From contig CANRFB010000002.1 of NCBI GenBank assembly GCA_947629785.1, positions 94,455 to 158,454 of the forward strand: a stretch of DNA of 64,000 bases, given 5' to 3'. A program made the position numbers and the translations under genes. Under the pieces are notes generated by a model. That model saw only the letters and a list, made by a program, of their open reading frames with translations. It made no database searches and was not told the DNA's origin. Positions 1-64,000 of this stretch are shown here, piece by piece. This DNA comes from an uncultured Clostridia bacterium (lineage in GTDB: Bacteria; Bacillota; Clostridia; Oscillospirales; Ruminococcaceae). How positions within the stretch are numbered: position 1 is the stretch's first letter; each line of letters starts with the position of its first letter.

Positions 1-717
1 AAGTGCGTCAACATAGCTTGCATATTCGTCCTCGATAGTGTCAAAGCTTTCACCGCCTTTGAGTCTTTCGATGTACTCGTCAGCCATTTTCTTTACGTAC
101 TCTTTGTCCTCGGATTTGAGAACGTTGCCCTCCGCGTCTTTCAGGGTCATTTCAATATACTTTATGCGGGCATAATTTTCGGTAAGGTAGTTCTTTATGT
201 CCTCCTCGGGAACTTCCTTTTCGCCGCCCGTGCCGTAGTAATAGTCAAAAACGGCGGACTCCTTGCGGGTATTGATACCGGCGTCAACATATGACTGTTC
301 GCTTATGCCGTAGCCCTCATACTGTTCGCCGATGTATTCCCACCACTGTTCCGCGGTGGAAGCGACGATCTTGTCCTCGTTATTCCGGAACGAAAGTCCC
401 AGTTCATTGAATTTTGTTTCATAAGCGGCATATTTTTTCATGCTTTCTATAGCCTTGTCGTTTACCCATTCGGTGACGGGCTTGTCCTCAATGGAAAGAT
501 CCAGTATCTTGGACATATCGTCTTCCTCTCCCAGCTGATCCGAAAGCTGAGAATACGCTTCGGAAAGAGCGTTTGACTGGTAAAGAATGAATATTCCGGC
601 AGGAATTTCCACGCCGTCAATTACCGCACCCTGAACGGTATCCTTTCCGCAGGAAGCAAGGGATAAGGTCATTAACAAAGCGGCAGAAGCAGCCGCGGTT
701 CTTTTGAATAAAGACAT
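1..717 (-). CDS. Putative lipoprotein, SurA/PrsA-like foldase (partial, runs off left edge)
   Basis: Reverse-strand reading frame starting at 717: MSLFKRTAAASAALLMTLSLASCGKDTVQGAVIDG..., a lipobox signal peptide (LASC) followed by a SurA_N-like region; no stop before base 1. Confidence 0.65.
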   Translation of the reverse strand, partial: MSLFKRTAAASAALLMTLSLASCGKDTVQGAVIDGVEIPAGIFILYQSNALSEAYSQLSDQLGEEDDMSKILDLSIEDKPVTEWVNDKAIESMKKYAAYETKFNELGLSFRNNEDKIVASTAEQWWEYIGEQYEGYGISEQSYVDAGINTRKESAVFDYYYGTGGEKEVPEEDIKNYLTENYARIKYIEMTLKDAEGNVLKSEDKEYVKKMADEYIERLKGGESFDTIEDEYASYVDAL

Positions 718-872
718 TGTCTTGTAACCTCCGTAAAAATCAAATACAATATATTATACCACACTTTCACGTGGTTGTCCAGTATTTTTAAAAATGTTTT
801 TTAAATTTACTGAAAAATACACCACGGTAATTCAATGAGTTAAAAAATATTTAATAATTTATTGTTTTTAAA

Positions 873-900
873 TGACAAAAGCACAAAATTTGCTACAATA
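873..900 (+). promoter_or_regulatory. Putative sigma-A promoter for the structured element at 905-1556
   Basis: ATGACA (873-878), 16-nt spacer, TACAAT (895-900) with an upstream TG (TGcTACAAT, extended -10). Confidence 0.5.
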
Positions 901-904
901 GAAA

Positions 905-1556
905 TAACTTCTTAGTTATTCTATGAACGAGGGGAAGCACCAAAAAGGGAAGGGGCAAACCAGAAACTTGATAGGGACGCGGTGGTTTTCCCCTTCCCTT
1001 TTAGGTTCTCCCCCTCGTGGCTCCCTCTCTCCTTAATCCTATCCCCTTTCGCCCAAGCTACCAAGAGTCTAACCTAAAAAATCGGGCTTATATGTTATTG
1101 CAAACTTTATAGAACTTTGCGAATTTATTCGAGCAAAACTTGAATAGTCCGTTCTGATATATAGAGTTGAACCATCACAACCGGGTTTGTAAAGTACATT
1201 TTACGCTTTGAGTTCAATGTATGACTTTGTTAAGTCTGTCAAAATTTAAGCGTTTAGAGGACTTTACGAAGTCTTACGTGCGTTGCGTACAAAACTTAAA
1301 TTGTCCGTTCTATAAAAGAAAATTCGAGGAAATACCGCAAAGTTTGTAAAGCAAATCATAAAATTTATGATACTTTGTTTATATGTAAATCCTTACGAGC
1401 TTGGGCGAAAGGGGTTAGGATAGAGGAAAAAGGGAGCGCGAGGGAAAAGACCTTAAAGGGAAGGGGGAAAACCACCGCGTTCCTACCGTTTCGTTGGTTT
1501 CCCCCTTCCCTTTTGGGTCTTGTCCCTCGTACGTCGAATAAATAATAAGATTTTTA
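905..1556 (+). ncRNA. Candidate large structured non-coding RNA
   Basis: No credible ORF; hairpin 943-955/990-1002 inside 928-934/1011-1017; second hairpin 1455-1473/1496-1513 inside 1439-1452/1516-1529; perfect 17-bp long-range pairing 1043-1059/1398-1414; the two hairpin arms are inverted copies of each other; promoter immediately upstream. Confidence 0.55.
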
Positions 1557-1637
1557 CTATTTAATCAACTTATTCGTAAAATTAAATTCATAATTTGTTT
1601 ACTCATTAAAATACCGTGAAAAATACACAGAAAACTC

Positions 1638-1666
1638 TTGAATGAACTTTCTTTTTGTGTTATAAT
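1638..1666 (+). promoter_or_regulatory. Sigma-A promoter for rpiB
   Basis: TTGAAT (1638-1643), 17-nt spacer, TATAAT (1661-1666). Confidence 0.75.
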
Positions 1667-1699
1667 ACTAATGTATTTATTTTTTTCGGAGGTCTTGTT

Positions 1700-2140
1700 A
1701 TGATTTCTATCGGAAGCGACCATGCGGGTTATCAGCTTAAAAAAGAAATTATCGCGTGGTTTAAGGAAAATAATATCCCATATATGGAATTCGGCTGCAT
1801 GAACGGCGAAAGCTGCGACTATCCCTTAGTCGCTCAGGAAGTCTGCCGTCGGGTAACTGCGGATAATTCCGAACTTGCCATACTTGTCTGCGGAACGGGC
1901 ATAGGCATTTCCATAGCCGCGAACAAAATAAAAGGCATACGCGCCGCAGTCTGCACCGATACATACACTGCAAAATATACAAGGCTTCACAATAACGCCA
2001 ATGTCCTCTGTCTCGGCGGAAGAGTTACCGGAACAGGCGTTGCCCTTGAAATTGTGGAAACTTTCCTGAATACCCCATTCGAGGGCGGACGCCACCAGCG
2101 CAGAGTGGATCAGATAACGGCTATCGAAAACAACAACTGA
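1700..2140 (+). CDS. rpiB: Ribose-5-phosphate isomerase B (RpiB/LacAB family)
   Basis: [17 protein letters not shown]..., [29 protein letters not shown] just upstream of ATG 1700 (the ORF-track start at 1655 overlaps the promoter). Confidence 0.9.
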
Positions 2141-2154
2141 AAGGATCAATCGCT

Positions 2155-2793
2155 ATGGAATTCATGAACAACGTAACTATTCTGGAACACCCATTGGTAC
2201 AGCATAAAATTTCACTTATGCGGGACATAAACACCGGCGCAAAGGAGTTCAGGGAGCTTGTTTCCGAAACGGCTATGCTGATGTGCTATGAAGCTACGCG
2301 GGATCTTCCCCTTAAAACCGTGGAAGTCCAGACTCCCCTTGCAATCGCAAAAACGAAAGTCATTTCCGGCAGGAAATTAGCGTTCGTGCCCATTCTCAGA
2401 GCGGGTCTCGGAATGGTTGACGGCGCGGTGAAACTTGTCCCTGCCGCGAAAATCGGGCATATAGGGATCTTCCGCGACCCCGAAACCAAAAACGCCGTGG
2501 ATTACTACTGCAAACTTCCCTTTGATATTGCGGAAAGAGACGTTATCGTTACCGACGTTATGCTCGCAACCGGCGGAACGGTGGTAAAGACCGTGGAAAT
2601 TCTCAAAAAAGCAGGAGTAAAGAATTTAAAAGTAATGTGTATAATAGCCTGCCCCGAGGGAATAGAAGCCGTTCACAAAGTTTACCCCGATGTGGAAATT
2701 TACTGCGGCGCCGTTGACGAGGGTCTGGACGAAAAACTTTATATCGTTCCCGGAATGGGCGACGCCGGCGACAGAATTTTCGGCACAAAATAA
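2155..2793 (+). CDS. upp: Uracil phosphoribosyltransferase
   Basis: [53 protein letters not shown]. Confidence 0.95.
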
Positions 2794-2816
2794 ATTATTA
2801 AAGGAGAACATTTATC

Positions 2817-4640
2817 ATGTGCGGTATTGTAGGATTTATAGGCAAAAGAGCCTGCACGGACGTGCTTATAGACGCTTTGAAAAGGCTTGAATACAGAGGC
2901 TATGACTCCGCGGGGATAGCCATTTTCGAGGACGATAAGATAAAGACCGTCAAGGCAAAAGGAAAGATAAAAGAGGGCTTGGTGGAAAAACTGAAAAGCG
3001 AGCCGATATTCACCGCCGTATGCGGTATCGGACACACGCGCTGGGCTACCCACGGCGAACCCTCGGACGTAAATTCCCACCCTATCGGAAACGGCAGAGT
3101 CTCCATTGTACACAACGGAATTATTGAAAATTACCGCGAAATAAAAAGCTTTCTCATCGGCAAAGGCTACGGTTTTGAAAGCGAGACCGACACCGAGACC
3201 GTTGCGAAACTTCTTGACTATTACTACGAGGGCGACCCCATTGAAGCCATTGAAAAAGCCGTCGGCGTGATTCAGGGCGCGTATGCTCTGGGAATAATTT
3301 TCAGGGAACACAAAAACAAGATATTCGCCGTCCGCAAGGACAGCCCGCTGATTGTGGGAAAAGGCAAGGGCGAAAGCTTTATTGCTTCCGACATAACGGC
3401 TATTATCGAATACACAAGGGAATATTACTGCCTTGAACGGGGCGAAATTGCTACTCTTGACGAGAACGGCATACACTTCACCGACCTGCACGGCGAAGCT
3501 ATTGAAAAGGAACTTTTCACGGCGGACTGGGACGTAGAATCGGCGCAGAAAGGCGGTTACGAGCATTTCATGCTGAAAGAGATCCACGAACAGCCCGACG
3601 CGGTAAGAAATACCATTTCCCCGAGAATAAAGGACGGTCTGCCCGATTTCGGCGAATGCGGACTTACCGCCGAAAAACTCCGTGCTTACAAGCATATTTT
3701 CATAGTGGGCTGCGGTTCTGCCATGCATTCGGGAATGGTGGGCAAATACCTTATTGAAGATCTGGCGCGGACTCCCGTCATAGTGGATATTGCTTCAGAA
3801 TTCAGATACAGGAACCCCCTTGTTTCTGACGGCGACCTTGTGGTAATAGTTTCCCAGTCGGGAGAAACAGCCGACACTCTCGAAGCGCTGAAACTTTCCA
3901 AGGCGAAAGGCGCGGACACTCTTGCGGTGGTAAACGTTGTAGGTTCGTCAATTGCCCGTGAAGCGGATATGGTAATTTACACAAACGCGGGACCTGAAAT
4001 TTCCGTATGCTCCACAAAGGCGTATGCTGTTCAGGTGGCGTTCATGTACCTGCTTGCTTTTGAAGTCGCTTACGCCCGCGGACGTATAGACGAAGCCCGC
4101 TGCAAGGAACTTGTAAACGGACTTACGGAAGTTCCCGAAAAGATTCAGGAATGTCTCAATGACCTTTCAATTTACCAGTATGTGGCTTCTAAAATTTTCA
4201 ATGCCGACAGTCTGCTTTACATCGGACGCGGACTTGACAACGCTCTCAGTATGGAAGGTTCTCTTAAATTAAAGGAAATTTCTTACATACACAGTGAATC
4301 ATACGCGGCGGGCGAACTGAAACACGGAACCATTTCGCTTATTGAGGACGGCACGCCTGTAATTGCGGTAATGACCCAGAGTTCGCTGTTTGAAAAAATG
4401 CTTTCAAACGTCCGCACCGTAAAAAGCCGCGGGGCGAAAGTGGTTGCAATCTGCCGCGCCGCTGAAAATCTTGACGCCGACTGTGCAGACTATAAAGTAG
4501 GGCTTCCGGAAGCGGACGATTTGTTCCTGCCCCTTATCTCAACGGTGGCAATGCAGCTTATTGCTTACTACACGGCTGTTCAGAGGGGCTGTGACGTTGA
4601 CAAGCCGAGGAATCTTGCAAAATCCGTAACGGTCGAATAA
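2817..4640 (+). CDS. glmS: Glutamine--fructose-6-phosphate aminotransferase
   Basis: MCGIVGFIGKR N-terminus, two SIS domains, C-terminal KPRNLAKSVTVE. Confidence 0.97.
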   Translation: MCGIVGFIGKRACTDVLIDALKRLEYRGYDSAGIAIFEDDKIKTVKAKGKIKEGLVEKLKSEPIFTAVCGIGHTRWATHGEPSDVNSHPIGNGRVSIVHNGIIENYREIKSFLIGKGYGFESETDTETVAKLLDYYYEGDPIEAIEKAVGVIQGAYALGIIFREHKNKIFAVRKDSPLIVGKGKGESFIASDITAIIEYTREYYCLERGEIATLDENGIHFTDLHGEAIEKELFTADWDVESAQKGGYEHFMLKEIHEQPDAVRNTISPRIKDGLPDFGECGLTAEKLRAYKHIFIVGCGSAMHSGMVGKYLIEDLARTPVIVDIASEFRYRNPLVSDGDLVVIVSQSGETADTLEALKLSKAKGADTLAVVNVVGSSIAREADMVIYTNAGPEISVCSTKAYAVQVAFMYLLAFEVAYARGRIDEARCKELVNGLTEVPEKIQECLNDLSIYQYVASKIFNADSLLYIGRGLDNALSMEGSLKLKEISYIHSESYAAGELKHGTISLIEDGTPVIAVMTQSSLFEKMLSNVRTVKSRGAKVVAICRAAENLDADCADYKVGLPEADDLFLPLISTVAMQLIAYYTAVQRGCDVDKPRNLAKSVTVE

Positions 4641-4664
4641 AATTTGTGTGGTGAACCAAAAGGA

Positions 4665-5612
4665 ATGGAAAAAGAGCTTATCTCGCTGATAGTTCCCTGT
4701 TACAATGAGGAAGAAGTGCTTCCGCTTTTCCGTGACGAGATACTTCGCGTCACGGGGAAAATGAAAAGCCGCTTCCCGCATCTTGAATTTGAATTCCTGT
4801 TTATAAATGACGGTTCGCGGGACAGGACTCTTGACATTCTGCGGGAATATTCCCTTGCGGACAGTCGTTTCAGGTACATTTCTTTCAGCAGGAATTTCGG
4901 GAAAGAAGCGGGAATGTTCGCAGGGCTTGAAAACTGCAAAGGCGATTACGCGGTAATTCTCGACGCGGACTTACAGCACCCTCCGAAACTTATCCCGCAG
5001 ATGTACGAATATGTCAGAAGCGGCGAATTCGACTGCGCGGGCACAAGGCGGGTTTCGCGGAAAGGTGAGCCGAAACTGCTTTCCTTCTTTTCGGAAAGCT
5101 TCTACAAGGTAATAAATAAAATTTCCCAGACATATATAATCAACGGGGCGCAGGACTTCCGTTTCATGACAAGGCAGATGGTGGACGCCATTCTGTCAAT
5201 GCGTGAATACAGCCGCTTTTCCAAGGGAATTTTCAGCTGGGTAGGGTTCCGCACAAAATTCATCGAAATCGAGAACACCGAGCGCGCTGCGGGAAAGACC
5301 ACATGGAATTTCTGGAAACTGCTTAAATACTCATTTGAGGGGATATTTGCGTTTTCAACATTTCCGCTGTCGCTGGCGGTAATTTTCGCGGTAATATCGT
5401 TTATTGCGGCGATCGTCCTGCTGATATTTGCAATAATAAAGACATCGGAAATGCTTGGGATAATGTGTCTGATATGCTTTATAGGCGGAATACAGCTATT
5501 CTGCCTTGGGACATTGGGGCAATATATAGCAAAGGCGTATCTTGAAGTCAAGAAACGCCCCATATATATTATAGGTGAGACCGAAGAAATTTATAAAAAA
5601 AGGAAGGAATAA
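4665..5612 (+). CDS. Family 2 glycosyltransferase (DPM1/GtrB/CsbB-like) with two C-terminal TM helices
   Basis: ISLIVPCYNEEEVLP, DADLQHPPKLIPQM, C-terminal hydrophobic segments. Confidence 0.85.
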   Translation: MEKELISLIVPCYNEEEVLPLFRDEILRVTGKMKSRFPHLEFEFLFINDGSRDRTLDILREYSLADSRFRYISFSRNFGKEAGMFAGLENCKGDYAVILDADLQHPPKLIPQMYEYVRSGEFDCAGTRRVSRKGEPKLLSFFSESFYKVINKISQTYIINGAQDFRFMTRQMVDAILSMREYSRFSKGIFSWVGFRTKFIEIENTERAAGKTTWNFWKLLKYSFEGIFAFSTFPLSLAVIFAVISFIAAIVLLIFAIIKTSEMLGIMCLICFIGGIQLFCLGTLGQYIAKAYLEVKKRPIYIIGETEEIYKKRKE

Positions 5613-5616
5613 AACC

Positions 5617-6165
5617 ATGAACATCTGGCATGATATTTCACCGAACCGCATTACAAAGGACAACTTTTTTGCCGTTATCGAAATTGAAAAGGGCAGCAAA
5701 ATGAAGTACGAGCTTGACAAGAAAACAGGATTCCTTATGCTTGACAGAGTTCTGTACACGTCCACCCACTATCCCGCGAACTACGGGTTCATTCCGAGGA
5801 CATATGCCGAGGACGGTGACCCGCTGGACGTTCTGGTGTTATGTTCGGAGTCCATACGCTCACTTGCTCTTGTAAAATGCTATCCTATAGGGGTAATTTC
5901 CATGCTGGACAACGGTGCGCGGGACGATAAAATTATCGCGATACCTTTCAACGATCCAACATACAACACATACACCGATGTGAGCGAACTGCCCAAGCAC
6001 ATATTTGATGAAATGTCCCACTTCTTTGCGGTTTACAAGTCCTTGGAGGGAAAAGAGACTGTCATTGATGAAATGAAAGGCAGAGAGGAAGCTATTTCCA
6101 TTATTGAAAACTGCATAGACCGATACATAGACAGCTTCTGCAAAGCTGAAGCTTTTCAGAGTTAA
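5617..6165 (+). CDS. ppa: Inorganic pyrophosphatase (family I)
   Basis: FFAVIEIEKGSKMKYELDKKTG, HYPANYGFIPRTYAEDGDPLDVLVL; stop codon lies in the adjacent repeat. Confidence 0.93.
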   Translation: MNIWHDISPNRITKDNFFAVIEIEKGSKMKYELDKKTGFLMLDRVLYTSTHYPANYGFIPRTYAEDGDPLDVLVLCSESIRSLALVKCYPIGVISMLDNGARDDKIIAIPFNDPTYNTYTDVSELPKHIFDEMSHFFAVYKSLEGKETVIDEMKGREEAISIIENCIDRYIDSFCKAEAFQS

Positions 6166-6240
6166 GAGTTAAGAGTTAAGAGTTGAGAGCAGGCTGAGCC
6201 TGCTTGCAGAGTTGAGAGTTAAGAGTTAAGAGTTGAGATA
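6159..6240. repeat. GAGTTAA/GAGTTGA heptamer array plus GCAGGCTGAGCCTGC palindrome (copy R1, left part; complementary heptamers at about 6421-6447)
   Basis: agagttaagagttaagagttaagagttgagagcaggctgagcctgc...; TCTTAACTCTCAACTCTTAACTCTC at 6421. Confidence 0.85.
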
Positions 6241-6471
6241 CTGACGTAACTTCTCAGTTTGCTTTTTTATGAAAAGTATAGCAAGGATTTTTGAGAGAGA
6301 TTTACATTGTAGTAAACTATGATTTATTTCTGCCTTTTAGTTGTAACTTTGTTAAAATCAAACTTAAAAATTTTCACAAAAATAAATCTAAAAACAGAAC
6401 ATTTAAAAATTCTGTCAACATCTTAACTCTCAACTCTTAACTCTCAAAACTTATATATGGGAGGAATTTAT

Positions 6472-7044
6472 ATGAGAAAAAATTTAGGAGTACAGCCCGC
6501 GCTGTTCCCTATGCCTGTGGCAATAGTTGCGGCTTATGATGAAAGCGGAAATGTATGCGCCATGAACGCCGCATGGGCGCAGATATGCGACATGGACAAA
6601 ATTGCGCTTTTCATTGACGAGGAACACAAGACCACCAAAAATATCAGGCAGAGCAAGGCGTTCACTGTCAGCATTGCGGACGTTCCCAACATGGAAGCGG
6701 CGGACTTTTTCGGAATAGCCACGGGAAACAAAATGCCCGACAAGTTCGAGCGCACGGGTTATCATGCCATAAAGAGCGAGTTTGTCAACGCGCCCGTTAT
6801 TGCGGAATTCCCCGTTACCCTTGAATGTGAACTTGCGGAAATAGTAAATACTCCCAATCTTCACGCTGTTGTGGGAAAGATAATAAATGTCAGTGCCGAT
6901 GAGAATGTAGTAGGCGACAAGGACAAGATAATCCCCGAAAGAGTGAATGCGCTTATATTTGACCAGTTCCGTTCGGGATATTATTCCGTCGGAGACAAGG
7001 TCGGTCAGGCATGGAACGCAGGAAAACCCTATATGCAGAGTTAA
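6472..7044 (+). CDS. Flavin reductase family protein (FMN-binding split barrel)
   Basis: MRKNLGVQPALFPMPVAIVAAYDESGNVCAMNAAWAQICDMDKIALFI...; RBS GGGAGG; stop in the repeat. Confidence 0.8.
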   Translation: MRKNLGVQPALFPMPVAIVAAYDESGNVCAMNAAWAQICDMDKIALFIDEEHKTTKNIRQSKAFTVSIADVPNMEAADFFGIATGNKMPDKFERTGYHAIKSEFVNAPVIAEFPVTLECELAEIVNTPNLHAVVGKIINVSADENVVGDKDKIIPERVNALIFDQFRSGYYSVGDKVGQAWNAGKPYMQS

Positions 7045-7257
7045 GAGGCAGGCGTGCCTGCCTCAGAGTTGAGAGTAGAGAGTTGAGAGTTGAGATATTG
7101 CAGTAACGCATATATCCCAACTCTCAATTTTTTGTAGATTTAACTTTACTTTATCTCACGGCAGGCACACGCAGAAGATAACAAAACTTTGCCTGAATGG
7201 GTGCAGGCTCAGCCTGCCTCTCAACTCTTAAATCTTAACTCTTAAATCTCAACTCTT
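7037..7257. repeat. Copy R2 of the heptamer/palindrome repeat, between convergent genes
   Basis: GAGTTAAGA/GAGTTGAGA arrays at both ends, TTTGTAGATTTAACTTTACTTTATCTCACGGCAGGCA core, GGGTGCAGGCTCAGCCTGC. Confidence 0.85.
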
Positions 7258-8591
7258 TTTCGCAGTTTTCTTATATATAAGAGGTATGCAATAACAAGCG
7301 CCGCGGCGGTGACTATCCAGCTTACGGGATAAACCATCATCAGCGAGTCAAAGGACGAATTCTCCGCGAATACCGTGTAGACCCACGCAATGCGTATCCC
7401 GCACACTCCCGCAAAAGTAAGGACTGCGGGAACAAGCGAATATCCGTATCCGCGCATTGCTCCCGACATTATTTCCATGACCGCGTTTACAAATTCCCAT
7501 GTGAGGATATATTTCAGACGCACCATGCCAAGTTCGGCAATTGCGGGGTTGTCGTTGAAAATTTTCAGCAGCGGCGTTCCGAAAAGCAGTATAATGAGCG
7601 ATGCCGCCAACGTTACTGCAACGTCAATGATAAGGCTTCTTTTTGTTATCTTCCTGCAACGTTCAAGCTGCCCCGCTCCGTAATTCTGCCCCACAAATGT
7701 TGTACAGCCCTGACCGAATGAATTTATCAGGTAGTATGCAAGAATTTCAATATTGAATGCCGCCGAGGACGCAGCCATTACTTCCGAACCCAGACTGTTC
7801 ACCGCCGACTGAATACACATATTCGACAGTGAAAATACCATGCTTTGCAGTCCCGCGGGAAGTCCTATGCGGACTATTTTTTTCAGCACATCGCCGTGTA
7901 TCTTTATGTCGGAGAGGGTTATCCGTATGGGGTATTCCCTGCGGCAAAGCAGGAAAAACAGCAGCGCGGAACTTATAAAGTTGGAAATTACCGTTGCAAG
8001 AGCAACGCCGTCCGCGTCCATTCCTACAACGCAGACAAATAACAGATTCAGCAGAACATTTGCAATTCCCGATATTACAAGGCAGAATAACGGCGTTCGG
8101 GTATCGCCCTGACTCCGGAAGATAGCAGATTCAAAATTATAAAGAAAAATTACGGGCATTCCCAGAAGATATATCCGCAGATATGCAAGTGACATGGGGA
8201 AAACTTCCTCGGGAACGCTCATAAGTTCCAGAATATCAGGCGCGTACTTTTCGCCGATGAGCGTTATAAAAATACCGCCGATTATGGAGAAAAGCACCGA
8301 CGTATGTACGCATTTTGAAACTGATTCGCTGTCGCCCTGCCCCGTAAAGTTTGAAATTACCACATTTGCGCCCAGTGCAATGCCGATAAAACCATTTACC
8401 AGCAGACCTATCACCGCACTGTTGCTTCCGACGGCAGCCATGGCGTTTTCGCCGACGAAACGTCCCACCACGGCAACGTCAGCGGCGTTGAAAAGCTGCT
8501 GCAGCATTCCTGTAAACGCTAACGGCAGGGCAAACATCAGAAGCTTTCCGCATATGCCGCCGTTAAGCATATCAATTTCGGTTCGTTTCAT
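7242..8591 (-). CDS. MATE family efflux transporter
   Basis: MKRTEIDMLNGGICGKLLMFALPLAFTGMLQQLFNAADVAVVGRFVGENAMAAVGSN, 12 hydrophobic segments. Confidence 0.9.
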   Translation of the reverse strand: MKRTEIDMLNGGICGKLLMFALPLAFTGMLQQLFNAADVAVVGRFVGENAMAAVGSNSAVIGLLVNGFIGIALGANVVISNFTGQGDSESVSKCVHTSVLFSIIGGIFITLIGEKYAPDILELMSVPEEVFPMSLAYLRIYLLGMPVIFLYNFESAIFRSQGDTRTPLFCLVISGIANVLLNLLFVCVVGMDADGVALATVISNFISSALLFFLLCRREYPIRITLSDIKIHGDVLKKIVRIGLPAGLQSMVFSLSNMCIQSAVNSLGSEVMAASSAAFNIEILAYYLINSFGQGCTTFVGQNYGAGQLERCRKITKRSLIIDVAVTLAASLIILLFGTPLLKIFNDNPAIAELGMVRLKYILTWEFVNAVMEIMSGAMRGYGYSLVPAVLTFAGVCGIRIAWVYTVFAENSSFDSLMMVYPVSWIVTAAALVIAYLLYIRKLRKRVEI

Positions 8592-8612
8592 AAAAGGTTA
8601 TGACAGCTCCTT

Positions 8613-9398
8613 TCAGATATTAAGCAGTTTTTCCGCATTTTCGTGAAGTATCATTTCCTGCTCATTTTCGGTAAGAGGGATCTTATTGAAAAGTTCAAGC
8701 TCGTGTTCCGCCGTCCACATGGGATAATCCGTGCCGAACAGCACATTCTCCACGCCGAATGCGTCAATAAGTTCCTTTGCGTGTTCTGGAGTCATGGAAT
8801 AAAGCGAGCTTGAAGTATCTACCCACAAACGGCGCCCGCCCAGAATTTTTGCGGCGTTGTCCCATTCCGACCAGCCGCCGAAATGCGCCCCGATAACGTC
8901 AAGTTTCGGGAAACGGTCAAGAACGTTCACAAGCATTTGCGGGTGGGAATATTTGTAGCGTATATCCCCCGTGTGTATAAGCAGAGGGAGACGCCCCTCG
9001 ATAATTTCGTAAATTTTCATGGCTTTCGGGTCGTCAATGGCAAACTGCTGGAAATCGGGGTGCAGTTTCACGCCTTTCAGACCGAGGGAAACAGCCCTGT
9101 CAATTTCCTTTTCGGGATTTTCATAGTCGGGGTGCATGGCAGCAAAGCCTATGAACTTGTCGGGATATTTCCTTACGCAGCCCGCTATGAAATCGTTTAT
9201 GCTTTCCACCTGAACGGGGACTGTCGCCACCGACTGAACTATGAATTTTGTTATCCCCGCGGCTTCTCCCTGTTTTATAAGTGAATCCGCCGTACCGTCA
9301 CAGTGCATGGTAAGTTCTTTATAGAAATTTCCTATTCCCGCAACGGCTTTCTGGGCTATTTTATCGGGAAAAATATGTGCGTGCGAATCAATTATCAT
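8613..9398 (-). CDS. Amidohydrolase family protein
   Basis: MIIDSHAHIFPDKIAQKAV..., LLIHTGD, VIGAHFGGW, LFGTDYPMW; ATG at 9398 preferred over the 9545 ORF start. Confidence 0.85.
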   Translation of the reverse strand: MIIDSHAHIFPDKIAQKAVAGIGNFYKELTMHCDGTADSLIKQGEAAGITKFIVQSVATVPVQVESINDFIAGCVRKYPDKFIGFAAMHPDYENPEKEIDRAVSLGLKGVKLHPDFQQFAIDDPKAMKIYEIIEGRLPLLIHTGDIRYKYSHPQMLVNVLDRFPKLDVIGAHFGGWSEWDNAAKILGGRRLWVDTSSSLYSMTPEHAKELIDAFGVENVLFGTDYPMWTAEHELELFNKIPLTENEQEMILHENAEKLLNI

Positions 9399-9418
9399 TT
9401 TTACAGACCTCTTTTCAA

Positions 9419-10831
9419 TTATTTTGCGGCGGAATTTGTTTTGCCGCCCAGAGAATCGGAAAATGCCGTATGTTTCCAGTTTCCCCGAAAATAAAAGTAA
9501 AATGCAAGCATCGCCGAAAGCGTCCAGCCGATAGGCCATGCCCACAGGAAACCGTCAAAGCCTATCTTCGGAACTAACAGGTAGGAAAGCAGCACTCTTA
9601 ACACAAGATCGCTGAAAGTTGATGACATGAAAGAACGCATTGCCCCCGCACCTTTCAGAACGCCGTCCGAAAGCAGTTTCAGACCGAGTATCGCGTAGAA
9701 CGGCGCAGCCGCTCTCAGGAAGGACGCGCCTGTTTTCAGCGCTTCCGCCGAAAGTTCCTTTGAGAAAATGCCTATCATTGCATTCGGGAATATGATGTAA
9801 CATATCAGGAACGGCACAAGGCATATTGCCGTGAAAACAATTCCCGCTCTGAATCCCGCGGGAATACGTTCCTGCTTGCCCGCGCCGATATTCTGCGCCG
9901 AATAGGAACTTATTCCGTTTGAAATGCAAGCCATGGCGTTTACCGCGAAAGTATTCAGCTTTATCGCCGAAGAATATCCCGCAATTACCGCCGAACCCAT
10001 ATCGTTTACAAGCCCCTGTATCATAAGATTTCCCACCGAAACGAAACTTTGCTGACAAATCGTAGGGATCGCTATCCTGCTGATGGTTTTCAGCATATGA
10101 GGGGAAAACAGCGGGCTTCTATGGGCGGCAGTAATTCCTTTAAGACGGAAGTAAAGCGCAATCGCCGCAAGCACCGCGGAAATTCCCTGCGCGATAAATG
10201 TCGCCCAAGCAACGCCCGCAACGCCCATTTTGAAAACAATTACCATAATAAGGTCAAGAATGATATTCCCCACGGAAGAAGCTATCAGGAAAATAAGCGG
10301 CGTTTTTGAATCGCCCAGCGCGGTGAAAATTCCCGTGCATACGTTGTAAAGAAAAAGAAATACAAGCCCGCCTATGTAAATACTCAGGTAAATTACCGAA
10401 TCGTCAAAAATGTCCTCTTTGGTGTTGAGAGCGGTCATTATGGGCGCGCTGAGGAAAAGTCCCGCAGCGGTGAGAATTGCCGCAATTGCAAGAGTGGTTA
10501 TTATGGAAGTTGAAACGGCAGTTTTCATGCGGACGTATTCTTTCGCACCGAAAAGCTGAGAAATTACGACTGCGCAGCCTGCATTTATGCCGTTTGCAAT
10601 CTGAATGAACAGCATAGTAACGGGGTAGGACGCGCCAACAGCCGCAAGGGCAAGTTCACCCTCGGCGGGAGTGGTTCCGATAAAATTTCCCGCGATAACG
10701 CTGTCGCAGATATTATACATTTGCTGGAAAATAATACTTACCAGCATAGGCAGAGTGAACCGCCATATAAGCGAGGACGGTTTGCCTTTGGTAAGGTTCG
10801 TTACCAAATCACATGACTTCCTTTCATACAA
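9419..10831 (-). CDS. MATE family efflux transporter
   Basis: LIWRFTLPMLVSIIFQQMYNICDSVIAGNFIG, multiple TM segments. Confidence 0.9.
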   Translation of the reverse strand: MYERKSCDLVTNLTKGKPSSLIWRFTLPMLVSIIFQQMYNICDSVIAGNFIGTTPAEGELALAAVGASYPVTMLFIQIANGINAGCAVVISQLFGAKEYVRMKTAVSTSIITTLAIAAILTAAGLFLSAPIMTALNTKEDIFDDSVIYLSIYIGGLVFLFLYNVCTGIFTALGDSKTPLIFLIASSVGNIILDLIMVIVFKMGVAGVAWATFIAQGISAVLAAIALYFRLKGITAAHRSPLFSPHMLKTISRIAIPTICQQSFVSVGNLMIQGLVNDMGSAVIAGYSSAIKLNTFAVNAMACISNGISSYSAQNIGAGKQERIPAGFRAGIVFTAICLVPFLICYIIFPNAMIGIFSKELSAEALKTGASFLRAAAPFYAILGLKLLSDGVLKGAGAMRSFMSSTFSDLVLRVLLSYLLVPKIGFDGFLWAWPIGWTLSAMLAFYFYFRGNWKHTAFSDSLGGKTNSAAK

Positions 10832-10842
10832 GACTAATATTT

Positions 10843-10871
10843 ATTATAGTATTTTAAACCAAACATATCAA
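10843..10871 (-). promoter_or_regulatory. Sigma-A promoter of the MATE gene 9419-10831
   Basis: Minus strand TTGATA (10871-10866), 17-nt spacer, TATAAT (10848-10843). Confidence 0.7.
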
Positions 10872-10934
10872 GTAATTTTTGTTAAAATTTCTACAAAGTG
10901 TCATTTATTGTAAAATCAATACTTCAAAAATAAA

Positions 10935-10961
10935 TTAGCACTCTCATTTCAAGAGTGCTAA
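10935..10961. promoter_or_regulatory. CIRCE element (HrcA operator), perfect match
   Basis: TTAGCACTC-TCATTTCAA-GAGTGCTAA = exact TTAGCACTC-N9-GAGTGCTAA. Confidence 0.75.
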
Positions 10962-11038
10962 TTTTTACTTTTTATACATAATTATATCGTTAAAAGTTCA
11001 CAAAATACTATTATACTATATAATGTAGCCGTGAAAAA

Positions 11039-11437
11039 TCATTCGCCTGCTATTTTGGAAAGTTCCTTTTCAAGCATTTCACGAAGCTTGGCATAAACTC
11101 TTTTTGCGCAGGAATATTTTTTCTCCGAAAGGTCAATGAACGGGTCATACCTCACTGTTGACTCCCACAAAGTAAGCGTATCAGAAATATCTTCCAATTC
11201 ATCGGGAAGTTTAACGCCGAGCGAGCCCAGCCGCATACTTAGTTTTGCAATATTGTGGGTAAATTCGGGAGTTTCGCCGTAAACAAGCGTCAAGCCTTTG
11301 AGTATCTTCTCCACAGCCTGCTGTATATGATAAGCCGCAGCGGAAACCGCATACTCATCGGGAAATTCCTTTTCGGCAAGCAGACAAAGCTTATGGTCTC
11401 TCTCGGCAAGTATCAGATATTCATTCACAGAGGGCAT
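11039..11437 (-). CDS. HEPN domain protein
   Basis: YLILAERDHKLCLLAEKE..AVSAAAYHIQQAVEKILKGLTLVYGETPEFTHNIAKL; overlaps the MNT gene. Confidence 0.8.
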   Translation of the reverse strand: MPSVNEYLILAERDHKLCLLAEKEFPDEYAVSAAAYHIQQAVEKILKGLTLVYGETPEFTHNIAKLSMRLGSLGVKLPDELEDISDTLTLWESTVRYDPFIDLSEKKYSCAKRVYAKLREMLEKELSKIAGE

Positions 11438-11768
11438 AAACGCAGACCCCTTTCTCCACTTCACTCTTTAACAGTTCATTATGGATATTGTTATAATGGA
11501 TAATATCCACCTCGGAGGGAATTTCAATGTAAAAAGGTCTTGCAAGCTTGGCAAAATCATCGGCTGCAATATCGGGAACATCAATGGCAATATCCACATC
11601 GCTGCTGCTTCCGCAGTTCATGGTAACGGCACTTCCGAAAACAATAAGGCGTTTTATCCTCTTGTCTTCCGAAGCAAGTTCTATAGCCTTGCTTACCGCC
11701 TTTTGCTTTGACGGGAAAATATACTTTAATTCATCTGCCCCGCCGAACCTTTTCGGGAAAATATACAT
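11421..11768 (-). CDS. Minimal nucleotidyltransferase (MNT) domain protein
   Basis: IVFGSAVTMNCGSSSDVDIAID = GS-x10-DxD motif; 115 aa. Confidence 0.85.
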   Translation of the reverse strand: MYIFPKRFGGADELKYIFPSKQKAVSKAIELASEDKRIKRLIVFGSAVTMNCGSSSDVDIAIDVPDIAADDFAKLARPFYIEIPSEVDIIHYNNIHNELLKSEVEKGVCVYALCE

Positions 11769-11787
11769 TGAAATCCACCCTTTGAAA

Positions 11788-12078
11788 GTTAAGAGTTGAG
11801 AGCAGGCTGAGCCTGCACCCAGTCAGGCATTATTTAGTGATTTCTAACTTAATGCCTGCCGTGAGATAAAGCAAAGTTAAATCTGCAAAAGCATTGAAAG
11901 TTGAGATATAAACGTTACTGCAATATCTCAACTCGCAGGCTGAGCCTGCACCCAGTCAGGCTTTATTTAGTGATTTCTAACTTAATGCCTGCCGTGAGAT
12001 AAAGCAAAGTTAAATCTGCAAAAGCATTGAAAGTTGAGATATAAACGTTACTGCAATATCTCAACTCTCAACTCTTAA
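11788..12078. repeat. Copy R3 of the repeat family in reverse orientation, with a near-exact ~133-bp tandem duplication
   Basis: GCAGGCTGAGCCTGCACCCAGTCAGGC...GATATAAACGTTACTGCAATATCTCAACTC from 11802 and again from 11935. Confidence 0.85.
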
Positions 12079-12099
12079 AACTTTTAATGACCCCCGCCT

Positions 12100-12169
12100 T
12101 GCTTCATGCACGGTATACATAAGCAGGAAATAACAAAACAACCCCTGAAAGGGTGCAGGTTCAACCTGC
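12100..12169. repeat. Further module of the repeat family abutting the tmRNA 3' end
   Basis: CTTGCTTCATGCACGGTATACATAAGCAGGAAATAAC...GGGTGCAGGTTCAACCTGC; compare CTTGCTTAATGCACGGTATACTTAGGCGGAAAATCAC in copy R6. Confidence 0.7.
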
Positions 12170-12519
12170 TGGTGGAGATGACGGGAATCGAACCCGTGTC
12201 CGAAAACCTCTCCGCATGAACTTCTACGAGCGTAGTTTGTCATTGACATTCCCTTGCCTTCCCGAGGACAAACACCCCGAAAGGCTTGGTAGCCTGCAAT
12301 ACACCACAGAAACGCAGGCACTTTTCTGTGACGTTCACCGTTAGTCGACGCCCTTGCCTAAGCCACGGTACTCAAAGGCAGGACGGGCAGCGCTTAAGCG
12401 GCTGCCAATTCAAAATTATTGTTGTCGTCTAATTTTAAAACGTCGCCGTTTAAAGAGAATGGCGCTTCCTCTGCTCGCTTATCATGTTTCATGATCCCCG
12501 TCGAAACCTTTACATCCCC
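12170..12519 (-). ncRNA. ssrA: tmRNA (10Sa RNA)
   Basis: Minus strand 5' GGGGATG...3' CGGGTTCGATTCCCGTCATCTCCACCA; internal tag ORF ending ...LDDNNNFELAAA-stop; adjacent to smpB. Confidence 0.93.
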
Positions 12520-12553
12520 ATATTAACCCGCCGCCAAGCAGCGGGATATAAAC

Positions 12554-13021
12554 TTAACGGTTGTTGCGTTCCTTGACAGCGCGTTCAATGTCACGCTTTG
12601 CAGCGCGTTCCGCCATGTCGTCACGCTTATCATGAAGCTTCTTGCCCTTGCAAAGACCTACCTGCATTTTCACCATGGAACCTTTGAAATATAACGAAAT
12701 GGGAATAAGCGTCAAGCCCTCCTGCTTCACCTTTCCAAGAAGCTGCATTATCTGCTTTTTGTGCAGAAGCAGCTTGCGCACTCGCATAGGGTCACGGTTG
12801 AAAATGTTCCCATGGTCGTAGGGCGAAATGTGCATACCCTTGACCCACAGTTCCCCGTCCTCAATGGTACACCAACTGTCCTTGAGATTCACACCGCCGC
12901 GGCGGATAGATTTGACCTCCGTTCCCACAAGCTCAATGCCTGCTTCATAGCTGTCAAGGATAAAATATTCATGCCGCGCCTTGCGGTTCTCGGCGATAGT
13001 TTTAAAAGATGTCTTATCCAT
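12554..13021 (-). CDS. smpB: SsrA-binding protein SmpB
   Basis: [47 protein letters not shown] at 13021. Confidence 0.95.
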
Positions 13022-13102
13022 AACATATATCCTTTCGGCGGCTGTTGTCAATGGTAATATATTATTATAAAACACTTTTCCCGATTTTTCAAGGGACAAT
13101 TA

Positions 13103-13369
13103 TTAACAAATTGTAAATTTCTCGGCTATGTATTCCTGAACTACTTCCGATAAGGTGGACGGAAGAACAAGATTGTCCGCAAGGAGAAATACCAGTTCCT
13201 CTGCAAATCCGATGTCGGTGGTAATATCATGCACAGCGGCAGTCTCGGTTTCTCCGAATATCCCCGAAGATACGGCTATCCCGTAGTGTTCGGAACCATC
13301 TGTTTCCTCGCTGAAAACAGTGTATGTAAGTTTCCCTTTGGCAGTTTCCACAGTATTGACAGTTTTCAT
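13103..13369 (-). CDS. Small conserved hypothetical protein (DUF6514-like)
   Basis: MKTVNTVETAKGKLTYTVFSEETDGSEHYGIAVSS...; family assignment from memory only. Confidence 0.5.
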   Translation of the reverse strand: MKTVNTVETAKGKLTYTVFSEETDGSEHYGIAVSSGIFGETETAAVHDITTDIGFAEELVFLLADNLVLPSTLSEVVQEYIAEKFTIC

Positions 13370-13574
13370 GTTTTTACACTTCCTTGTTTTATATTCCGGC
13401 GCCGTAAGAAAATTATATACCATTCCGGCGGCTTTTCACAATATAAAACTTTCGGGGCAAAATCAGGAAAATTTACCCTTGCTTGCTAAATTCTGCAAAA
13501 TTCTGCCTGAAAAACCAGATAATTGCAGATAATTCTACAAAATTCGCAAAATAAAACAGAAAGGCGGAATGTTT

Positions 13575-16190
13575 ATGAACGCTCAGAAACTCACAAAAAA
13601 ATCTCTGGAGGCAATAAACAGCGCCCAGAGTACGGCAATCGAGTATCAGAACATGAACGTGGAGCAGGAACACCTTTTCCACGCCCTGCTTGCCGCGGAA
13701 AACGGTCTGATACCGCAGCTTTTCACTAAAATGGGAATAGACGCGGCTTCCGCAGAAGCTTCCGCGGAAAGGCTTATCGCCGCGCTTCCGAAAGTCACGG
13801 GCAGCGGTCGGGAAGCAAACACCGTGTACATTTCACAGGACGTTGACAAGTGCCTTAACAAAGCCGAAAATATCGCCGACAGCATGAAAGACGAGTTCGT
13901 TTCGGTGGAACATATCATGCTTTCGCTTTTTGAAACCGCAAACGACCGCCTGAAAAAGCTTTTCGGGACTTTCGGCGCGGACAGGAACAGATTCCTCGAA
14001 GCACTTAAAGAAGTCCGCGGAAATCAACGCGTTACAAGCGATTCCCCCGAAGAAACCTACGACGTTCTCAAAAAATACGGTCAGGACTTGGTGGAACTTG
14101 CCCGTCAGAACAAGCTTGACCCCGTTATCGGACGTGACGCGGAAATACGGAACGTTATCCGCATACTTTCCAGAAAAACCAAGAATAACCCCGTTATCAT
14201 CGGTGAGCCGGGCGTCGGCAAGACCGCTATCGTTGAGGGACTTGCCCTGCGAATCGTCCGGGGCGACGTTCCCGACAACCTGAAAGAACGCCGCCTGTTC
14301 AGCCTTGACATGGGCAGTCTTATTTCCGGCGCAAAATTCCGCGGCGAGTTCGAGGAACGCCTTAAAGCCGTCCTCAACGAAGTCAAGAAGTCGGACGGAC
14401 GGATAATCCTTTTCATTGACGAACTCCACACCATCGTCGGCGCGGGAAAGACCGACGGCGCTATGGACGCGGGCAATCTTCTGAAACCTATGCTCGCCCG
14501 CGGCGAACTTCACTGCATCGGCGCAACGACTCTCAACGAATACCGCAAGTATATTGAAAAAGACCCCGCCCTTGAACGGCGTTTCCAGCCCGTTATGGCG
14601 GACGAACCTACCGTTGAAGATACTATTTCCATTCTGCGCGGTCTGAAAGAGCGGTACGAAGTTTTCCACGGCGTAAAAATTCAGGATTCCGCGCTTATTA
14701 CCGCGGCAGTGCTTTCAAACAGGTACATTTCCGACAGATTTCTTCCCGATAAGGCTATCGACCTTGTGGACGAAGCCTGCGCCCTTATCCGCACTGAAAT
14801 GGATTCCATGCCTGCCGAAATGGACGATCTTGCACGAAAGATAATGCAGCAGGAAATTGCGGAAACGGCTTTGAAAAAAGAGGAAGGAAAACTTGCCGCA
14901 GAGGAACTTGCAGAAGTGCAGAAAGAACTTGCGGAAATGCGTGCGGAATTTGACGGAATGAAAGCCCGTTGGGAAAACGAGAAAGTTACCATTTCCCGTT
15001 TGCAGAAACTCCGTGAGGACATTGAAAAGACCAATGCGGATATTGCGGAGGCGGAACGTTCCTACGACCTCAACAAAGCCGCCGAGCTGAAATACGGAAA
15101 ACTTCCCGCTCTGAAAAAGGAACTGGAAGAAGCGGAGGACGCCGCCGAAAAGCAGAAAGAACAGGCGGACAATCTTCTCCGCGACAAAGTCACCGACGAG
15201 GAAATTGCCCGCATAGTGGGCAGATGGACGGGCATACCCGTTTCCAAACTGATGGAGGGCGAACGGGAAAAGCTCCTCAATCTGGAAAATATCCTGCACA
15301 AGCGCGTTATAGGTCAGGAAGAAGCCGTTCGTAAAGTCAGCGAAGCCATACTCCGTTCCCGCGCGGGAATACAGGACCCCAACCGTCCTATCGGTTCATT
15401 CCTGTTCATGGGACCTACAGGCGTGGGAAAGACCGAACTTGCCAAAGCCCTTGCCCAATCCCTTTTTGACGATGAACACAACATTGTCCGCATCGACATG
15501 ACCGAATATATGGAGAAACACAGCGTAAGCCGTCTTATAGGCGCACCTCCGGGATATGTTGGTTACGAGGAGGGCGGTCAGCTTACCGAAGCCGTCCGCC
15601 GCAAGCCTTACGCGGTAATTCTCTTTGACGAGGTGGAAAAAGCGCACCCCGATGTGTTCAACATTCTTCTGCAAATCCTTGACGACGGACGCGTTACCGA
15701 TTCACAGGGCAGAACGGTGGATTTCAAGAACACAATAATTATCCTGACTTCCAACCTCGGCTCGGACTACATTCTTGACGGAATTGACGAAAACGGCGTT
15801 ATTTCCGACGAAGCCCGCGAACAGGTAAACAAAGTGCTGAAAGGACATTTCCGCCCCGAATTCCTGAACCGTCTTGACGAGATAGTATTCTACAAGCCGC
15901 TTACCAAAAAGGAAATTTATCCTATAATCGACCTTATGCTCGGCGACCTGAAAAACCGCCTCAAGAGCAAACAGTTAGACGTTTCCGTTACCGACGCGGC
16001 AAAGGACTACATTGTCAAGGAGGGTTACGACCCGATTTACGGCGCAAGACCGTTAAAGCGTTTCATTCAGCGCAGGCTTGAGACCATGATAGCGCGGACG
16101 ATAATCGCCGACGATGTTGAACCCTATTCCGTACTGAAAGTTGACTTCAACGGCAGCGACCTGACATTATCATGTGAAAAAGCGGGTTAA
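13575..16190 (+). CDS. clpB: ATP-dependent chaperone ClpB
   Basis: Two AAA+ modules ([30 protein letters not shown]), Clp_N repeats and a middle coiled coil. Confidence 0.95.
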
Positions 16191-16200
16191 ATGAAACAAC

Positions 16201-16230
16201 AAAAGGAGCAGCGAAAAACTGCTCCTTTTT
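16201..16230 (+). terminator. Rho-independent terminator of clpB
   Basis: AAAAGGAGCAG-cgaaaaa-CTGCTCCTTTTT. Confidence 0.8.
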
Positions 16231-16237
16231 GTTTGTA

Positions 16238-16468
16238 GAAAAACATATTTAAAACATATTTTAAGTTTGTTTTGAAACAGTCCACCGGACTGTTTCAAAA
16301 GGCAAAAAGATAAATAACTTGTTTATTTCAAGGGGGCGCCCTCTACGTAGGGCAGCCCCCTCTTGCCGCCTGCGGCGGCAATTCACCCCTTGCGGAGCTT
16401 TTAACGTATAGTGGAGTTTCGCCGTCTGCGGACGGCGACAAGGGGCTTTGCCCCTTGACCCCACCAGC
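16238..16468. repeat. Multi-hairpin dispersed repeat, copy 1
   Basis: GAAACAGTCCACCGGACTGTTTC, GGGGGCGCCCTCTACGTAGGGCAGCCCCC, GCCGCCTGCGGCGGC, GCCGTCTGCGGACGGC; closely matches 59533-59764. Confidence 0.85.
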
Positions 16469-16562
16469 GCGGCTGCGCTGGACCAGCTTTTCGGGCAAAG
16501 TTTTGTTTTTCACAATTTAGTTTGTCCGCGCCTATTTTTAGTTTTTCAGCAAAAACGCCGTA

Positions 16563-18242
16563 TCAGCCGCCGTTATTGACAGCCTTTAACCGCGCGTTGA
16601 AATCTGCGGCGGGTATGGGCTTTGAATAGTAAAATCCCTGCGCCGAATCACAGCCGCAGCGGCTTAAAAATTCCGCCTGCTCGCCTGTTTCCACGCCCTC
16701 AGCAATAATTCCCAAGCCTATGTCGCGGGACATGGAAATGGTATGCTCGATTATCTTTCGTCCGCGGTCGGACTCCATAAATTCTTCAAGGAAATGCCTG
16801 TCGATCTTAAGCACGTCAAAAGGCGTAGTCTTCAGCATATTAAGCGATGAATATCCCGAACCGAAATCGTCCATAAGCATGGTAAATCCCGCATTCTTCA
16901 TATCCTTGACAATATCTTCAATGCCCGTGGGGTCGGCAGTCTCGGTTATTTCCAGTTCAAGCATATTTATGGGAATGTCATATTTCTTCACAAGGCGGGT
17001 CATTTCTTTTATAACGTCATATGTATGAACGTACTCCCGGGAAATATTCACCGATATGGGAACGGGTTCTATGCCCGCGTCCATAAGTTCGCGTATCTTC
17101 TTACAGGCTTCTTCCCATATAAAACGGTCAAGTGTGAGAATAAAGCCGTTTTCCTCAAAAACGGGGATAAAGTCCGCGGGAGAGATCATGCCTTTGCTTG
17201 GGTGGATCCACCTTGCAAGGGCTTCCGCGCCTATTATCTTATTTGTGCTTATAGAATACTTCGGCTGCAAGTACATAACAAACTGGCGGTCGATAAGCGC
17301 GCCCTGCATGGACTCCTCTATCTCCTGTTTCTTATGGAGTTCGGATTTCATGGAACTGTCGTAAAACAGTATGTTCTCCATGGCGTTGCCCTTTATAAGC
17401 TGACGGGCAAGGGAAGCGTTATCGCCGTGACGTCTTGTATGTATGCTTCTGTCGTCAACTATCGCGACTCCGAAAATCAGTCTGTATTCCATGCCTTTAT
17501 AGCCGCTTAGCAGGCTTTCGATTTTGCGGATAAGGGCAATAAGTTCTTCTTTCTTTTCAAATGGCGTTACCACCATGAAAACGTCCGCGGTAAGACGGCA
17601 GAACGGCTGTTCATCGGTGCAGACAAGGGCAAGGGAATCGTTTATGAACTGCAAAAGTTCGTCTCCCATTTCCACGCCGTAAGTTTCGTTTATAAGCTTG
17701 AACCGCTCCACGTCAAACTGAATGAACGCAATTTCCTTGTCCGGGTGGGAATCAATGGTCTGGCGGCAGCGCTGGGAATATATTTTCGGGTTTTTATCCG
17801 AAGAAAAGTTCATGAGAATATCCCGCTCGAAAATTTCTTTCGGGGTAAACGGTCTGAGATTATAGTGGATATCGGTTATCTTCCCATTTTCGTCGCGGCG
17901 GAAAAATGCGTGCAGATGGCAGAGTCTGAACTCGTCACTGTCGGGGAATTTCACCGAAATATCGGCGGACATACTGTTTTTGTCGGTGCCGTTGATAATG
18001 CCGTCATTTATGCGTTCATAAAAGACTTCCAGAATATTAAGCGAGTCGCTGTCCACCATGCCCGTTTCCCTGAGCAGGCTGCGCAAGCCGCTATAATTCT
18101 TTATGTCGAGGTTATCCGACAAAGAAAACAGCTTGTTGTCGGGAACGTTATTGTATATGTGAATAGTTTCGCGGTCCTGCGTTACTATATCCGCAAGCCG
18201 CGCGGCGTATTTCTGCGGAAATTCCGTACCCATAAAGCTCAC
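16563..18242 (-). CDS. GGDEF-EAL protein, probable c-di-GMP phosphodiesterase with degenerate GGDEF
   Basis: RLTADVFMV in place of RxGGDEF; EAL (GAEALARW), DDFGSGYSS, EGVET motifs intact. Confidence 0.88.
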   Translation of the reverse strand: MSFMGTEFPQKYAARLADIVTQDRETIHIYNNVPDNKLFSLSDNLDIKNYSGLRSLLRETGMVDSDSLNILEVFYERINDGIINGTDKNSMSADISVKFPDSDEFRLCHLHAFFRRDENGKITDIHYNLRPFTPKEIFERDILMNFSSDKNPKIYSQRCRQTIDSHPDKEIAFIQFDVERFKLINETYGVEMGDELLQFINDSLALVCTDEQPFCRLTADVFMVVTPFEKKEELIALIRKIESLLSGYKGMEYRLIFGVAIVDDRSIHTRRHGDNASLARQLIKGNAMENILFYDSSMKSELHKKQEIEESMQGALIDRQFVMYLQPKYSISTNKIIGAEALARWIHPSKGMISPADFIPVFEENGFILTLDRFIWEEACKKIRELMDAGIEPVPISVNISREYVHTYDVIKEMTRLVKKYDIPINMLELEITETADPTGIEDIVKDMKNAGFTMLMDDFGSGYSSLNMLKTTPFDVLKIDRHFLEEFMESDRGRKIIEHTISMSRDIGLGIIAEGVETGEQAEFLSRCGCDSAQGFYYSKPIPAADFNARLKAVNNGG

Positions 18243-18458
18243 TCCTTAAAATATTCCGAAAACATTCTGCCTTACTGTAAAGTATACCACATTGATACAC
18301 AAATTAAGTGACAAATTTATTATTTTAAAAAAAATTTAGTGTGTCTCTTTTCCGTACAAAACAGTCTTACATAAAAAATAAATGTTATGTTGTTGAAATG
18401 TTAACTATTTCATAGTAAAATTATATTTGTGTGTTTATTTCTGAAAGGAGAGACAGCC

Positions 18459-19367
18459 ATGGTAAAAGATTTACAGCAGGAGATACTTAAACTCAAAAAA
18501 GAAAAGAATATCACTATCCTTGCCCACAGCTATCAGGCGGAGGAAATTCAGGAAATTGCCGACTATACAGGCGACAGCTTCCGCCTGTCCGAACTTGCCG
18601 TTTCGGATAAGAACAGCACCGTTATCATGTGCGGCGTTCATTTCATGGCGGAGACCTGCAAACTGCTTTCTCCCGATAAAAAGGTCATTCTCGCAAAAGA
18701 GGGCTGCGGCTGTCCCATGGCGGAACAGCTCTCCGCGGACGAACTCCGTCAGCTTAAAAAGATGTATCCCGAACACACTGTCGTTGCTTACATAAACACC
18801 ACCGCCGAGTTAAAAACCGAATGTGACGTTTGCGTGACTTCCTCGTCGGCTGTGGAAATTTGCAGGAAGATAGAAAATAACAAGATACTTTTCATTCCCG
18901 ACTGCAACCTTGGCGCTTTTGTCGCCGAACAGCTTCCCGAAAAGGAAATAAAGCTTATTCAGGGCGGCTGCCCCATTCACGCGGCAGTAAGGGAAAAGGA
19001 CGTGCTTAACGAAAAGGAAAAGCACCCGCAGGCGCTTCTGCTGGTTCACCCCGAATGTGTTCCCTCAGTAACAAAACACGCCGATTATGTGGGTTCAACA
19101 AGCGGAATAGTAAATTTTGCGATGAAATCAGAGGCAAAGGAGTTTATAATCGGAACGGAAATTTCCATAGCGGAACATCTCCAGTATGTATGCCCCGATA
19201 AGGAATTTTACCCACTTTCAAAACACCTTATCTGCCCGAATATGAAACGCACCACGCTTCCCGATGTTTATAAAGCGCTGAACGGCGGCGGGCTTGAAAT
19301 AGAAATGTCCCCCGAAGTCATGAAAAAAGCACGGGTCTGCATCGACCGTATGCTTGAACTTGGGTAA
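18459..19367 (+). CDS. nadA: Quinolinate synthase NadA
   Basis: ITILAHSYQAEEIQEIADYTGDSF..., MCGVHFMAETCKLLSP, HPECVPSV; start ATG 18459 with GGAGAG RBS. Confidence 0.95.
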   Translation: MVKDLQQEILKLKKEKNITILAHSYQAEEIQEIADYTGDSFRLSELAVSDKNSTVIMCGVHFMAETCKLLSPDKKVILAKEGCGCPMAEQLSADELRQLKKMYPEHTVVAYINTTAELKTECDVCVTSSSAVEICRKIENNKILFIPDCNLGAFVAEQLPEKEIKLIQGGCPIHAAVREKDVLNEKEKHPQALLLVHPECVPSVTKHADYVGSTSGIVNFAMKSEAKEFIIGTEISIAEHLQYVCPDKEFYPLSKHLICPNMKRTTLPDVYKALNGGGLEIEMSPEVMKKARVCIDRMLELG

Positions 19368-19388
19368 TTACACAAAAGGGGTCTTATA

Positions 19389-21110
19389 ATGGAAAATACC
19401 GAGCAGAAAAACGAACTTTACACATTCATAGAAAAAACCGTAATGAATTCATATCTCCAGCTTGCAAGAGTCAACCTTGTGACAGGAGAGTACGAATATC
19501 TTAAAAAAAACAGCGAAATTTCAGGAAATTTTGAGGACGAAAAGGATATTTTCGCCTACGCCAAAAGGCTTGCGGACGAGAAATTCATGTGCGCGGAGTA
19601 CATAGACGAATATCTGCGTTTCGCGGATCCCGAAAATATCCGCCGCAGGATATTCGGCGGCGAAAGGCGCATTTCTTTCCACTACAAACGCAAAACCACA
19701 GGCGGCGCAAAATGGGTGGTATTCTGCATTTCCGCGCCGGAGGGCTGTTCGGCGGAAAACCCGTGGACAGTTTTCGGACTGCGGGACTCCGATTCGGATA
19801 TAAACGCCGTTTCGGAAGCCATGTCCGCGCTTTCAATAATTTATTACAAAATTCTGAAGATAAACCTTACAAACGATACCTTTGAAATTGTCAAGGCGGA
19901 CGAAAATGAAAAGCCTGACGATTCCGTAACTAAAATTACCGACTGGTGGAGAACTTTTGCCGAAGCGGGAAATATCCACGAGGAGGACATTGAAGAATAC
20001 AAGCATTTTACCGACCCGAAGCGGATAACGGACTATTTCTGCGAAAGCAAAAAAATCCGCATGAGCTGCCGCTACAGACGGAAACACATTGACGGCGGTT
20101 ATCGCTGGGCGCAGATGGATCTTGTTCCCGCAAAAGGTTTCAGCAGTACAAATGCGGAAATGGTGCTTTTCGTAAAGGACGTCCATGAGGAGCATATGTC
20201 CGAACTCCGCCACCGTCAGGAACTTGTGGATAATTTCAACCGCGACGCCCTTACCCTGCTTTACAACAGGCATAAATTCAACGAGGACCTGGACGAGATC
20301 AAAAACGGCGGCAAGCTGAAGAACGTTTCCTGCCTTTATGTTGATGTAAACGGTCTGCACGAGCTTAACAATCATCTCGGACATCAGAAAGGCGACGATA
20401 TGCTTTGCTGCGTTGCGGACGCTCTCCGCAAATTCTACCCCGAAGAACGGCTTTACCGCATAGGCGGCGATGAGTTCGTCATGATAAGCAAGCGGCTTTC
20501 CAAGAAACAGACGGAAAAAATCATCATCGAATTGCGGAAATTCCTTGCGGAAAACAGCTACACCGTTTCCTGCGGTGCGGAAAGCGGCAGCAGCGAAGAT
20601 ATTTACAAGACCGTCGGCGCGGCGGAAATTTCCATGCGGAACGACAAAGACCTTTTCTATAAAAACAACCACGACGAGGACCGCCGCAAACGTTCCATGA
20701 ACGAGGAACTGGAAAAGCTCCTCACCGAAAAGCGGGACGCGGAGTATTTCCTGAAAGTAATTGCCACAAAATACGCGGGAGTTTATTTCGTGGACAATGC
20801 CGCCGACACTTTAAGATACATATATATTCCCGACTATTTCAAGTCCCTTCTGGAATACTGCGGGTTCTCTTTCAAGAAAGCCATGCGGCTCTACGCCAAA
20901 AAATACGTAAATTCCGAATACTATGACGCGGTGGTGGAACTTACCGACGACGCCGTTTTATCCGAAAAGCTGAAAGGCAAGGGCTTCGTATACATGAATT
21001 ACGAAAAAAGCGACGGTTCAAACATGATACTCCAGATTTTAAAAACAGACCTTGACGGCAGTGACAGATTCGAGACCGTATGGATATTTTCGGGAAGCGG
21101 CATACTGTAA
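19389..21110 (+). CDS. Diguanylate cyclase with PAS-like flanks
   Basis: LTLLYNRHKFNEDLDEI...RIGGDEFVMISKRL: intact GGDEF. Confidence 0.85.
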   Translation: MENTEQKNELYTFIEKTVMNSYLQLARVNLVTGEYEYLKKNSEISGNFEDEKDIFAYAKRLADEKFMCAEYIDEYLRFADPENIRRRIFGGERRISFHYKRKTTGGAKWVVFCISAPEGCSAENPWTVFGLRDSDSDINAVSEAMSALSIIYYKILKINLTNDTFEIVKADENEKPDDSVTKITDWWRTFAEAGNIHEEDIEEYKHFTDPKRITDYFCESKKIRMSCRYRRKHIDGGYRWAQMDLVPAKGFSSTNAEMVLFVKDVHEEHMSELRHRQELVDNFNRDALTLLYNRHKFNEDLDEIKNGGKLKNVSCLYVDVNGLHELNNHLGHQKGDDMLCCVADALRKFYPEERLYRIGGDEFVMISKRLSKKQTEKIIIELRKFLAENSYTVSCGAESGSSEDIYKTVGAAEISMRNDKDLFYKNNHDEDRRKRSMNEELEKLLTEKRDAEYFLKVIATKYAGVYFVDNAADTLRYIYIPDYFKSLLEYCGFSFKKAMRLYAKKYVNSEYYDAVVELTDDAVLSEKLKGKGFVYMNYEKSDGSNMILQILKTDLDGSDRFETVWIFSGSGIL

Positions 21111-21303
21111 AAGGAATTTTCCACAGTATTTTCTTGCAAAAAGCGGCTCAATATGTATAAAAAGTAAAATATTTGCAGGATTTTCGGAAAACGCTTGCAA
21201 ACTCCCGCGAAAAGTATTATCATTAATAATGGTATGTGAACGGAAAACATCTGTCCGCGGTATGCGGACTGAAATATTCAGACAACTGAAAGGAAGAATA
21301 GTT

Positions 21304-22581
21304 ATGAAGCTCACAGAAATGAGCAGAAGCCAGCTTGAAAAGTTTGCGGAGGAATGTTCCCGCGAATATGAGGGATATAAGGCAAAGGGCATGAAGCTTG
21401 ATATGTCCAGAGGAAAGCCCGGTGCCGACCAGCTTGATATTTGTATGCCGATGTTTGACGTGTTCACCAATTCGGCAAGCATGATAACTGAGGACGGCAT
21501 TGACTGCCGAAATTACGGCGAACTTACGGGAATTGCCGATGCAAAGCGGCTTTTCGGCGAACTTCTGGGGGTTGCCAAGGACGAAATCATCATCGGCGGA
21601 AATTCCAGTCTTGCCATGATGTACGATACCGTTTCAAGGGCGCTTTCCCACGGCGTTTACGGAAGCAAGCAGCCTTGGAACAAGTATGAAAAGATAAAGT
21701 TCCTCTGCCCTGCCCCCGGCTATGACAGGCATTTTGCGATATGTGAGCATTTCGGAATAGAAATGATACCCATTCCCATGCACTCCGACGGTCCCGACAT
21801 GGACATGATAGAAAAGCTTGTTGCCGAGGACGAGACTATCAAGGGAATATGGTGCGTTCCGCTCTATTCCAATCCTGACGGAATAGCATATTCGGACGAA
21901 GTGGTAAGAAGATTTGCAGATCTTTCCCCGAAAGCCGAAGATTTCCGCATATTCTGGGATAACGCATACTGCGTTCACCACCTGACCGACACACCCGACC
22001 ACATTCTGAATATTCTTGACGAGTGCAAGAAAACAGGCAAGGAAAACATGGTATTTATCTTTGCTTCCACCTCAAAAATATCATTCCCCGGCGCAGGCGT
22101 TGCAATAATGGCAGGTTCTGCGGCAAACGTGAAGCAGATAACCAAGCTTATGGGAATCCAGTGCATAAGCTATGATAAGATAAATCAGCTCCGCCATGTG
22201 AAATTCTTCAAGAACGTTGACGGCATCATGGCGCACATGGAAAAGCACAAAGCTATAATCGCGCCCAAGTTCAACATGGTTCTGGATATGCTCAACGAGA
22301 ATTTCAGCGAACTGGGTATTCTTGAATGGAACAAGCCCAACGGCGGGTATTTCGTTTCGGTGAACACTCTTGACGGCTGTGCGAAGCGCGTTGTAAAGCT
22401 TTGCAAGGAAGCGGGAGTAGTTCTCACCTCCGCGGGCGCAACGTTCCCCTACGGAATAGACCCCCGTGACAGGAACATAAGAATAGCGCCTACATATCCG
22501 CCCGTAAGCGAACTTGAAGCCGCTATGAAAATTTTCTGCGTAAGCGTAAAGCTTGCCTCCGCGGAAAAACTTTTAGGTTAG
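21304..22581 (+). CDS. Aminotransferase class I/II, aspartate aminotransferase-type
   Basis: MKLTEMSRSQLEKFAEECSREYEGYKAKGMKLDMSRGKPGADQLD..., FASTSKISFPGAGVA PLP-lysine region; ATG 21304 preferred over the 21052 ORF start. Confidence 0.88.
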   Translation: MKLTEMSRSQLEKFAEECSREYEGYKAKGMKLDMSRGKPGADQLDICMPMFDVFTNSASMITEDGIDCRNYGELTGIADAKRLFGELLGVAKDEIIIGGNSSLAMMYDTVSRALSHGVYGSKQPWNKYEKIKFLCPAPGYDRHFAICEHFGIEMIPIPMHSDGPDMDMIEKLVAEDETIKGIWCVPLYSNPDGIAYSDEVVRRFADLSPKAEDFRIFWDNAYCVHHLTDTPDHILNILDECKKTGKENMVFIFASTSKISFPGAGVAIMAGSAANVKQITKLMGIQCISYDKINQLRHVKFFKNVDGIMAHMEKHKAIIAPKFNMVLDMLNENFSELGILEWNKPNGGYFVSVNTLDGCAKRVVKLCKEAGVVLTSAGATFPYGIDPRDRNIRIAPTYPPVSELEAAMKIFCVSVKLASAEKLLG

Positions 22582-22589
22582 TTTTTAGA

Positions 22590-22650
22590 GTTAAGAGTAA
22601 AGAGTTGAGATATTGCAAAAAACGCTTATATCTCAACTCTCAATTTTTTA
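22590..22650. repeat. Copy R4 (short) of the heptamer repeat family
   Basis: GAGTTAAGAGTAAAGAGTTGAGATATTGCAAAAAACGCTTATATCTCAACTCTCAA. Confidence 0.75.
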
Positions 22651-22716
22651 TAGATTTAATTTTACACGATATATAAATACGGAGAATCCCTATTTATTTT
22701 GTTATTAATGTGGCAA

Positions 22717-22971
22717 TTACTTTATTTTACATTTATCCTCCGCAGTCATATACGTTGCAACTTTTTGTTTTATGCTATAAACGGCGGCACACAAATATTC
22801 TGCAATTTCAGAAATTAATTCATCATCATGGTATATCATACAAGCCGCCTGAGCTGTAGTTATACAATCATTACTGGATTCATTATAACCTTCTGTATAG
22901 CCTTCTATAAATCCTTTTACAAAGCCGTCACTGAAAAATCCTGCGCTTATATCACACATACTATTCACCCT
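22717..22971 (-). pseudogene. Orphan 3' cassette 3 of the Rpn-like gene, with a different C-terminus
   Basis: Begins RVNSMCDISAGFFSDG like the parent gene, then diverges (FVKGFIEGYTEGYNESSNDC...). Confidence 0.6.
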
Positions 22972-22980
22972 TTCTAAAAA

Positions 22981-23160
22981 TCACTGCGAAAGAACTGTTT
23001 TTTTGACTTTTTCCACTTTTTCAGCAGGAAGATGTAATATTGTCGCAATTTCCTGAACAGTCCTGTTGTCACTAAGCATTGTTCTAATGATCTCAGCTTC
23101 TTTTTCATCTTTTCCGTCCCTGAAAAATCCTGCGCTTATATTACACATACTATTCACCCT
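22981..23160 (-). pseudogene. Orphan 3' cassette 2 of the Rpn-like gene
   Basis: Translates RVNSMCNISAGFFRDGKDEKEAEIIRTMLSDNRTVQEIATILHLPAEKVEKVKKTVLSQ*; 189-bp tandem period to the parent gene. Confidence 0.75.
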
Positions 23161-23169
23161 TGTTAAAAA

Positions 23170-24138
23170 TCATTGCGAAAGAACTGTTTTTTTGACTTTT
23201 TCCACTTTTTCAATTGGAATGTCGGTTAATTTTGTAATTTCTTGAACCGTAAGTTTTTTTCCAAGCATTGTTCTAATGATCTCAGCTTCTTTTTCATCTT
23301 TTCCGTCCCTGAAAAATCCTGCACTTATATTACACATACTATTCACCCTTTCTGAAATTTCTCTTGTCATGGGAATACCATAATCATTACCCAAAGTTTT
23401 TATTTTGTCATCGGAAGATACTTTCGGCGAAAGCATCATTGTCAACATATCTATAAGTTCGTTCGCCGAACGATCGTTTTCGTCATATCTTTTCAGACAC
23501 ACAAGAACAAGTGTCATAAGGTCAAATTTTTCCGCTTCTTTTACTGCGTTCCCGCCGTCCGCATCGCTGCCGTAAAGCAGTTCTTTTTTCAAGGAATATG
23601 TTCTTATGCTGTCGGCAAACTCTTCCGTAGGCGTGGTGCATATCCAAATGGAATAAACTTTTTGTATCTTGTCGTAATCCATATGTTCAAAAACTGTTCC
23701 GTATTGTCCCGAAATCAACCTTGAACAGTAATATATTCCGCGTTTTATCAAGGAATATTCGGTGTCAAACTCGTTTTGCGCTTCGATATTTATGATAAGT
23801 TGAACGATTTTTCCGTTCTTTGGAACTTTCGCAGTAAAACGAATATCATAGAACCGTGTTCCCTCGTCAATGGAAATGTCCTCACTGTTATCAGAATGTA
23901 TTACAGGCGGCTCAACGTTCGGGTCAAGTGTATCTTCATTTACCCGTGGTTCGGACATCAGCGAAATTATTTCGTCAACAGGCATATCCTTGTACTCTTT
24001 CGCAACGGCTTTTAGAATACGCGCTGTTATCTGTTTCAATGAAAGGAACATTTTGCAAGCCTTGTCGCTTTTCGGATCTGTCCTGCCGTTAGAAATTTTT
24101 CTTATAGTGTCCGCTTCGTAACTGGAAACTTCCGCCAC
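23170..24138 (-). CDS. Rpn-like PD-(D/E)XK nuclease family protein
   Basis: EGTRFYDIRFTA...QLIINIEAQNEF...LIKRGIYYCSRLIS (D...ExQ motif); GTG 24138 with AAAGGAG RBS is preferred because the ORF-track ATG overlaps the -10. Confidence 0.75.
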   Translation of the reverse strand: MAEVSSYEADTIRKISNGRTDPKSDKACKMFLSLKQITARILKAVAKEYKDMPVDEIISLMSEPRVNEDTLDPNVEPPVIHSDNSEDISIDEGTRFYDIRFTAKVPKNGKIVQLIINIEAQNEFDTEYSLIKRGIYYCSRLISGQYGTVFEHMDYDKIQKVYSIWICTTPTEEFADSIRTYSLKKELLYGSDADGGNAVKEAEKFDLMTLVLVCLKRYDENDRSANELIDMLTMMLSPKVSSDDKIKTLGNDYGIPMTREISERVNSMCNISAGFFRDGKDEKEAEIIRTMLGKKLTVQEITKLTDIPIEKVEKVKKTVLSQ

Positions 24139-24165
24139 CTGAGTCCAACTCCTTTCACTGATTTC

Positions 24166-24194
24166 ATTATACCACAAGCAGCATCTGAAATCAA
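24166..24194 (-). promoter_or_regulatory. Sigma-A promoter of the Rpn-like gene
   Basis: Minus strand TTGATT (24194-24189), 17-nt spacer, TATAAT (24171-24166). Confidence 0.65.
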
Positions 24195-24211
24195 GACTTC
24201 ATAGCAAAAAT

Positions 24212-24340
24212 TCCAAGGCAGGCTGAGCCTTGCAACAGTTTTTATAGATTTAATTTTTCTTTACCTCACGGCAGGCACAAAGCGGGAAATTACTAAATAA
24301 AGCCTGACTGCCCGCGGGGGCTTCCCCGCCTCAGCCTGCT
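24212..24340. repeat. Copy R5 of the repeat family, abutting the fucI stop codon
   Basis: GGCAGGCTGAGCC...TTTTTATAGATTTAATTTTTCTTTACCTCACGGCAGGCAC...AATAAAGCCTGACTG...CAGCCTGC. Confidence 0.75.
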
Positions 24341-26106
24341 TAGTACAGCGAACCGTAATGGGCGCAGGCTCTGTAATCCGCGCTTTCGGGGTCTGCCGTT
24401 CCGAAGCCCGACCAGCAGTGCGGACGGTAAATTTTTTCTTCGGGAACGTTGTGCATGGAAACAGGAATTCTCAGCATTGACGCAAGAGTTATCAGGTCCG
24501 CGCCGATGTGTCCGTATGTCAGCGAACCGTGATTTGCGCCCCAGTTCGCCATTACCGAGTAAACGTCCGCAAACGCGCCCTTGCCCGTAAGATTCGGCAC
24601 GAACCATGTGGTAGGCCACGTCTTGTCGGTGCGTTCGTCAAGGGGCTTGTGAATTTCTTCGGGAAGAACAGCCGTGTGACCCTCCGCAATTTGCAGTGTA
24701 GGTCCGACGCCCTCCACAATATTTACGCGGATCATTGTAACGGGCATTTCCGCCTGCGTTCTGAAATGCGACGAGAACCCGCCGCCGCGGAAATATCCCA
24801 GATTTGCAGGACACCAGTCGGTTGCTTTCAGCATTGCTTTTATGTCCTCGTCGGTAACGTCCCACCACTGTTTCATAAGATTATTGCCGTTTTCGTCCTT
24901 GGAAACGCCAGTCGCGTCCACTGCCGCCGCACCCGAATTTATCAGGTGAATGAACCCGTTTGCCGCAATTCCCGTGGGCTTCTTTCCTGTAACGCGTTCA
25001 ACGGCTTCCGGGCTCCAGTATGTGCGAACGTCCGCAAAAACAGACGCACGCCCCGTCAGCATATTCCCGAAAAGCATGGCGGTGCCGTTCAAACCGTCAT
25101 TTTCCGTTGCAAGGAGAACGGGGCGCTTTTTGCCGTTCCAGTCAAATGTGGAATTGAGTATGCTTTCCGCAAAATCCGCATTGGGAAGCCAGTCAGTCCA
25201 CATTCTCTGTCCTTGGAAACCGCCGTAAATAGCATTCCTGCCGCGGGATTCCTCATACCAGCCCATGTCCGCAAGCTTGGGATTTCCAAGCATTATGTCG
25301 CGGATAATAAGAGTCATCTTTACGCAGAATTCCCACTGTTCCTCATGGGACATAACGCCCTTGTTTCCGGGGTTGACCTCGGTGTTCACGTCCATGCCCT
25401 CGGGGCAGTTTTCCTTTGCCCATGCAAGGGCTTTTTTATATTCGTCATGGTCGTAAATTTCCAGCTTTACGCGGCGGAGAATTTCGGTCATATCCACCCA
25501 TTCGGGACGTATGCCCAGATATTTCTGCATAAATGACGCGTTGCAGTACGAACCTGCAATTCCCATTGCCACCGCGCCAAGACCAACGTAAGCCTTGTTG
25601 CGGATCTGTCCTACTGCAACGGCGCAGCGTGCAAAGCGGAGGATCTTTTCCGCCACATCATCGGGAATGGAAGTATCGGTCATGTCCTTGACATCTCTGC
25701 CGTAAATCGCAAATGCGGGAAGTCCGTTCTGGGCATGGGCAGCCATTACCGCCGCAAGATACACCGCGCCGGGGCGTTCCGTTCCGTTGAAGCCCCATAC
25801 CGCTTTTATGGTAAGAGGGTTCATGTCCATAGTCTCCGAGCCGTAACACCAGCAGGGGGTCACGGAAAGAGTTGCGCAGACGTTCTGCGTGCTGAAAAAT
25901 TCTTCCGTTCTGTAAGCCTCCGCGCCGCCGCCGATAGTGCAGGGACCTATAACGCACTCAACGGGCGTTCCGTCCGCATAGCGGCAGTTTGCTTCAATAA
26001 GTTCCTTGGCGGCTTTTGCCATATTCATGGTCTGGACTTCAAGGGATTCCCTTATGCCGAACTGTCTGCCGTCGATTACCGGTCTTATACCGATTTTTGG
26101 ATTCAT
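24340..26106 (-). CDS. fucI: L-fucose isomerase
   Basis: [31 protein letters not shown]..., 588 aa; next to fucU/fucO/fucA. Confidence 0.93.
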
Positions 26107-26139
26107 GATTCATCTTCTCCTTTTTCAGAATTTAAAAAA

Positions 26140-27609
26140 TTATTGTCCGATAATTTCCATGTACCTTAAAAATGCCGTATCCCACTCGCGGGAATTGTCG
26201 GGCAGGAAAGTTTTCACACTGTCCGAAACTGCAATAATTTTCCGCGCGGTCTTTATGTCGGGAATTGCCCCGCCTGCTATAAGCTGAATTGCAATATTTC
26301 CGTAAGCGGTGGCTTCAACGGGTCCTGCGGTAACGGGGCAATTGCAGGCGTTTGCAGTCATTCCGCAGAGAAGTCCGTCCTTTGCGCCGCCGCCCATAAG
26401 ATCAACCGAGCGGTAATTTTTCCCCGTGCAGGTCTTTATCTCCTCAAAAGCAAGGCGGTATTTGAGAGCGATACTTTCGTAAATACAGCGCATTACCTCG
26501 CCTATGGTCTGCGGAACAGGCTGATTCGTCCTGTCGCAGAAATATTTCACTCTTGACGGAATATCACCCTCGGGAACAAATTCCGCCGCGTCGGGGTCAA
26601 TGAAACACTTGAAAGGTTCAGCTTCAAGCGCCTGTTTTTCCAGTTCCGCAAAGGAAAGGTCTTTCCCCTCGCGCCTGAACTGTCTGCGGGATTCCTGAAT
26701 AAGCCACAAGCCGATTATGTTTTTCAGGAAAGTCGTCGTTCCGCCGTAACCTGTTTCGTTTGTAATATTCATAGCCTCGGAAACGGGGTTTATAAGCGGT
26801 TCTTTCAGTTCCGTGCCGAAAAGCGACCACGTTCCGCAGGAAATGAATATAAAATCTTCCTCTTCGGTGGGAACGGCAGCGGCGGCGCATTGGGTATCAT
26901 GTCCGCAGACGGCTATAACTTCCGCTTCGGGAGCGTTCAGTTCGCCGCAGATGTCTTTCCGCAGTTTTCCCACGGCAGTTCCCGAGGGAACTATTCCGGT
27001 AAAAAGCCGTTTCGGAATTCCGAACCTGTCCAGAACAGTCTCCGACCACTGTTTGTTGACGGCGTTCATCATCTGCGTTGTTGAAGCAATAGAGACTTCG
27101 CTTTTTTTCACGCCCGTTAAAAGGTAGTTGAACAGGTCGGGCATAAGCAGAAGCGTTTCCGCGTTTTTCAGAATGTGGGGGCGCTTTGCTTTTAACGCCA
27201 TCAGCTGAAAAACGGTGTTTATATCCATGAACTGGTTTCCCGTTATCTTGTAGAACGGTTCACGCGGGAAAATTTTTAACGCCGCTTCGGACATTCCCTC
27301 CGAACGTCCGTCACGGTAGTGAACGGGGGCTTCAAGAAGCGCGCCGTCCTTTCCTATCAAGCCGAAATCCACGCCCCATGTGTCCACGCCGATACTGTCA
27401 AAACCGCCTTTCTGCACGGCTTTGGAAATGCCCTGCTTTATCTCATGAAACAGTCGGTAAACGTCCCAGTAAAGCGTGCCGTTCATTTTCACGGGGATAT
27501 TTTCAAAGCGGTGGACTTCTTCAAGAGTTATCCTTTCGCCGTCGAAACGCCCAAGCATGGCGCGCCCGCTTGACGCGCCGAGGTCAATGGCAAGAGCGGT
27601 CTTTATCAT
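26140..27609 (-). CDS. FGGY kinase, rhamnulokinase/L-fuculokinase type
   Basis: ALAIDLGASSGRAMLGRFDGERITLEEVHRF..., VDTWGVDFGLI, GGGAKDGLLCGMTANA. Confidence 0.88.
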   Translation of the reverse strand: MIKTALAIDLGASSGRAMLGRFDGERITLEEVHRFENIPVKMNGTLYWDVYRLFHEIKQGISKAVQKGGFDSIGVDTWGVDFGLIGKDGALLEAPVHYRDGRSEGMSEAALKIFPREPFYKITGNQFMDINTVFQLMALKAKRPHILKNAETLLLMPDLFNYLLTGVKKSEVSIASTTQMMNAVNKQWSETVLDRFGIPKRLFTGIVPSGTAVGKLRKDICGELNAPEAEVIAVCGHDTQCAAAAVPTEEEDFIFISCGTWSLFGTELKEPLINPVSEAMNITNETGYGGTTTFLKNIIGLWLIQESRRQFRREGKDLSFAELEKQALEAEPFKCFIDPDAAEFVPEGDIPSRVKYFCDRTNQPVPQTIGEVMRCIYESIALKYRLAFEEIKTCTGKNYRSVDLMGGGAKDGLLCGMTANACNCPVTAGPVEATAYGNIAIQLIAGGAIPDIKTARKIIAVSDSVKTFLPDNSREWDTAFLRYMEIIGQ

Positions 27610-28031
27610 TTAACAACACCCTTTTTGAGAATTATATTCGCGTACAAGGCTTCCTCGCCTGTTGAAACAACGGCATATGCTGTTTTTGCTCTTTCGTAGA
27701 AATCAAAGCGTTCCAGCATTTCTATCTTGCAGTTGTCGGGTTCATAGCGGTTTATTATTTCCTCATAGGTGTACCATATGTCGGGAGTATCGTCGCCCTT
27801 TACCACTTCCATAAGTACGACGGGCTTTTCCACATAGGTGTCAAGGGGAAAGAACTGCATTATCGCGTCTAAAAGGTCGGGAACGCCGTGACCGTCACAG
27901 CGCACGACACGTTTGCCCATAGTCTCGGCGGGAAAATTCCCGTCCGCAAATACTATTTCATCGCCGTGTCCCATTTCCATAAGTATCTTCATAAGCTCAG
28001 GCGAAATTATTTTCGGGATATTCTTTAACAT
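27606..28031 (-). CDS. fucU: L-fucose mutarotase (RbsD/FucU family)
   Basis: MLKNIPKIISPELMKILMEMGHGDEIVFADGNFPAE; ATG 28031. Confidence 0.9.
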   Translation of the reverse strand: MLKNIPKIISPELMKILMEMGHGDEIVFADGNFPAETMGKRVVRCDGHGVPDLLDAIMQFFPLDTYVEKPVVLMEVVKGDDTPDIWYTYEEIINRYEPDNCKIEMLERFDFYERAKTAYAVVSTGEEALYANIILKKGVVK

Positions 28032-28060
28032 TTCAAATTCCTCAATTCCGTAAAAAATAA

Positions 28061-28101
28061 GCAGTATCCTCCGCTTCCGGAGGACAGCCGGAGGATACTG
28101 C
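28061..28101. promoter_or_regulatory. Strong intercistronic hairpin between fucO and fucU
   Basis: GCAGTATCCTCCG / CGGAGGATACTGC, 13-bp perfect stem. Confidence 0.6.
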
Positions 28102-28193
28102 GCAAATCGTTTAAGCAAACCGCACAAAGATTTTCGTGCAGATGCGCGGCAAAAGGACAATATTTGTAATCTTTTGCCATTATGCCGAATTAA

Positions 28194-29348
28194 TCACATA
28201 AGTGACTTGTAAAGTTCGGTAATTTCCTCAACGGAGGTATCGCGGGGATTTCCCGGGCGGCAGGCGTCGTCATATGCAGACTGTGCAAGGAACGGAATAT
28301 CCTCTGTCTTAACGATGTCTTTAAGATTTTCGGGAATTCCAACGTCCTTGGAAAGCTGTTTTACAGCGTCAATTGCGGCTTTTCTGTATTCTTCCTGTGA
28401 CATACCGTCAACGCCCTTAACGCCCATAGCCCTTGCAATTTCGCGGTATTTCTCGCCTGTTGCGGGAGCGTTGTATTCCATGACTGTAGGAAGAATTATA
28501 GCGTTTGCAACGCCGTGGGGAGTATCATACAGCGCGCCCAGAGGGTGTGCCATTGAGTGAACTATTCCCAGACCTACATTTGAGAAGCCCATGCCTGCCA
28601 CATACTGACCGAGAGCCATGTCAAGACGTCCCTCTTTGGTATTTGCAACTGCGCCGCGGAGACTTCTTGAAATTATCTCGATAGCTTTCAGGTGGAACAT
28701 ATCCGAAAGTTCCCATGCGCCCTTGGTAATGTAACCCTCGATAGCGTGGGTAAGAGCGTCCATGCCTGTTGCGGCTGTAAGACCCTTGGGCATGGATTCC
28801 ATCATATCGGGGTCAACGAAAGCAACCACGGGAATGTCGTGGGGGTCAACGCAGACCATCTTGCGGTTCTTCTCAACGTCAGTAATAACGTAGTTAATGG
28901 TAACTTCCGCGGCTGTTCCTGCTGTTGTGGGAACTGCAAATATAGGAACGCACTTGTTCTTAGTGTCCGCAACGCCCTCAAGGCTTCTTACGTCAGCAAA
29001 TTCGGGGTTGTTGATAATGATTCCGATAGCCTTTGCGGTGTCCATTGAAGAACCGCCGCCAACGGCGATGATATAGTCCGCTCCTGAAGCCTTATACGCC
29101 GCAACGCCGTGCTGAACGTTCTCAATGGTGGGGTTAGGCTTGATCTCGGAGTAAATTTCATACTTCATGCCTGCGCCGTCAAGAATGTCGGTGACTTTCT
29201 TCGTAACGCCGAATTTCAGCAGGTCGGGGTCGGAGCAAAGGAATGCTTTCTTGAAAGCTCTGCCCATAGCTTCGTCCTTGATAGCGGAGATTGCGCCGCT
29301 GCCGTGATAGGACGTTTCATTGAGGATAAATCTGTTCATGTTCATCAA
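28194..29348 (-). CDS. fucO: Lactaldehyde reductase (iron-containing alcohol dehydrogenase)
   Basis: RFILNETSYHGSGAISAIKDEA..., GGGSSMDTAKAIGI, HSMAHPLGALYDTPHGVANAI. Confidence 0.92.
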   Translation of the reverse strand: MMNMNRFILNETSYHGSGAISAIKDEAMGRAFKKAFLCSDPDLLKFGVTKKVTDILDGAGMKYEIYSEIKPNPTIENVQHGVAAYKASGADYIIAVGGGSSMDTAKAIGIIINNPEFADVRSLEGVADTKNKCVPIFAVPTTAGTAAEVTINYVITDVEKNRKMVCVDPHDIPVVAFVDPDMMESMPKGLTAATGMDALTHAIEGYITKGAWELSDMFHLKAIEIISRSLRGAVANTKEGRLDMALGQYVAGMGFSNVGLGIVHSMAHPLGALYDTPHGVANAIILPTVMEYNAPATGEKYREIARAMGVKGVDGMSQEEYRKAAIDAVKQLSKDVGIPENLKDIVKTEDIPFLAQSAYDDACRPGNPRDTSVEEITELYKSLM

Positions 29349-29376
29349 ACTCCTTTATATAATTTTTAAAATTGCC

Positions 29377-30066
29377 TTAATCTGAACCGTTTGGATATTT
29401 CTTATAGCCGGGGTGTTTTCCCGTAACGCCGTACTGTTCACGCATTTTGCAGAGGCGGTCGATATTCTCGCGGGAAATTTCCTTTTCCCCGCCCAGCAGA
29501 TGCGCCGTAAGGCTTATCTTTGCCCAGAGTTCGAGGGTCTCCATTCTGTAGTAAGCGGTAAGCAAGTCCGCTCCCACGGTAAGGGCGCCGTGATTTTGCA
29601 GAAGCATTACGTCATGTTCCTGTAAATACGGGGCGATAGCTTCGGGAACTTCGTAAGTTGACGGCGTTCCGTAAGGGGTAACGGGAACCGAACCCACGGC
29701 AATTACGGCTTCTATCATAGTATACCCGTCCAACGCGATATTTGCAACGGCATATCCCGTTGCGGTAGGCGGGTGCGCGTGAACGACTCCGCCAACGTCC
29801 TCGCGCTCCTTATAGCAGCGCAGGTGCATTTTGATTTCGGAGGAGGGTCTGTAGCCGTCCTTGGCTTCAAGGACATTCCCCTCGGAGTCGATTTTTACGA
29901 TTTTTTCGGGAGTGATAAAACTTTTGCTTATTCCGGTAGGCGTGGCAAGGAAAGTTCCGTCTCCCAGCCTTACGGAAACGTTCCCGTCATTGGCTGCCAC
30001 CCAGCCCAGCTGCCACATCTTATGGCAGACGTCGCACATCTGCTCTTTTATTTCCTGTTCGTTCAT
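29377..30066 (-). CDS. fucA: L-fuculose-1-phosphate aldolase (class II aldolase)
   Basis: GWVAANDGNVSVRL, GVVHAHPPTATGYAVA; cluster context. Confidence 0.88.
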   Translation of the reverse strand: MNEQEIKEQMCDVCHKMWQLGWVAANDGNVSVRLGDGTFLATPTGISKSFITPEKIVKIDSEGNVLEAKDGYRPSSEIKMHLRCYKEREDVGGVVHAHPPTATGYAVANIALDGYTMIEAVIAVGSVPVTPYGTPSTYEVPEAIAPYLQEHDVMLLQNHGALTVGADLLTAYYRMETLELWAKISLTAHLLGGEKEISRENIDRLCKMREQYGVTGKHPGYKKYPNGSD

Positions 30067-30298
30067 AAACCGTTTCCCTCCGCAAATACAAGCATTAATC
30101 TGTTTACATTATACAATATTTTCAAAAAAATGTCCAGAAAATTATGTTAATTCACCTAAAAAATATTTACAACCTTTTTGTGCAATATTAACAATATGTA
30201 TATCGGGCTGTACAATTAATTTACAAAACCTATTGCAATCGGAGGAAAAATATATTATAATCTATATTGGGTTATTATATCAAAAAGGGGCTCAGCAT

Positions 30299-32881
30299 AT
30301 GTCAAAAATTTCAAAGAAAAGCATTATTGCGGATAAAAGCCTGACGGCTACCGGAATTGTCATAATCATAATAGTTGCGCTGCTTGTAACGGCGTATATC
30401 GGCATTGATATTACCCTGCGCAGACGCGCCATAAGCCGCATGGAAGAATGCGTAAAGACCATTACCGAGGAAGTGGAAGTGAAGCTGAAACGCGACAGTC
30501 AGATACTTAACGCCACCGCCGAAATGCTTTCACAGATTGATAATTTTAATATAGATACCGCTTCTCAGGTGCTGAAAACCAACGACCTGCTAATGGAAAC
30601 CATACAGGCGCGCGTTCTTCTGCCCGATAACACGCTTATTACTCCTGACGGGAATACGGCAAAAGTTCCCCTCGAAGCATTGTCATTTGAAACGGAAGCC
30701 GCGCTGGGAGAGCATATTTCCGAAAGGTCAAAGCAGATTTTCACGGGCGCTGAAATTCTAAGGTATTTCGTGCCTATCGTCCGCGACGGGGAAACGGTCG
30801 CCATGCTTTACGGTATCATAGATCTGGAAGAACTTCCCGACAGCCTTAACAATCAGGTAATTTATGACGCTTCGGCAAGCGTTTATATAATAGACACCCG
30901 AAACGGAGATTTTCTCCTTGACACCTACCCCACGCATAAACAGCTCGGAAATATCAGCGACTACGATTCAAGCATTTATCCCCGCGAGACCAAAGGAAAC
31001 CGCAGTTGGGAAACTTACACCGACGAGGTGCTTGCCCTTAAAACAGGGTATGTGGTTTTCCGCACGGGAATTACTGACGGCTGGGACTATATGTATTACA
31101 GTCCCATGGGCATAAACGACTGGGCTATTGCCGTTGAAATTCCCGAAAAAGTAGCCTTTGAAAGCGTTTTCCTCGTTCGGGAAATATGCTTTATTCTGGG
31201 AATCATCATGGCAGCCGTAATTGTCGTCTACTACCTCTGGGTACGGGAAAATTCAAAGCAGACGACCAAACAGGCGGTTGAACAGGCTGTACTTACCGAA
31301 AAACTCCGTAAAGCCGAAGCCGCAGACAAAGCCAAAAGCCTGTTCCTTTCAAATATGTCCCACGACATAAGAACGCCTATGAACGCCATTATCGGCTACA
31401 CCACGCTCGTTCAGGCAAATCTCGACAACCGCGAAAAAACCGAAGAATACCTGAGCAAGATACTTTCTTCGGGAAATCATATGCTTTCGCTGGTGAATGA
31501 TATTCTTGACATGAGCCGTATCGAATCGGGCAAGCTGAACATCGAGGAAAAGGAATGTTCCATTTCGGATATTTTCAAGGATATGCGGAATATTATCCAG
31601 ACGCAGATGCAGTCAAAACAGCTTAATTTCTACATGGACACCATTGACGTTACCGACGAGGATATTTTCTGCGACAAGCTCCATGTAAATCAGGTGCTTC
31701 TCAATCTTCTTTCAAACGCCATAAAATTCACTCCGCCCGATGGAACGGTGGCGCTTACCATTCGCCAGAAACCCAACGCTCCCACAGGTTACGGCGCATA
31801 TGAAATACGCGTCAAGGACACGGGGATAGGAATGGGCAAGGACTTTATCGAGCATATCTTTGAACCCTTTGAGCGGGAACGGAACACCACCGCCAGCGGT
31901 ATTCAGGGAACGGGTCTGGGCATGGCTATCACAAAGAATATCGTTGACGCCATGGGCGGGACCATCACCGTTGAAAGCGAACAGGGCAAAGGCACGGAAT
32001 TTACCCTCGAACTTGAATTCCGACTCCAGTCCGAACCGAAACGCCCCGAAAATATCGAGGAACTTCACGGACTCCGCGCGCTTATTGCCGACGACAGCTT
32101 TGTGACCTGCGACAGCGTTTCAAAAATGCTCCGCCAGATAGGAATGTCCGCCGACTGGGTCCTCCACGGAAAAGAAGCCGTTCTCCACGCAAAACAGGCG
32201 CACGAAATGGGCGAAGATTACCACGCTTACATAATAGACTGGTTCCTGCCCGACCTGAACGGTCTGGAAGTAGTGCGGCAGATACGCGGCATAGTAGGCG
32301 ATTCCACACCGATAATAATCGTCACCGCCTACGACTGGACGGATTTTGAGGAAGAAGCAAGGGCCGCGGGCGTTACGGCATTCTGCAGCAAGCCTATATT
32401 CCTTTCGGAACTCAGGGATATACTCATTTCTGCGGCGGTGGACTATATTCCCCAAAAGGAAAAAGACACCGAATCGGAAACACGGAAAAAGCTTTCGGGG
32501 AAACGTCTCCTGCTTGTTGAGGACAACGAACTCAACCGCGAAATTGCCGAGGAACTCCTTTCCGCAAAGGGCTTTGTAATAGAAAAAGCTGAGGACGGAA
32601 GCATCGGCGTTGAAATGGTAAAAAATTCCGCTCACGGTTACTATTCGCTGATACTTATGGATATACAAATGCCCATAATGAACGGCTATGACGCCGCAAG
32701 AGCTATCCGCGCTCTGGACGACAAGGAACTTGCTTCGATCCCTATCGTTGCCATGACCGCAAACGCTTTTGACGAGGACAAGCAAAAGGCTTTTGACAGC
32801 GGCATGAACGCCCACGTTGCAAAGCCTATCGACCTTGACAAACTTATGACAGTTATTAACGATATTCTGAATGATAATTGA
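30299..32881 (+). CDS. Membrane hybrid sensor histidine kinase with two receiver domains
   Basis: N-terminal TM plus sensor region plus TM, HisKA (NMSHDIRTPMNAIIGYT), HATPase (GTGLGMAITK), REC1 (IIDWFLPDLNG), REC2 (ILMDIQMPIMNG); ATG 30299. Confidence 0.92.
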   Translation: MSKISKKSIIADKSLTATGIVIIIIVALLVTAYIGIDITLRRRAISRMEECVKTITEEVEVKLKRDSQILNATAEMLSQIDNFNIDTASQVLKTNDLLMETIQARVLLPDNTLITPDGNTAKVPLEALSFETEAALGEHISERSKQIFTGAEILRYFVPIVRDGETVAMLYGIIDLEELPDSLNNQVIYDASASVYIIDTRNGDFLLDTYPTHKQLGNISDYDSSIYPRETKGNRSWETYTDEVLALKTGYVVFRTGITDGWDYMYYSPMGINDWAIAVEIPEKVAFESVFLVREICFILGIIMAAVIVVYYLWVRENSKQTTKQAVEQAVLTEKLRKAEAADKAKSLFLSNMSHDIRTPMNAIIGYTTLVQANLDNREKTEEYLSKILSSGNHMLSLVNDILDMSRIESGKLNIEEKECSISDIFKDMRNIIQTQMQSKQLNFYMDTIDVTDEDIFCDKLHVNQVLLNLLSNAIKFTPPDGTVALTIRQKPNAPTGYGAYEIRVKDTGIGMGKDFIEHIFEPFERERNTTASGIQGTGLGMAITKNIVDAMGGTITVESEQGKGTEFTLELEFRLQSEPKRPENIEELHGLRALIADDSFVTCDSVSKMLRQIGMSADWVLHGKEAVLHAKQAHEMGEDYHAYIIDWFLPDLNGLEVVRQIRGIVGDSTPIIIVTAYDWTDFEEEARAAGVTAFCSKPIFLSELRDILISAAVDYIPQKEKDTESETRKKLSGKRLLLVEDNELNREIAEELLSAKGFVIEKAEDGSIGVEMVKNSAHGYYSLILMDIQMPIMNGYDAARAIRALDDKELASIPIVAMTANAFDEDKQKAFDSGMNAHVAKPIDLDKLMTVINDILNDN

Positions 32882-32892
32882 GGGGGCTCACT

Positions 32893-34476
32893 ATGACTGA
32901 AAAAATCGCGAACGGGCAGACTTTTCTTGGAATTGAACTTGGTTCTACAAGAATAAAAGCCGTTCTGACGGACGATAATTACGTTCCTGTTGCAAGCGGG
33001 GCGGCGGACTGGGAAAACCGCTTTGAGAACGGGTTCTGGACGTATTCCCTTGAAGATATTCACAGCGGCTTGAAAAGCTGTTTTGCAAGCCTTGCGGCGG
33101 ACGTTAAGGAAAAATACGGCGTTCCCCTTACCGCGGTAAAGGCTATGGGAATTTCCGCAATGATGCACGGGTACATGGCATTTGACAAGGACGGGAAACT
33201 GCTTGTGCCTTTCAGAACATGGCGGTGTACCACCACCGAGCAAGCCGCTTCGGAACTTACGGAACTGCTTGGCTTCAACATTCCCCAGAGGTGGAGCATT
33301 TCACACCTTTATCAGGCAATTCTTAACAAAGAAAGTCACGTTCCGCAGATAGCGTATATCTCCACTTTAGCGGGATATGTACACTTCCTGCTTACGGGAA
33401 AGCGCGTTGTCGGCGTCGGAGAAGCCTCGGGGATTTTCCCCGTGAGCGGAAAGGATTACGACCGGAATATGCTGGAAAAGACCGTGGAACTTTTCCGTAA
33501 GCACGGCTTTGAACGCCCCCTCCGTGAAGTTCTCCCCGCCGTTTCGGACGCGGGAGAAAGCGGTTCGTTCCTGACGGAAAGCGGCTCGGCGTTCCTTGAT
33601 GTAAGCGGAAATTTAAAGGCGGGAATACCTCTTTGCCCGCCGGAGGGGGACGCGGGAACGGGAATGACCGCCACAAATTCCGTCCGCCCCGGCACGGGAA
33701 ATGTTTCGGCGGGAACTTCGGTGTTCGCCATGCCCGTGCTTGAAAAGCCCCTTAACGGCGTTTATCCCGAAATAGACGTTGTCACCACTCCCGACGGCGC
33801 GCCCGCGGCAATGGTTCACTGCAACAACTGCTGTTCCGAAATAGACGTATGGGTGAAGATGTTCGGGGAATTTGCGGAACTTTCTGGAAAACCCGTCGAC
33901 AAGTCCGCGCTTTACGAAATGTTATATACAAACGCCATGAAAGCTTCCCCCAACTGCGGCGGGATAACGGCATACAACTTCCTTTCGGGCGAACCGGTTA
34001 CGGGGGTCACAGAGGGCAGACCGATGTATTTCAGGACTCCCGACAGCGAACCCACTCTCGGAAATTTCTTCCGCGCCCAGCTTTATTCCACGGTGGCGGC
34101 GCTGAAAACAGGTATGGACATTCTCTTTGAGAAAGAGAATATTTCCCTGAAAAATCTCACCGCCCACGGCGGGCTTTTCAAAGTGAAGAACGCCGCACAG
34201 CAAGTCCTTGCGGACGCGCTGGGAACTGACGTTTCGGTAATGGAAACAGCGGGCGAGGGCGGCGCATGGGGAATCGCTCTCCTTGCGGCTTACATGACGG
34301 ACGGCGGGGGGCTTTCCCTTGCGGATTGGCTTGACACAAAGGTCTTTGCGGAAAGCAAAAAAGTTACCCTCTCCCCCGACCCAAGCGGCGCAAAGGGTTT
34401 TGCGGAATTTATGAAACGCTACAAAACCGCACTGCCCGCGGAAAAAATTTTAAAAGGAGCGGAAAAAGATGCTTGA
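32893..34476 (+). CDS. FGGY family carbohydrate kinase
   Basis: [34 protein letters not shown]..., [23 protein letters not shown]; just upstream of araD-like gene. Confidence 0.85.
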
Positions 34477-35161
34477 AAGTCTGAAAAAAGAGGTTTTGGA
34501 AGCAAACCTGCTTCTTCCTAAATACGGGCTTGTGACGTTCACATGGGGAAATGTTTCCGCCGTTGACCGTGAAAGCGGAATGATGGTAATAAAGCCCTCC
34601 GGCGTGGAATATGACGGCATGAAAGCCGAGGACATGGTGGTGGTGGATCTTTCCACTGGAAAGGTCGCCGAGGGGAAATACAAGCCCTCCAGCGACACTC
34701 CCACACACCTTGAACTTTACCGCGCTTTTGAAAACGTCGGCGGCATAGTCCACACCCACAGCCGCTGGGCGACTTCCTTTGCGCAGGCGGGAAAAGGCAT
34801 AGCCCCTCTCGGAACTACCCACGCGGACTATTTTTACGGGGAAATTCCCTGCACCCGCGCCATGACCCCCGCCGAAATCCAAGGCGAATACGAAAAGGAA
34901 ACGGGAACGGTAATTATTGAAGCGTTCAAAGGCATTGACCCGCTGACCATACCCGCCGTTCTGGTAAAGAGCCACGGACCTTTCACATGGGGAAAGACCG
35001 CCGCGGAAGCCGTTCACAACGCCGTAGTTCTTGAAGAAGCCGCGTTCATGAATTACCACGCCATGGGGATAAACCCGCAGATAAACCCCATGCAGCGGGA
35101 ACTTCTTGACAGGCACTACCTGCGGAAACACGGCGCAAACGCATATTACGGACAGAACTGA
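34469..35161 (+). CDS. araD: L-ribulose-5-phosphate 4-epimerase family protein
   Basis: [54 protein letters not shown]. Confidence 0.9.
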
Positions 35162-35162
35162 C

Positions 35163-35672
35163 ATGGAACACATATCTGAAAATTTCACAGTAAAAATGCT
35201 TTCGGAAGCCGATGAAATGAACGCCGCTCTGGATCTTGCGGAAACGGTATTCATGGAGTTTGAAGCGCCTTATTTCAGCAAAAGGGGAACTGACAGCTTC
35301 CTGAATTTCCTCCGCGGGAAACGTATGCGGGATATGCTGAAAAGCGGCGGAATGTCAGTCTGGGGCTGTTTCCAAAATTCCTTATTGGTGGGAATGCTTG
35401 CTTTGCGGGACGGCGAACACATCAGCCTTGCATTTGTGGACGGGGAATTCCACCGCCGCGGCATAGGCAGAAAACTTTATGCCGAAGCGGAAAAACACGC
35501 CATTTCCCGCGGTGTTATTGAAATGACCGTCAACGCCAGCGATTACGGCATACCGTTCTACAAAGCCATGGGTTTTGCCCCCGCCGATATGCAGACAATA
35601 AGCGACGGGATAATTTTTACGCCCATGAAAAAGCGGCTTCACGAAAGGCGATATAGCCATATTGAAATGTAA
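35163..35672 (+). CDS. GNAT family N-acetyltransferase
   Basis: HISLAFVDGEFHRRGIGRKLYAEAEKHA; FYKAMGF. Confidence 0.85.
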   Translation: MEHISENFTVKMLSEADEMNAALDLAETVFMEFEAPYFSKRGTDSFLNFLRGKRMRDMLKSGGMSVWGCFQNSLLVGMLALRDGEHISLAFVDGEFHRRGIGRKLYAEAEKHAISRGVIEMTVNASDYGIPFYKAMGFAPADMQTISDGIIFTPMKKRLHERRYSHIEM

Positions 35673-35717
35673 AATAAGGGAATTTTCCCAAAATATATTT
35701 GAAAGGAAACTTTTAAA

Positions 35718-37010
35718 ATGAAGCAGATAAGCGAAAATGCAAAAATCGAGACCAAATGTCTCCACGCGGGATATACTCCCAAGAACGGCGAGCCGAGAGT
35801 TGTGCCCATAGTTCAGAGTACGACCTACGTTTACGACTCCACCGACGATGTGGCGGCTGTTTTTGACGACCCCACCAAGAGCCTTATTTACTCGCGGTTC
35901 GCAAATCCCACCACCGACGCCGTGGAAAAGAAGATAGCCGCTCTTGAGGGCGGCGTTGCCGCCATGTGTACTTCCAGCGGACAGGCGGCGTCGCTTATTT
36001 CCATTCTGAATATCTGCGAGGCTGGGGACAGTTTCATAGCCTCCTCGTCCATTTACGGCGGAACGATAAATCTTTTTGCCGTTACCCTTAAAAGAATGGG
36101 CATTGAGTGTATTTTCGTGGACGTGGACGCTTCCGAGGAGGAACTGAACGCCGCGTTCAAGCCCAACACCAAGGCGGTTTTCGGGGAAACCATTGCAAAC
36201 CCCGCGCTTACGGTCCTTGACATTGAAAAATGGGCGAAAGCCGCACATTCACACGGTGTTCCCCTTATCGTTGACAACACTTTTGCAACGCCCGTGCTTT
36301 GCCGTCCTTTTGAATGGGGAGCTGACATAGTGGTACATTCCACGTCAAAATACATGGACGGTCATGCTGTCCAAGTCGGCGGAGTAATTGTTGATTCGGG
36401 AAAATTTGACTGGACAAACGGCAAGTTCCCCTGCATGACCGAACCGGACGAAAGCTATCACGGGCTTGTTTACACGGAGAAATACTCGTTCGCGCCGTAC
36501 ATCGTAAAGGCAAGAATGCAGCTTATGCGTGATTTCGGCTGCTATCCCGCCGCAAACAGTTCTTTCCTGCTCAATCTTGGGCTTGAAACTCTTGCGGTAA
36601 GAATGGAGCGTTACTGTGAAAACGCCATCAAGGCGGCGAAGTTCATAGAGTCAACGGGCAAAGCGAACTTTGTTTCCTACCCGTCTCTTGAGGGAAGCAA
36701 GTATTACGACTTAGCGCAGAAATATCTTCCCAAGGGCGCAAGCGGAGTAATTTCGTTCTCCATAAAAGGCGGACGCGATACGGCGGTGAAGTTCATGGAC
36801 AGTCTGAAACTTGCGTCAAATGAAGTTCACGTTGCGGATATACGTACCTGCGTACTGCACCCTGCTTCCGCGACACACCGTCAGCTTACCGACGAACAGC
36901 TTGTTGCCGCGGGAATTGACGGCGGACTTATACGTTTCTCCGTAGGGTTGGAAAACATAGACGACATAATCGCCGACCTTGAACAAGCCTTTCTTAAAGT
37001 TGAGAGTTAA
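35718..37010 (+). CDS. metY: O-acetylhomoserine sulfhydrylase (Cys/Met PLP family)
   Basis: ETKCLHAGYTPKNGEPRVVPIVQSTTYVYD..., VVHSTSKYMDGH; stop codon supplied by the repeat. Confidence 0.88.
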   Translation: MKQISENAKIETKCLHAGYTPKNGEPRVVPIVQSTTYVYDSTDDVAAVFDDPTKSLIYSRFANPTTDAVEKKIAALEGGVAAMCTSSGQAASLISILNICEAGDSFIASSSIYGGTINLFAVTLKRMGIECIFVDVDASEEELNAAFKPNTKAVFGETIANPALTVLDIEKWAKAAHSHGVPLIVDNTFATPVLCRPFEWGADIVVHSTSKYMDGHAVQVGGVIVDSGKFDWTNGKFPCMTEPDESYHGLVYTEKYSFAPYIVKARMQLMRDFGCYPAANSSFLLNLGLETLAVRMERYCENAIKAAKFIESTGKANFVSYPSLEGSKYYDLAQKYLPKGASGVISFSIKGGRDTAVKFMDSLKLASNEVHVADIRTCVLHPASATHRQLTDEQLVAAGIDGGLIRFSVGLENIDDIIADLEQAFLKVES

Positions 37011-37197
37011 GAGCAGGCTAAGCTTGACTAAGAGTTGAGAGTTAAGAGTTAAGAGTTAAGATATTGCAGTAACGCTTAAATCTCTTGCTTAAATCTTTTG
37101 TAGATTTAACCTTGCTTAATGCACGGTATACTTAGGCGGAAAATCACTGAATAAAGCCTGACTGGGTGCAGGCTCAGCCTGCTCTCAACTCTCAACT
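37000..37197. repeat. Copy R6 of the heptamer/palindrome repeat
   Basis: GTTGAGAGTTAAGAGCAGGCTAAGC...GTTGAGAGTTAAGAGTTAAGAGTTAAGATATTGCAGTAACGC...TTTGTAGATTTAACC...GGGTGCAGGCTCAGCCTGCTCTCAACTCTCAACTC. Confidence 0.85.
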
Positions 37198-37223
37198 CTA
37201 CATATAATAAGGAGGAATAAACA

Positions 37224-38180
37224 ATGTACCCAATGAAATTGACCCCCGCGTTCAAAGACTATCTGTGGGGCGGAACACGCCTGCGCGACGATTTCGGAAA
37301 GAAATGCGATTACGAGAAGATCGCCGAAAGCTGGGAACTTTCCTGCCATAAGGACGGCGCGTCGGTAATCGCAAACGGCGAATTTGCAGGAAAAACATTA
37401 GCGGAATTTGTGGACGGAAACAAGTCCGCTCTCGGAACGAACTGCCAAAGATTTGAACAGTTCCCTATACTTATAAAACTTATTGACGCAAAGGATAACC
37501 TTTCAGTGCAGGTTCACCCTGACAACGAATATGCGCAGCGCGTGGAGGGCGAATACGGCAAAACGGAAATGTGGTATATAGTGGACTGCGCCCCCGGCGC
37601 GGAGCTTCTCTACGGTTTCAAAAAGGAAGTTTCAAAGGAGGAATTCGCCGAAAGGATAAAGAATAATACCCTCCTTGAAATTACGCAGTCCGTTCCCGTC
37701 AAGAAAGGCGACGTTTTCTTCATCGAAGCGGGAACTCTCCACGCTATCGGCAAGGGAATTCTTATTGCCGAAATTCAGCAGAATTCCAACACCACATACA
37801 GAATTTACGACTACGGCAGAGTAGGCGCGGACGGCAAACCCAGACAGCTTCACATCGACAAGGCTGTGGAAGTCACCAACCTCTGCCCTGCAAAGCCTTA
37901 CCCCGTTACGAAACCTTTCTCCGAGGACGGCGCGGAAAAACGGCTGCTTTCCAAGTGCGAATATTTCACCGTTTATTCGGTGGAAACGGACAAGGAAGCG
38001 ACATTCAACGCGGACGGAACTTCGTTCCACAACCTGCTTCTGCTTGAGGGAAATGCAGTCCTGAAATGCGGAGAAACTTCACTTGATCTACAGAAAGGAG
38101 ACAGCGTTTTTGTTCCCGCAGGCTGCGGAAAATATTCCCTGACGGGAGCTTTTAAAGGAGTTTTTACAAGAATAGATTAA
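37224..38180 (+). CDS. manA: Mannose-6-phosphate isomerase, class I
   Basis: PAFKDYLWGGTRLRDDFGK, KLIDAKDNLSVQVHPDNEYA, IEAGTLHAIGKG. Confidence 0.92.
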   Translation: MYPMKLTPAFKDYLWGGTRLRDDFGKKCDYEKIAESWELSCHKDGASVIANGEFAGKTLAEFVDGNKSALGTNCQRFEQFPILIKLIDAKDNLSVQVHPDNEYAQRVEGEYGKTEMWYIVDCAPGAELLYGFKKEVSKEEFAERIKNNTLLEITQSVPVKKGDVFFIEAGTLHAIGKGILIAEIQQNSNTTYRIYDYGRVGADGKPRQLHIDKAVEVTNLCPAKPYPVTKPFSEDGAEKRLLSKCEYFTVYSVETDKEATFNADGTSFHNLLLLEGNAVLKCGETSLDLQKGDSVFVPAGCGKYSLTGAFKGVFTRID

Positions 38181-38199
38181 AATTCCTTTTGCGGATATT

Positions 38200-39597
38200 A
38201 TGAACTTGAACAATAAATTTGACAAGAATTTCTACAAAACTATATTTGCCGTTGCGCTGCCGATAATGATACAGAACGGCATAACAAACTTCGTTTCGCT
38301 GCTTGACAACATCATGGTAGGACGTCTGGGAACGGAGTTCATGTCGGGAACTTCGGTGGTAAATCAGCTTATTTTCGTTTTCAATCTGTGTATTTTCGGA
38401 GTGCTTTCGGGTCCCGGGATATTCGGCGCGCAGTTCTTCGGCAGCGGCAGCAGCGAGGGCGTAAGGAACGTTTTCCGCTTTAAAATCGTGATAACTACAA
38501 TTATACTTTTAGCGGGAATGACCGTTCTTTCACTTTTCGGCGACAGGCTTATCTCGCTGTATCTTACGGGAAACGGCGCGGAGGGAAACAGGGAACTTAT
38601 CCTTGCTTCGGGGCATGACTACCTCCGCATAATGCTGTGGGGACTTATACCATTCGCAATAACTCAGGCTTACGCTTCAACGCTTCGTGAAACTAACTGC
38701 ACTGTTCTGCCCATGACGGCGGGGATAATTTCCGTGCTGATAAATCTTGTCCTTGACTGGCTGCTTATTTTCGGGAATTTCGGTTTTCCGGAAATGGGGG
38801 TAAAGGGCGCGGCTCTTGCAACGGTCACTGCAAGACTTGCGGAATGTGCCATTGTGATGATATACACTCACGTCAGAAGCGGAAAACATCAGTTCATCAA
38901 GGGCGCTTTCCGGAGTATGAAAATTCCCGCAGAACTGGCAAAGAAAATCTTTATCGGCGGGCTTCCCCTTGCTTTCAACGAATCCCTCTGGGCGGCGGGA
39001 ATGGCGTTCCTTACACAATGCTATTCGCGGCGGGGTCTGGACGTTGTGGCTGCAAAAAACATAGAATCCACGCTTTTCAACCTGTTCTCGGTGGTTTTCA
39101 TAGCTCTTGGAAATGCCGTCGGCATAATCGTGGGGCAGACTCTCGGTTCGGGGGACATGAAAAAAGCAAACTCCACCGCTTCAAAGCTGATAATTTTCAG
39201 CGCGTTCACGGGAGTTTTAACAGGCGGAATAATGGTTTCGCTGTCGGGAGTTTTCCCGAATCTTTACGTTACAACGCCGGAAGTGAAACATCTTGCGGCA
39301 AGCCTGATAATAATTTCAGGCTCGTTCATTCCCGTTCAGTCGGTGCTGAACGCGGTGTATTTCACCATACGTTCGGGCGGAAGAACGTTCATTACATTCC
39401 TGTTTGACAGCGTTTACACATGGACGATAACCGTTCCGCTTGCATTAGCGCTGGTTAAATTCACATCACTTGATATCCTGATGATATTCTTTATCTGTCA
39501 GGCTATCGACATAATAAAAATTACCGTTGGCATAATACTTGTAAAGAAAGGCATATGGCTGCGGAACATTGTTTCCGCCCAAAATGCGGAAAATTAA
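38200..39597 (+). CDS. MATE family efflux transporter
   Basis: FAVALPIMIQNGITNFVSLLDNIMVGRLGTEFMSG... Confidence 0.9.
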   Translation: MNLNNKFDKNFYKTIFAVALPIMIQNGITNFVSLLDNIMVGRLGTEFMSGTSVVNQLIFVFNLCIFGVLSGPGIFGAQFFGSGSSEGVRNVFRFKIVITTIILLAGMTVLSLFGDRLISLYLTGNGAEGNRELILASGHDYLRIMLWGLIPFAITQAYASTLRETNCTVLPMTAGIISVLINLVLDWLLIFGNFGFPEMGVKGAALATVTARLAECAIVMIYTHVRSGKHQFIKGAFRSMKIPAELAKKIFIGGLPLAFNESLWAAGMAFLTQCYSRRGLDVVAAKNIESTLFNLFSVVFIALGNAVGIIVGQTLGSGDMKKANSTASKLIIFSAFTGVLTGGIMVSLSGVFPNLYVTTPEVKHLAASLIIISGSFIPVQSVLNAVYFTIRSGGRTFITFLFDSVYTWTITVPLALALVKFTSLDILMIFFICQAIDIIKITVGIILVKKGIWLRNIVSAQNAEN

Positions 39598-39617
39598 ATG
39601 AAAGGCTGGTAATAACC

Positions 39618-40571
39618 ATGAAGTACTACATCGGTATCGACCTTGGCGGAACAAACATCAAGGCGGGAGTAGTAAACGAAAATTTCGAGATAATCGGAAA
39701 GGCTAAGACAAAGACACTTTGTCCCCGTCCCGCAAAGGAAATTGCGGACGACATGGCAAAAGTGGGCATTGAAGCCTGCAAGGACGCGGGAATTTCCGTT
39801 AATGATGTTGAATGGATAGGCATAGGCACTCCGGGAATTGCCGACAACATCAACGGAACTATCCCCTATTCCAACAATCTGGGATTCAAGGACGTTCCCA
39901 TAAGAAAATACATTCAGGAACACATAAACAAGCCAGTTTACGTTGCAAATGACGCCAATGCCGCCGCTTACGGAGAATTTGTAGCAGGCGCGGCAAGAGG
40001 CGCAACGGACGCTGTCTGCATTACCCTCGGAACGGGCGTCGGCGCGGGCGTTATCATTGACGGAAAGATAATCACGGGACGGAATCTTGCGGGAACGGAA
40101 ATAGGTCACATGGTAATCGAAGTTGACGGTCCTCAATGTACCTGCGGAAGAAAGGGCTGTTTTGAAGTTTTCTCCTCCGCAACGGGACTTGTGAACATGA
40201 CAAAAGAAGCAATTTCCGCTCACCCCGACAGTATTCTCAAAGAATATGCCGAAAAGGACGGTCACACCTCCGCCCGTCACGCTTTTGACGCTATGCGTGC
40301 AGGAGACAAGGCAGGCAAGGAAGTTGTGGACAAATACATCAGATACCTTGCGGCGGGAATTACAAATGTTATCAATATTTTCCAGCCCGACATTCTCTGC
40401 ATAGGCGGCGGAGTCTGCAACGAGGGCGATCCGCTCCTTGTTCCCATGAAAGAACTTGTGGCAAAAGAGATCTATACCAAAATGCTGACAAAGAACACCA
40501 AGATCACCGTTGCGGAACTCGGAAACGACGCGGGAATAATCGGCGCGGCGTTCCTCGGAAATGCGCAGTAA
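39618..40571 (+). CDS. ROK family glucokinase
   Basis: MKYYIGIDLGGTNIKAGVV, GTGVGAGVIIDGKI, ROK zinc motif CTCGRKGCFE. Confidence 0.9.
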   Translation: MKYYIGIDLGGTNIKAGVVNENFEIIGKAKTKTLCPRPAKEIADDMAKVGIEACKDAGISVNDVEWIGIGTPGIADNINGTIPYSNNLGFKDVPIRKYIQEHINKPVYVANDANAAAYGEFVAGAARGATDAVCITLGTGVGAGVIIDGKIITGRNLAGTEIGHMVIEVDGPQCTCGRKGCFEVFSSATGLVNMTKEAISAHPDSILKEYAEKDGHTSARHAFDAMRAGDKAGKEVVDKYIRYLAAGITNVINIFQPDILCIGGGVCNEGDPLLVPMKELVAKEIYTKMLTKNTKITVAELGNDAGIIGAAFLGNAQ

Positions 40572-41251
40572 TGGACGAGCAGGAAAAGATAGAAGCGCTC
40601 ATAGACCTGAAAACCGCCGGTAAGATCATACAGGTCATTATTGCATGGGCTGTATTCTTATGGGGCATACGAAAGCGCAGGCAGAAAAAGCAGGAAATTT
40701 CCGATAATTCCGCCGCTGACGGAAAAGAAACGATGAACGTTATCGACCAACAGGTGATAAAGGATCTGAAAGATTCCGGAAAAAAGCCGTTCAAACCGTA
40801 TTTCACGGCAAGCGATGAATACGGCGGGAAAAAATACCTTTTTGAGCTTCCAAAAGACTTTGTAAAGTTTGACAGCAGCACCGAATTTGACCCGTCATTC
40901 TGCTATGAACCAAAGGAAAATTACGGATTAAGCAAACTTACAAATGCACTCCCCGTTATTGCAATAGGACCCCATGACGCGGTTTATGATGCCGTTATGG
41001 AATTCAGGGAAAACGGGCGCGTTTCACACCGAAAGATAAAAAAGTTCAAGGGTGAAAATTTCCTGTTTTCCGCAAGTTTCAGCAACGGGAAAATCATACA
41101 TTACGCATATGCCTTTTCCGACGAGCCGACGCGGGAAAATGAAGCGCTGTTCCTGCAATATCCCATCGCGCTGAAAGGCACTGCGCTTGAAAAGAAACTG
41201 AAAGCCGCTCTTGACCATGCGGCGGTAACTTACAAAGAAACTTACATTTGA
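40571..41251 (+). CDS. Hypothetical protein with N-terminal TM segment
   Basis: 226-aa ORF overlapping the glucokinase stop by one base; IIQVIIAWAVFLWGI hydrophobic segment. Confidence 0.65.
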   Translation: MDEQEKIEALIDLKTAGKIIQVIIAWAVFLWGIRKRRQKKQEISDNSAADGKETMNVIDQQVIKDLKDSGKKPFKPYFTASDEYGGKKYLFELPKDFVKFDSSTEFDPSFCYEPKENYGLSKLTNALPVIAIGPHDAVYDAVMEFRENGRVSHRKIKKFKGENFLFSASFSNGKIIHYAYAFSDEPTRENEALFLQYPIALKGTALEKKLKAALDHAAVTYKETYI

Positions 41252-41263
41252 AAAGGAATTTGT

Positions 41264-41821
41264 ATGAGCAAATTTGACTTTCTGAATTTTTCGGAACAGC
41301 AGGACGCGGAAGCTTTCATGCAAAAGCAGAAAGAACACGCTTTCCTTAAAAGGGAAAGCCTTGACTCTGTTCCGGAAACCGAAATAGTCCACGCGGTAAC
41401 TTCGTGGATAGAGGGAAAATTCGACGAGGACTGGCGGAATATGTGCGAGGTGATAAACTCGCTTCCCACGCCTTGTCTGAATATCTACTGCGCGGATTAC
41501 GTTACAAAGGAAGTGCTGAACGGCGGTTTCGCACAGGCATTTTTCAACACGTCGCGGGATTACATCGGCGCGGCGGCGGAGGGTTTCCGCGCAGTGGGCT
41601 TTCCCGAGATTGCCGACATTATAGAAAAGGCTTTGAAGATAAATTTTGACAGCGGAAAAAGTTCTTCGGGACACGGCATAGAAGATTTCCTTGCCCTTTC
41701 GGAAAACAGCGAGTATTCCGCACTTGACGAGGAATTTTCCGAAGCCTTTGACGAAAACGCTTTCGGCACACTTGCAAAGCAATACATTCTGAAATATAAA
41801 AAATATTTCGGCGAAGAATAA
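41264..41821 (+). CDS. DMP19/DUF4375-like protein
   Basis: YCADYVTKEVLNGGFAQAFFNTSRDYIGAAAEGFRAVG. Confidence 0.65.
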   Translation: MSKFDFLNFSEQQDAEAFMQKQKEHAFLKRESLDSVPETEIVHAVTSWIEGKFDEDWRNMCEVINSLPTPCLNIYCADYVTKEVLNGGFAQAFFNTSRDYIGAAAEGFRAVGFPEIADIIEKALKINFDSGKSSSGHGIEDFLALSENSEYSALDEEFSEAFDENAFGTLAKQYILKYKKYFGEE

Positions 41822-41843
41822 TTTACGAAAGGACAGATAAAAA

Positions 41844-43502
41844 ATGTTCAGTGATTCTATCAAAAAAGGCGCAAACAACGCGCCGCACCGCGCGCTTTAC
41901 CACGCGCTTGGTCTTACAAACGAGGAAATAAACCGTCCTCTTGTGGGAATTGTAAGTTCCTACAACGAAATTGTTCCCGGGCACATGAATATCGACAAGA
42001 TAGTCGACGCGGTAAAATTAGGCGTTGCCATGGCGGGCGGAACACCTATCGTTTTCCCTGCAATTGCCGTTTGTGACGGTATCGCCATGGGACATCGGGG
42101 AATGAAATATTCCCTCGTTACCCGCGACCTTATTGCGGATTCCACCGAAGCCATGGCGCTTGCCCACGGTTTTGACGCCCTTGTTATGGTTCCCAACTGT
42201 GACAAGAACGTTCCCGGACTGCTTATGGCGGCTGCAAGGCTGAATATCCCCACCATTTTCGTAAGCGGAGGACCTATGCTTGCAGGACGTGTTGACGGCG
42301 CAAAAACGAGTTTCTCCAGCATTTCCGAAGCCGTGGGTAAATTTGCGGCGGGTACTATTGATGAAAACAAGCTTGAAGAATACGAAGTAAAGGGCTGTCC
42401 CACCTGCGGCTCATGTTCGGGAATGTACACCGCCAATTCCATGAACTGCCTTACCGAAGTCCTCGGCATGGGTCTTAAAGGCAACGGAACCATTCCCGCT
42501 GTCTATTCCCGCAGAATAGAACTTGCAAAGCGCGCGGGTATGCAGATAATGGAACTTGTGAAAAACGACATCAAGCCCCTTGACATAATGACCGAAAAGG
42601 CGTTCATGAACGCTCTTACCGTGGACATGGCTCTGGGCTGTTCCACAAACAGTATGCTTCATCTTCCCGCCATCGCCCATGAATGCGGAATCGACATAAA
42701 TCTTGATGTTGCCAACGAAATAAGCGCAAAGACTCCCAATCTCTGCCATCTTGCACCCGCAGGCGGCACCTACATGGAAGACCTTGACGAAGCGGGCGGC
42801 GTTTACGCGGTAATGAACGAGCTTTCCAAGAAAAATCTGCTGAACCTCGACTGCATGACCGTTACCGGAAAGACCGTAGGCGAAAATATTGCAAATTGTG
42901 TAAACAAGAATCCCGAAGTTATTCGTCCGGTTGAAAATCCATACAGCACAACAGGCGGTATAGCTGTTCTCCGCGGAAATCTTGCACCCGACAGCTGCGT
43001 TGTAAAGCGCAGTGCGGTTTGTGAAGAAATGCTTGTTCACAGCGGTCCTGCAAGAGTTTTCGACTGTGAGGAAGATGCCATGGCTGCCATCACAGGCGGA
43101 AAGATAAACGAGGGCGATGTAGTAGTTATCCGCTACGAGGGTCCCAAGGGCGGTCCGGGAATGAGAGAGATGCTTAACCCCACTTCCGCAATTATGGGAA
43201 TGGGACTCGGCAGCAAAGTTGCACTTATCACCGACGGACGTTTCAGCGGTGCGACCCGCGGCGCGGCAATAGGACACATTTCCCCCGAAGCGGCAGTAGG
43301 CGGCGTTATCGGCGTTGTAAACGAGGGGGACATAATTTCCATAAATATCCCCGAAAATACCATTACCTTGGAAGTTCCGCAGGAGGAAATCGACCGCCGT
43401 CTTGCGAATTTCACGCCCAAGACAAAGGAACTCCGCGGCTATCTTAAACGCTACGCAAAGCTTGTAACTTCGGGCGCGCAAGGAGCTATCCTGAAAGACT
43501 AA
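41844..43502 (+). CDS. ilvD: Dihydroxy-acid dehydratase
   Basis: [46 protein letters not shown]. Confidence 0.96.
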
Positions 43503-43514
43503 AGGAGAATTTCC

Positions 43515-43943
43515 ATGAATAAGAAACTTACGGCAGGAAAGCTTGCGGGAATTATCTTCTGCGGTCTTGCCCTTGTCTGCACCGTAATACTGATATCCCT
43601 GAACGGCTACTACAGCGGACAGATGAAAACAATAAACAAGTTTTTCACCGCCGTTGAAAGGAACGACTTCAATTCCTACAAGACCTGCTTTTCCAAAGCC
43701 GATGCGGAAACTCTCACCGAAGCAGACATTGAAGCTGCTCGGCTTATTGCGGAAGTTCTTGAAGATACGGAAGATTTCCGCGCGGACGCGTCATTCAAAG
43801 GACGTAAAAAACTTGAAAACGGAAGATATTCCGTAACTTTTGACATAGTGGTCTACAACGATTCCGAAAAGGAGACCCTGAAAGACGTTTCACGGATACT
43901 TGTCCGTGACGGCGGCAAATGGGTAATTGAAACGCAGGCATAA
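43515..43943 (+). CDS. Small membrane-anchored/secreted hypothetical protein
   Basis: N-terminal hydrophobic helix LAGIIFCGLALVCTVILISL then NTF2-like hydrophilic domain. Confidence 0.6.
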   Translation: MNKKLTAGKLAGIIFCGLALVCTVILISLNGYYSGQMKTINKFFTAVERNDFNSYKTCFSKADAETLTEADIEAARLIAEVLEDTEDFRADASFKGRKKLENGRYSVTFDIVVYNDSEKETLKDVSRILVRDGGKWVIETQA

Positions 43944-43948
43944 AAAAT

Positions 43949-43976
43949 GACTTGGCACATTTTTCCGTGCCAAGTC
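43949..43976. terminator. Bidirectional rho-independent terminator
   Basis: GACTTGGCAC-atttttcc-GTGCCAAGTC flanked by A-run and T-rich sequence between convergent genes. Confidence 0.8.
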
Positions 43977-43991
43977 TTTATTTTTTATAAA

Positions 43992-46520
43992 TCACGCCGT
44001 TTCTATGCTGTTTGCCTTGTGCAGACCAAGCTTTTCAACAGCCTGTTCACGCATTTTATATTTGAGGATCTTTCCCGCCGCGTTCATGGGGAAACCGTCC
44101 ACAAAGTCCACATATCTGGGGCACTTGTGCTTAGCCATTCTGTCAAGGCAGAAATCCTTTATTTCCTGTTCCGTGGCGGTAACGCCGTCCTGAAGAACGA
44201 TGCAAGCCATTATTTCCTCGCCGTAGTCCTCGTCGGGAACGCCTATTACCTGAACGTCCTTTACTTTCGGATAGGTATAGAGGAAGTCCTCTATCTCCTT
44301 GGGGTAAATATTTTCGCCGCCGCGGATTATCATATCTTTTATACGTCCTGTTATCTTGTAATAGCCGTCCTCGGAACGCCGTCTTGCAAGGTCGCCCGTG
44401 TGCAGCCAGCCGTCCGGATCAATTGCCGCCGCGGTAGCTTCGGGCATTTTGTAGTAGCCTTTCATGATGTTGTAGCCGCGGGCAACGAATTCGCCGTCCA
44501 CGTCGTCGGGAAGTTCCTGATTTGTTTCGGGGTCAACAATACGACATTCAACGCCGAAAATCGGTCCGCCCACGGTATTTACACGCTGTTCTATGGAATC
44601 GGTGGTCTTGCTCATAGTCGTTGCGGGGGAAGCTTCGGTCTGACCGTAAGTAATACATATCTGCGTCATGTGCATTTTGTCGATAACTTCTTCCATGGTC
44701 TTTATAGGACAGGGCGAACCCGCCATAATTCCCGTTCTCATGCTTGAAAAATCGGTTTTCGGGAAATCCTCATGCCCGAGCATTGCAATAAACATTGTGG
44801 GAACGCCGTGGAAGCAGGTTATCTTCTCCTTGTTTATGCAGGCAAGTCCTTTCCTCGGTGAAAATCTCGTTATAGGCGACATGGTGGTTCCGTGGGTCAT
44901 GGAAGCCGTCATAGCCAGAACCATTCCGAAACAGTGGAACATAGGCACCTGTATCATCATTCTGTCGGCTGTGGAAAGGTCCATGCAGTCGCCGATAGCC
45001 TTTCCGTTATTTACAACGTTGTAATGGGTAAGCATAACGCCTTTTGGGAAACCCGTAGTTCCGGAAGTGTACTGCATATTGCACACATCGTGAACGTTGA
45101 TGGTTCGTCTTACTTCCTCCACCTTGCTGTAAGGAACTTCCTTTGCCAGTGCAAGGGCGGATTCCCAAGTGAAGCAACCCTTGTTTTCCGAATCAACGGT
45201 TATGACGTTTTTCAGGAACGGCAGTTTTTCGGAAACAAGCTTGCCGGGCTGGCAGTTTTCAAGTTCGGGGCAAAGTTCCTTGATAATGTTGATGTAGCTT
45301 ATGTTCTTGATGCCGTCTATCATAACGAGAGTATTCGTGTCGGACTGTTTGAGAAGATATTCCGCCTCGTGAATTTTATACTCCGTGTTAACCGTAACAA
45401 GCACCGCGCCTATCTTTGTGGTAGCCCAGAAAGTAATATACCACTGGGGAACGTTGGTTGCCCAGATAGCAACGTGGTCGCCTTTCTTAACGCCCATAGC
45501 CATAAGCGCGCGGGCAAAAGTGTCCACATCATCGCGGAATTCGGGATATGTGCGGGTGTAGTCAAGTTCGGTATATCTGAAAGCGTACTGATTGGGGAAC
45601 TGTTCGCAGATCCTGTCAAGCACGTCGGGGAAAGTGTAGTTTATAATGCGTTCCTTGGGCCACGGATACTGACCCTTTCCGTCAATGCTTGTCTGGAGAG
45701 AATGTTTATACTTTGTCTTGTAAGGAGCCATGAACTCCGCAAACTGAGGAATTACAATTCCCGCGTCGCTGAGGTCGGGCGCCCAGCGTTTCAGCCATTC
45801 AAGGGAAATATATCCCGTATAGTTGATGGTCTTGAGAGCCTCTATCATTTCTCTTATGGGAATATCTCCGCTTCCCATTATTTTGTAAATTACCTTGCCG
45901 TCCGCGCCCATAACGCTGTCCTTGACCTGAATGTACTTGATGTATTCGCCGAGGTTGGCAACGGTGGTTTCGGGGGCTTCACCGCCGAATCTGAACGGGT
46001 GGTGCATATCCCAGAGAGCGGCAACTTTGCGGCTGTCCACCCTGTCAAGAAGCGCGGCAAGGCGTTTTGTATCGCTGTAAACGCCGTTTGTTTCCACAAG
46101 GAGAGTAACGTTATATTCTTCCGCAACAGGAACAAGCTTTTTCAGAGCGTTTTCCACAACGGAATCGTCCACTTCGCCCTCGGGGGCGGCTTTCAGGTCG
46201 CCCAGAACGCGGATATATGGCGTTCCCAGCTTTTGTGCAAGCTTTGCATAAGCTGTTATCTCCGCAAAAGCTTCTTCCTGCTTGTCCGCAAATTTAAGGC
46301 AAGCGCCGGAAGTAAGACAAGGGATTTCCAGATCAAGAGATTTGAGTTTTTTAATAGTTTCCCCGATATTCTGTTCCTTGAACGGCTGGGCGTTTACCGA
46401 GAAAATATCGCTTCCCAGACCGCGGATCTCGATACCGTGGAATCCGAAATCCTTTGCCATTGAGTATATTTCCTGCCATGAAAAATCGGGACAGGCAATA
46501 GTTGAAAAACCAATCTTCAT
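43992..46520 (-). CDS. Fusion: xylose isomerase-like TIM barrel (sugar phosphate isomerase/epimerase) + AMP-binding acyl-CoA synthetase
   Basis: One 842-aa ORF: MKIGFSTIACPDFSWQEIYSMAKDFGFHGIEIRGLG... then YTSGTTGFPKGVMLTH, GWLHTGDLA, IIRGGENIYPKEIE, NAAGKILKYKMRE. Confidence 0.9.
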   Translation of the reverse strand: MKIGFSTIACPDFSWQEIYSMAKDFGFHGIEIRGLGSDIFSVNAQPFKEQNIGETIKKLKSLDLEIPCLTSGACLKFADKQEEAFAEITAYAKLAQKLGTPYIRVLGDLKAAPEGEVDDSVVENALKKLVPVAEEYNVTLLVETNGVYSDTKRLAALLDRVDSRKVAALWDMHHPFRFGGEAPETTVANLGEYIKYIQVKDSVMGADGKVIYKIMGSGDIPIREMIEALKTINYTGYISLEWLKRWAPDLSDAGIVIPQFAEFMAPYKTKYKHSLQTSIDGKGQYPWPKERIINYTFPDVLDRICEQFPNQYAFRYTELDYTRTYPEFRDDVDTFARALMAMGVKKGDHVAIWATNVPQWYITFWATTKIGAVLVTVNTEYKIHEAEYLLKQSDTNTLVMIDGIKNISYINIIKELCPELENCQPGKLVSEKLPFLKNVITVDSENKGCFTWESALALAKEVPYSKVEEVRRTINVHDVCNMQYTSGTTGFPKGVMLTHYNVVNNGKAIGDCMDLSTADRMMIQVPMFHCFGMVLAMTASMTHGTTMSPITRFSPRKGLACINKEKITCFHGVPTMFIAMLGHEDFPKTDFSSMRTGIMAGSPCPIKTMEEVIDKMHMTQICITYGQTEASPATTMSKTTDSIEQRVNTVGGPIFGVECRIVDPETNQELPDDVDGEFVARGYNIMKGYYKMPEATAAAIDPDGWLHTGDLARRRSEDGYYKITGRIKDMIIRGGENIYPKEIEDFLYTYPKVKDVQVIGVPDEDYGEEIMACIVLQDGVTATEQEIKDFCLDRMAKHKCPRYVDFVDGFPMNAAGKILKYKMREQAVEKLGLHKANSIETA

Positions 46521-46628
46521 TCTTCATCGATCCTTTGTAAAATTATTACACGATTAAACAATTATAATAATTATACAACATTTTCCCCGAAAAATCAATA
46601 GCCATTACGGAAATTTTCCAAAACCTTA

Positions 46629-46886
46629 TTACAAACATATCAGAAGATATATAAGCAGTGTAAGCGCCACTGCGGAAGCCGCCGCAGTTCCCAGTTTCAG
46701 CGCCAACGGAACGGGCGAAGGCTTTTCGGAGGGCGCAAGCCTGCCCATATATTCCCGCGCTTCCTCCTCCAATCTCACCGCAGGGACGTCCCGCTTGTCC
46801 GCTTTGACGTAAAGCACTGCCTTTTCAAAATATTCACTGTCCGTGCTGGTGATCTCCACCACCCGCCTGTTGATACCCTTTATCAT
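46629..46886 (-). CDS. Small C-terminally membrane-anchored hypothetical protein
   Basis: MIKGINRRVVEITSTDSEYFEKAVLYVKADKRDV... ending AASAVALTLLIYLLICL. Confidence 0.55.
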   Translation of the reverse strand: MIKGINRRVVEITSTDSEYFEKAVLYVKADKRDVPAVRLEEEAREYMGRLAPSEKPSPVPLALKLGTAAASAVALTLLIYLLICL

Positions 46887-47272
46887 AAACCTGCTCCTTT
46901 CGTTTACGAAAATTCTTCCACAAACCGTATTAAACACGAAAATTCGGGAATTTTCACGATAAAACAGCCTTTTTCACGGGAAATTTAACGGTTTTCCACC
47001 GTTCTTCAACATTTCCCCGAAAGCCGTTATCCTTAGTATTATAGCCGTTTTTAAGGTATTCTATACCATATGTAATTATAAAAATGTGGAAAACTTTGTG
47101 GAAATCCTTTTTTTTCAAAAACAGTGTTGAAAAATCGGTGGAAAAGGTTTAAAAAAGCAGGGTTTCAGGTGGTTTTGGGCAATTTTTGGGTGTGGAAAAC
47201 CAATTTACTGCTTGTATTATACAAATATTTTTAAAAATATGCACAAAAAATCCGCCTGTATTTGGCAGAAAA

Positions 47273-47311
47273 AACGAACCATTCTGCACTTTTCGCACAA
47301 AATGGCTCGTT
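47273..47311 (-). terminator. rpoBC terminator
   Basis: Minus strand AACGAGCCATT...AATGGTTCGTTTTTTC, 11-bp stem with one G-U then U-run. Confidence 0.75.
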
Positions 47312-47336
47312 AGAAATCATTCCATTACAGCCTGAA

Positions 47337-50300
47337 TCACACTACCGTTGCGGCAGGTGTTACGCTGTGTTCGGAAGCCGTTTCATTCTTGATAAGCTGA
47401 ATGTTGTTGTAAACGTCCATTCCTGTTCCCGCAGGAATAAGCTTACCGATAATAACGTTCTCTTTAAGTCCTTGGAGATGGTCGCTCTTGCCCTTGATAG
47501 CCGCGTCCGTAAGCGCCCTTGTAGTCTCTTGGAAAGACGCCGCCGACAGGAAGCTGTCGGAATTGGAGGACGCCTTTGTGATACCCTGAAGCACCGGAAC
47601 GGTGGTCGCAAGGGTAAGTCCCTCCTCGCCCGCGTCAATGCGCTTCTGAATCTCGGCATTTATCTCGTCTATCTCGCGCTTGTCGATAAGCGAACCGGGG
47701 AGCAGGTAGCTTGAACCGCTTTCGTCTATCTTGACCTTTCTAAGCATCTGACGAACGATAACTTCAATGTGCTTGTCGTTGATGTCAACACCCTGCAAGC
47801 CGTAAACTTTCTGAACTTCGGTAATGATATAATTCTGAACAGCCTGCTGACCGTTTACCGCCAGAATGTCCCCCGGATTCAGCGAACCCTCGGTAAGAGG
47901 CGCGCCCTTTTCAACGGTGTCGCCCTCATGGACTTTTATCTTGTAGCCGTAAGGAACGGGGTAATATTCCTCCGTGCCTGTTTCGGCTTCGGTTATGATA
48001 ACGTTCCTTATCTTCTTTATTTCCTCTATGCGGACAGTTCCGCTTATTCTGGAAATAATAGCGCAGTTCTTGGGACGTCTGCTCTCGAAAAGTTCCTCAA
48101 CACGGGGCAGACCCTGTGTAATATCTTCCGCAGAAGCGATACCGCCGGTGTGGAACGTTCTCATTGTAAGCTGTGTGCCCGGTTCACCGATGGACTGCGC
48201 CGCGATAACGCCTACAGCTTCACCCACAGCAACAAGGTTGTTGTTTGTAAGGTTCGCACCGTAGCACTTTGCGCAGACTCCGTGTTTTGCCTTGCAGTTC
48301 AGAACGGAGCGTATCTTTACTCTTTCCACGCCGCTTTCAACGATCTTCTGCGCGTCCGATTCGGTAATGAGCTTGGTGTGGCTCATTATAAGGTCGCCGG
48401 TATTGGGATCGCGGAGATCGTCAATAAGGTAACGTCCGATAAGACGGGTTTTCAGCGACTCAATAACCTGATTTCCGTTTGTAATTGTGTAAACTTCGAT
48501 ACCCTCGGTAGAACCGCAGTCCTCCTCACGGATAATGACGTCCTGCGAAACGTCTACAAGACGTCTTGTAAGGTAACCCGAGTCGGCGGTACGCAGAGCG
48601 GTATCCGCAAGACCCTTTCTTGCACCACGGGAGGAAATGAAGTATTCCAGAATGTTCAGACCCTCACGGTAATTTGCACGGATAGGCATTTCAATGGTAG
48701 AACCGGAAGTATTTGCGATAAGTCCGCGCATTCCCGCCAGCTGACGGATCTGGTTGATACTGCCGCGTGCACCGGAATCCGCCATCATAAAGATAGGATT
48801 GTACTTGTCAAGACCGTTTTTCAGCGCGTCCGTAACTTCGTCCGTTGCCTTGTTCCAGATGTCGATGAACCTCTTGGACTTTTCAGCCGAGGAAATAAAA
48901 CCTCTCTTGTAAAGCTTGTTTATCTTCTCGACCTGTGAATCGGCATCAGCGAGAATATCTTTCTTTGCGGCAGGAATTTCCGCATCGCATACCGCAACAG
49001 TTATTGCCGCTCTTGTGGAGAATTTGAATCCCAGAGCCTTTACTTTATCCAGAACTTCGGAAGTGGTAGCCGTTCCGTGGATCCGTATACATCTTTCGAT
49101 AATGTCCGAAAGCTGTCCTTTCTTTACAAGGAAGTCTATTTCAAGATCAAACTGCTTGTCGGAATTAGTTCTGTCAACATATCCCAGATTCTGGGGAATA
49201 TTTTCGTTGAAGATGATTCTTCCCACCGTGCAGTCGATAAGCTTGGAAACGGTCTTTCCGCCTATGTCCTTGGAAATTCTTACCTTGATAGGCGCATGAA
49301 TGGAGACTGCGCCCTCACTGTAAGCCATAAGCGCTTCGTTCACGTCGCGGAAAACCTTGCCTGCGCCCTTTTCGATATAGTTGCCGTTTTCGTCCTTGTC
49401 GTCCTTTTTCATGGTAAGGTAGTAAGAACCAAGGACCATATCCTGTGACGGAACAGCAACAGGACGTCCGTCGGAGGGTTTCAGCAGGTTATTTGCCGCA
49501 AGCATAAGGAATCTTGCCTCAGCCTGTGCTTCCGCCGAAAGGGGCAGGTGAACCGCCATCTGGTCGCCGTCGAAGTCCGCATTGTAAGCGGTACAAACCA
49601 GCGGGTGAAGTTTCAGCGCACGACCCTCTACAAGTATAGGCTCAAATGCCTGAATACCCAGTCTGTGAAGCGTAGGCGCACGGTTCAGGAGAACGGGGTG
49701 ATCCTTGATAACATTTTCAAGAGCGTCCCAGACGTCGTTCTCCGCTCTGTCCACCTTTTTGCGGGCGGATTTTATATTGTTGGACTTCTGAGTGTCCACA
49801 AGGCGTTTCATAACAAAGGGCTTGAACAGTTCCAGAGCCATTTCTTTCGGCAGACCGCACTGGAACATCTTGAGCTCGGGTCCTACAACGATAACCGAAC
49901 GTCCGGAATAGTCAACACGTTTACCCAGAAGATTCTGACGGAAACGTCCCTGCTTACCTTTCAGCATATCGGAAAGGGATTTGAGCGCACGGTTATTGGG
50001 TCCCGTAACGGGTCTGCCGTGTCTGCCGTTGTCGATAAGGGCGTCTACCGCTTCCTGAAGCATTCTCTTTTCGTTGCGGATAATGATGTCGGGAGCTTCC
50101 AGTTCAAGCATTTTCTTGAGGCGGTTATTTCTGTTGATAACACGTCTGTAAAGATCGTTAAGGTCGGAAGTTCCGTATCTGCCGCCGTCCAGCATTATCA
50201 TAGGACGGATATCCGGCGGAATTACGGGAAGCGTCTTTATGATCATCCACTCGGGCTTATTTCCCGAAAGGCGGAACGCTTCAATGATCTCCAGTCTTTT

Positions 50301-51311
50301 CAGGAGCTTGATCTTCTTCTGTCCGGGAGGGAGATCGTTAAGTTCCGATTTCAGTTCATTTGAAGCCCAGACAAGGTTGTTTATCCAGTTTTCCTTGTTT
50401 GCAAGTCCGTCAAATTCGCCGTTGGTATTGGCGGCTGCGACATTCTCAAAGAATTTTCTTTCAATATAGTAAGAACCTGTTTCCACCTTTATGACAGGCC
50501 CTTTTTCTTCGTCCTGACGTCTGTTATAGGGGAGGATCTCCTCTTTATACTGAACTCTGGAAACCACGTCACCCACATGATAAGTTACCATTTCCATGCC
50601 GGCGCGGACTTCGTAGCTGTCAACGCCCTCCTCGTCGCCGGGAACTATTTCATAGTATCTCTTGGCAAGGAAATCCTTTATCTTGTCCTCGTCAATGCCG
50701 GTTACCTTTTCAAATTCCGCAATATGCTGACAGATAAAATTATCATACCTGTCGTGACTGTATTCTTCAAGGAGTTCAAAAATAGCCTCCGCGCCCATTT
50801 CTGCAACGAAATCGTCCTCGTACTTTTCGCGCATATCGGCATATTCCTTTTCGGAAAGCAGCTGCTTCTTCTGAAGCTCGGTATTTCCCGGATCGGTAAC
50901 TATATATTTTGTAAAATACAGCACTTCTTCCAAGCGTTTCTGAGCAACTTCAATGACCTGACCGATCCTTGACGGCGTACCCTTGAAATACCAGATATGG
51001 GAAGCGGGAGCCGCAAGTTCGATATGTCCCATACGTTCGCGGCGGACTTTGGAACGGGTTACTTCAACGCCGCAGCGATCGCATATCTTGCCCTTGAAGC
51101 GTATTTTCTTATACTTTCCGCAGTGACATTCCCAGTCCTTCTGCGGTCCGAAGATCCTTTCGCAGAAAAGACCGTCCCGCTCAGGCTTCTGAGTCCTGTA
51201 GTTGATGGTTTCGGGTCTTGTTACCTCGCCGTGAGACCATTCTTTTATCTGTTCGGGGGAAGCAAGCCCTATCTTTATAGATTCAAAGGTATTGAATTCC
51301 AAATATAACAC
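47337..51311 (-). CDS. rpoC: RNA polymerase beta' subunit
   Basis: FATP...[16 protein letters not shown] catalytic motif, zinc cysteines [23 protein letters not shown]. Confidence 0.98.
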
Positions 51312-51388
51312 TCCTTTTTAAAAGGTTCATCGTTTCATTCAGAAGTGAAGTCCCGCCCCGCATTCCCGCGGGGCGAAACCGTTTAGCC

Positions 51389-54300
51389 TCAGATCAGATC
51401 GTCACTGTCGTCATTGAAAGAAAATTTATCCTCTTCGTCGTCATCGTCGTCTCCGAAATCATCATCGTCCTCGTCATCATCATCGTCTCCGAAATCGTCA
51501 AAATCATCATCGTCATCGTCGCCGTCCCTGATGGAGAAATCCTCGTCAAAGTCTCTTTCGTCAATATAGCTGTCCATATCCTCGGCGTCTGCAACGGGAG
51601 GCGGAATAATATCGTCCTCGTCCTCGAAGCTTTGTTTAAGGTCGATCTCCTCGTTATTTCCGTCAAGAACTTTGACGTCCAGACCGAGAGACTGGAGTTC
51701 CTTGACAAGAACCTTAAAGGATTCGGGAATACCCGGCTTAGGAACGTTCTGTCCCTTTACGATAGCTTCGTAAGTCTTGACACGTCCTACCGTGTCGTCC
51801 GATTTAACGGTAAGAATTTCCTGTAAAGTATAAGCCGCGCCGTAGGCTTCAAGAGCCCATACTTCCATTTCACCGAAACGCTGACCGCCGAACTGCGCTT
51901 TACCGCCCAGAGGCTGTTGAGTTACCAGTGAATACGGTCCTACCGAACGCGCGTGGATCTTATCGTCAACAAGGTGGTGAAGTTTAAGATAGTACATATA
52001 TCCGACGGTAACAGGGTTGTCGAACTTATCGCCTGTACGTCCGTCATAAAGAATGGTCTTTCCGTCCTCACTCATGCCTGCTTCCTTGAAGCACTCTCTT
52101 ATGTCGTCCTCGTGAGCGCCGTCAAATACCGGCGTCATGATCTTCCAGCCCAATTTCTTGGCAGCCATTCCCAGATGAACTTCAAGTACCTGACCGATGT
52201 TCATACGGGACGGAACGCCCAGCGGGTTAAGAACGATGTCCAGAGGTGTTCCGTCAGGCAGGAACGGCATATCCTCGGATTTGAGTATTCTGGAAACAAC
52301 ACCCTTGTTTCCGTGACGTCCCGCCATCTTGTCGCCCACGGAAATTTTACGCTTCTGCGCTATATAGCAGCGAACGAGCATATTTACTCCCGGAGCAAGT
52401 TCCTCGGAATTTTCTCTTGTAAATACCTTTACGTCAATGATAACGCCTGCTTCGCCGTGGGGAACTTTCAGGGAGTTGTCCCTTACTTCCCTTGCCTTTT
52501 CGCCGAATATGGCGCGGAGAAGTCTTTCCTCGGCGGTGAGTTCGGTCTCGCCCTTGGGCGTAACTTTTCCCACGAGAATGTCGCCCGCGCGCACTTCCGC
52601 GCCTATGCGGATAATTCCCCTGTCGTCAAGGTCTTTGAGAGCGTCCTCGCCCACGTTCGGAATATCTCTTGTGATCTCTTCCGGTCCCAGCTTGGTGTCA
52701 CGTGATTCTATTTCATATTCTTCGATATGCACGGAAGTGTATATATCTTCACGGACAACGCGTTCGTTAAGAAGAACGGCGTCCTCGTAGTTGTAGCCCT
52801 CCCATGTCATGAAGCCGATAAGGGCATTTTTACCAATTGAAATTTCTCCGTTGCTTGTTGCAGGACCGTCCGCCAGTACCTGACCTACGGTGACTCTTTC
52901 GCCCTTATCAACGATAGGACGCTGATTTATGCAGGTTCCTTGGTTGGAACGCTTGAATTTTATAAGCTTGTAGGTGTGGAGCGCGCCGGTTCCCTCTTTG
53001 ATAACTACTTCGTCCGCGGAAACTCTTTCCACAACGCCGTCATGTTTGGAAATAACGCACACGCCCGAGTCAACGGCGGATTTGTATTCCATACCCGTTC
53101 CGACGATAGGAGCTTCCGTTTTAAGAAGCGGAACAGCCTGACGCTGCATATTCGCGCCCATAAGCGCACGGTTCGCGTCGTCGTTTTCGAGGAACGGTAT
53201 CATAGCGGTTGCTATGGAAACTACCATCTTCGGGGAAACGTCCATATAGTCTATGCGTTCACGTTCACATTCAAGGATCTGCTCGCGGCAGCGGGCGTTT
53301 ACGATAGGACGGGCAAATTTTCCGTCCTCGGTAAGAGGTTCGTTAGCCTGTGCAACGGTGTAATTGTCCTCAACATCGGCGGTCATGTAAACCACTTCGT
53401 TGGTGACAACGCCTGTAGCCTTGTCTACCTTTCTGTAAGGCGCTTCGATAAATCCGTACTCATTTATACGGGCAAAAGACGCCAGATAGGAGATAAGACC
53501 GATGTTAGGACCTTCAGGAGTTTCGATAGGACACATTCTTCCGTAGTGGGAATAGTGAACATCGCGGACTTCAAATCCCGCACGGTCACGGGAAAGACCG
53601 CCCGGTCCCAGCGCGGAAAGACGTCTCTTGTGGGTAAGTTCCGCAAGAGGGTTGGTCTGATCCATGAACTGTGACAGCGGGGACGAACCGAAAAATTCCT
53701 TTATAGCCGCCGTTATCGGGCGAATGTTTATAAGCGCCTGCGGAGTTATCGTATCCATATCCTGAGTCTGAATGTTCATTCTCTCGCGGATAACGCGTTC
53801 CATTCTGGAAAAACCGATCCTGAACTGATTCTGGAGCAGTTCGCCTACCGAACGTATACGCCTGTTTCCCAGATGGTCGATGTCGTCCACCTGACCTACG
53901 CCTTCGCAAAGATTTATAAAATAGCTTATTGAAGCATATATATCATCAAGAATGATGTGTTTTGGAACAAGCTCGTCAACGCGGGCTTTTACCATTTCCT
54001 CGATCTCCTCGTCGTTTGCGGCGGAATCGAGTATTTCTTTAAGAACGGGGAAATGCACCTTTTCGTTGATGCCCAGCTTAGCCGCATCGAACTTTACATA
54101 AGGAGCAATATCCACCATGCGGCTGCCTATTACCTTTACTTCACGCTCCTCAACGCTGTGAGTTGTCTCACCTGTAGGAGTGGTAAATGTTTCCTTATGC
54201 TCCACTCTGAGCCATACTTCGCCGACGCCTGCCTGTTCGATCTCCACAGCCTTTGCGTAGGTGATAAGTTCGCCCTCATCAGCCATTACTTCGCCCGTCA

Positions 54301-55198
54301 TGGGGTTTGCCACGGGTCTTGAAAGTATATGACCGCTTATTCTGGAACTTACTCCCAGCTTCTTGTTATATTTATAACGTCCGAAACGCGCAAGGTCGTA
54401 TCTTTTAGCGTCAAAGAACAAGCCGCTCAGGTGACTCTCCGCGCTTTCCACCGTGGGAGGCTCGCCGGGGCGAAGCTTCTTGTAAACTTCAAGAAGTGCT
54501 TCTTCCCTGTTCTTTGTGCTGTCTTTCTGGAGGATCGTCTGGGTAAGGCGTTCGTCCGAGCCGAAGAATTCCTCGATCTCAACGTCAGTACCGCAGCCGA
54601 GAGCGCGTATAAAAGTAGTAAGAGGGATCTTTCTGTTCTTATCTATCCTTACATAGGAGACGTCGTTGGAGTCCATTTCGTACTCAAGCCATGCGCCTCT
54701 GTTAGGGATAACGGTAGCTTTGAAAAGATCCTTACCGGTCTTATCCTTTTCAAAAGCATAGTAAACGCCCGGAGAACGAACCAGCTGAGAGACGATTACA
54801 CGCTCCGCGCCGTTTATAACGAATGTGCCGCTGTCCGTCATAAGCGGGAATTCGCCCATAAAAACTTCATTTTCCTTTACAACGCCTGTTTCCTTGTTCC
54901 AGAGAGTGGCTTTTACTCTCAGAGGCGCGGCGTAGGTAACGTCACGCTCCTTACATTCCGCCACGGAATACTTAGGCGTATCGTCAATGGAATAGTCAAT
55001 GAAGTTGAGCACAAGATTTCCGTTATAGTCGGTAATAGCGGATACATCGCGGAACACTTCTTTAAGCCCCTCATTAAGAAACCATTCATAAGATTTCTTC
55101 TGCACCTCGATAAGATTAGGCATTTCAAGAGCCTCGTTTATCTTTCCGAAGCTCATTCGCGTGGTCTTACCGAGCTGTACCGGCTTGACATTCACCAT
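51389..55198 (-). CDS. rpoB: RNA polymerase beta subunit with a long acidic C-terminal tail
   Basis: [44 protein letters not shown]; tail ...[45 protein letters not shown]. Confidence 0.98.
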
Positions 55199-55339
55199 AG
55201 TTCGGGTCCCTCCTTATAATATTGCGGGAATTTTTCCGAAAAATTTTATCGGAACTGTTGCAATTCTGCCGGAAGTATGGTATACTATTTAAAAAGCAAC
55301 TTCAAAACGGCATAAAATCACATTATGATACAGTATATT

Positions 55340-55368
55340 ATTATACCATATTAAGCAATACTTGTCAA
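55340..55368 (-). promoter_or_regulatory. Full-consensus sigma-A promoter for rpoBC
   Basis: Minus strand TTGACA (55368-55363), 17-nt spacer, TATAAT (55345-55340), with TG extended -10 (TGGTATAAT). Confidence 0.85.
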
Positions 55369-55598
55369 GGACTTTTTTCAGATTTTTCAAATTTATTTTT
55401 TTAACATATCCCTCATGCGGCGTTATTTTTTCGCAGGCGGCGTTATTCCTCAGAATATCGGCTATTCCGCCTTTTTATTATGTTTTTCGGGATCTTAGGT
55501 TCTGTTGAGCCTGAGATCTTTATTTATGGTACGGCTGCACAAAAATTTACGCATTTCATAATATAAATTAAAAATATTTTTTGGAGCTGATGTATTTT

Positions 55599-56663
55599 AT
55601 GAAATGCCTGACCTGCTTTCTCGGCGGAAGCTCGCCGAACGGTTTCCGCACACATTTCGACAGAATGACAGCCGATACCGGTTTCCATACTTACATAATA
55701 AAAGGCGGTCCCGGAACCGGAAAATCCTCGCTTATGAAGCGCCTTGCGGAAGCATTCCCCGACGACGACAAGGAAATTTACTGCTGTTCAAGCGACCCGT
55801 CCTCGCTTGACGCGCTGATATTCACAAAGCGCAAAGTCATACTCGTGGACGGCACGCCTCCCCATGTTTTTGAACCCGAATACCCCGGCGCCGTTCAGCA
55901 GATACTCGACCTCGGCGTTTACTGGAACATCAACAGGCTGAAAAATTCCAAAGACGCCATTATCGCCGCAAATTCGGCATACTTACAGCAGCACGCCCGC
56001 TGCCGGAGATATATCACCGCCCTTGCAGCCGTCATAAGCGACACCTGCCAGATAGGAACTTCCGCCCTTAACGAGCGCAAACTTGACGGTTTTACAGAAC
56101 GCCTTTCCAAAAAATTACTCTCCAAAAAGGAACATTCCCACGAGGGAAAGCTTGAATTCCGTCAGCTGTCCGCTCTTACACCCGAGGGATATATAACAAA
56201 TATTCCCGAAGATTACAGTATTTACCTGTTAAATGACAGTTTCTATGCGGGTTCGGAAAAGTTCCTGCGGAAGTTTTCCGACGCGGCAGTCAGAAAGGGT
56301 TATGACGTCAGCGTAAGCATCTGCACCGTTTACGGGAACGACAGCTTTGAACATATGCTTATTCCCGAACTGAAAACGGCGTTCTTCACCGCCGACCCGC
56401 TGAACGAACTTTCCGTTATTGCGAAGCAGCCGGTAAATTTCAGAAGATTCTACGATAAAAATATCATTTCCGCCAAGAAACTGCGGATCAGGTTCAACAA
56501 TTCTGCGGCAAAGGATCTCCGCGAAGAAGCGGTGCTTTCCCTGAAAAACGCCAAAGCCGAACACGACGTACTGGAAAGCTTTTACACCCCCGCCGTGGAC
56601 TTTGACGGCATAAACAGACTCTGCTGCAGCATGATCTCCGAAATAAAAAGCATTTCCGATTAA
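55599..56663 (+). CDS. P-loop ATPase, PRK06851-like hypothetical
   Basis: GFHTYIIKGGPGTGKSSLMKRLAEAF (Walker A), VILVDGTPPHVFEPEYPGA. Confidence 0.7.
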   Translation: MKCLTCFLGGSSPNGFRTHFDRMTADTGFHTYIIKGGPGTGKSSLMKRLAEAFPDDDKEIYCCSSDPSSLDALIFTKRKVILVDGTPPHVFEPEYPGAVQQILDLGVYWNINRLKNSKDAIIAANSAYLQQHARCRRYITALAAVISDTCQIGTSALNERKLDGFTERLSKKLLSKKEHSHEGKLEFRQLSALTPEGYITNIPEDYSIYLLNDSFYAGSEKFLRKFSDAAVRKGYDVSVSICTVYGNDSFEHMLIPELKTAFFTADPLNELSVIAKQPVNFRRFYDKNIISAKKLRIRFNNSAAKDLREEAVLSLKNAKAEHDVLESFYTPAVDFDGINRLCCSMISEIKSISD

Positions 56664-56940
56664 AAATAGAAAAGCCGCTCCCTATGCAGACTCGGGAACA
56701 GCTTTCTAAACAAAATGATACAACTAAGCTGTGCAAACATTTGCAGCGTTTGTGAGAAAGTATATTTTACCACAGCTTACATATAATTATACCATAATTT
56801 TCAGAAAAGTCAAGAAAATTTTATAAAAAAATCTCAAAAAGCGCAAAAATCTGTCCCTCAGCTGCCTTTCCGATACGTCAGAGCGACGGGATATATGCAA
56901 AACGCCCAAAACAAAAACTGCAAATTATATATCCAAATAC

Positions 56941-56969
56941 TTGACAAAACTAAAGGAAAAGTGTATAAT
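56941..56969 (+). promoter_or_regulatory. Full-consensus sigma-A promoter for pfkA
   Basis: TTGACA (56941-56946), 17-nt spacer, TATAAT (56964-56969). Confidence 0.85.
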
Positions 56970-57054
56970 TTAAAGTGTTTAAATGTTTATTATCTGCCGT
57001 CTTTTGCATAAACCCAAAGATCGGCTGCAATAAAAAATTTGGAGGATAAAAAGT

Positions 57055-58014
57055 ATGAAAAGAATAGGCGTTTTGACAAGCGGCGGCGATGCCCCCGGAA
57101 TGAACGCGGCTGTAAGAGCCGTTACAAGAGCCGCTATCGCTAAGGGCTACGAAGTGATCGGTATCAAAAGAGGTTATAACGGTCTGCTTCACGGCGAAAT
57201 AGTTCAGCTTGGCGTGCGTGATGTTTCAAATATTATCCAGCGCGGCGGCACCGTTCTGTATACGGCGCGCTGCCTTGAATTCAAAGAATGGGAATACGTT
57301 CTCAAAGCCAAAGAAAAATGTGACGAACTCAACCTTGTGGGTATAGTAGTTATCGGCGGCGACGGCTCGTTCAGAGGCGCTGCGGATCTTTCCAAAGCAG
57401 GCGTTCCCTGCATAGGTCTGCCCGGAACTATCGACAACGACATTGCCTGCACGGAATATACAATAGGCTATGATACGGCTATGAATACCGCTATGGAAAT
57501 GATAGATAAGCTCCGCGACACCGCTATGTCCCACGACCGTTGCTCGGTAGTTGAGGTAATGGGCAGAAATGCAGGCTGGATCGCTCTTAACGTCGGTCTT
57601 GCCGTTGGTGCCGTAGGCGTTCTTGCTCCGGAAGTTCCCCGCAAGCTTGACGATATAATTTCCAAAATGGAAAATTCCAAAAAGACCATGAAGCAGCACT
57701 TTATAATAGTTGTTTCGGAGGGAATAGGTCATTCCGAAGAAATTGCCCAAGAGATCAAGGAAAAAACAGGTATCGAGTCCAGAGCAACCATTCTCGGTCA
57801 CGTTCAGAGAGGCGGAAACCCCACCCTCCGCGACAGAGTTGTTGCCAGCGAAATGGGCTACTATGCCGTTGATCTTCTGGATCAGGGCATCGGCAACCGC
57901 GTTGTTGCCATGCAGAACCACAAGATAGTTGACTTTGACATCAAGGAAGCTCTTGAAATGAAAAAGCCCTTTGACGTAAATCTCTACAACATCGCTGACA
58001 AAATTTCGTTCTAA
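57055..58014 (+). CDS. pfkA: 6-phosphofructokinase
   Basis: MKRIGVLTSGGDAPGMNAAVRAVTR, GGDGSFRGA, LPGTIDNDIACTEYTIGYDTA. Confidence 0.97.
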   Translation: MKRIGVLTSGGDAPGMNAAVRAVTRAAIAKGYEVIGIKRGYNGLLHGEIVQLGVRDVSNIIQRGGTVLYTARCLEFKEWEYVLKAKEKCDELNLVGIVVIGGDGSFRGAADLSKAGVPCIGLPGTIDNDIACTEYTIGYDTAMNTAMEMIDKLRDTAMSHDRCSVVEVMGRNAGWIALNVGLAVGAVGVLAPEVPRKLDDIISKMENSKKTMKQHFIIVVSEGIGHSEEIAQEIKEKTGIESRATILGHVQRGGNPTLRDRVVASEMGYYAVDLLDQGIGNRVVAMQNHKIVDFDIKEALEMKKPFDVNLYNIADKISF

Positions 58015-58029
58015 AATAACCGGCATTTA

Positions 58030-58132
58030 CAGAGTAGGCAAACGCGCGTACAGTGCTTGGCGGACGGGGAGTTGCCGCCTTGACGAAAAACATACTCAGG
58101 TATGTTTGCGGTGCGTTTGCCGCATCCCGCTG
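58030..58132 (+). promoter_or_regulatory. Tetrahydrofolate (THF) riboswitch
   Basis: AGAGTAGGcaaacGCGCGTacAGTGcttggcgGACGGGGAGTTGCCGCCttGACGAA...GCGGTGCGtttgCCGCATCCCGCT, immediately upstream of a folT-like gene. Confidence 0.8.
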
Positions 58133-58208
58133 AAATGCATAACAGGAGCTTTTCATTGGTATCCTCCCGATTATGCAGTTTAGCATAATTATAAGGAGGT
58201 ATATATTT

Positions 58209-58790
58209 ATGAAAAGCTTTTTTTCAATTTTCAGGCGCTCCGCAGGCGAACTGAAAAACATCCGCTGTCTTACCGTCACGGGAATACTTGTTGCCCTGTT
58301 CGTGATACTGGATATGTATTCCATAAGGATCGGAGATTTCATCAAGATAAATCTTGCGTTTCTCCCTCTCGCGTCGGTGGGAATGTTATTCGGACCCGTT
58401 CCCGCAATGCTGGCGGCTCTGGCGGGCGATTTCGTAGGCTGCTTTGTAAGCGGACAAACTCCGCTGCCGCTGCTTTCACTTACCGCCATGTCGGAGGGGC
58501 TGATATACGGCGTTCTGCTTTATGGGAAACATTCCCGCGCGCTTACGGCATTTTCGGTAATTGCAAGGCTCACCGACTCGCTGGTAATTTCCATACTGAT
58601 GAATACTTCAGTGCTGATGTACTACGGGTTCATGTCAAGGACTATGGAACAATTCATTACGCGCATTGTAAAAACAGGTATCGAACTTATTTTCTTCATA
58701 CCCATAATAATATTCGTTCTGCAAATCGTGCAGACGTTTTACAACAATATCGTAAAAGGCAGATATTCACATTCCTCGGGTGATGAATAA
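58209..58790 (+). CDS. folT: ECF transporter S component, probable folate-specific (FolT-like)
   Basis: LTVTGILVALFVILDMYSIRIGDFIKINLAFLPLASVGMLFGPVPAMLAALAGDFVG; THF riboswitch upstream. Confidence 0.82.
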   Translation: MKSFFSIFRRSAGELKNIRCLTVTGILVALFVILDMYSIRIGDFIKINLAFLPLASVGMLFGPVPAMLAALAGDFVGCFVSGQTPLPLLSLTAMSEGLIYGVLLYGKHSRALTAFSVIARLTDSLVISILMNTSVLMYYGFMSRTMEQFITRIVKTGIELIFFIPIIIFVLQIVQTFYNNIVKGRYSHSSGDE

Positions 58791-58812
58791 CTTTATGAAA
58801 GGATAGGTCTTT

Positions 58813-59475
58813 ATGGGATTTTTTTCACCTAATCCTGCTAAGCAGAAGCAGATCGAGCTTCAGAATATTCTTTTCAATACAAACGAAAAGAAATTAATGG
58901 TAACTCCCGAATTTCTCCACAATATGGCGGTAAATTATGCCTCAAAAAGAATGAAAACCGTCAACAAAATGAATTCAGGGCTTGTTTCCACCAAAACTCC
59001 CAGACACTTCTTCGCATATTACGATATTATGATGCAGAATCTGGACGAGCTTATACTTATAGAACCCTACCACGAGTTCAAAAACCCCGTACCCTCGGTG
59101 TTCAAGAACATGATAAACGAAAAGATGAACAAGTACATCGAGGCTATGATAAACCGCACTTGGAAAGAAGCCAACCACAAGTTCGGTCTGGGACTTGACG
59201 GGAAACGCGATCCCCTGCTTTACGGTCCTGTTCTGGACGATATTCTCCGATTCAGGGACAGATATCCGGAAGTGCTTCTTGAACACATATCCAATTCGTT
59301 CTATAAATCGGTATACGGTGTAAGCTTCCTTGAAATGGAAGAAAGGCAGGCTGCCGCGGAAGCGGTCACGGAGGACATTGAAAATGTTGACGGCGCGGAA
59401 CACGGTGATATTCCCGACCCCGACGACGCCCTCTCCCTGCACGAGGAAGCCGAAAACGAACAAAACGCAGAATAA
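58813..59475 (+). CDS. Hypothetical protein
   Basis: 220-aa ORF with RBS, acidic C-terminus; no family recognised. Confidence 0.65.
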   Translation: MGFFSPNPAKQKQIELQNILFNTNEKKLMVTPEFLHNMAVNYASKRMKTVNKMNSGLVSTKTPRHFFAYYDIMMQNLDELILIEPYHEFKNPVPSVFKNMINEKMNKYIEAMINRTWKEANHKFGLGLDGKRDPLLYGPVLDDILRFRDRYPEVLLEHISNSFYKSVYGVSFLEMEERQAAAEAVTEDIENVDGAEHGDIPDPDDALSLHEEAENEQNAE

Positions 59476-59483
59476 CAAAAATT

Positions 59484-59518
59484 CCCTGTATCAAGCGAAT
59501 TTATCACTTGATACAGGG
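59484..59518 (+). terminator. Stem-loop terminator
   Basis: CCCTGTATCAAG-cgaatttatca-CTTGATACAGGG, 12-bp stem. Confidence 0.65.
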
Positions 59519-59532
59519 ATATTCAGTCTGCC

Positions 59533-59764
59533 GAAAAACATATTTAAAACAAACATATGTTAAATTTGTTTTGAAACAGTCCACCGGACTGTTTCAAAAG
59601 GCAAAAAGATAAACAACTTGTTTATTCCAAGGGGGCGCCCTCTACGTAGGGCAGCCCCCTCTTGCCGCCTGCGGCGGCAATTCACCCCTTGCGGAGCTTT
59701 TAACGTATAGGGGAGTTCCGCCGTCTGCGGACGGCGGCGGGGGCTCCGCCCCTCGACCCCGCAG
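59533..59764. repeat. Multi-hairpin dispersed repeat, copy 2
   Basis: Same ordered palindromes as 16238-16468. Confidence 0.85.
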
Positions 59765-59837
59765 CCTTGAAAGGCTGGCGAACTTTTTATGAATTTTGCG
59801 CTTCGCGCAAAATTGCAAACTTTCTCGACAAGCTGAA

Positions 59838-59872
59838 TATCCCTGTATCACACGATACAGGGATATTTTTTA
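59838..59872 (+). terminator. Stem-loop followed by T-run
   Basis: ATATCCCTGTATC-acac-GATACAGGGATAT-TTTTTTA. Confidence 0.65.
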
Positions 59873-60625
59873 CCCGAATATAAATTGATAAACTGTTCCG
59901 AATATCTCCCGCAGCCAGTATGTAGGAAGCAGCCACAGCGATGTTTTCACGGGAATGGCATATGCTTCCATTCCGTACTTTTCCGCTATCAGTGAAGCGC
60001 GGAACTGATGATAAATGTCCGTCACTATCGTCACATTCCCGTCAAGACCGTTTTCGGTCATTTTCTCTTTGGAAAACCGTATATTCTCATCGGTGCTTGT
60101 GGACCCGTCCTCGAGAATTATCCTGTCGGGGGAAATGCCCTTTTCCGCAAGAACGCGCCTGATACATTCCGCTTCGGAAATATCCTCGTCAGCGCCCTGC
60201 CCGCCCGAAGCAATACAGACCGCTTCGGGATTTTCTTTCAGAAAATCACAGGCTGCCGTTATACGCTTGTTAAGCATAAGGCTCGGGGCTTCTCCCTTTA
60301 CCCTGCACCCAAGAACGATAACTACAGTTCTGCCGCTCGGCGGGGAATTCCCCGCCGCCGCTGTCATCTTCGCAGAAATCACCGCCGTTATCACAAGAAA
60401 CGCCAGAAACAGCGCGGCAAAAAACAGCAGCACCCCGCGGAAAAATACATTCTCCCGAAAAAGCGCAAATATCCTGCTTCTGAATATTACAATCAGTAAT
60501 AATACAGCAAATAACGCCATTCCGGAAATATTTCCGAAGTTGATTATCCCCGCGGTGACAGGCGCGAAGAACACTAAAAACCCGCAGATGAATATTATTT
60601 CAAGGCATATGGGAACAAATGCCAT
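59870..60625 (-). CDS. YdcF/SanA-like (DUF218) membrane protein
   Basis: N-terminal TM helices then VVIVLGCRVKGEAPSLMLNKRITAA, ASGGQGADE. Confidence 0.82.
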   Translation of the reverse strand: MAFVPICLEIIFICGFLVFFAPVTAGIINFGNISGMALFAVLLLIVIFRSRIFALFRENVFFRGVLLFFAALFLAFLVITAVISAKMTAAAGNSPPSGRTVVIVLGCRVKGEAPSLMLNKRITAACDFLKENPEAVCIASGGQGADEDISEAECIRRVLAEKGISPDRIILEDGSTSTDENIRFSKEKMTENGLDGNVTIVTDIYHQFRASLIAEKYGMEAYAIPVKTSLWLLPTYWLREIFGTVYQFIFG

Positions 60626-60867
60626 CAGAGAGCTTCTTTCAAAGCGTTGGCAAGCTGGTCGGGGCAGGAAGTTCCCTTGCCGCCACAGTCAATGCCTTGG
60701 AGACGTTCAACGGCGTCCTTTACTTTCATTCCCTTTACAAGAGCGGAAATGCCTTGGGTATTTCCGTTGCAGCCGCCTGTAAATTTAACGCTCTTTATAA
60801 TATCCCCGTCAATTTCTATCTGGATATTTCTGGAGCAAACTCCTGTTGGTGTGTAGTTTATGGTCAT
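60625..60867 (-). CDS. TSCPD domain protein (TIGR03905-type)
   Basis: YTPTGVCSRNIQIEIDGDIIKSVKFTGGCNGNTQGISALVKGM, GTSCPDQLANAL. Confidence 0.85.
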   Translation of the reverse strand: MTINYTPTGVCSRNIQIEIDGDIIKSVKFTGGCNGNTQGISALVKGMKVKDAVERLQGIDCGGKGTSCPDQLANALKEAL

Positions 60868-60880
60868 TTTAATATCCTCC

Positions 60881-62059
60881 TTATTTTTTTATCCTTGCTA
60901 CTCCCGACTTTACCGCCGCGTCCGCAACGGCGTCGGCGATGATGTTCGCTAAATTCTTATTGAACGCGTCCGGAAGTATGTATTCCGCACAAAGTTCTTC
61001 GGGCTTTACCGCCGAAGCGATAGCGTATGCCGCCGCGCGTTTCATTTCCTCGTTTATATCGCTTGCGCGGACTGCAAGGGCGCCCTTGAAAACCCCCGGG
61101 AAAGCAATAACATTGTTTATCTGATTGGGATAATCGGAACGTCCCGTTCCCACCACGAACGCCCCTGCGGCTTTCGCGTCCTCGGGCATTATTTCGGGCG
61201 TGGGATTTGCCATTGCGAAAATTATGGGCTTCTCCCCCATTGAACGCACCATTTCCTGCGAAACAAGGTTCGGCTTCGAGACTCCTATAAATGCGTCCGC
61301 GCCTTTCAGAGCCTCCGCAAGTCCGCCGCGGATATGGTTTTTATTGGTGATTTTAGCCATTTCGTAATGCGAGGGATTTTCAAACTCGTCGCCGTCACAG
61401 ATGATGCCTTTTATATCCACCATTATAATATCGTCTATGCCAAGGGAAATAAACTGCTTTGCAATTGCGCAGCCAGCCGCTCCCGCGCCGTTTATAACAA
61501 GGGTCATGTCTTTGAGAGTTTTCCCCGCAACTTTTGCGGCGTTCAGCATAGCCGCCGAAGCAACGATAGCCGTTCCGTGCTGGTCGTCATGGAAAACGGG
61601 TATATCCAGCTTTTCTTTCAGGCGGCGTTCTATTTCAAAACATCTGGGGGCGGAAATATCTTCAAGATTTATCCCGCCGAAGCTGTAAGCAATGAGTTCA
61701 ACGGTGCGGACAATTTCGTCAACGTCCTTTGAAGCAACGCATATGGGGAAAGCGTCCACTCCCGCAAATTCCTTGAAAAGCGCACATTTGCCCTCCATTA
61801 CAGGCATTGAAGCCCTCGGGCCTATATCCCCGAGACCAAGGACTGCCGTTCCGTCGGTAATTACTGCCACAAGGTTCGCCCGTCTTGTAAGGTCATAGGA
61901 AAGGTCGGGATTCTTGGCAATTTCCAGACAGGGCTGGGCAACGCCGGGGGTATAAGCGTTTGAAAGCTGTTGGCGGTCGTTTACCTCACATCGGGAAATT
62001 ACCTCTATCTTGCCTTTCCATTGGTAATGCTTTTCCAAAGACGACTGCATAATGTCCAT
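60881..62059 (-). CDS. NAD(P)-dependent malic enzyme
   Basis: YTPGVAQPCLEIA, DGTAVLGLGDIGPRASMPVMEGK, HDDQHGTAIV. Confidence 0.93.
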   Translation of the reverse strand: MDIMQSSLEKHYQWKGKIEVISRCEVNDRQQLSNAYTPGVAQPCLEIAKNPDLSYDLTRRANLVAVITDGTAVLGLGDIGPRASMPVMEGKCALFKEFAGVDAFPICVASKDVDEIVRTVELIAYSFGGINLEDISAPRCFEIERRLKEKLDIPVFHDDQHGTAIVASAAMLNAAKVAGKTLKDMTLVINGAGAAGCAIAKQFISLGIDDIIMVDIKGIICDGDEFENPSHYEMAKITNKNHIRGGLAEALKGADAFIGVSKPNLVSQEMVRSMGEKPIIFAMANPTPEIMPEDAKAAGAFVVGTGRSDYPNQINNVIAFPGVFKGALAVRASDINEEMKRAAAYAIASAVKPEELCAEYILPDAFNKNLANIIADAVADAAVKSGVARIKK

Positions 62060-62073
62060 ATTGATACTTCCTT

Positions 62074-62913
62074 TTATTTTTCTTTTTTGTTTGCAAGCTT
62101 GACAATTCTGTCAATGTTCTTCTTGTCGGTGGTGGAACTTCCTATATATGTAGGATAAGCGTTATACAATCCGTGGAAATCCGAGCCGCCGGTCACGATA
62201 AGGTCGTACTTTTCGGCAATTTCCAGAAGTTTCCCGCGCTGCTCCTCATTTGCGGAATAGTGGTAAACTTCCACGCCGTCAAGTTTGCCCTTTGCGGAAA
62301 GTTCCTCCAGCAGTTCCAGCGAATCGTAATACACAGGGTGCGCCATAACGGCAACTCCCCTTGCGGAATGTATAAGGTCAAGCACGAAATTCACGTCGGG
62401 ATATTCCCTTTCAACTATACAGGAACCCGTTTTCAGGTCAAAGAGTTCATCACTTAGTTTGCCGTAGAATTCGGTGGTATATCCGTAATCAATAAGCGCG
62501 TGCATTATGTGCTGTTTGAAAATGCTCTTCGAGCCTGTGGCGTATTTCATAACGCTTTCGGCAGTTATGGGGTAAATTTTCATAACGTTCTCGACCATTT
62601 CGCGGGCGCACGCCTTGCGTATCTCGCAGGCTTTTATACAAACGCCCTCTAACCTGTCGGGTTTCTGCGGAGCGTAGCAAAGAATATGTACCTTACGTCC
62701 GCGGGACTTGTCCCAAGCGGAAAGTTCCACCCCGGGCAGGACTTTAACGCCGTATCTATCTCCCAGAATCTTCGAGCGGGAAATTGACGACATGGTGTCA
62801 TGGTCTGTAATGGATATGAACTCAATGCCCGTTCTTTTCGCCTGAACGATAATATCCTCTATTCCCAGAGAACCGTCGGAAAGCTTGGTGTGACAGTGAA
62901 GATCGCCAACCAT
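62074..62913 (-). CDS. PHP domain protein
   Basis: MVGDLHCHTKLSDGSLGIEDIIVQAK, SITDHDTM; ATG 62913 with AAAGGAG RBS. Confidence 0.85.
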   Translation of the reverse strand: MVGDLHCHTKLSDGSLGIEDIIVQAKRTGIEFISITDHDTMSSISRSKILGDRYGVKVLPGVELSAWDKSRGRKVHILCYAPQKPDRLEGVCIKACEIRKACAREMVENVMKIYPITAESVMKYATGSKSIFKQHIMHALIDYGYTTEFYGKLSDELFDLKTGSCIVEREYPDVNFVLDLIHSARGVAVMAHPVYYDSLELLEELSAKGKLDGVEVYHYSANEEQRGKLLEIAEKYDLIVTGGSDFHGLYNAYPTYIGSSTTDKKNIDRIVKLANKKEK

Positions 62914-63117
62914 ATCTTCAGCTCCTTTTGCAATAAATTTCATATTAATGTATCCGCAAGACGGGAAAATTTATCGGAGATTTTGGAAAATTCAGGGTAT
63001 AATATAAAGAACAACAACGAAATTTATGATGATAAGGATACACTGCTTTTTAATTATACCATAAAACTATAAAATATTGCAAGTGTTTTTATGAAATATA
63101 TCTAAACAAACACCAAA

Positions 63118-64000
63118 TTACAGAAATTTCCCCATGAACCATACATTTTCCGCGCGGAACTCCCTGCCGTTCAGGTAGGAAAGGCAACCGCTTTCGGAAG
63201 TGAAATCAAATTTCAGCTTATAGGAATACAGCGCCTGTGTTTTTATGCCGAACTCCCTGTTTACCCTGTTGATGCCGTATTTCCCATCGCCCAGAAGCGG
63301 ACAGCCGATATAGGCAAGGTGCGCCCGTATCTGATGGGTACGCCCCGTGTGGAGTTTCACTTCCAGCAGAGAAAGTTTCCCGTCCGATTTCAGAACGGTA
63401 TATTCGGTAATGATAGTCTTGTTTTCGGGGGTTTTCCTGCCGCTGACCTTTACGGTATTTGAAGCGGAGTCCTTTTCAAGATAAGCCGTGAGAATGTCGT
63501 GGTTCTTGGGCGGTTTCCCCACCACAATGCAAAGGTAGGTCTTTTCTATCTCCCTGTCCTTTATTTTTTGGTTAAGAATACGCAAAGACTCGGCATTTTT
63601 GGCGGCAATTACAATTCCGCCCGTGTTCCTGTCAAGGCGGTTGCAGAGCGCGGGGGCAAAGCTGTTTTCGCTTTCGGGGGAATACTCGCCCTTTTCGTAA
63701 AGATAGCGTTTCAGGCGGTTTATGACGGTATCGGCTGTGTTGTCGTTGTCCTCGTGGACTACCATGCCGTTTTTCTTGTCTATTAAAATTATATTTTCGT
63801 CCTCGTAAATTATGACAAGCTGTGATGGAACGTTCATAAACTCATTTTCGGAGAATGTACCGAAAAACTCGTCGTTTATGTACATCTGCACAATATCCCC
63901 CTCGGCAAGTCTGGTTGAAATTCCCCCCCGCCTGCCGTTTATCTTTATCCGCTTGTTCCGTATAGCCTTATACATCATGCCCTGCGGAAGTTTCGGGACT
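63118..64000 (-). CDS. RluA-family pseudouridine synthase (N-terminus off right edge)
   Basis: ALCNRLDRNTGGIVIAAKN, LHTGRTHQIRAHLAYIGCPLLGDGKYG; frame stays open to the window edge. Confidence 0.88.
   Translation of the reverse strand, partial: VPKLPQGMMYKAIRNKRIKINGRRGGISTRLAEGDIVQMYINDEFFGTFSENEFMNVPSQLVIIYEDENIILIDKKNGMVVHEDNDNTADTVINRLKRYLYEKGEYSPESENSFAPALCNRLDRNTGGIVIAAKNAESLRILNQKIKDREIEKTYLCIVVGKPPKNHDILTAYLEKDSASNTVKVSGRKTPENKTIITEYTVLKSDGKLSLLEVKLHTGRTHQIRAHLAYIGCPLLGDGKYGINRVNREFGIKTQALYSYKLKFDFTSESGCLSYLNGREFRAENVWFMGKFL

Follow-up and report, generated by a model that had tools for sequence, protein, structure and literature searches.

A locus between a lipoprotein/foldase gene and rpiB in an uncultured Clostridia bacterium, described in an earlier note as a single large ornate RNA gene, is likely a case of a structured RNA living in symbiosis with a DNA transposon: a MITE-like copy that carries an inverted pair of dispersed RNA-like units. 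It lies in a stretch of 64,000 nucleotides (hereafter, the window). Judging from its sequence, the feature is larger than first described and is a complete mobile element of 796 bp (window 823-1618). The earlier interpretation is partly supported: as a structured RNA candidate the unit stands, being conserved, covarying, partly pseudoknotted and biased toward one strand, but the locus as a single RNA gene does not.

Architecture of the element

The insertion site (Table 1) is intergenic, with the lipoprotein/foldase gene on one side and rpiB, divergently oriented, on the other, and the reported lack of a credible open reading frame in 895-1556 was borne out. Both elaborate hairpins described at this locus were recovered, the left at 927-1018 with 36-nt arms that are 89% complementary and the right at 1439-1529 with 37-nt arms (86%). 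The left stem at 943-955/990-1002 is indeed a perfect 13 bp, and the right hairpin repeats the left in inverted form, as had been stated. The 17-bp match between 1043-1059 and 1398-1414 is perfect as well, but it did not hold up as a helix closing the core; it is the inner end of an inverted duplication. Both hairpins and this match belong to one inverted repeat, imperfect and 158 nt long (902-1059/1398-1555), whose symmetry extends outward past 902 and 1555 to the true ends at 823 and 1618. Pairing between the two linkers was rejected as a conserved helix (36.0 for cognate versus 29.2 for foreign linkers among related elements, p = 0.14). An inverted duplication within a transposon can mimic a single ornate RNA gene.

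RNA folding was far stronger than that of shuffled sequence (z = -16.7 on the + strand and -14.2 on the - strand). In place of two separate hairpins, the lowest-energy fold was a fully extended rod formed by pairing between the arms. The core contains a diverged internal direct repeat, ~156 nt (1134-1155/1290-1311). The promoter-like sequence ATGACA-N16-TGcTACAAT was found where the earlier note had placed it; based on the alignment, this sigma-70-like site is retained at the P-type left end in most copies. The left terminal inverted repeat (TIR) pattern matched 29 sites in the host genome at three or fewer mismatches, versus one site for a control pattern.

Table 1. Coordinates of the element and its parts in the window
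Feature	Position	Strand	Remarks
Target-site duplication (TSD), left copy AAAAATACAC	813-822		10/10 same as 1619-1628
Whole non-autonomous transposon, MITE-like, 796 bp	823-1618	+	TIR ends and TSD; 17 near-full-length genome copies
Left TIR CACGGTAATTCAATGAGTTAA	823-843	+	Left end reads CACGGTAATTCAATGAG...
Promoter-like site ATGACA-N16-TGCTACAAT	872-899	+	10/12, extended -10
Hairpin unit 1 (H1)	928-1017	-	Probable folded-strand sense, from wobble asymmetry
Linker of unit 1	1018-1059	-	Pyrimidine-rich on +, purine-rich on -; part of R1 match
AT-rich core separating units 1 and 2	1060-1397	+	Folding z = -2.8
Purine-rich linker of unit 2	1398-1438	+	Alignment; R1 match
Hairpin unit 2 (H2)	1439-1529	+	Probable folded-strand sense
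Right TIR CACGGTATTTTAATGAGTAAA	1598-1618	-	Inverted copy of left end
Target-site duplication, right copy AAAAATACAC	1619-1628		

Copies and mobility in the host genome

The host genome (3.05 Mb in 162 contigs) contains 17 near-full-length copies that are 78-88% identical, together with several partial ones at contig ends. In a scripted count of the copies with both ends located, the window copy and three others (L008, L013 and L014) had target duplications identical at 10 of 10 positions, which none of 4,000 random pairs attained; L002 and L012 reached 9/10 and L007 8/10. Target duplications were also recognized by eye in L004 (AAAAGTTTTA) and L009 (GGGCAATTTT). L003 (7/10) and L006 (6/10) have both ends and no clear target duplication, as expected of recombinant copies. 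The copies are mosaics, with arms and loops swapped among them; a pair of additional small hairpins occurs in some arms, some copies have ~52-bp tandem duplications at one end, and a 284-bp version with a single hairpin is located at C1:183388-183671.

Taken together, the 17 copies, the TIRs at both ends, the target-site duplications and the lack of a transposase or other ORF identify a MITE-like non-autonomous transposon. Many genomic copies with target-site duplications, which the earlier note had itself named as the mark of a MITE, are what the host genome holds. A search with the TIR pattern found no autonomous relative with the same ends in the host genome, five congeners or a further carrier genome, G191, and PF01609 genes in the host genome belonged to ISAs1-like copies with different ends (CAGGAC...). 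Because such partners are often lost, the missing autonomous element does not disqualify a MITE.

The same copies bear on the proposal that the locus is a large ornate RNA gene in its own right, present once in the genome and giving a ~640-nt RNA from 872-899. The promoter-like site kept in most copies and the strong folding speak for it, but the 17 dispersed copies with their target duplications largely refute it, Rfam gave no match, and the closing helix is not cognate-specific; we consider such a gene highly improbable.

Several details of individual copies were also observed. The variant arm is found in L006, L008 and L013-L017, and its extra small hairpins CCAACGCAAAGCGTTGG and AACCGCGAAGCGGTT occur together. 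The ~52-bp tandem duplications of L061 (C41), L060 (C105) and L063 (C26) each contain the junction of hairpin base and outer end. Two copies, L065/L060 and L010/L059 (contig ends C10, C105, C143 and C54 of the host genome), are interrupted at nearly the same place, the hairpin base, by an insertion sequence whose ends are IS231-like (CAATGTCATCAACTTAAG) and which is flanked by 10-bp duplications (CTCGTTGCTC; CCCTCGTGGC); this suggests a target hot spot.

Distribution of the conserved unit

The unit consists of a GA-rich hairpin, H, with a conserved AACC/GGTT clamp, and a pyrimidine/purine linker, which precedes H on the folded strand in its purine-rich form (UAAGGAAAG..GGGAG). We searched for it with a covariance model of one arm (R1; hairpin H plus linker, 121 positions), whose E-values are rough: unit 1 matched at 928-1049 (E = 2.0e-29) and unit 2 at 1408-1529 on the model minus strand (E = 2.6e-30). 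Within the genus, 16 of 21 genomes gave matches, and in one of them the number reached 142; matches outnumber the hairpins because one hairpin can match on both strands. The architecture recurs in congeneric genomes, whose elements have diverged strongly in sequence, core and ends. Across the family, 33 of 299 genomes, representing 21 of 126 genera, contained R1 matches, often in many copies per genome. A class-wide draw of 392 genomes, which also served to control the specificity of the model for GA-rich sequence of this kind, yielded three positives, all from the same family and none outside it. Carriers include the rabbit-gut Clostridia MAGs Lapin-011, -018 and -025 and the MAG SRR873595 bin.23. 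The genomes were mostly draft MAGs, and no more than about 12 units were taken from each. A short sequence like TTGAGAGTTAAGAGTTGAGA recurs in or next to several repeats from more than one species of the genus (L015, L051, L049, L036 and L055).

Rfam 15 gave no match to the units in the window or at 36 related loci. The only matches were to neighboring tRNAs and, elsewhere in the window, to an ordinary tmRNA gene (12170-12519, - strand) and THF riboswitch (58028-58134, + strand); from the gathering threshold down to E = 10, the units gave only weak sub-gathering matches, mostly to eukaryotic miRNA hairpins. Nothing in Rfam, ROOL, GOLLD and OLE included, matched the locus, which counts against the interpretation in the earlier note, and neither tRNA islands nor OLE partner genes adjoin the element. 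Clustering of neighboring proteins likewise found no recurrent protein adjoining the units.

Outside Clostridia, exact-pattern matches in Cupriavidus, Gammaproteobacteria and Acidobacteria were mostly judged to be chance. A pattern scan of viral contigs gave a single match, a unit adjoining tRNA-Leu in L141 (IMGVR_UViG_3300021400_004534). This contig is likely host DNA called viral, since it carries ordinary host genes and its tRNA-Leu neighborhood is the same as that of the bacterial contig L117. The unit family appears to be previously unlisted and, as sampled, has so far been found only in one family of gut Clostridia.

Covariation, pseudoknot and folded strand

With one unit taken per genome, cognate hairpin arms scored 47.0 and arms exchanged among different genomes 25.7 (p = 1.7e-7); the cognate arms were best in 33 of 36 genomes. 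In at least nine genera, the loop of H is also complementary over 9-15 bp to a linker-distal segment upstream of the linker, forming a predicted pseudoknot. It is present in all copies of G025, G237, G249 and G170 and in most copies of SRR873595, G039 and G003. The sequences vary between genera, each with a matching complement (AAAAATGCGGA, AAAAAATCGGG, CAAAGCGAGGA, AAAGCAGGG, AAAGCGGGGA, AAAGCCGCC, AAAAGTCGG, AAAAATCGGCA, GCAAAAGAGGGCGGG and others). A second loop class, including G000, G014 and G006, is without the pseudoknot. Covariation among homologs, which the earlier note had looked to as a check on its RNA reading, is seen in the hairpin and, in many genera, in the pseudoknot. Template switching or gene conversion can mimic covariation of the hairpin, and less so that of the pseudoknot.

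Mispairs in the hairpin stem were counted after aligning the arms with a symmetric score and reading them in unit orientation. A.C mispairs exceeded G.T mispairs (67 versus 23 distinct events, p = 4e-6; by clade, 24 versus 3, p = 5e-5) and were spread along the stem, not confined to one site. Because an A.C excess corresponds to G.U on the opposite strand, the folded strand would read linker and then H. A first count of G000 alone, in which wobble counts are small, gave no bias in window + orientation (48 versus 58); the bias emerged after orienting by unit. The linker-linker stem of the dimer palindrome was wobble-neutral in G000 elements (33 versus 43), which is what a side effect of the inverted duplication should show. 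The G.U:A.C ratio of about 3:1 is weaker than expected for a strictly selected RNA helix, and, as the wobble test cannot tell selection from transcription-linked mutation, a C-to-T strand bias from transcription could contribute to the asymmetry.

These results bear on the reading of the elements as a plain MITE family, in which the palindromes would matter only as transposon DNA, without a function as RNA, and transposase binding, gene conversion or template switching would maintain the hairpin symmetry. The TIRs, the TSD, the AT-rich outer ends, the intergenic position and the lack of an ORF agree with it, as do the mosaic nature of the copies, in which arms are swapped and ends duplicated in tandem, the equally good folding of both strands and the neutral dimer stem. 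However, it is the internal unit and not the ends that is conserved across species and genera, whereas the members of a MITE family usually have their ends in common; moreover, the compensated pseudoknots of at least nine genera are not palindromes, and the wobble bias is significant and strand-specific. We regard this reading as unlikely. By sequence comparison, the family-wide covarying hairpin, the covarying pseudoknot in many genera and the strand bias show a conserved structured unit.

Association with different transposon ends

The units ride in transposons whose ends differ between hosts. The window element has ends CACGGTATTTCAA and a 10-bp TSD. In G191, a genome in a single contig, the unit lies within a ~660-nt element with ends CAGTYTGTMGAAAAA, located at intrinsic terminators; in L224, L225 and L228, the whole terminator stem-loop (~21-26 bp) is present on both sides of the element, implying an unusually long target duplication. 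About 77 CAGTYTGTMGAAAAA ends occur across the G191 genome, and their spacing suggests that many belong to shorter elements without the unit. The ends in G014/G015 resemble AAATGATAATTTAGC, and G025 has a conserved noncoding block of ~750 nt.

The location in G191, at duplicated intrinsic terminators, and the intergenic placement would suit a bidirectional terminator or insulator repeat similar to REP, SPRITE or BOX, whose strong hairpins act on the transcripts of neighboring genes. However, the hairpins have no following U-tract, a terminator scan of the element body found none, and the window copy lies between divergent genes with no read-through to stop. We judge this explanation to be quite unlikely, more so than a plain MITE.

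Proposed mechanism

The reading that we favor, a structured RNA in symbiosis with a DNA transposon, can be set out as follows. A non-autonomous transposon jumped into the lipoprotein/foldase-rpiB intergenic region, duplicating 10 bp, as the flanking sequence indicates. Since the element has no gene, its transposase would have to come in trans. The unit RNA would be transcribed from the element's own promoter. The transposon ends would confer mobility and the RNA unit would benefit the element, perhaps by serving in cis as an insulator or a processing module, so that insertions are tolerated, or through binding to a host protein; these benefits are guesses. In many relatives, H would be locked by the pseudoknot between its loop and the segment upstream of the linker. 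The window copy, an inverted head-to-head pair of units, is without the pseudoknot and may be a degenerate or specialized version. It is therefore not the best choice for RNA study, for which G237, G249, G170, G025 and SRR873595 are better suited. More tentatively, the units might form a new class of noncoding RNA, pseudoknotted and carried by transposons, which has combined repeatedly with unrelated DNA transposons within one bacterial family, has reached very high copy number and possibly serves as a functional partner, either as RNA or as RNA-protein, in transposition or host tolerance.

Comparison with known systems

Bacterial MITEs such as Correia, QMITE, BOX and RUP are, like the present element, non-autonomous and intergenic, with TIRs, a TSD, AT-rich ends, a built-in promoter-like site and a predicted structured transcript (PMC10969869). 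Stably structured MITE transcripts and MITE promoters are known (PMC10969869). In contrast, the elements described here have an internal fold common to at least 21 genera (the pseudoknot to at least nine) and ends that differ between hosts, and the window element holds an inverted pair of units; a compensated pseudoknot common to elements with different ends was not among the features found described in PMC10969869. A search of open-access papers on Ruminococcus MITEs or RNAs returned nothing relevant, and the supplement of a microbiome RNA screen (PMC8040213) may hold the motif.

ROOL, GOLLD and OLE (PMC12286853) are similar in size class, elaborate predicted structure and noncoding nature, whereas the present elements are scattered through each genome in numerous copies flanked by target duplications. 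REP/BIME palindromes are also dispersed hairpins, often in inverted pairs, but the hairpins here are much longer and are accompanied by 10-bp TSDs and TIRs. Membership in the REP/RAYT group, which has no TSD and a Y1 tyrosine transposase, is ruled against by the 10-bp TSDs; together with the TIRs, these point to DDE-type transposition instead. HEARO/omega RNAs of IscB elements are also structured, noncoding and repeated, are associated with mobile elements and mostly lack an ORF; unlike them, the units matched nothing in Rfam and have no recurrent neighboring protein.

The closest parallel, a conceptual one, is the IStron, which combines a group I intron with an insertion sequence and in which one RNA class has several transposon partners (PMC4227781). 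The present elements differ in that no group I intron or other Rfam ribozyme was matched and neither a transposase gene nor a sign of splicing was found. Structured RNAs tied to transposons, such as those of IStrons and the omega RNAs, have proved to be important molecular machines, and a covarying RNA-like unit outside Rfam, present family-wide and shared by transposons whose ends differ, offers a concrete lead to another.
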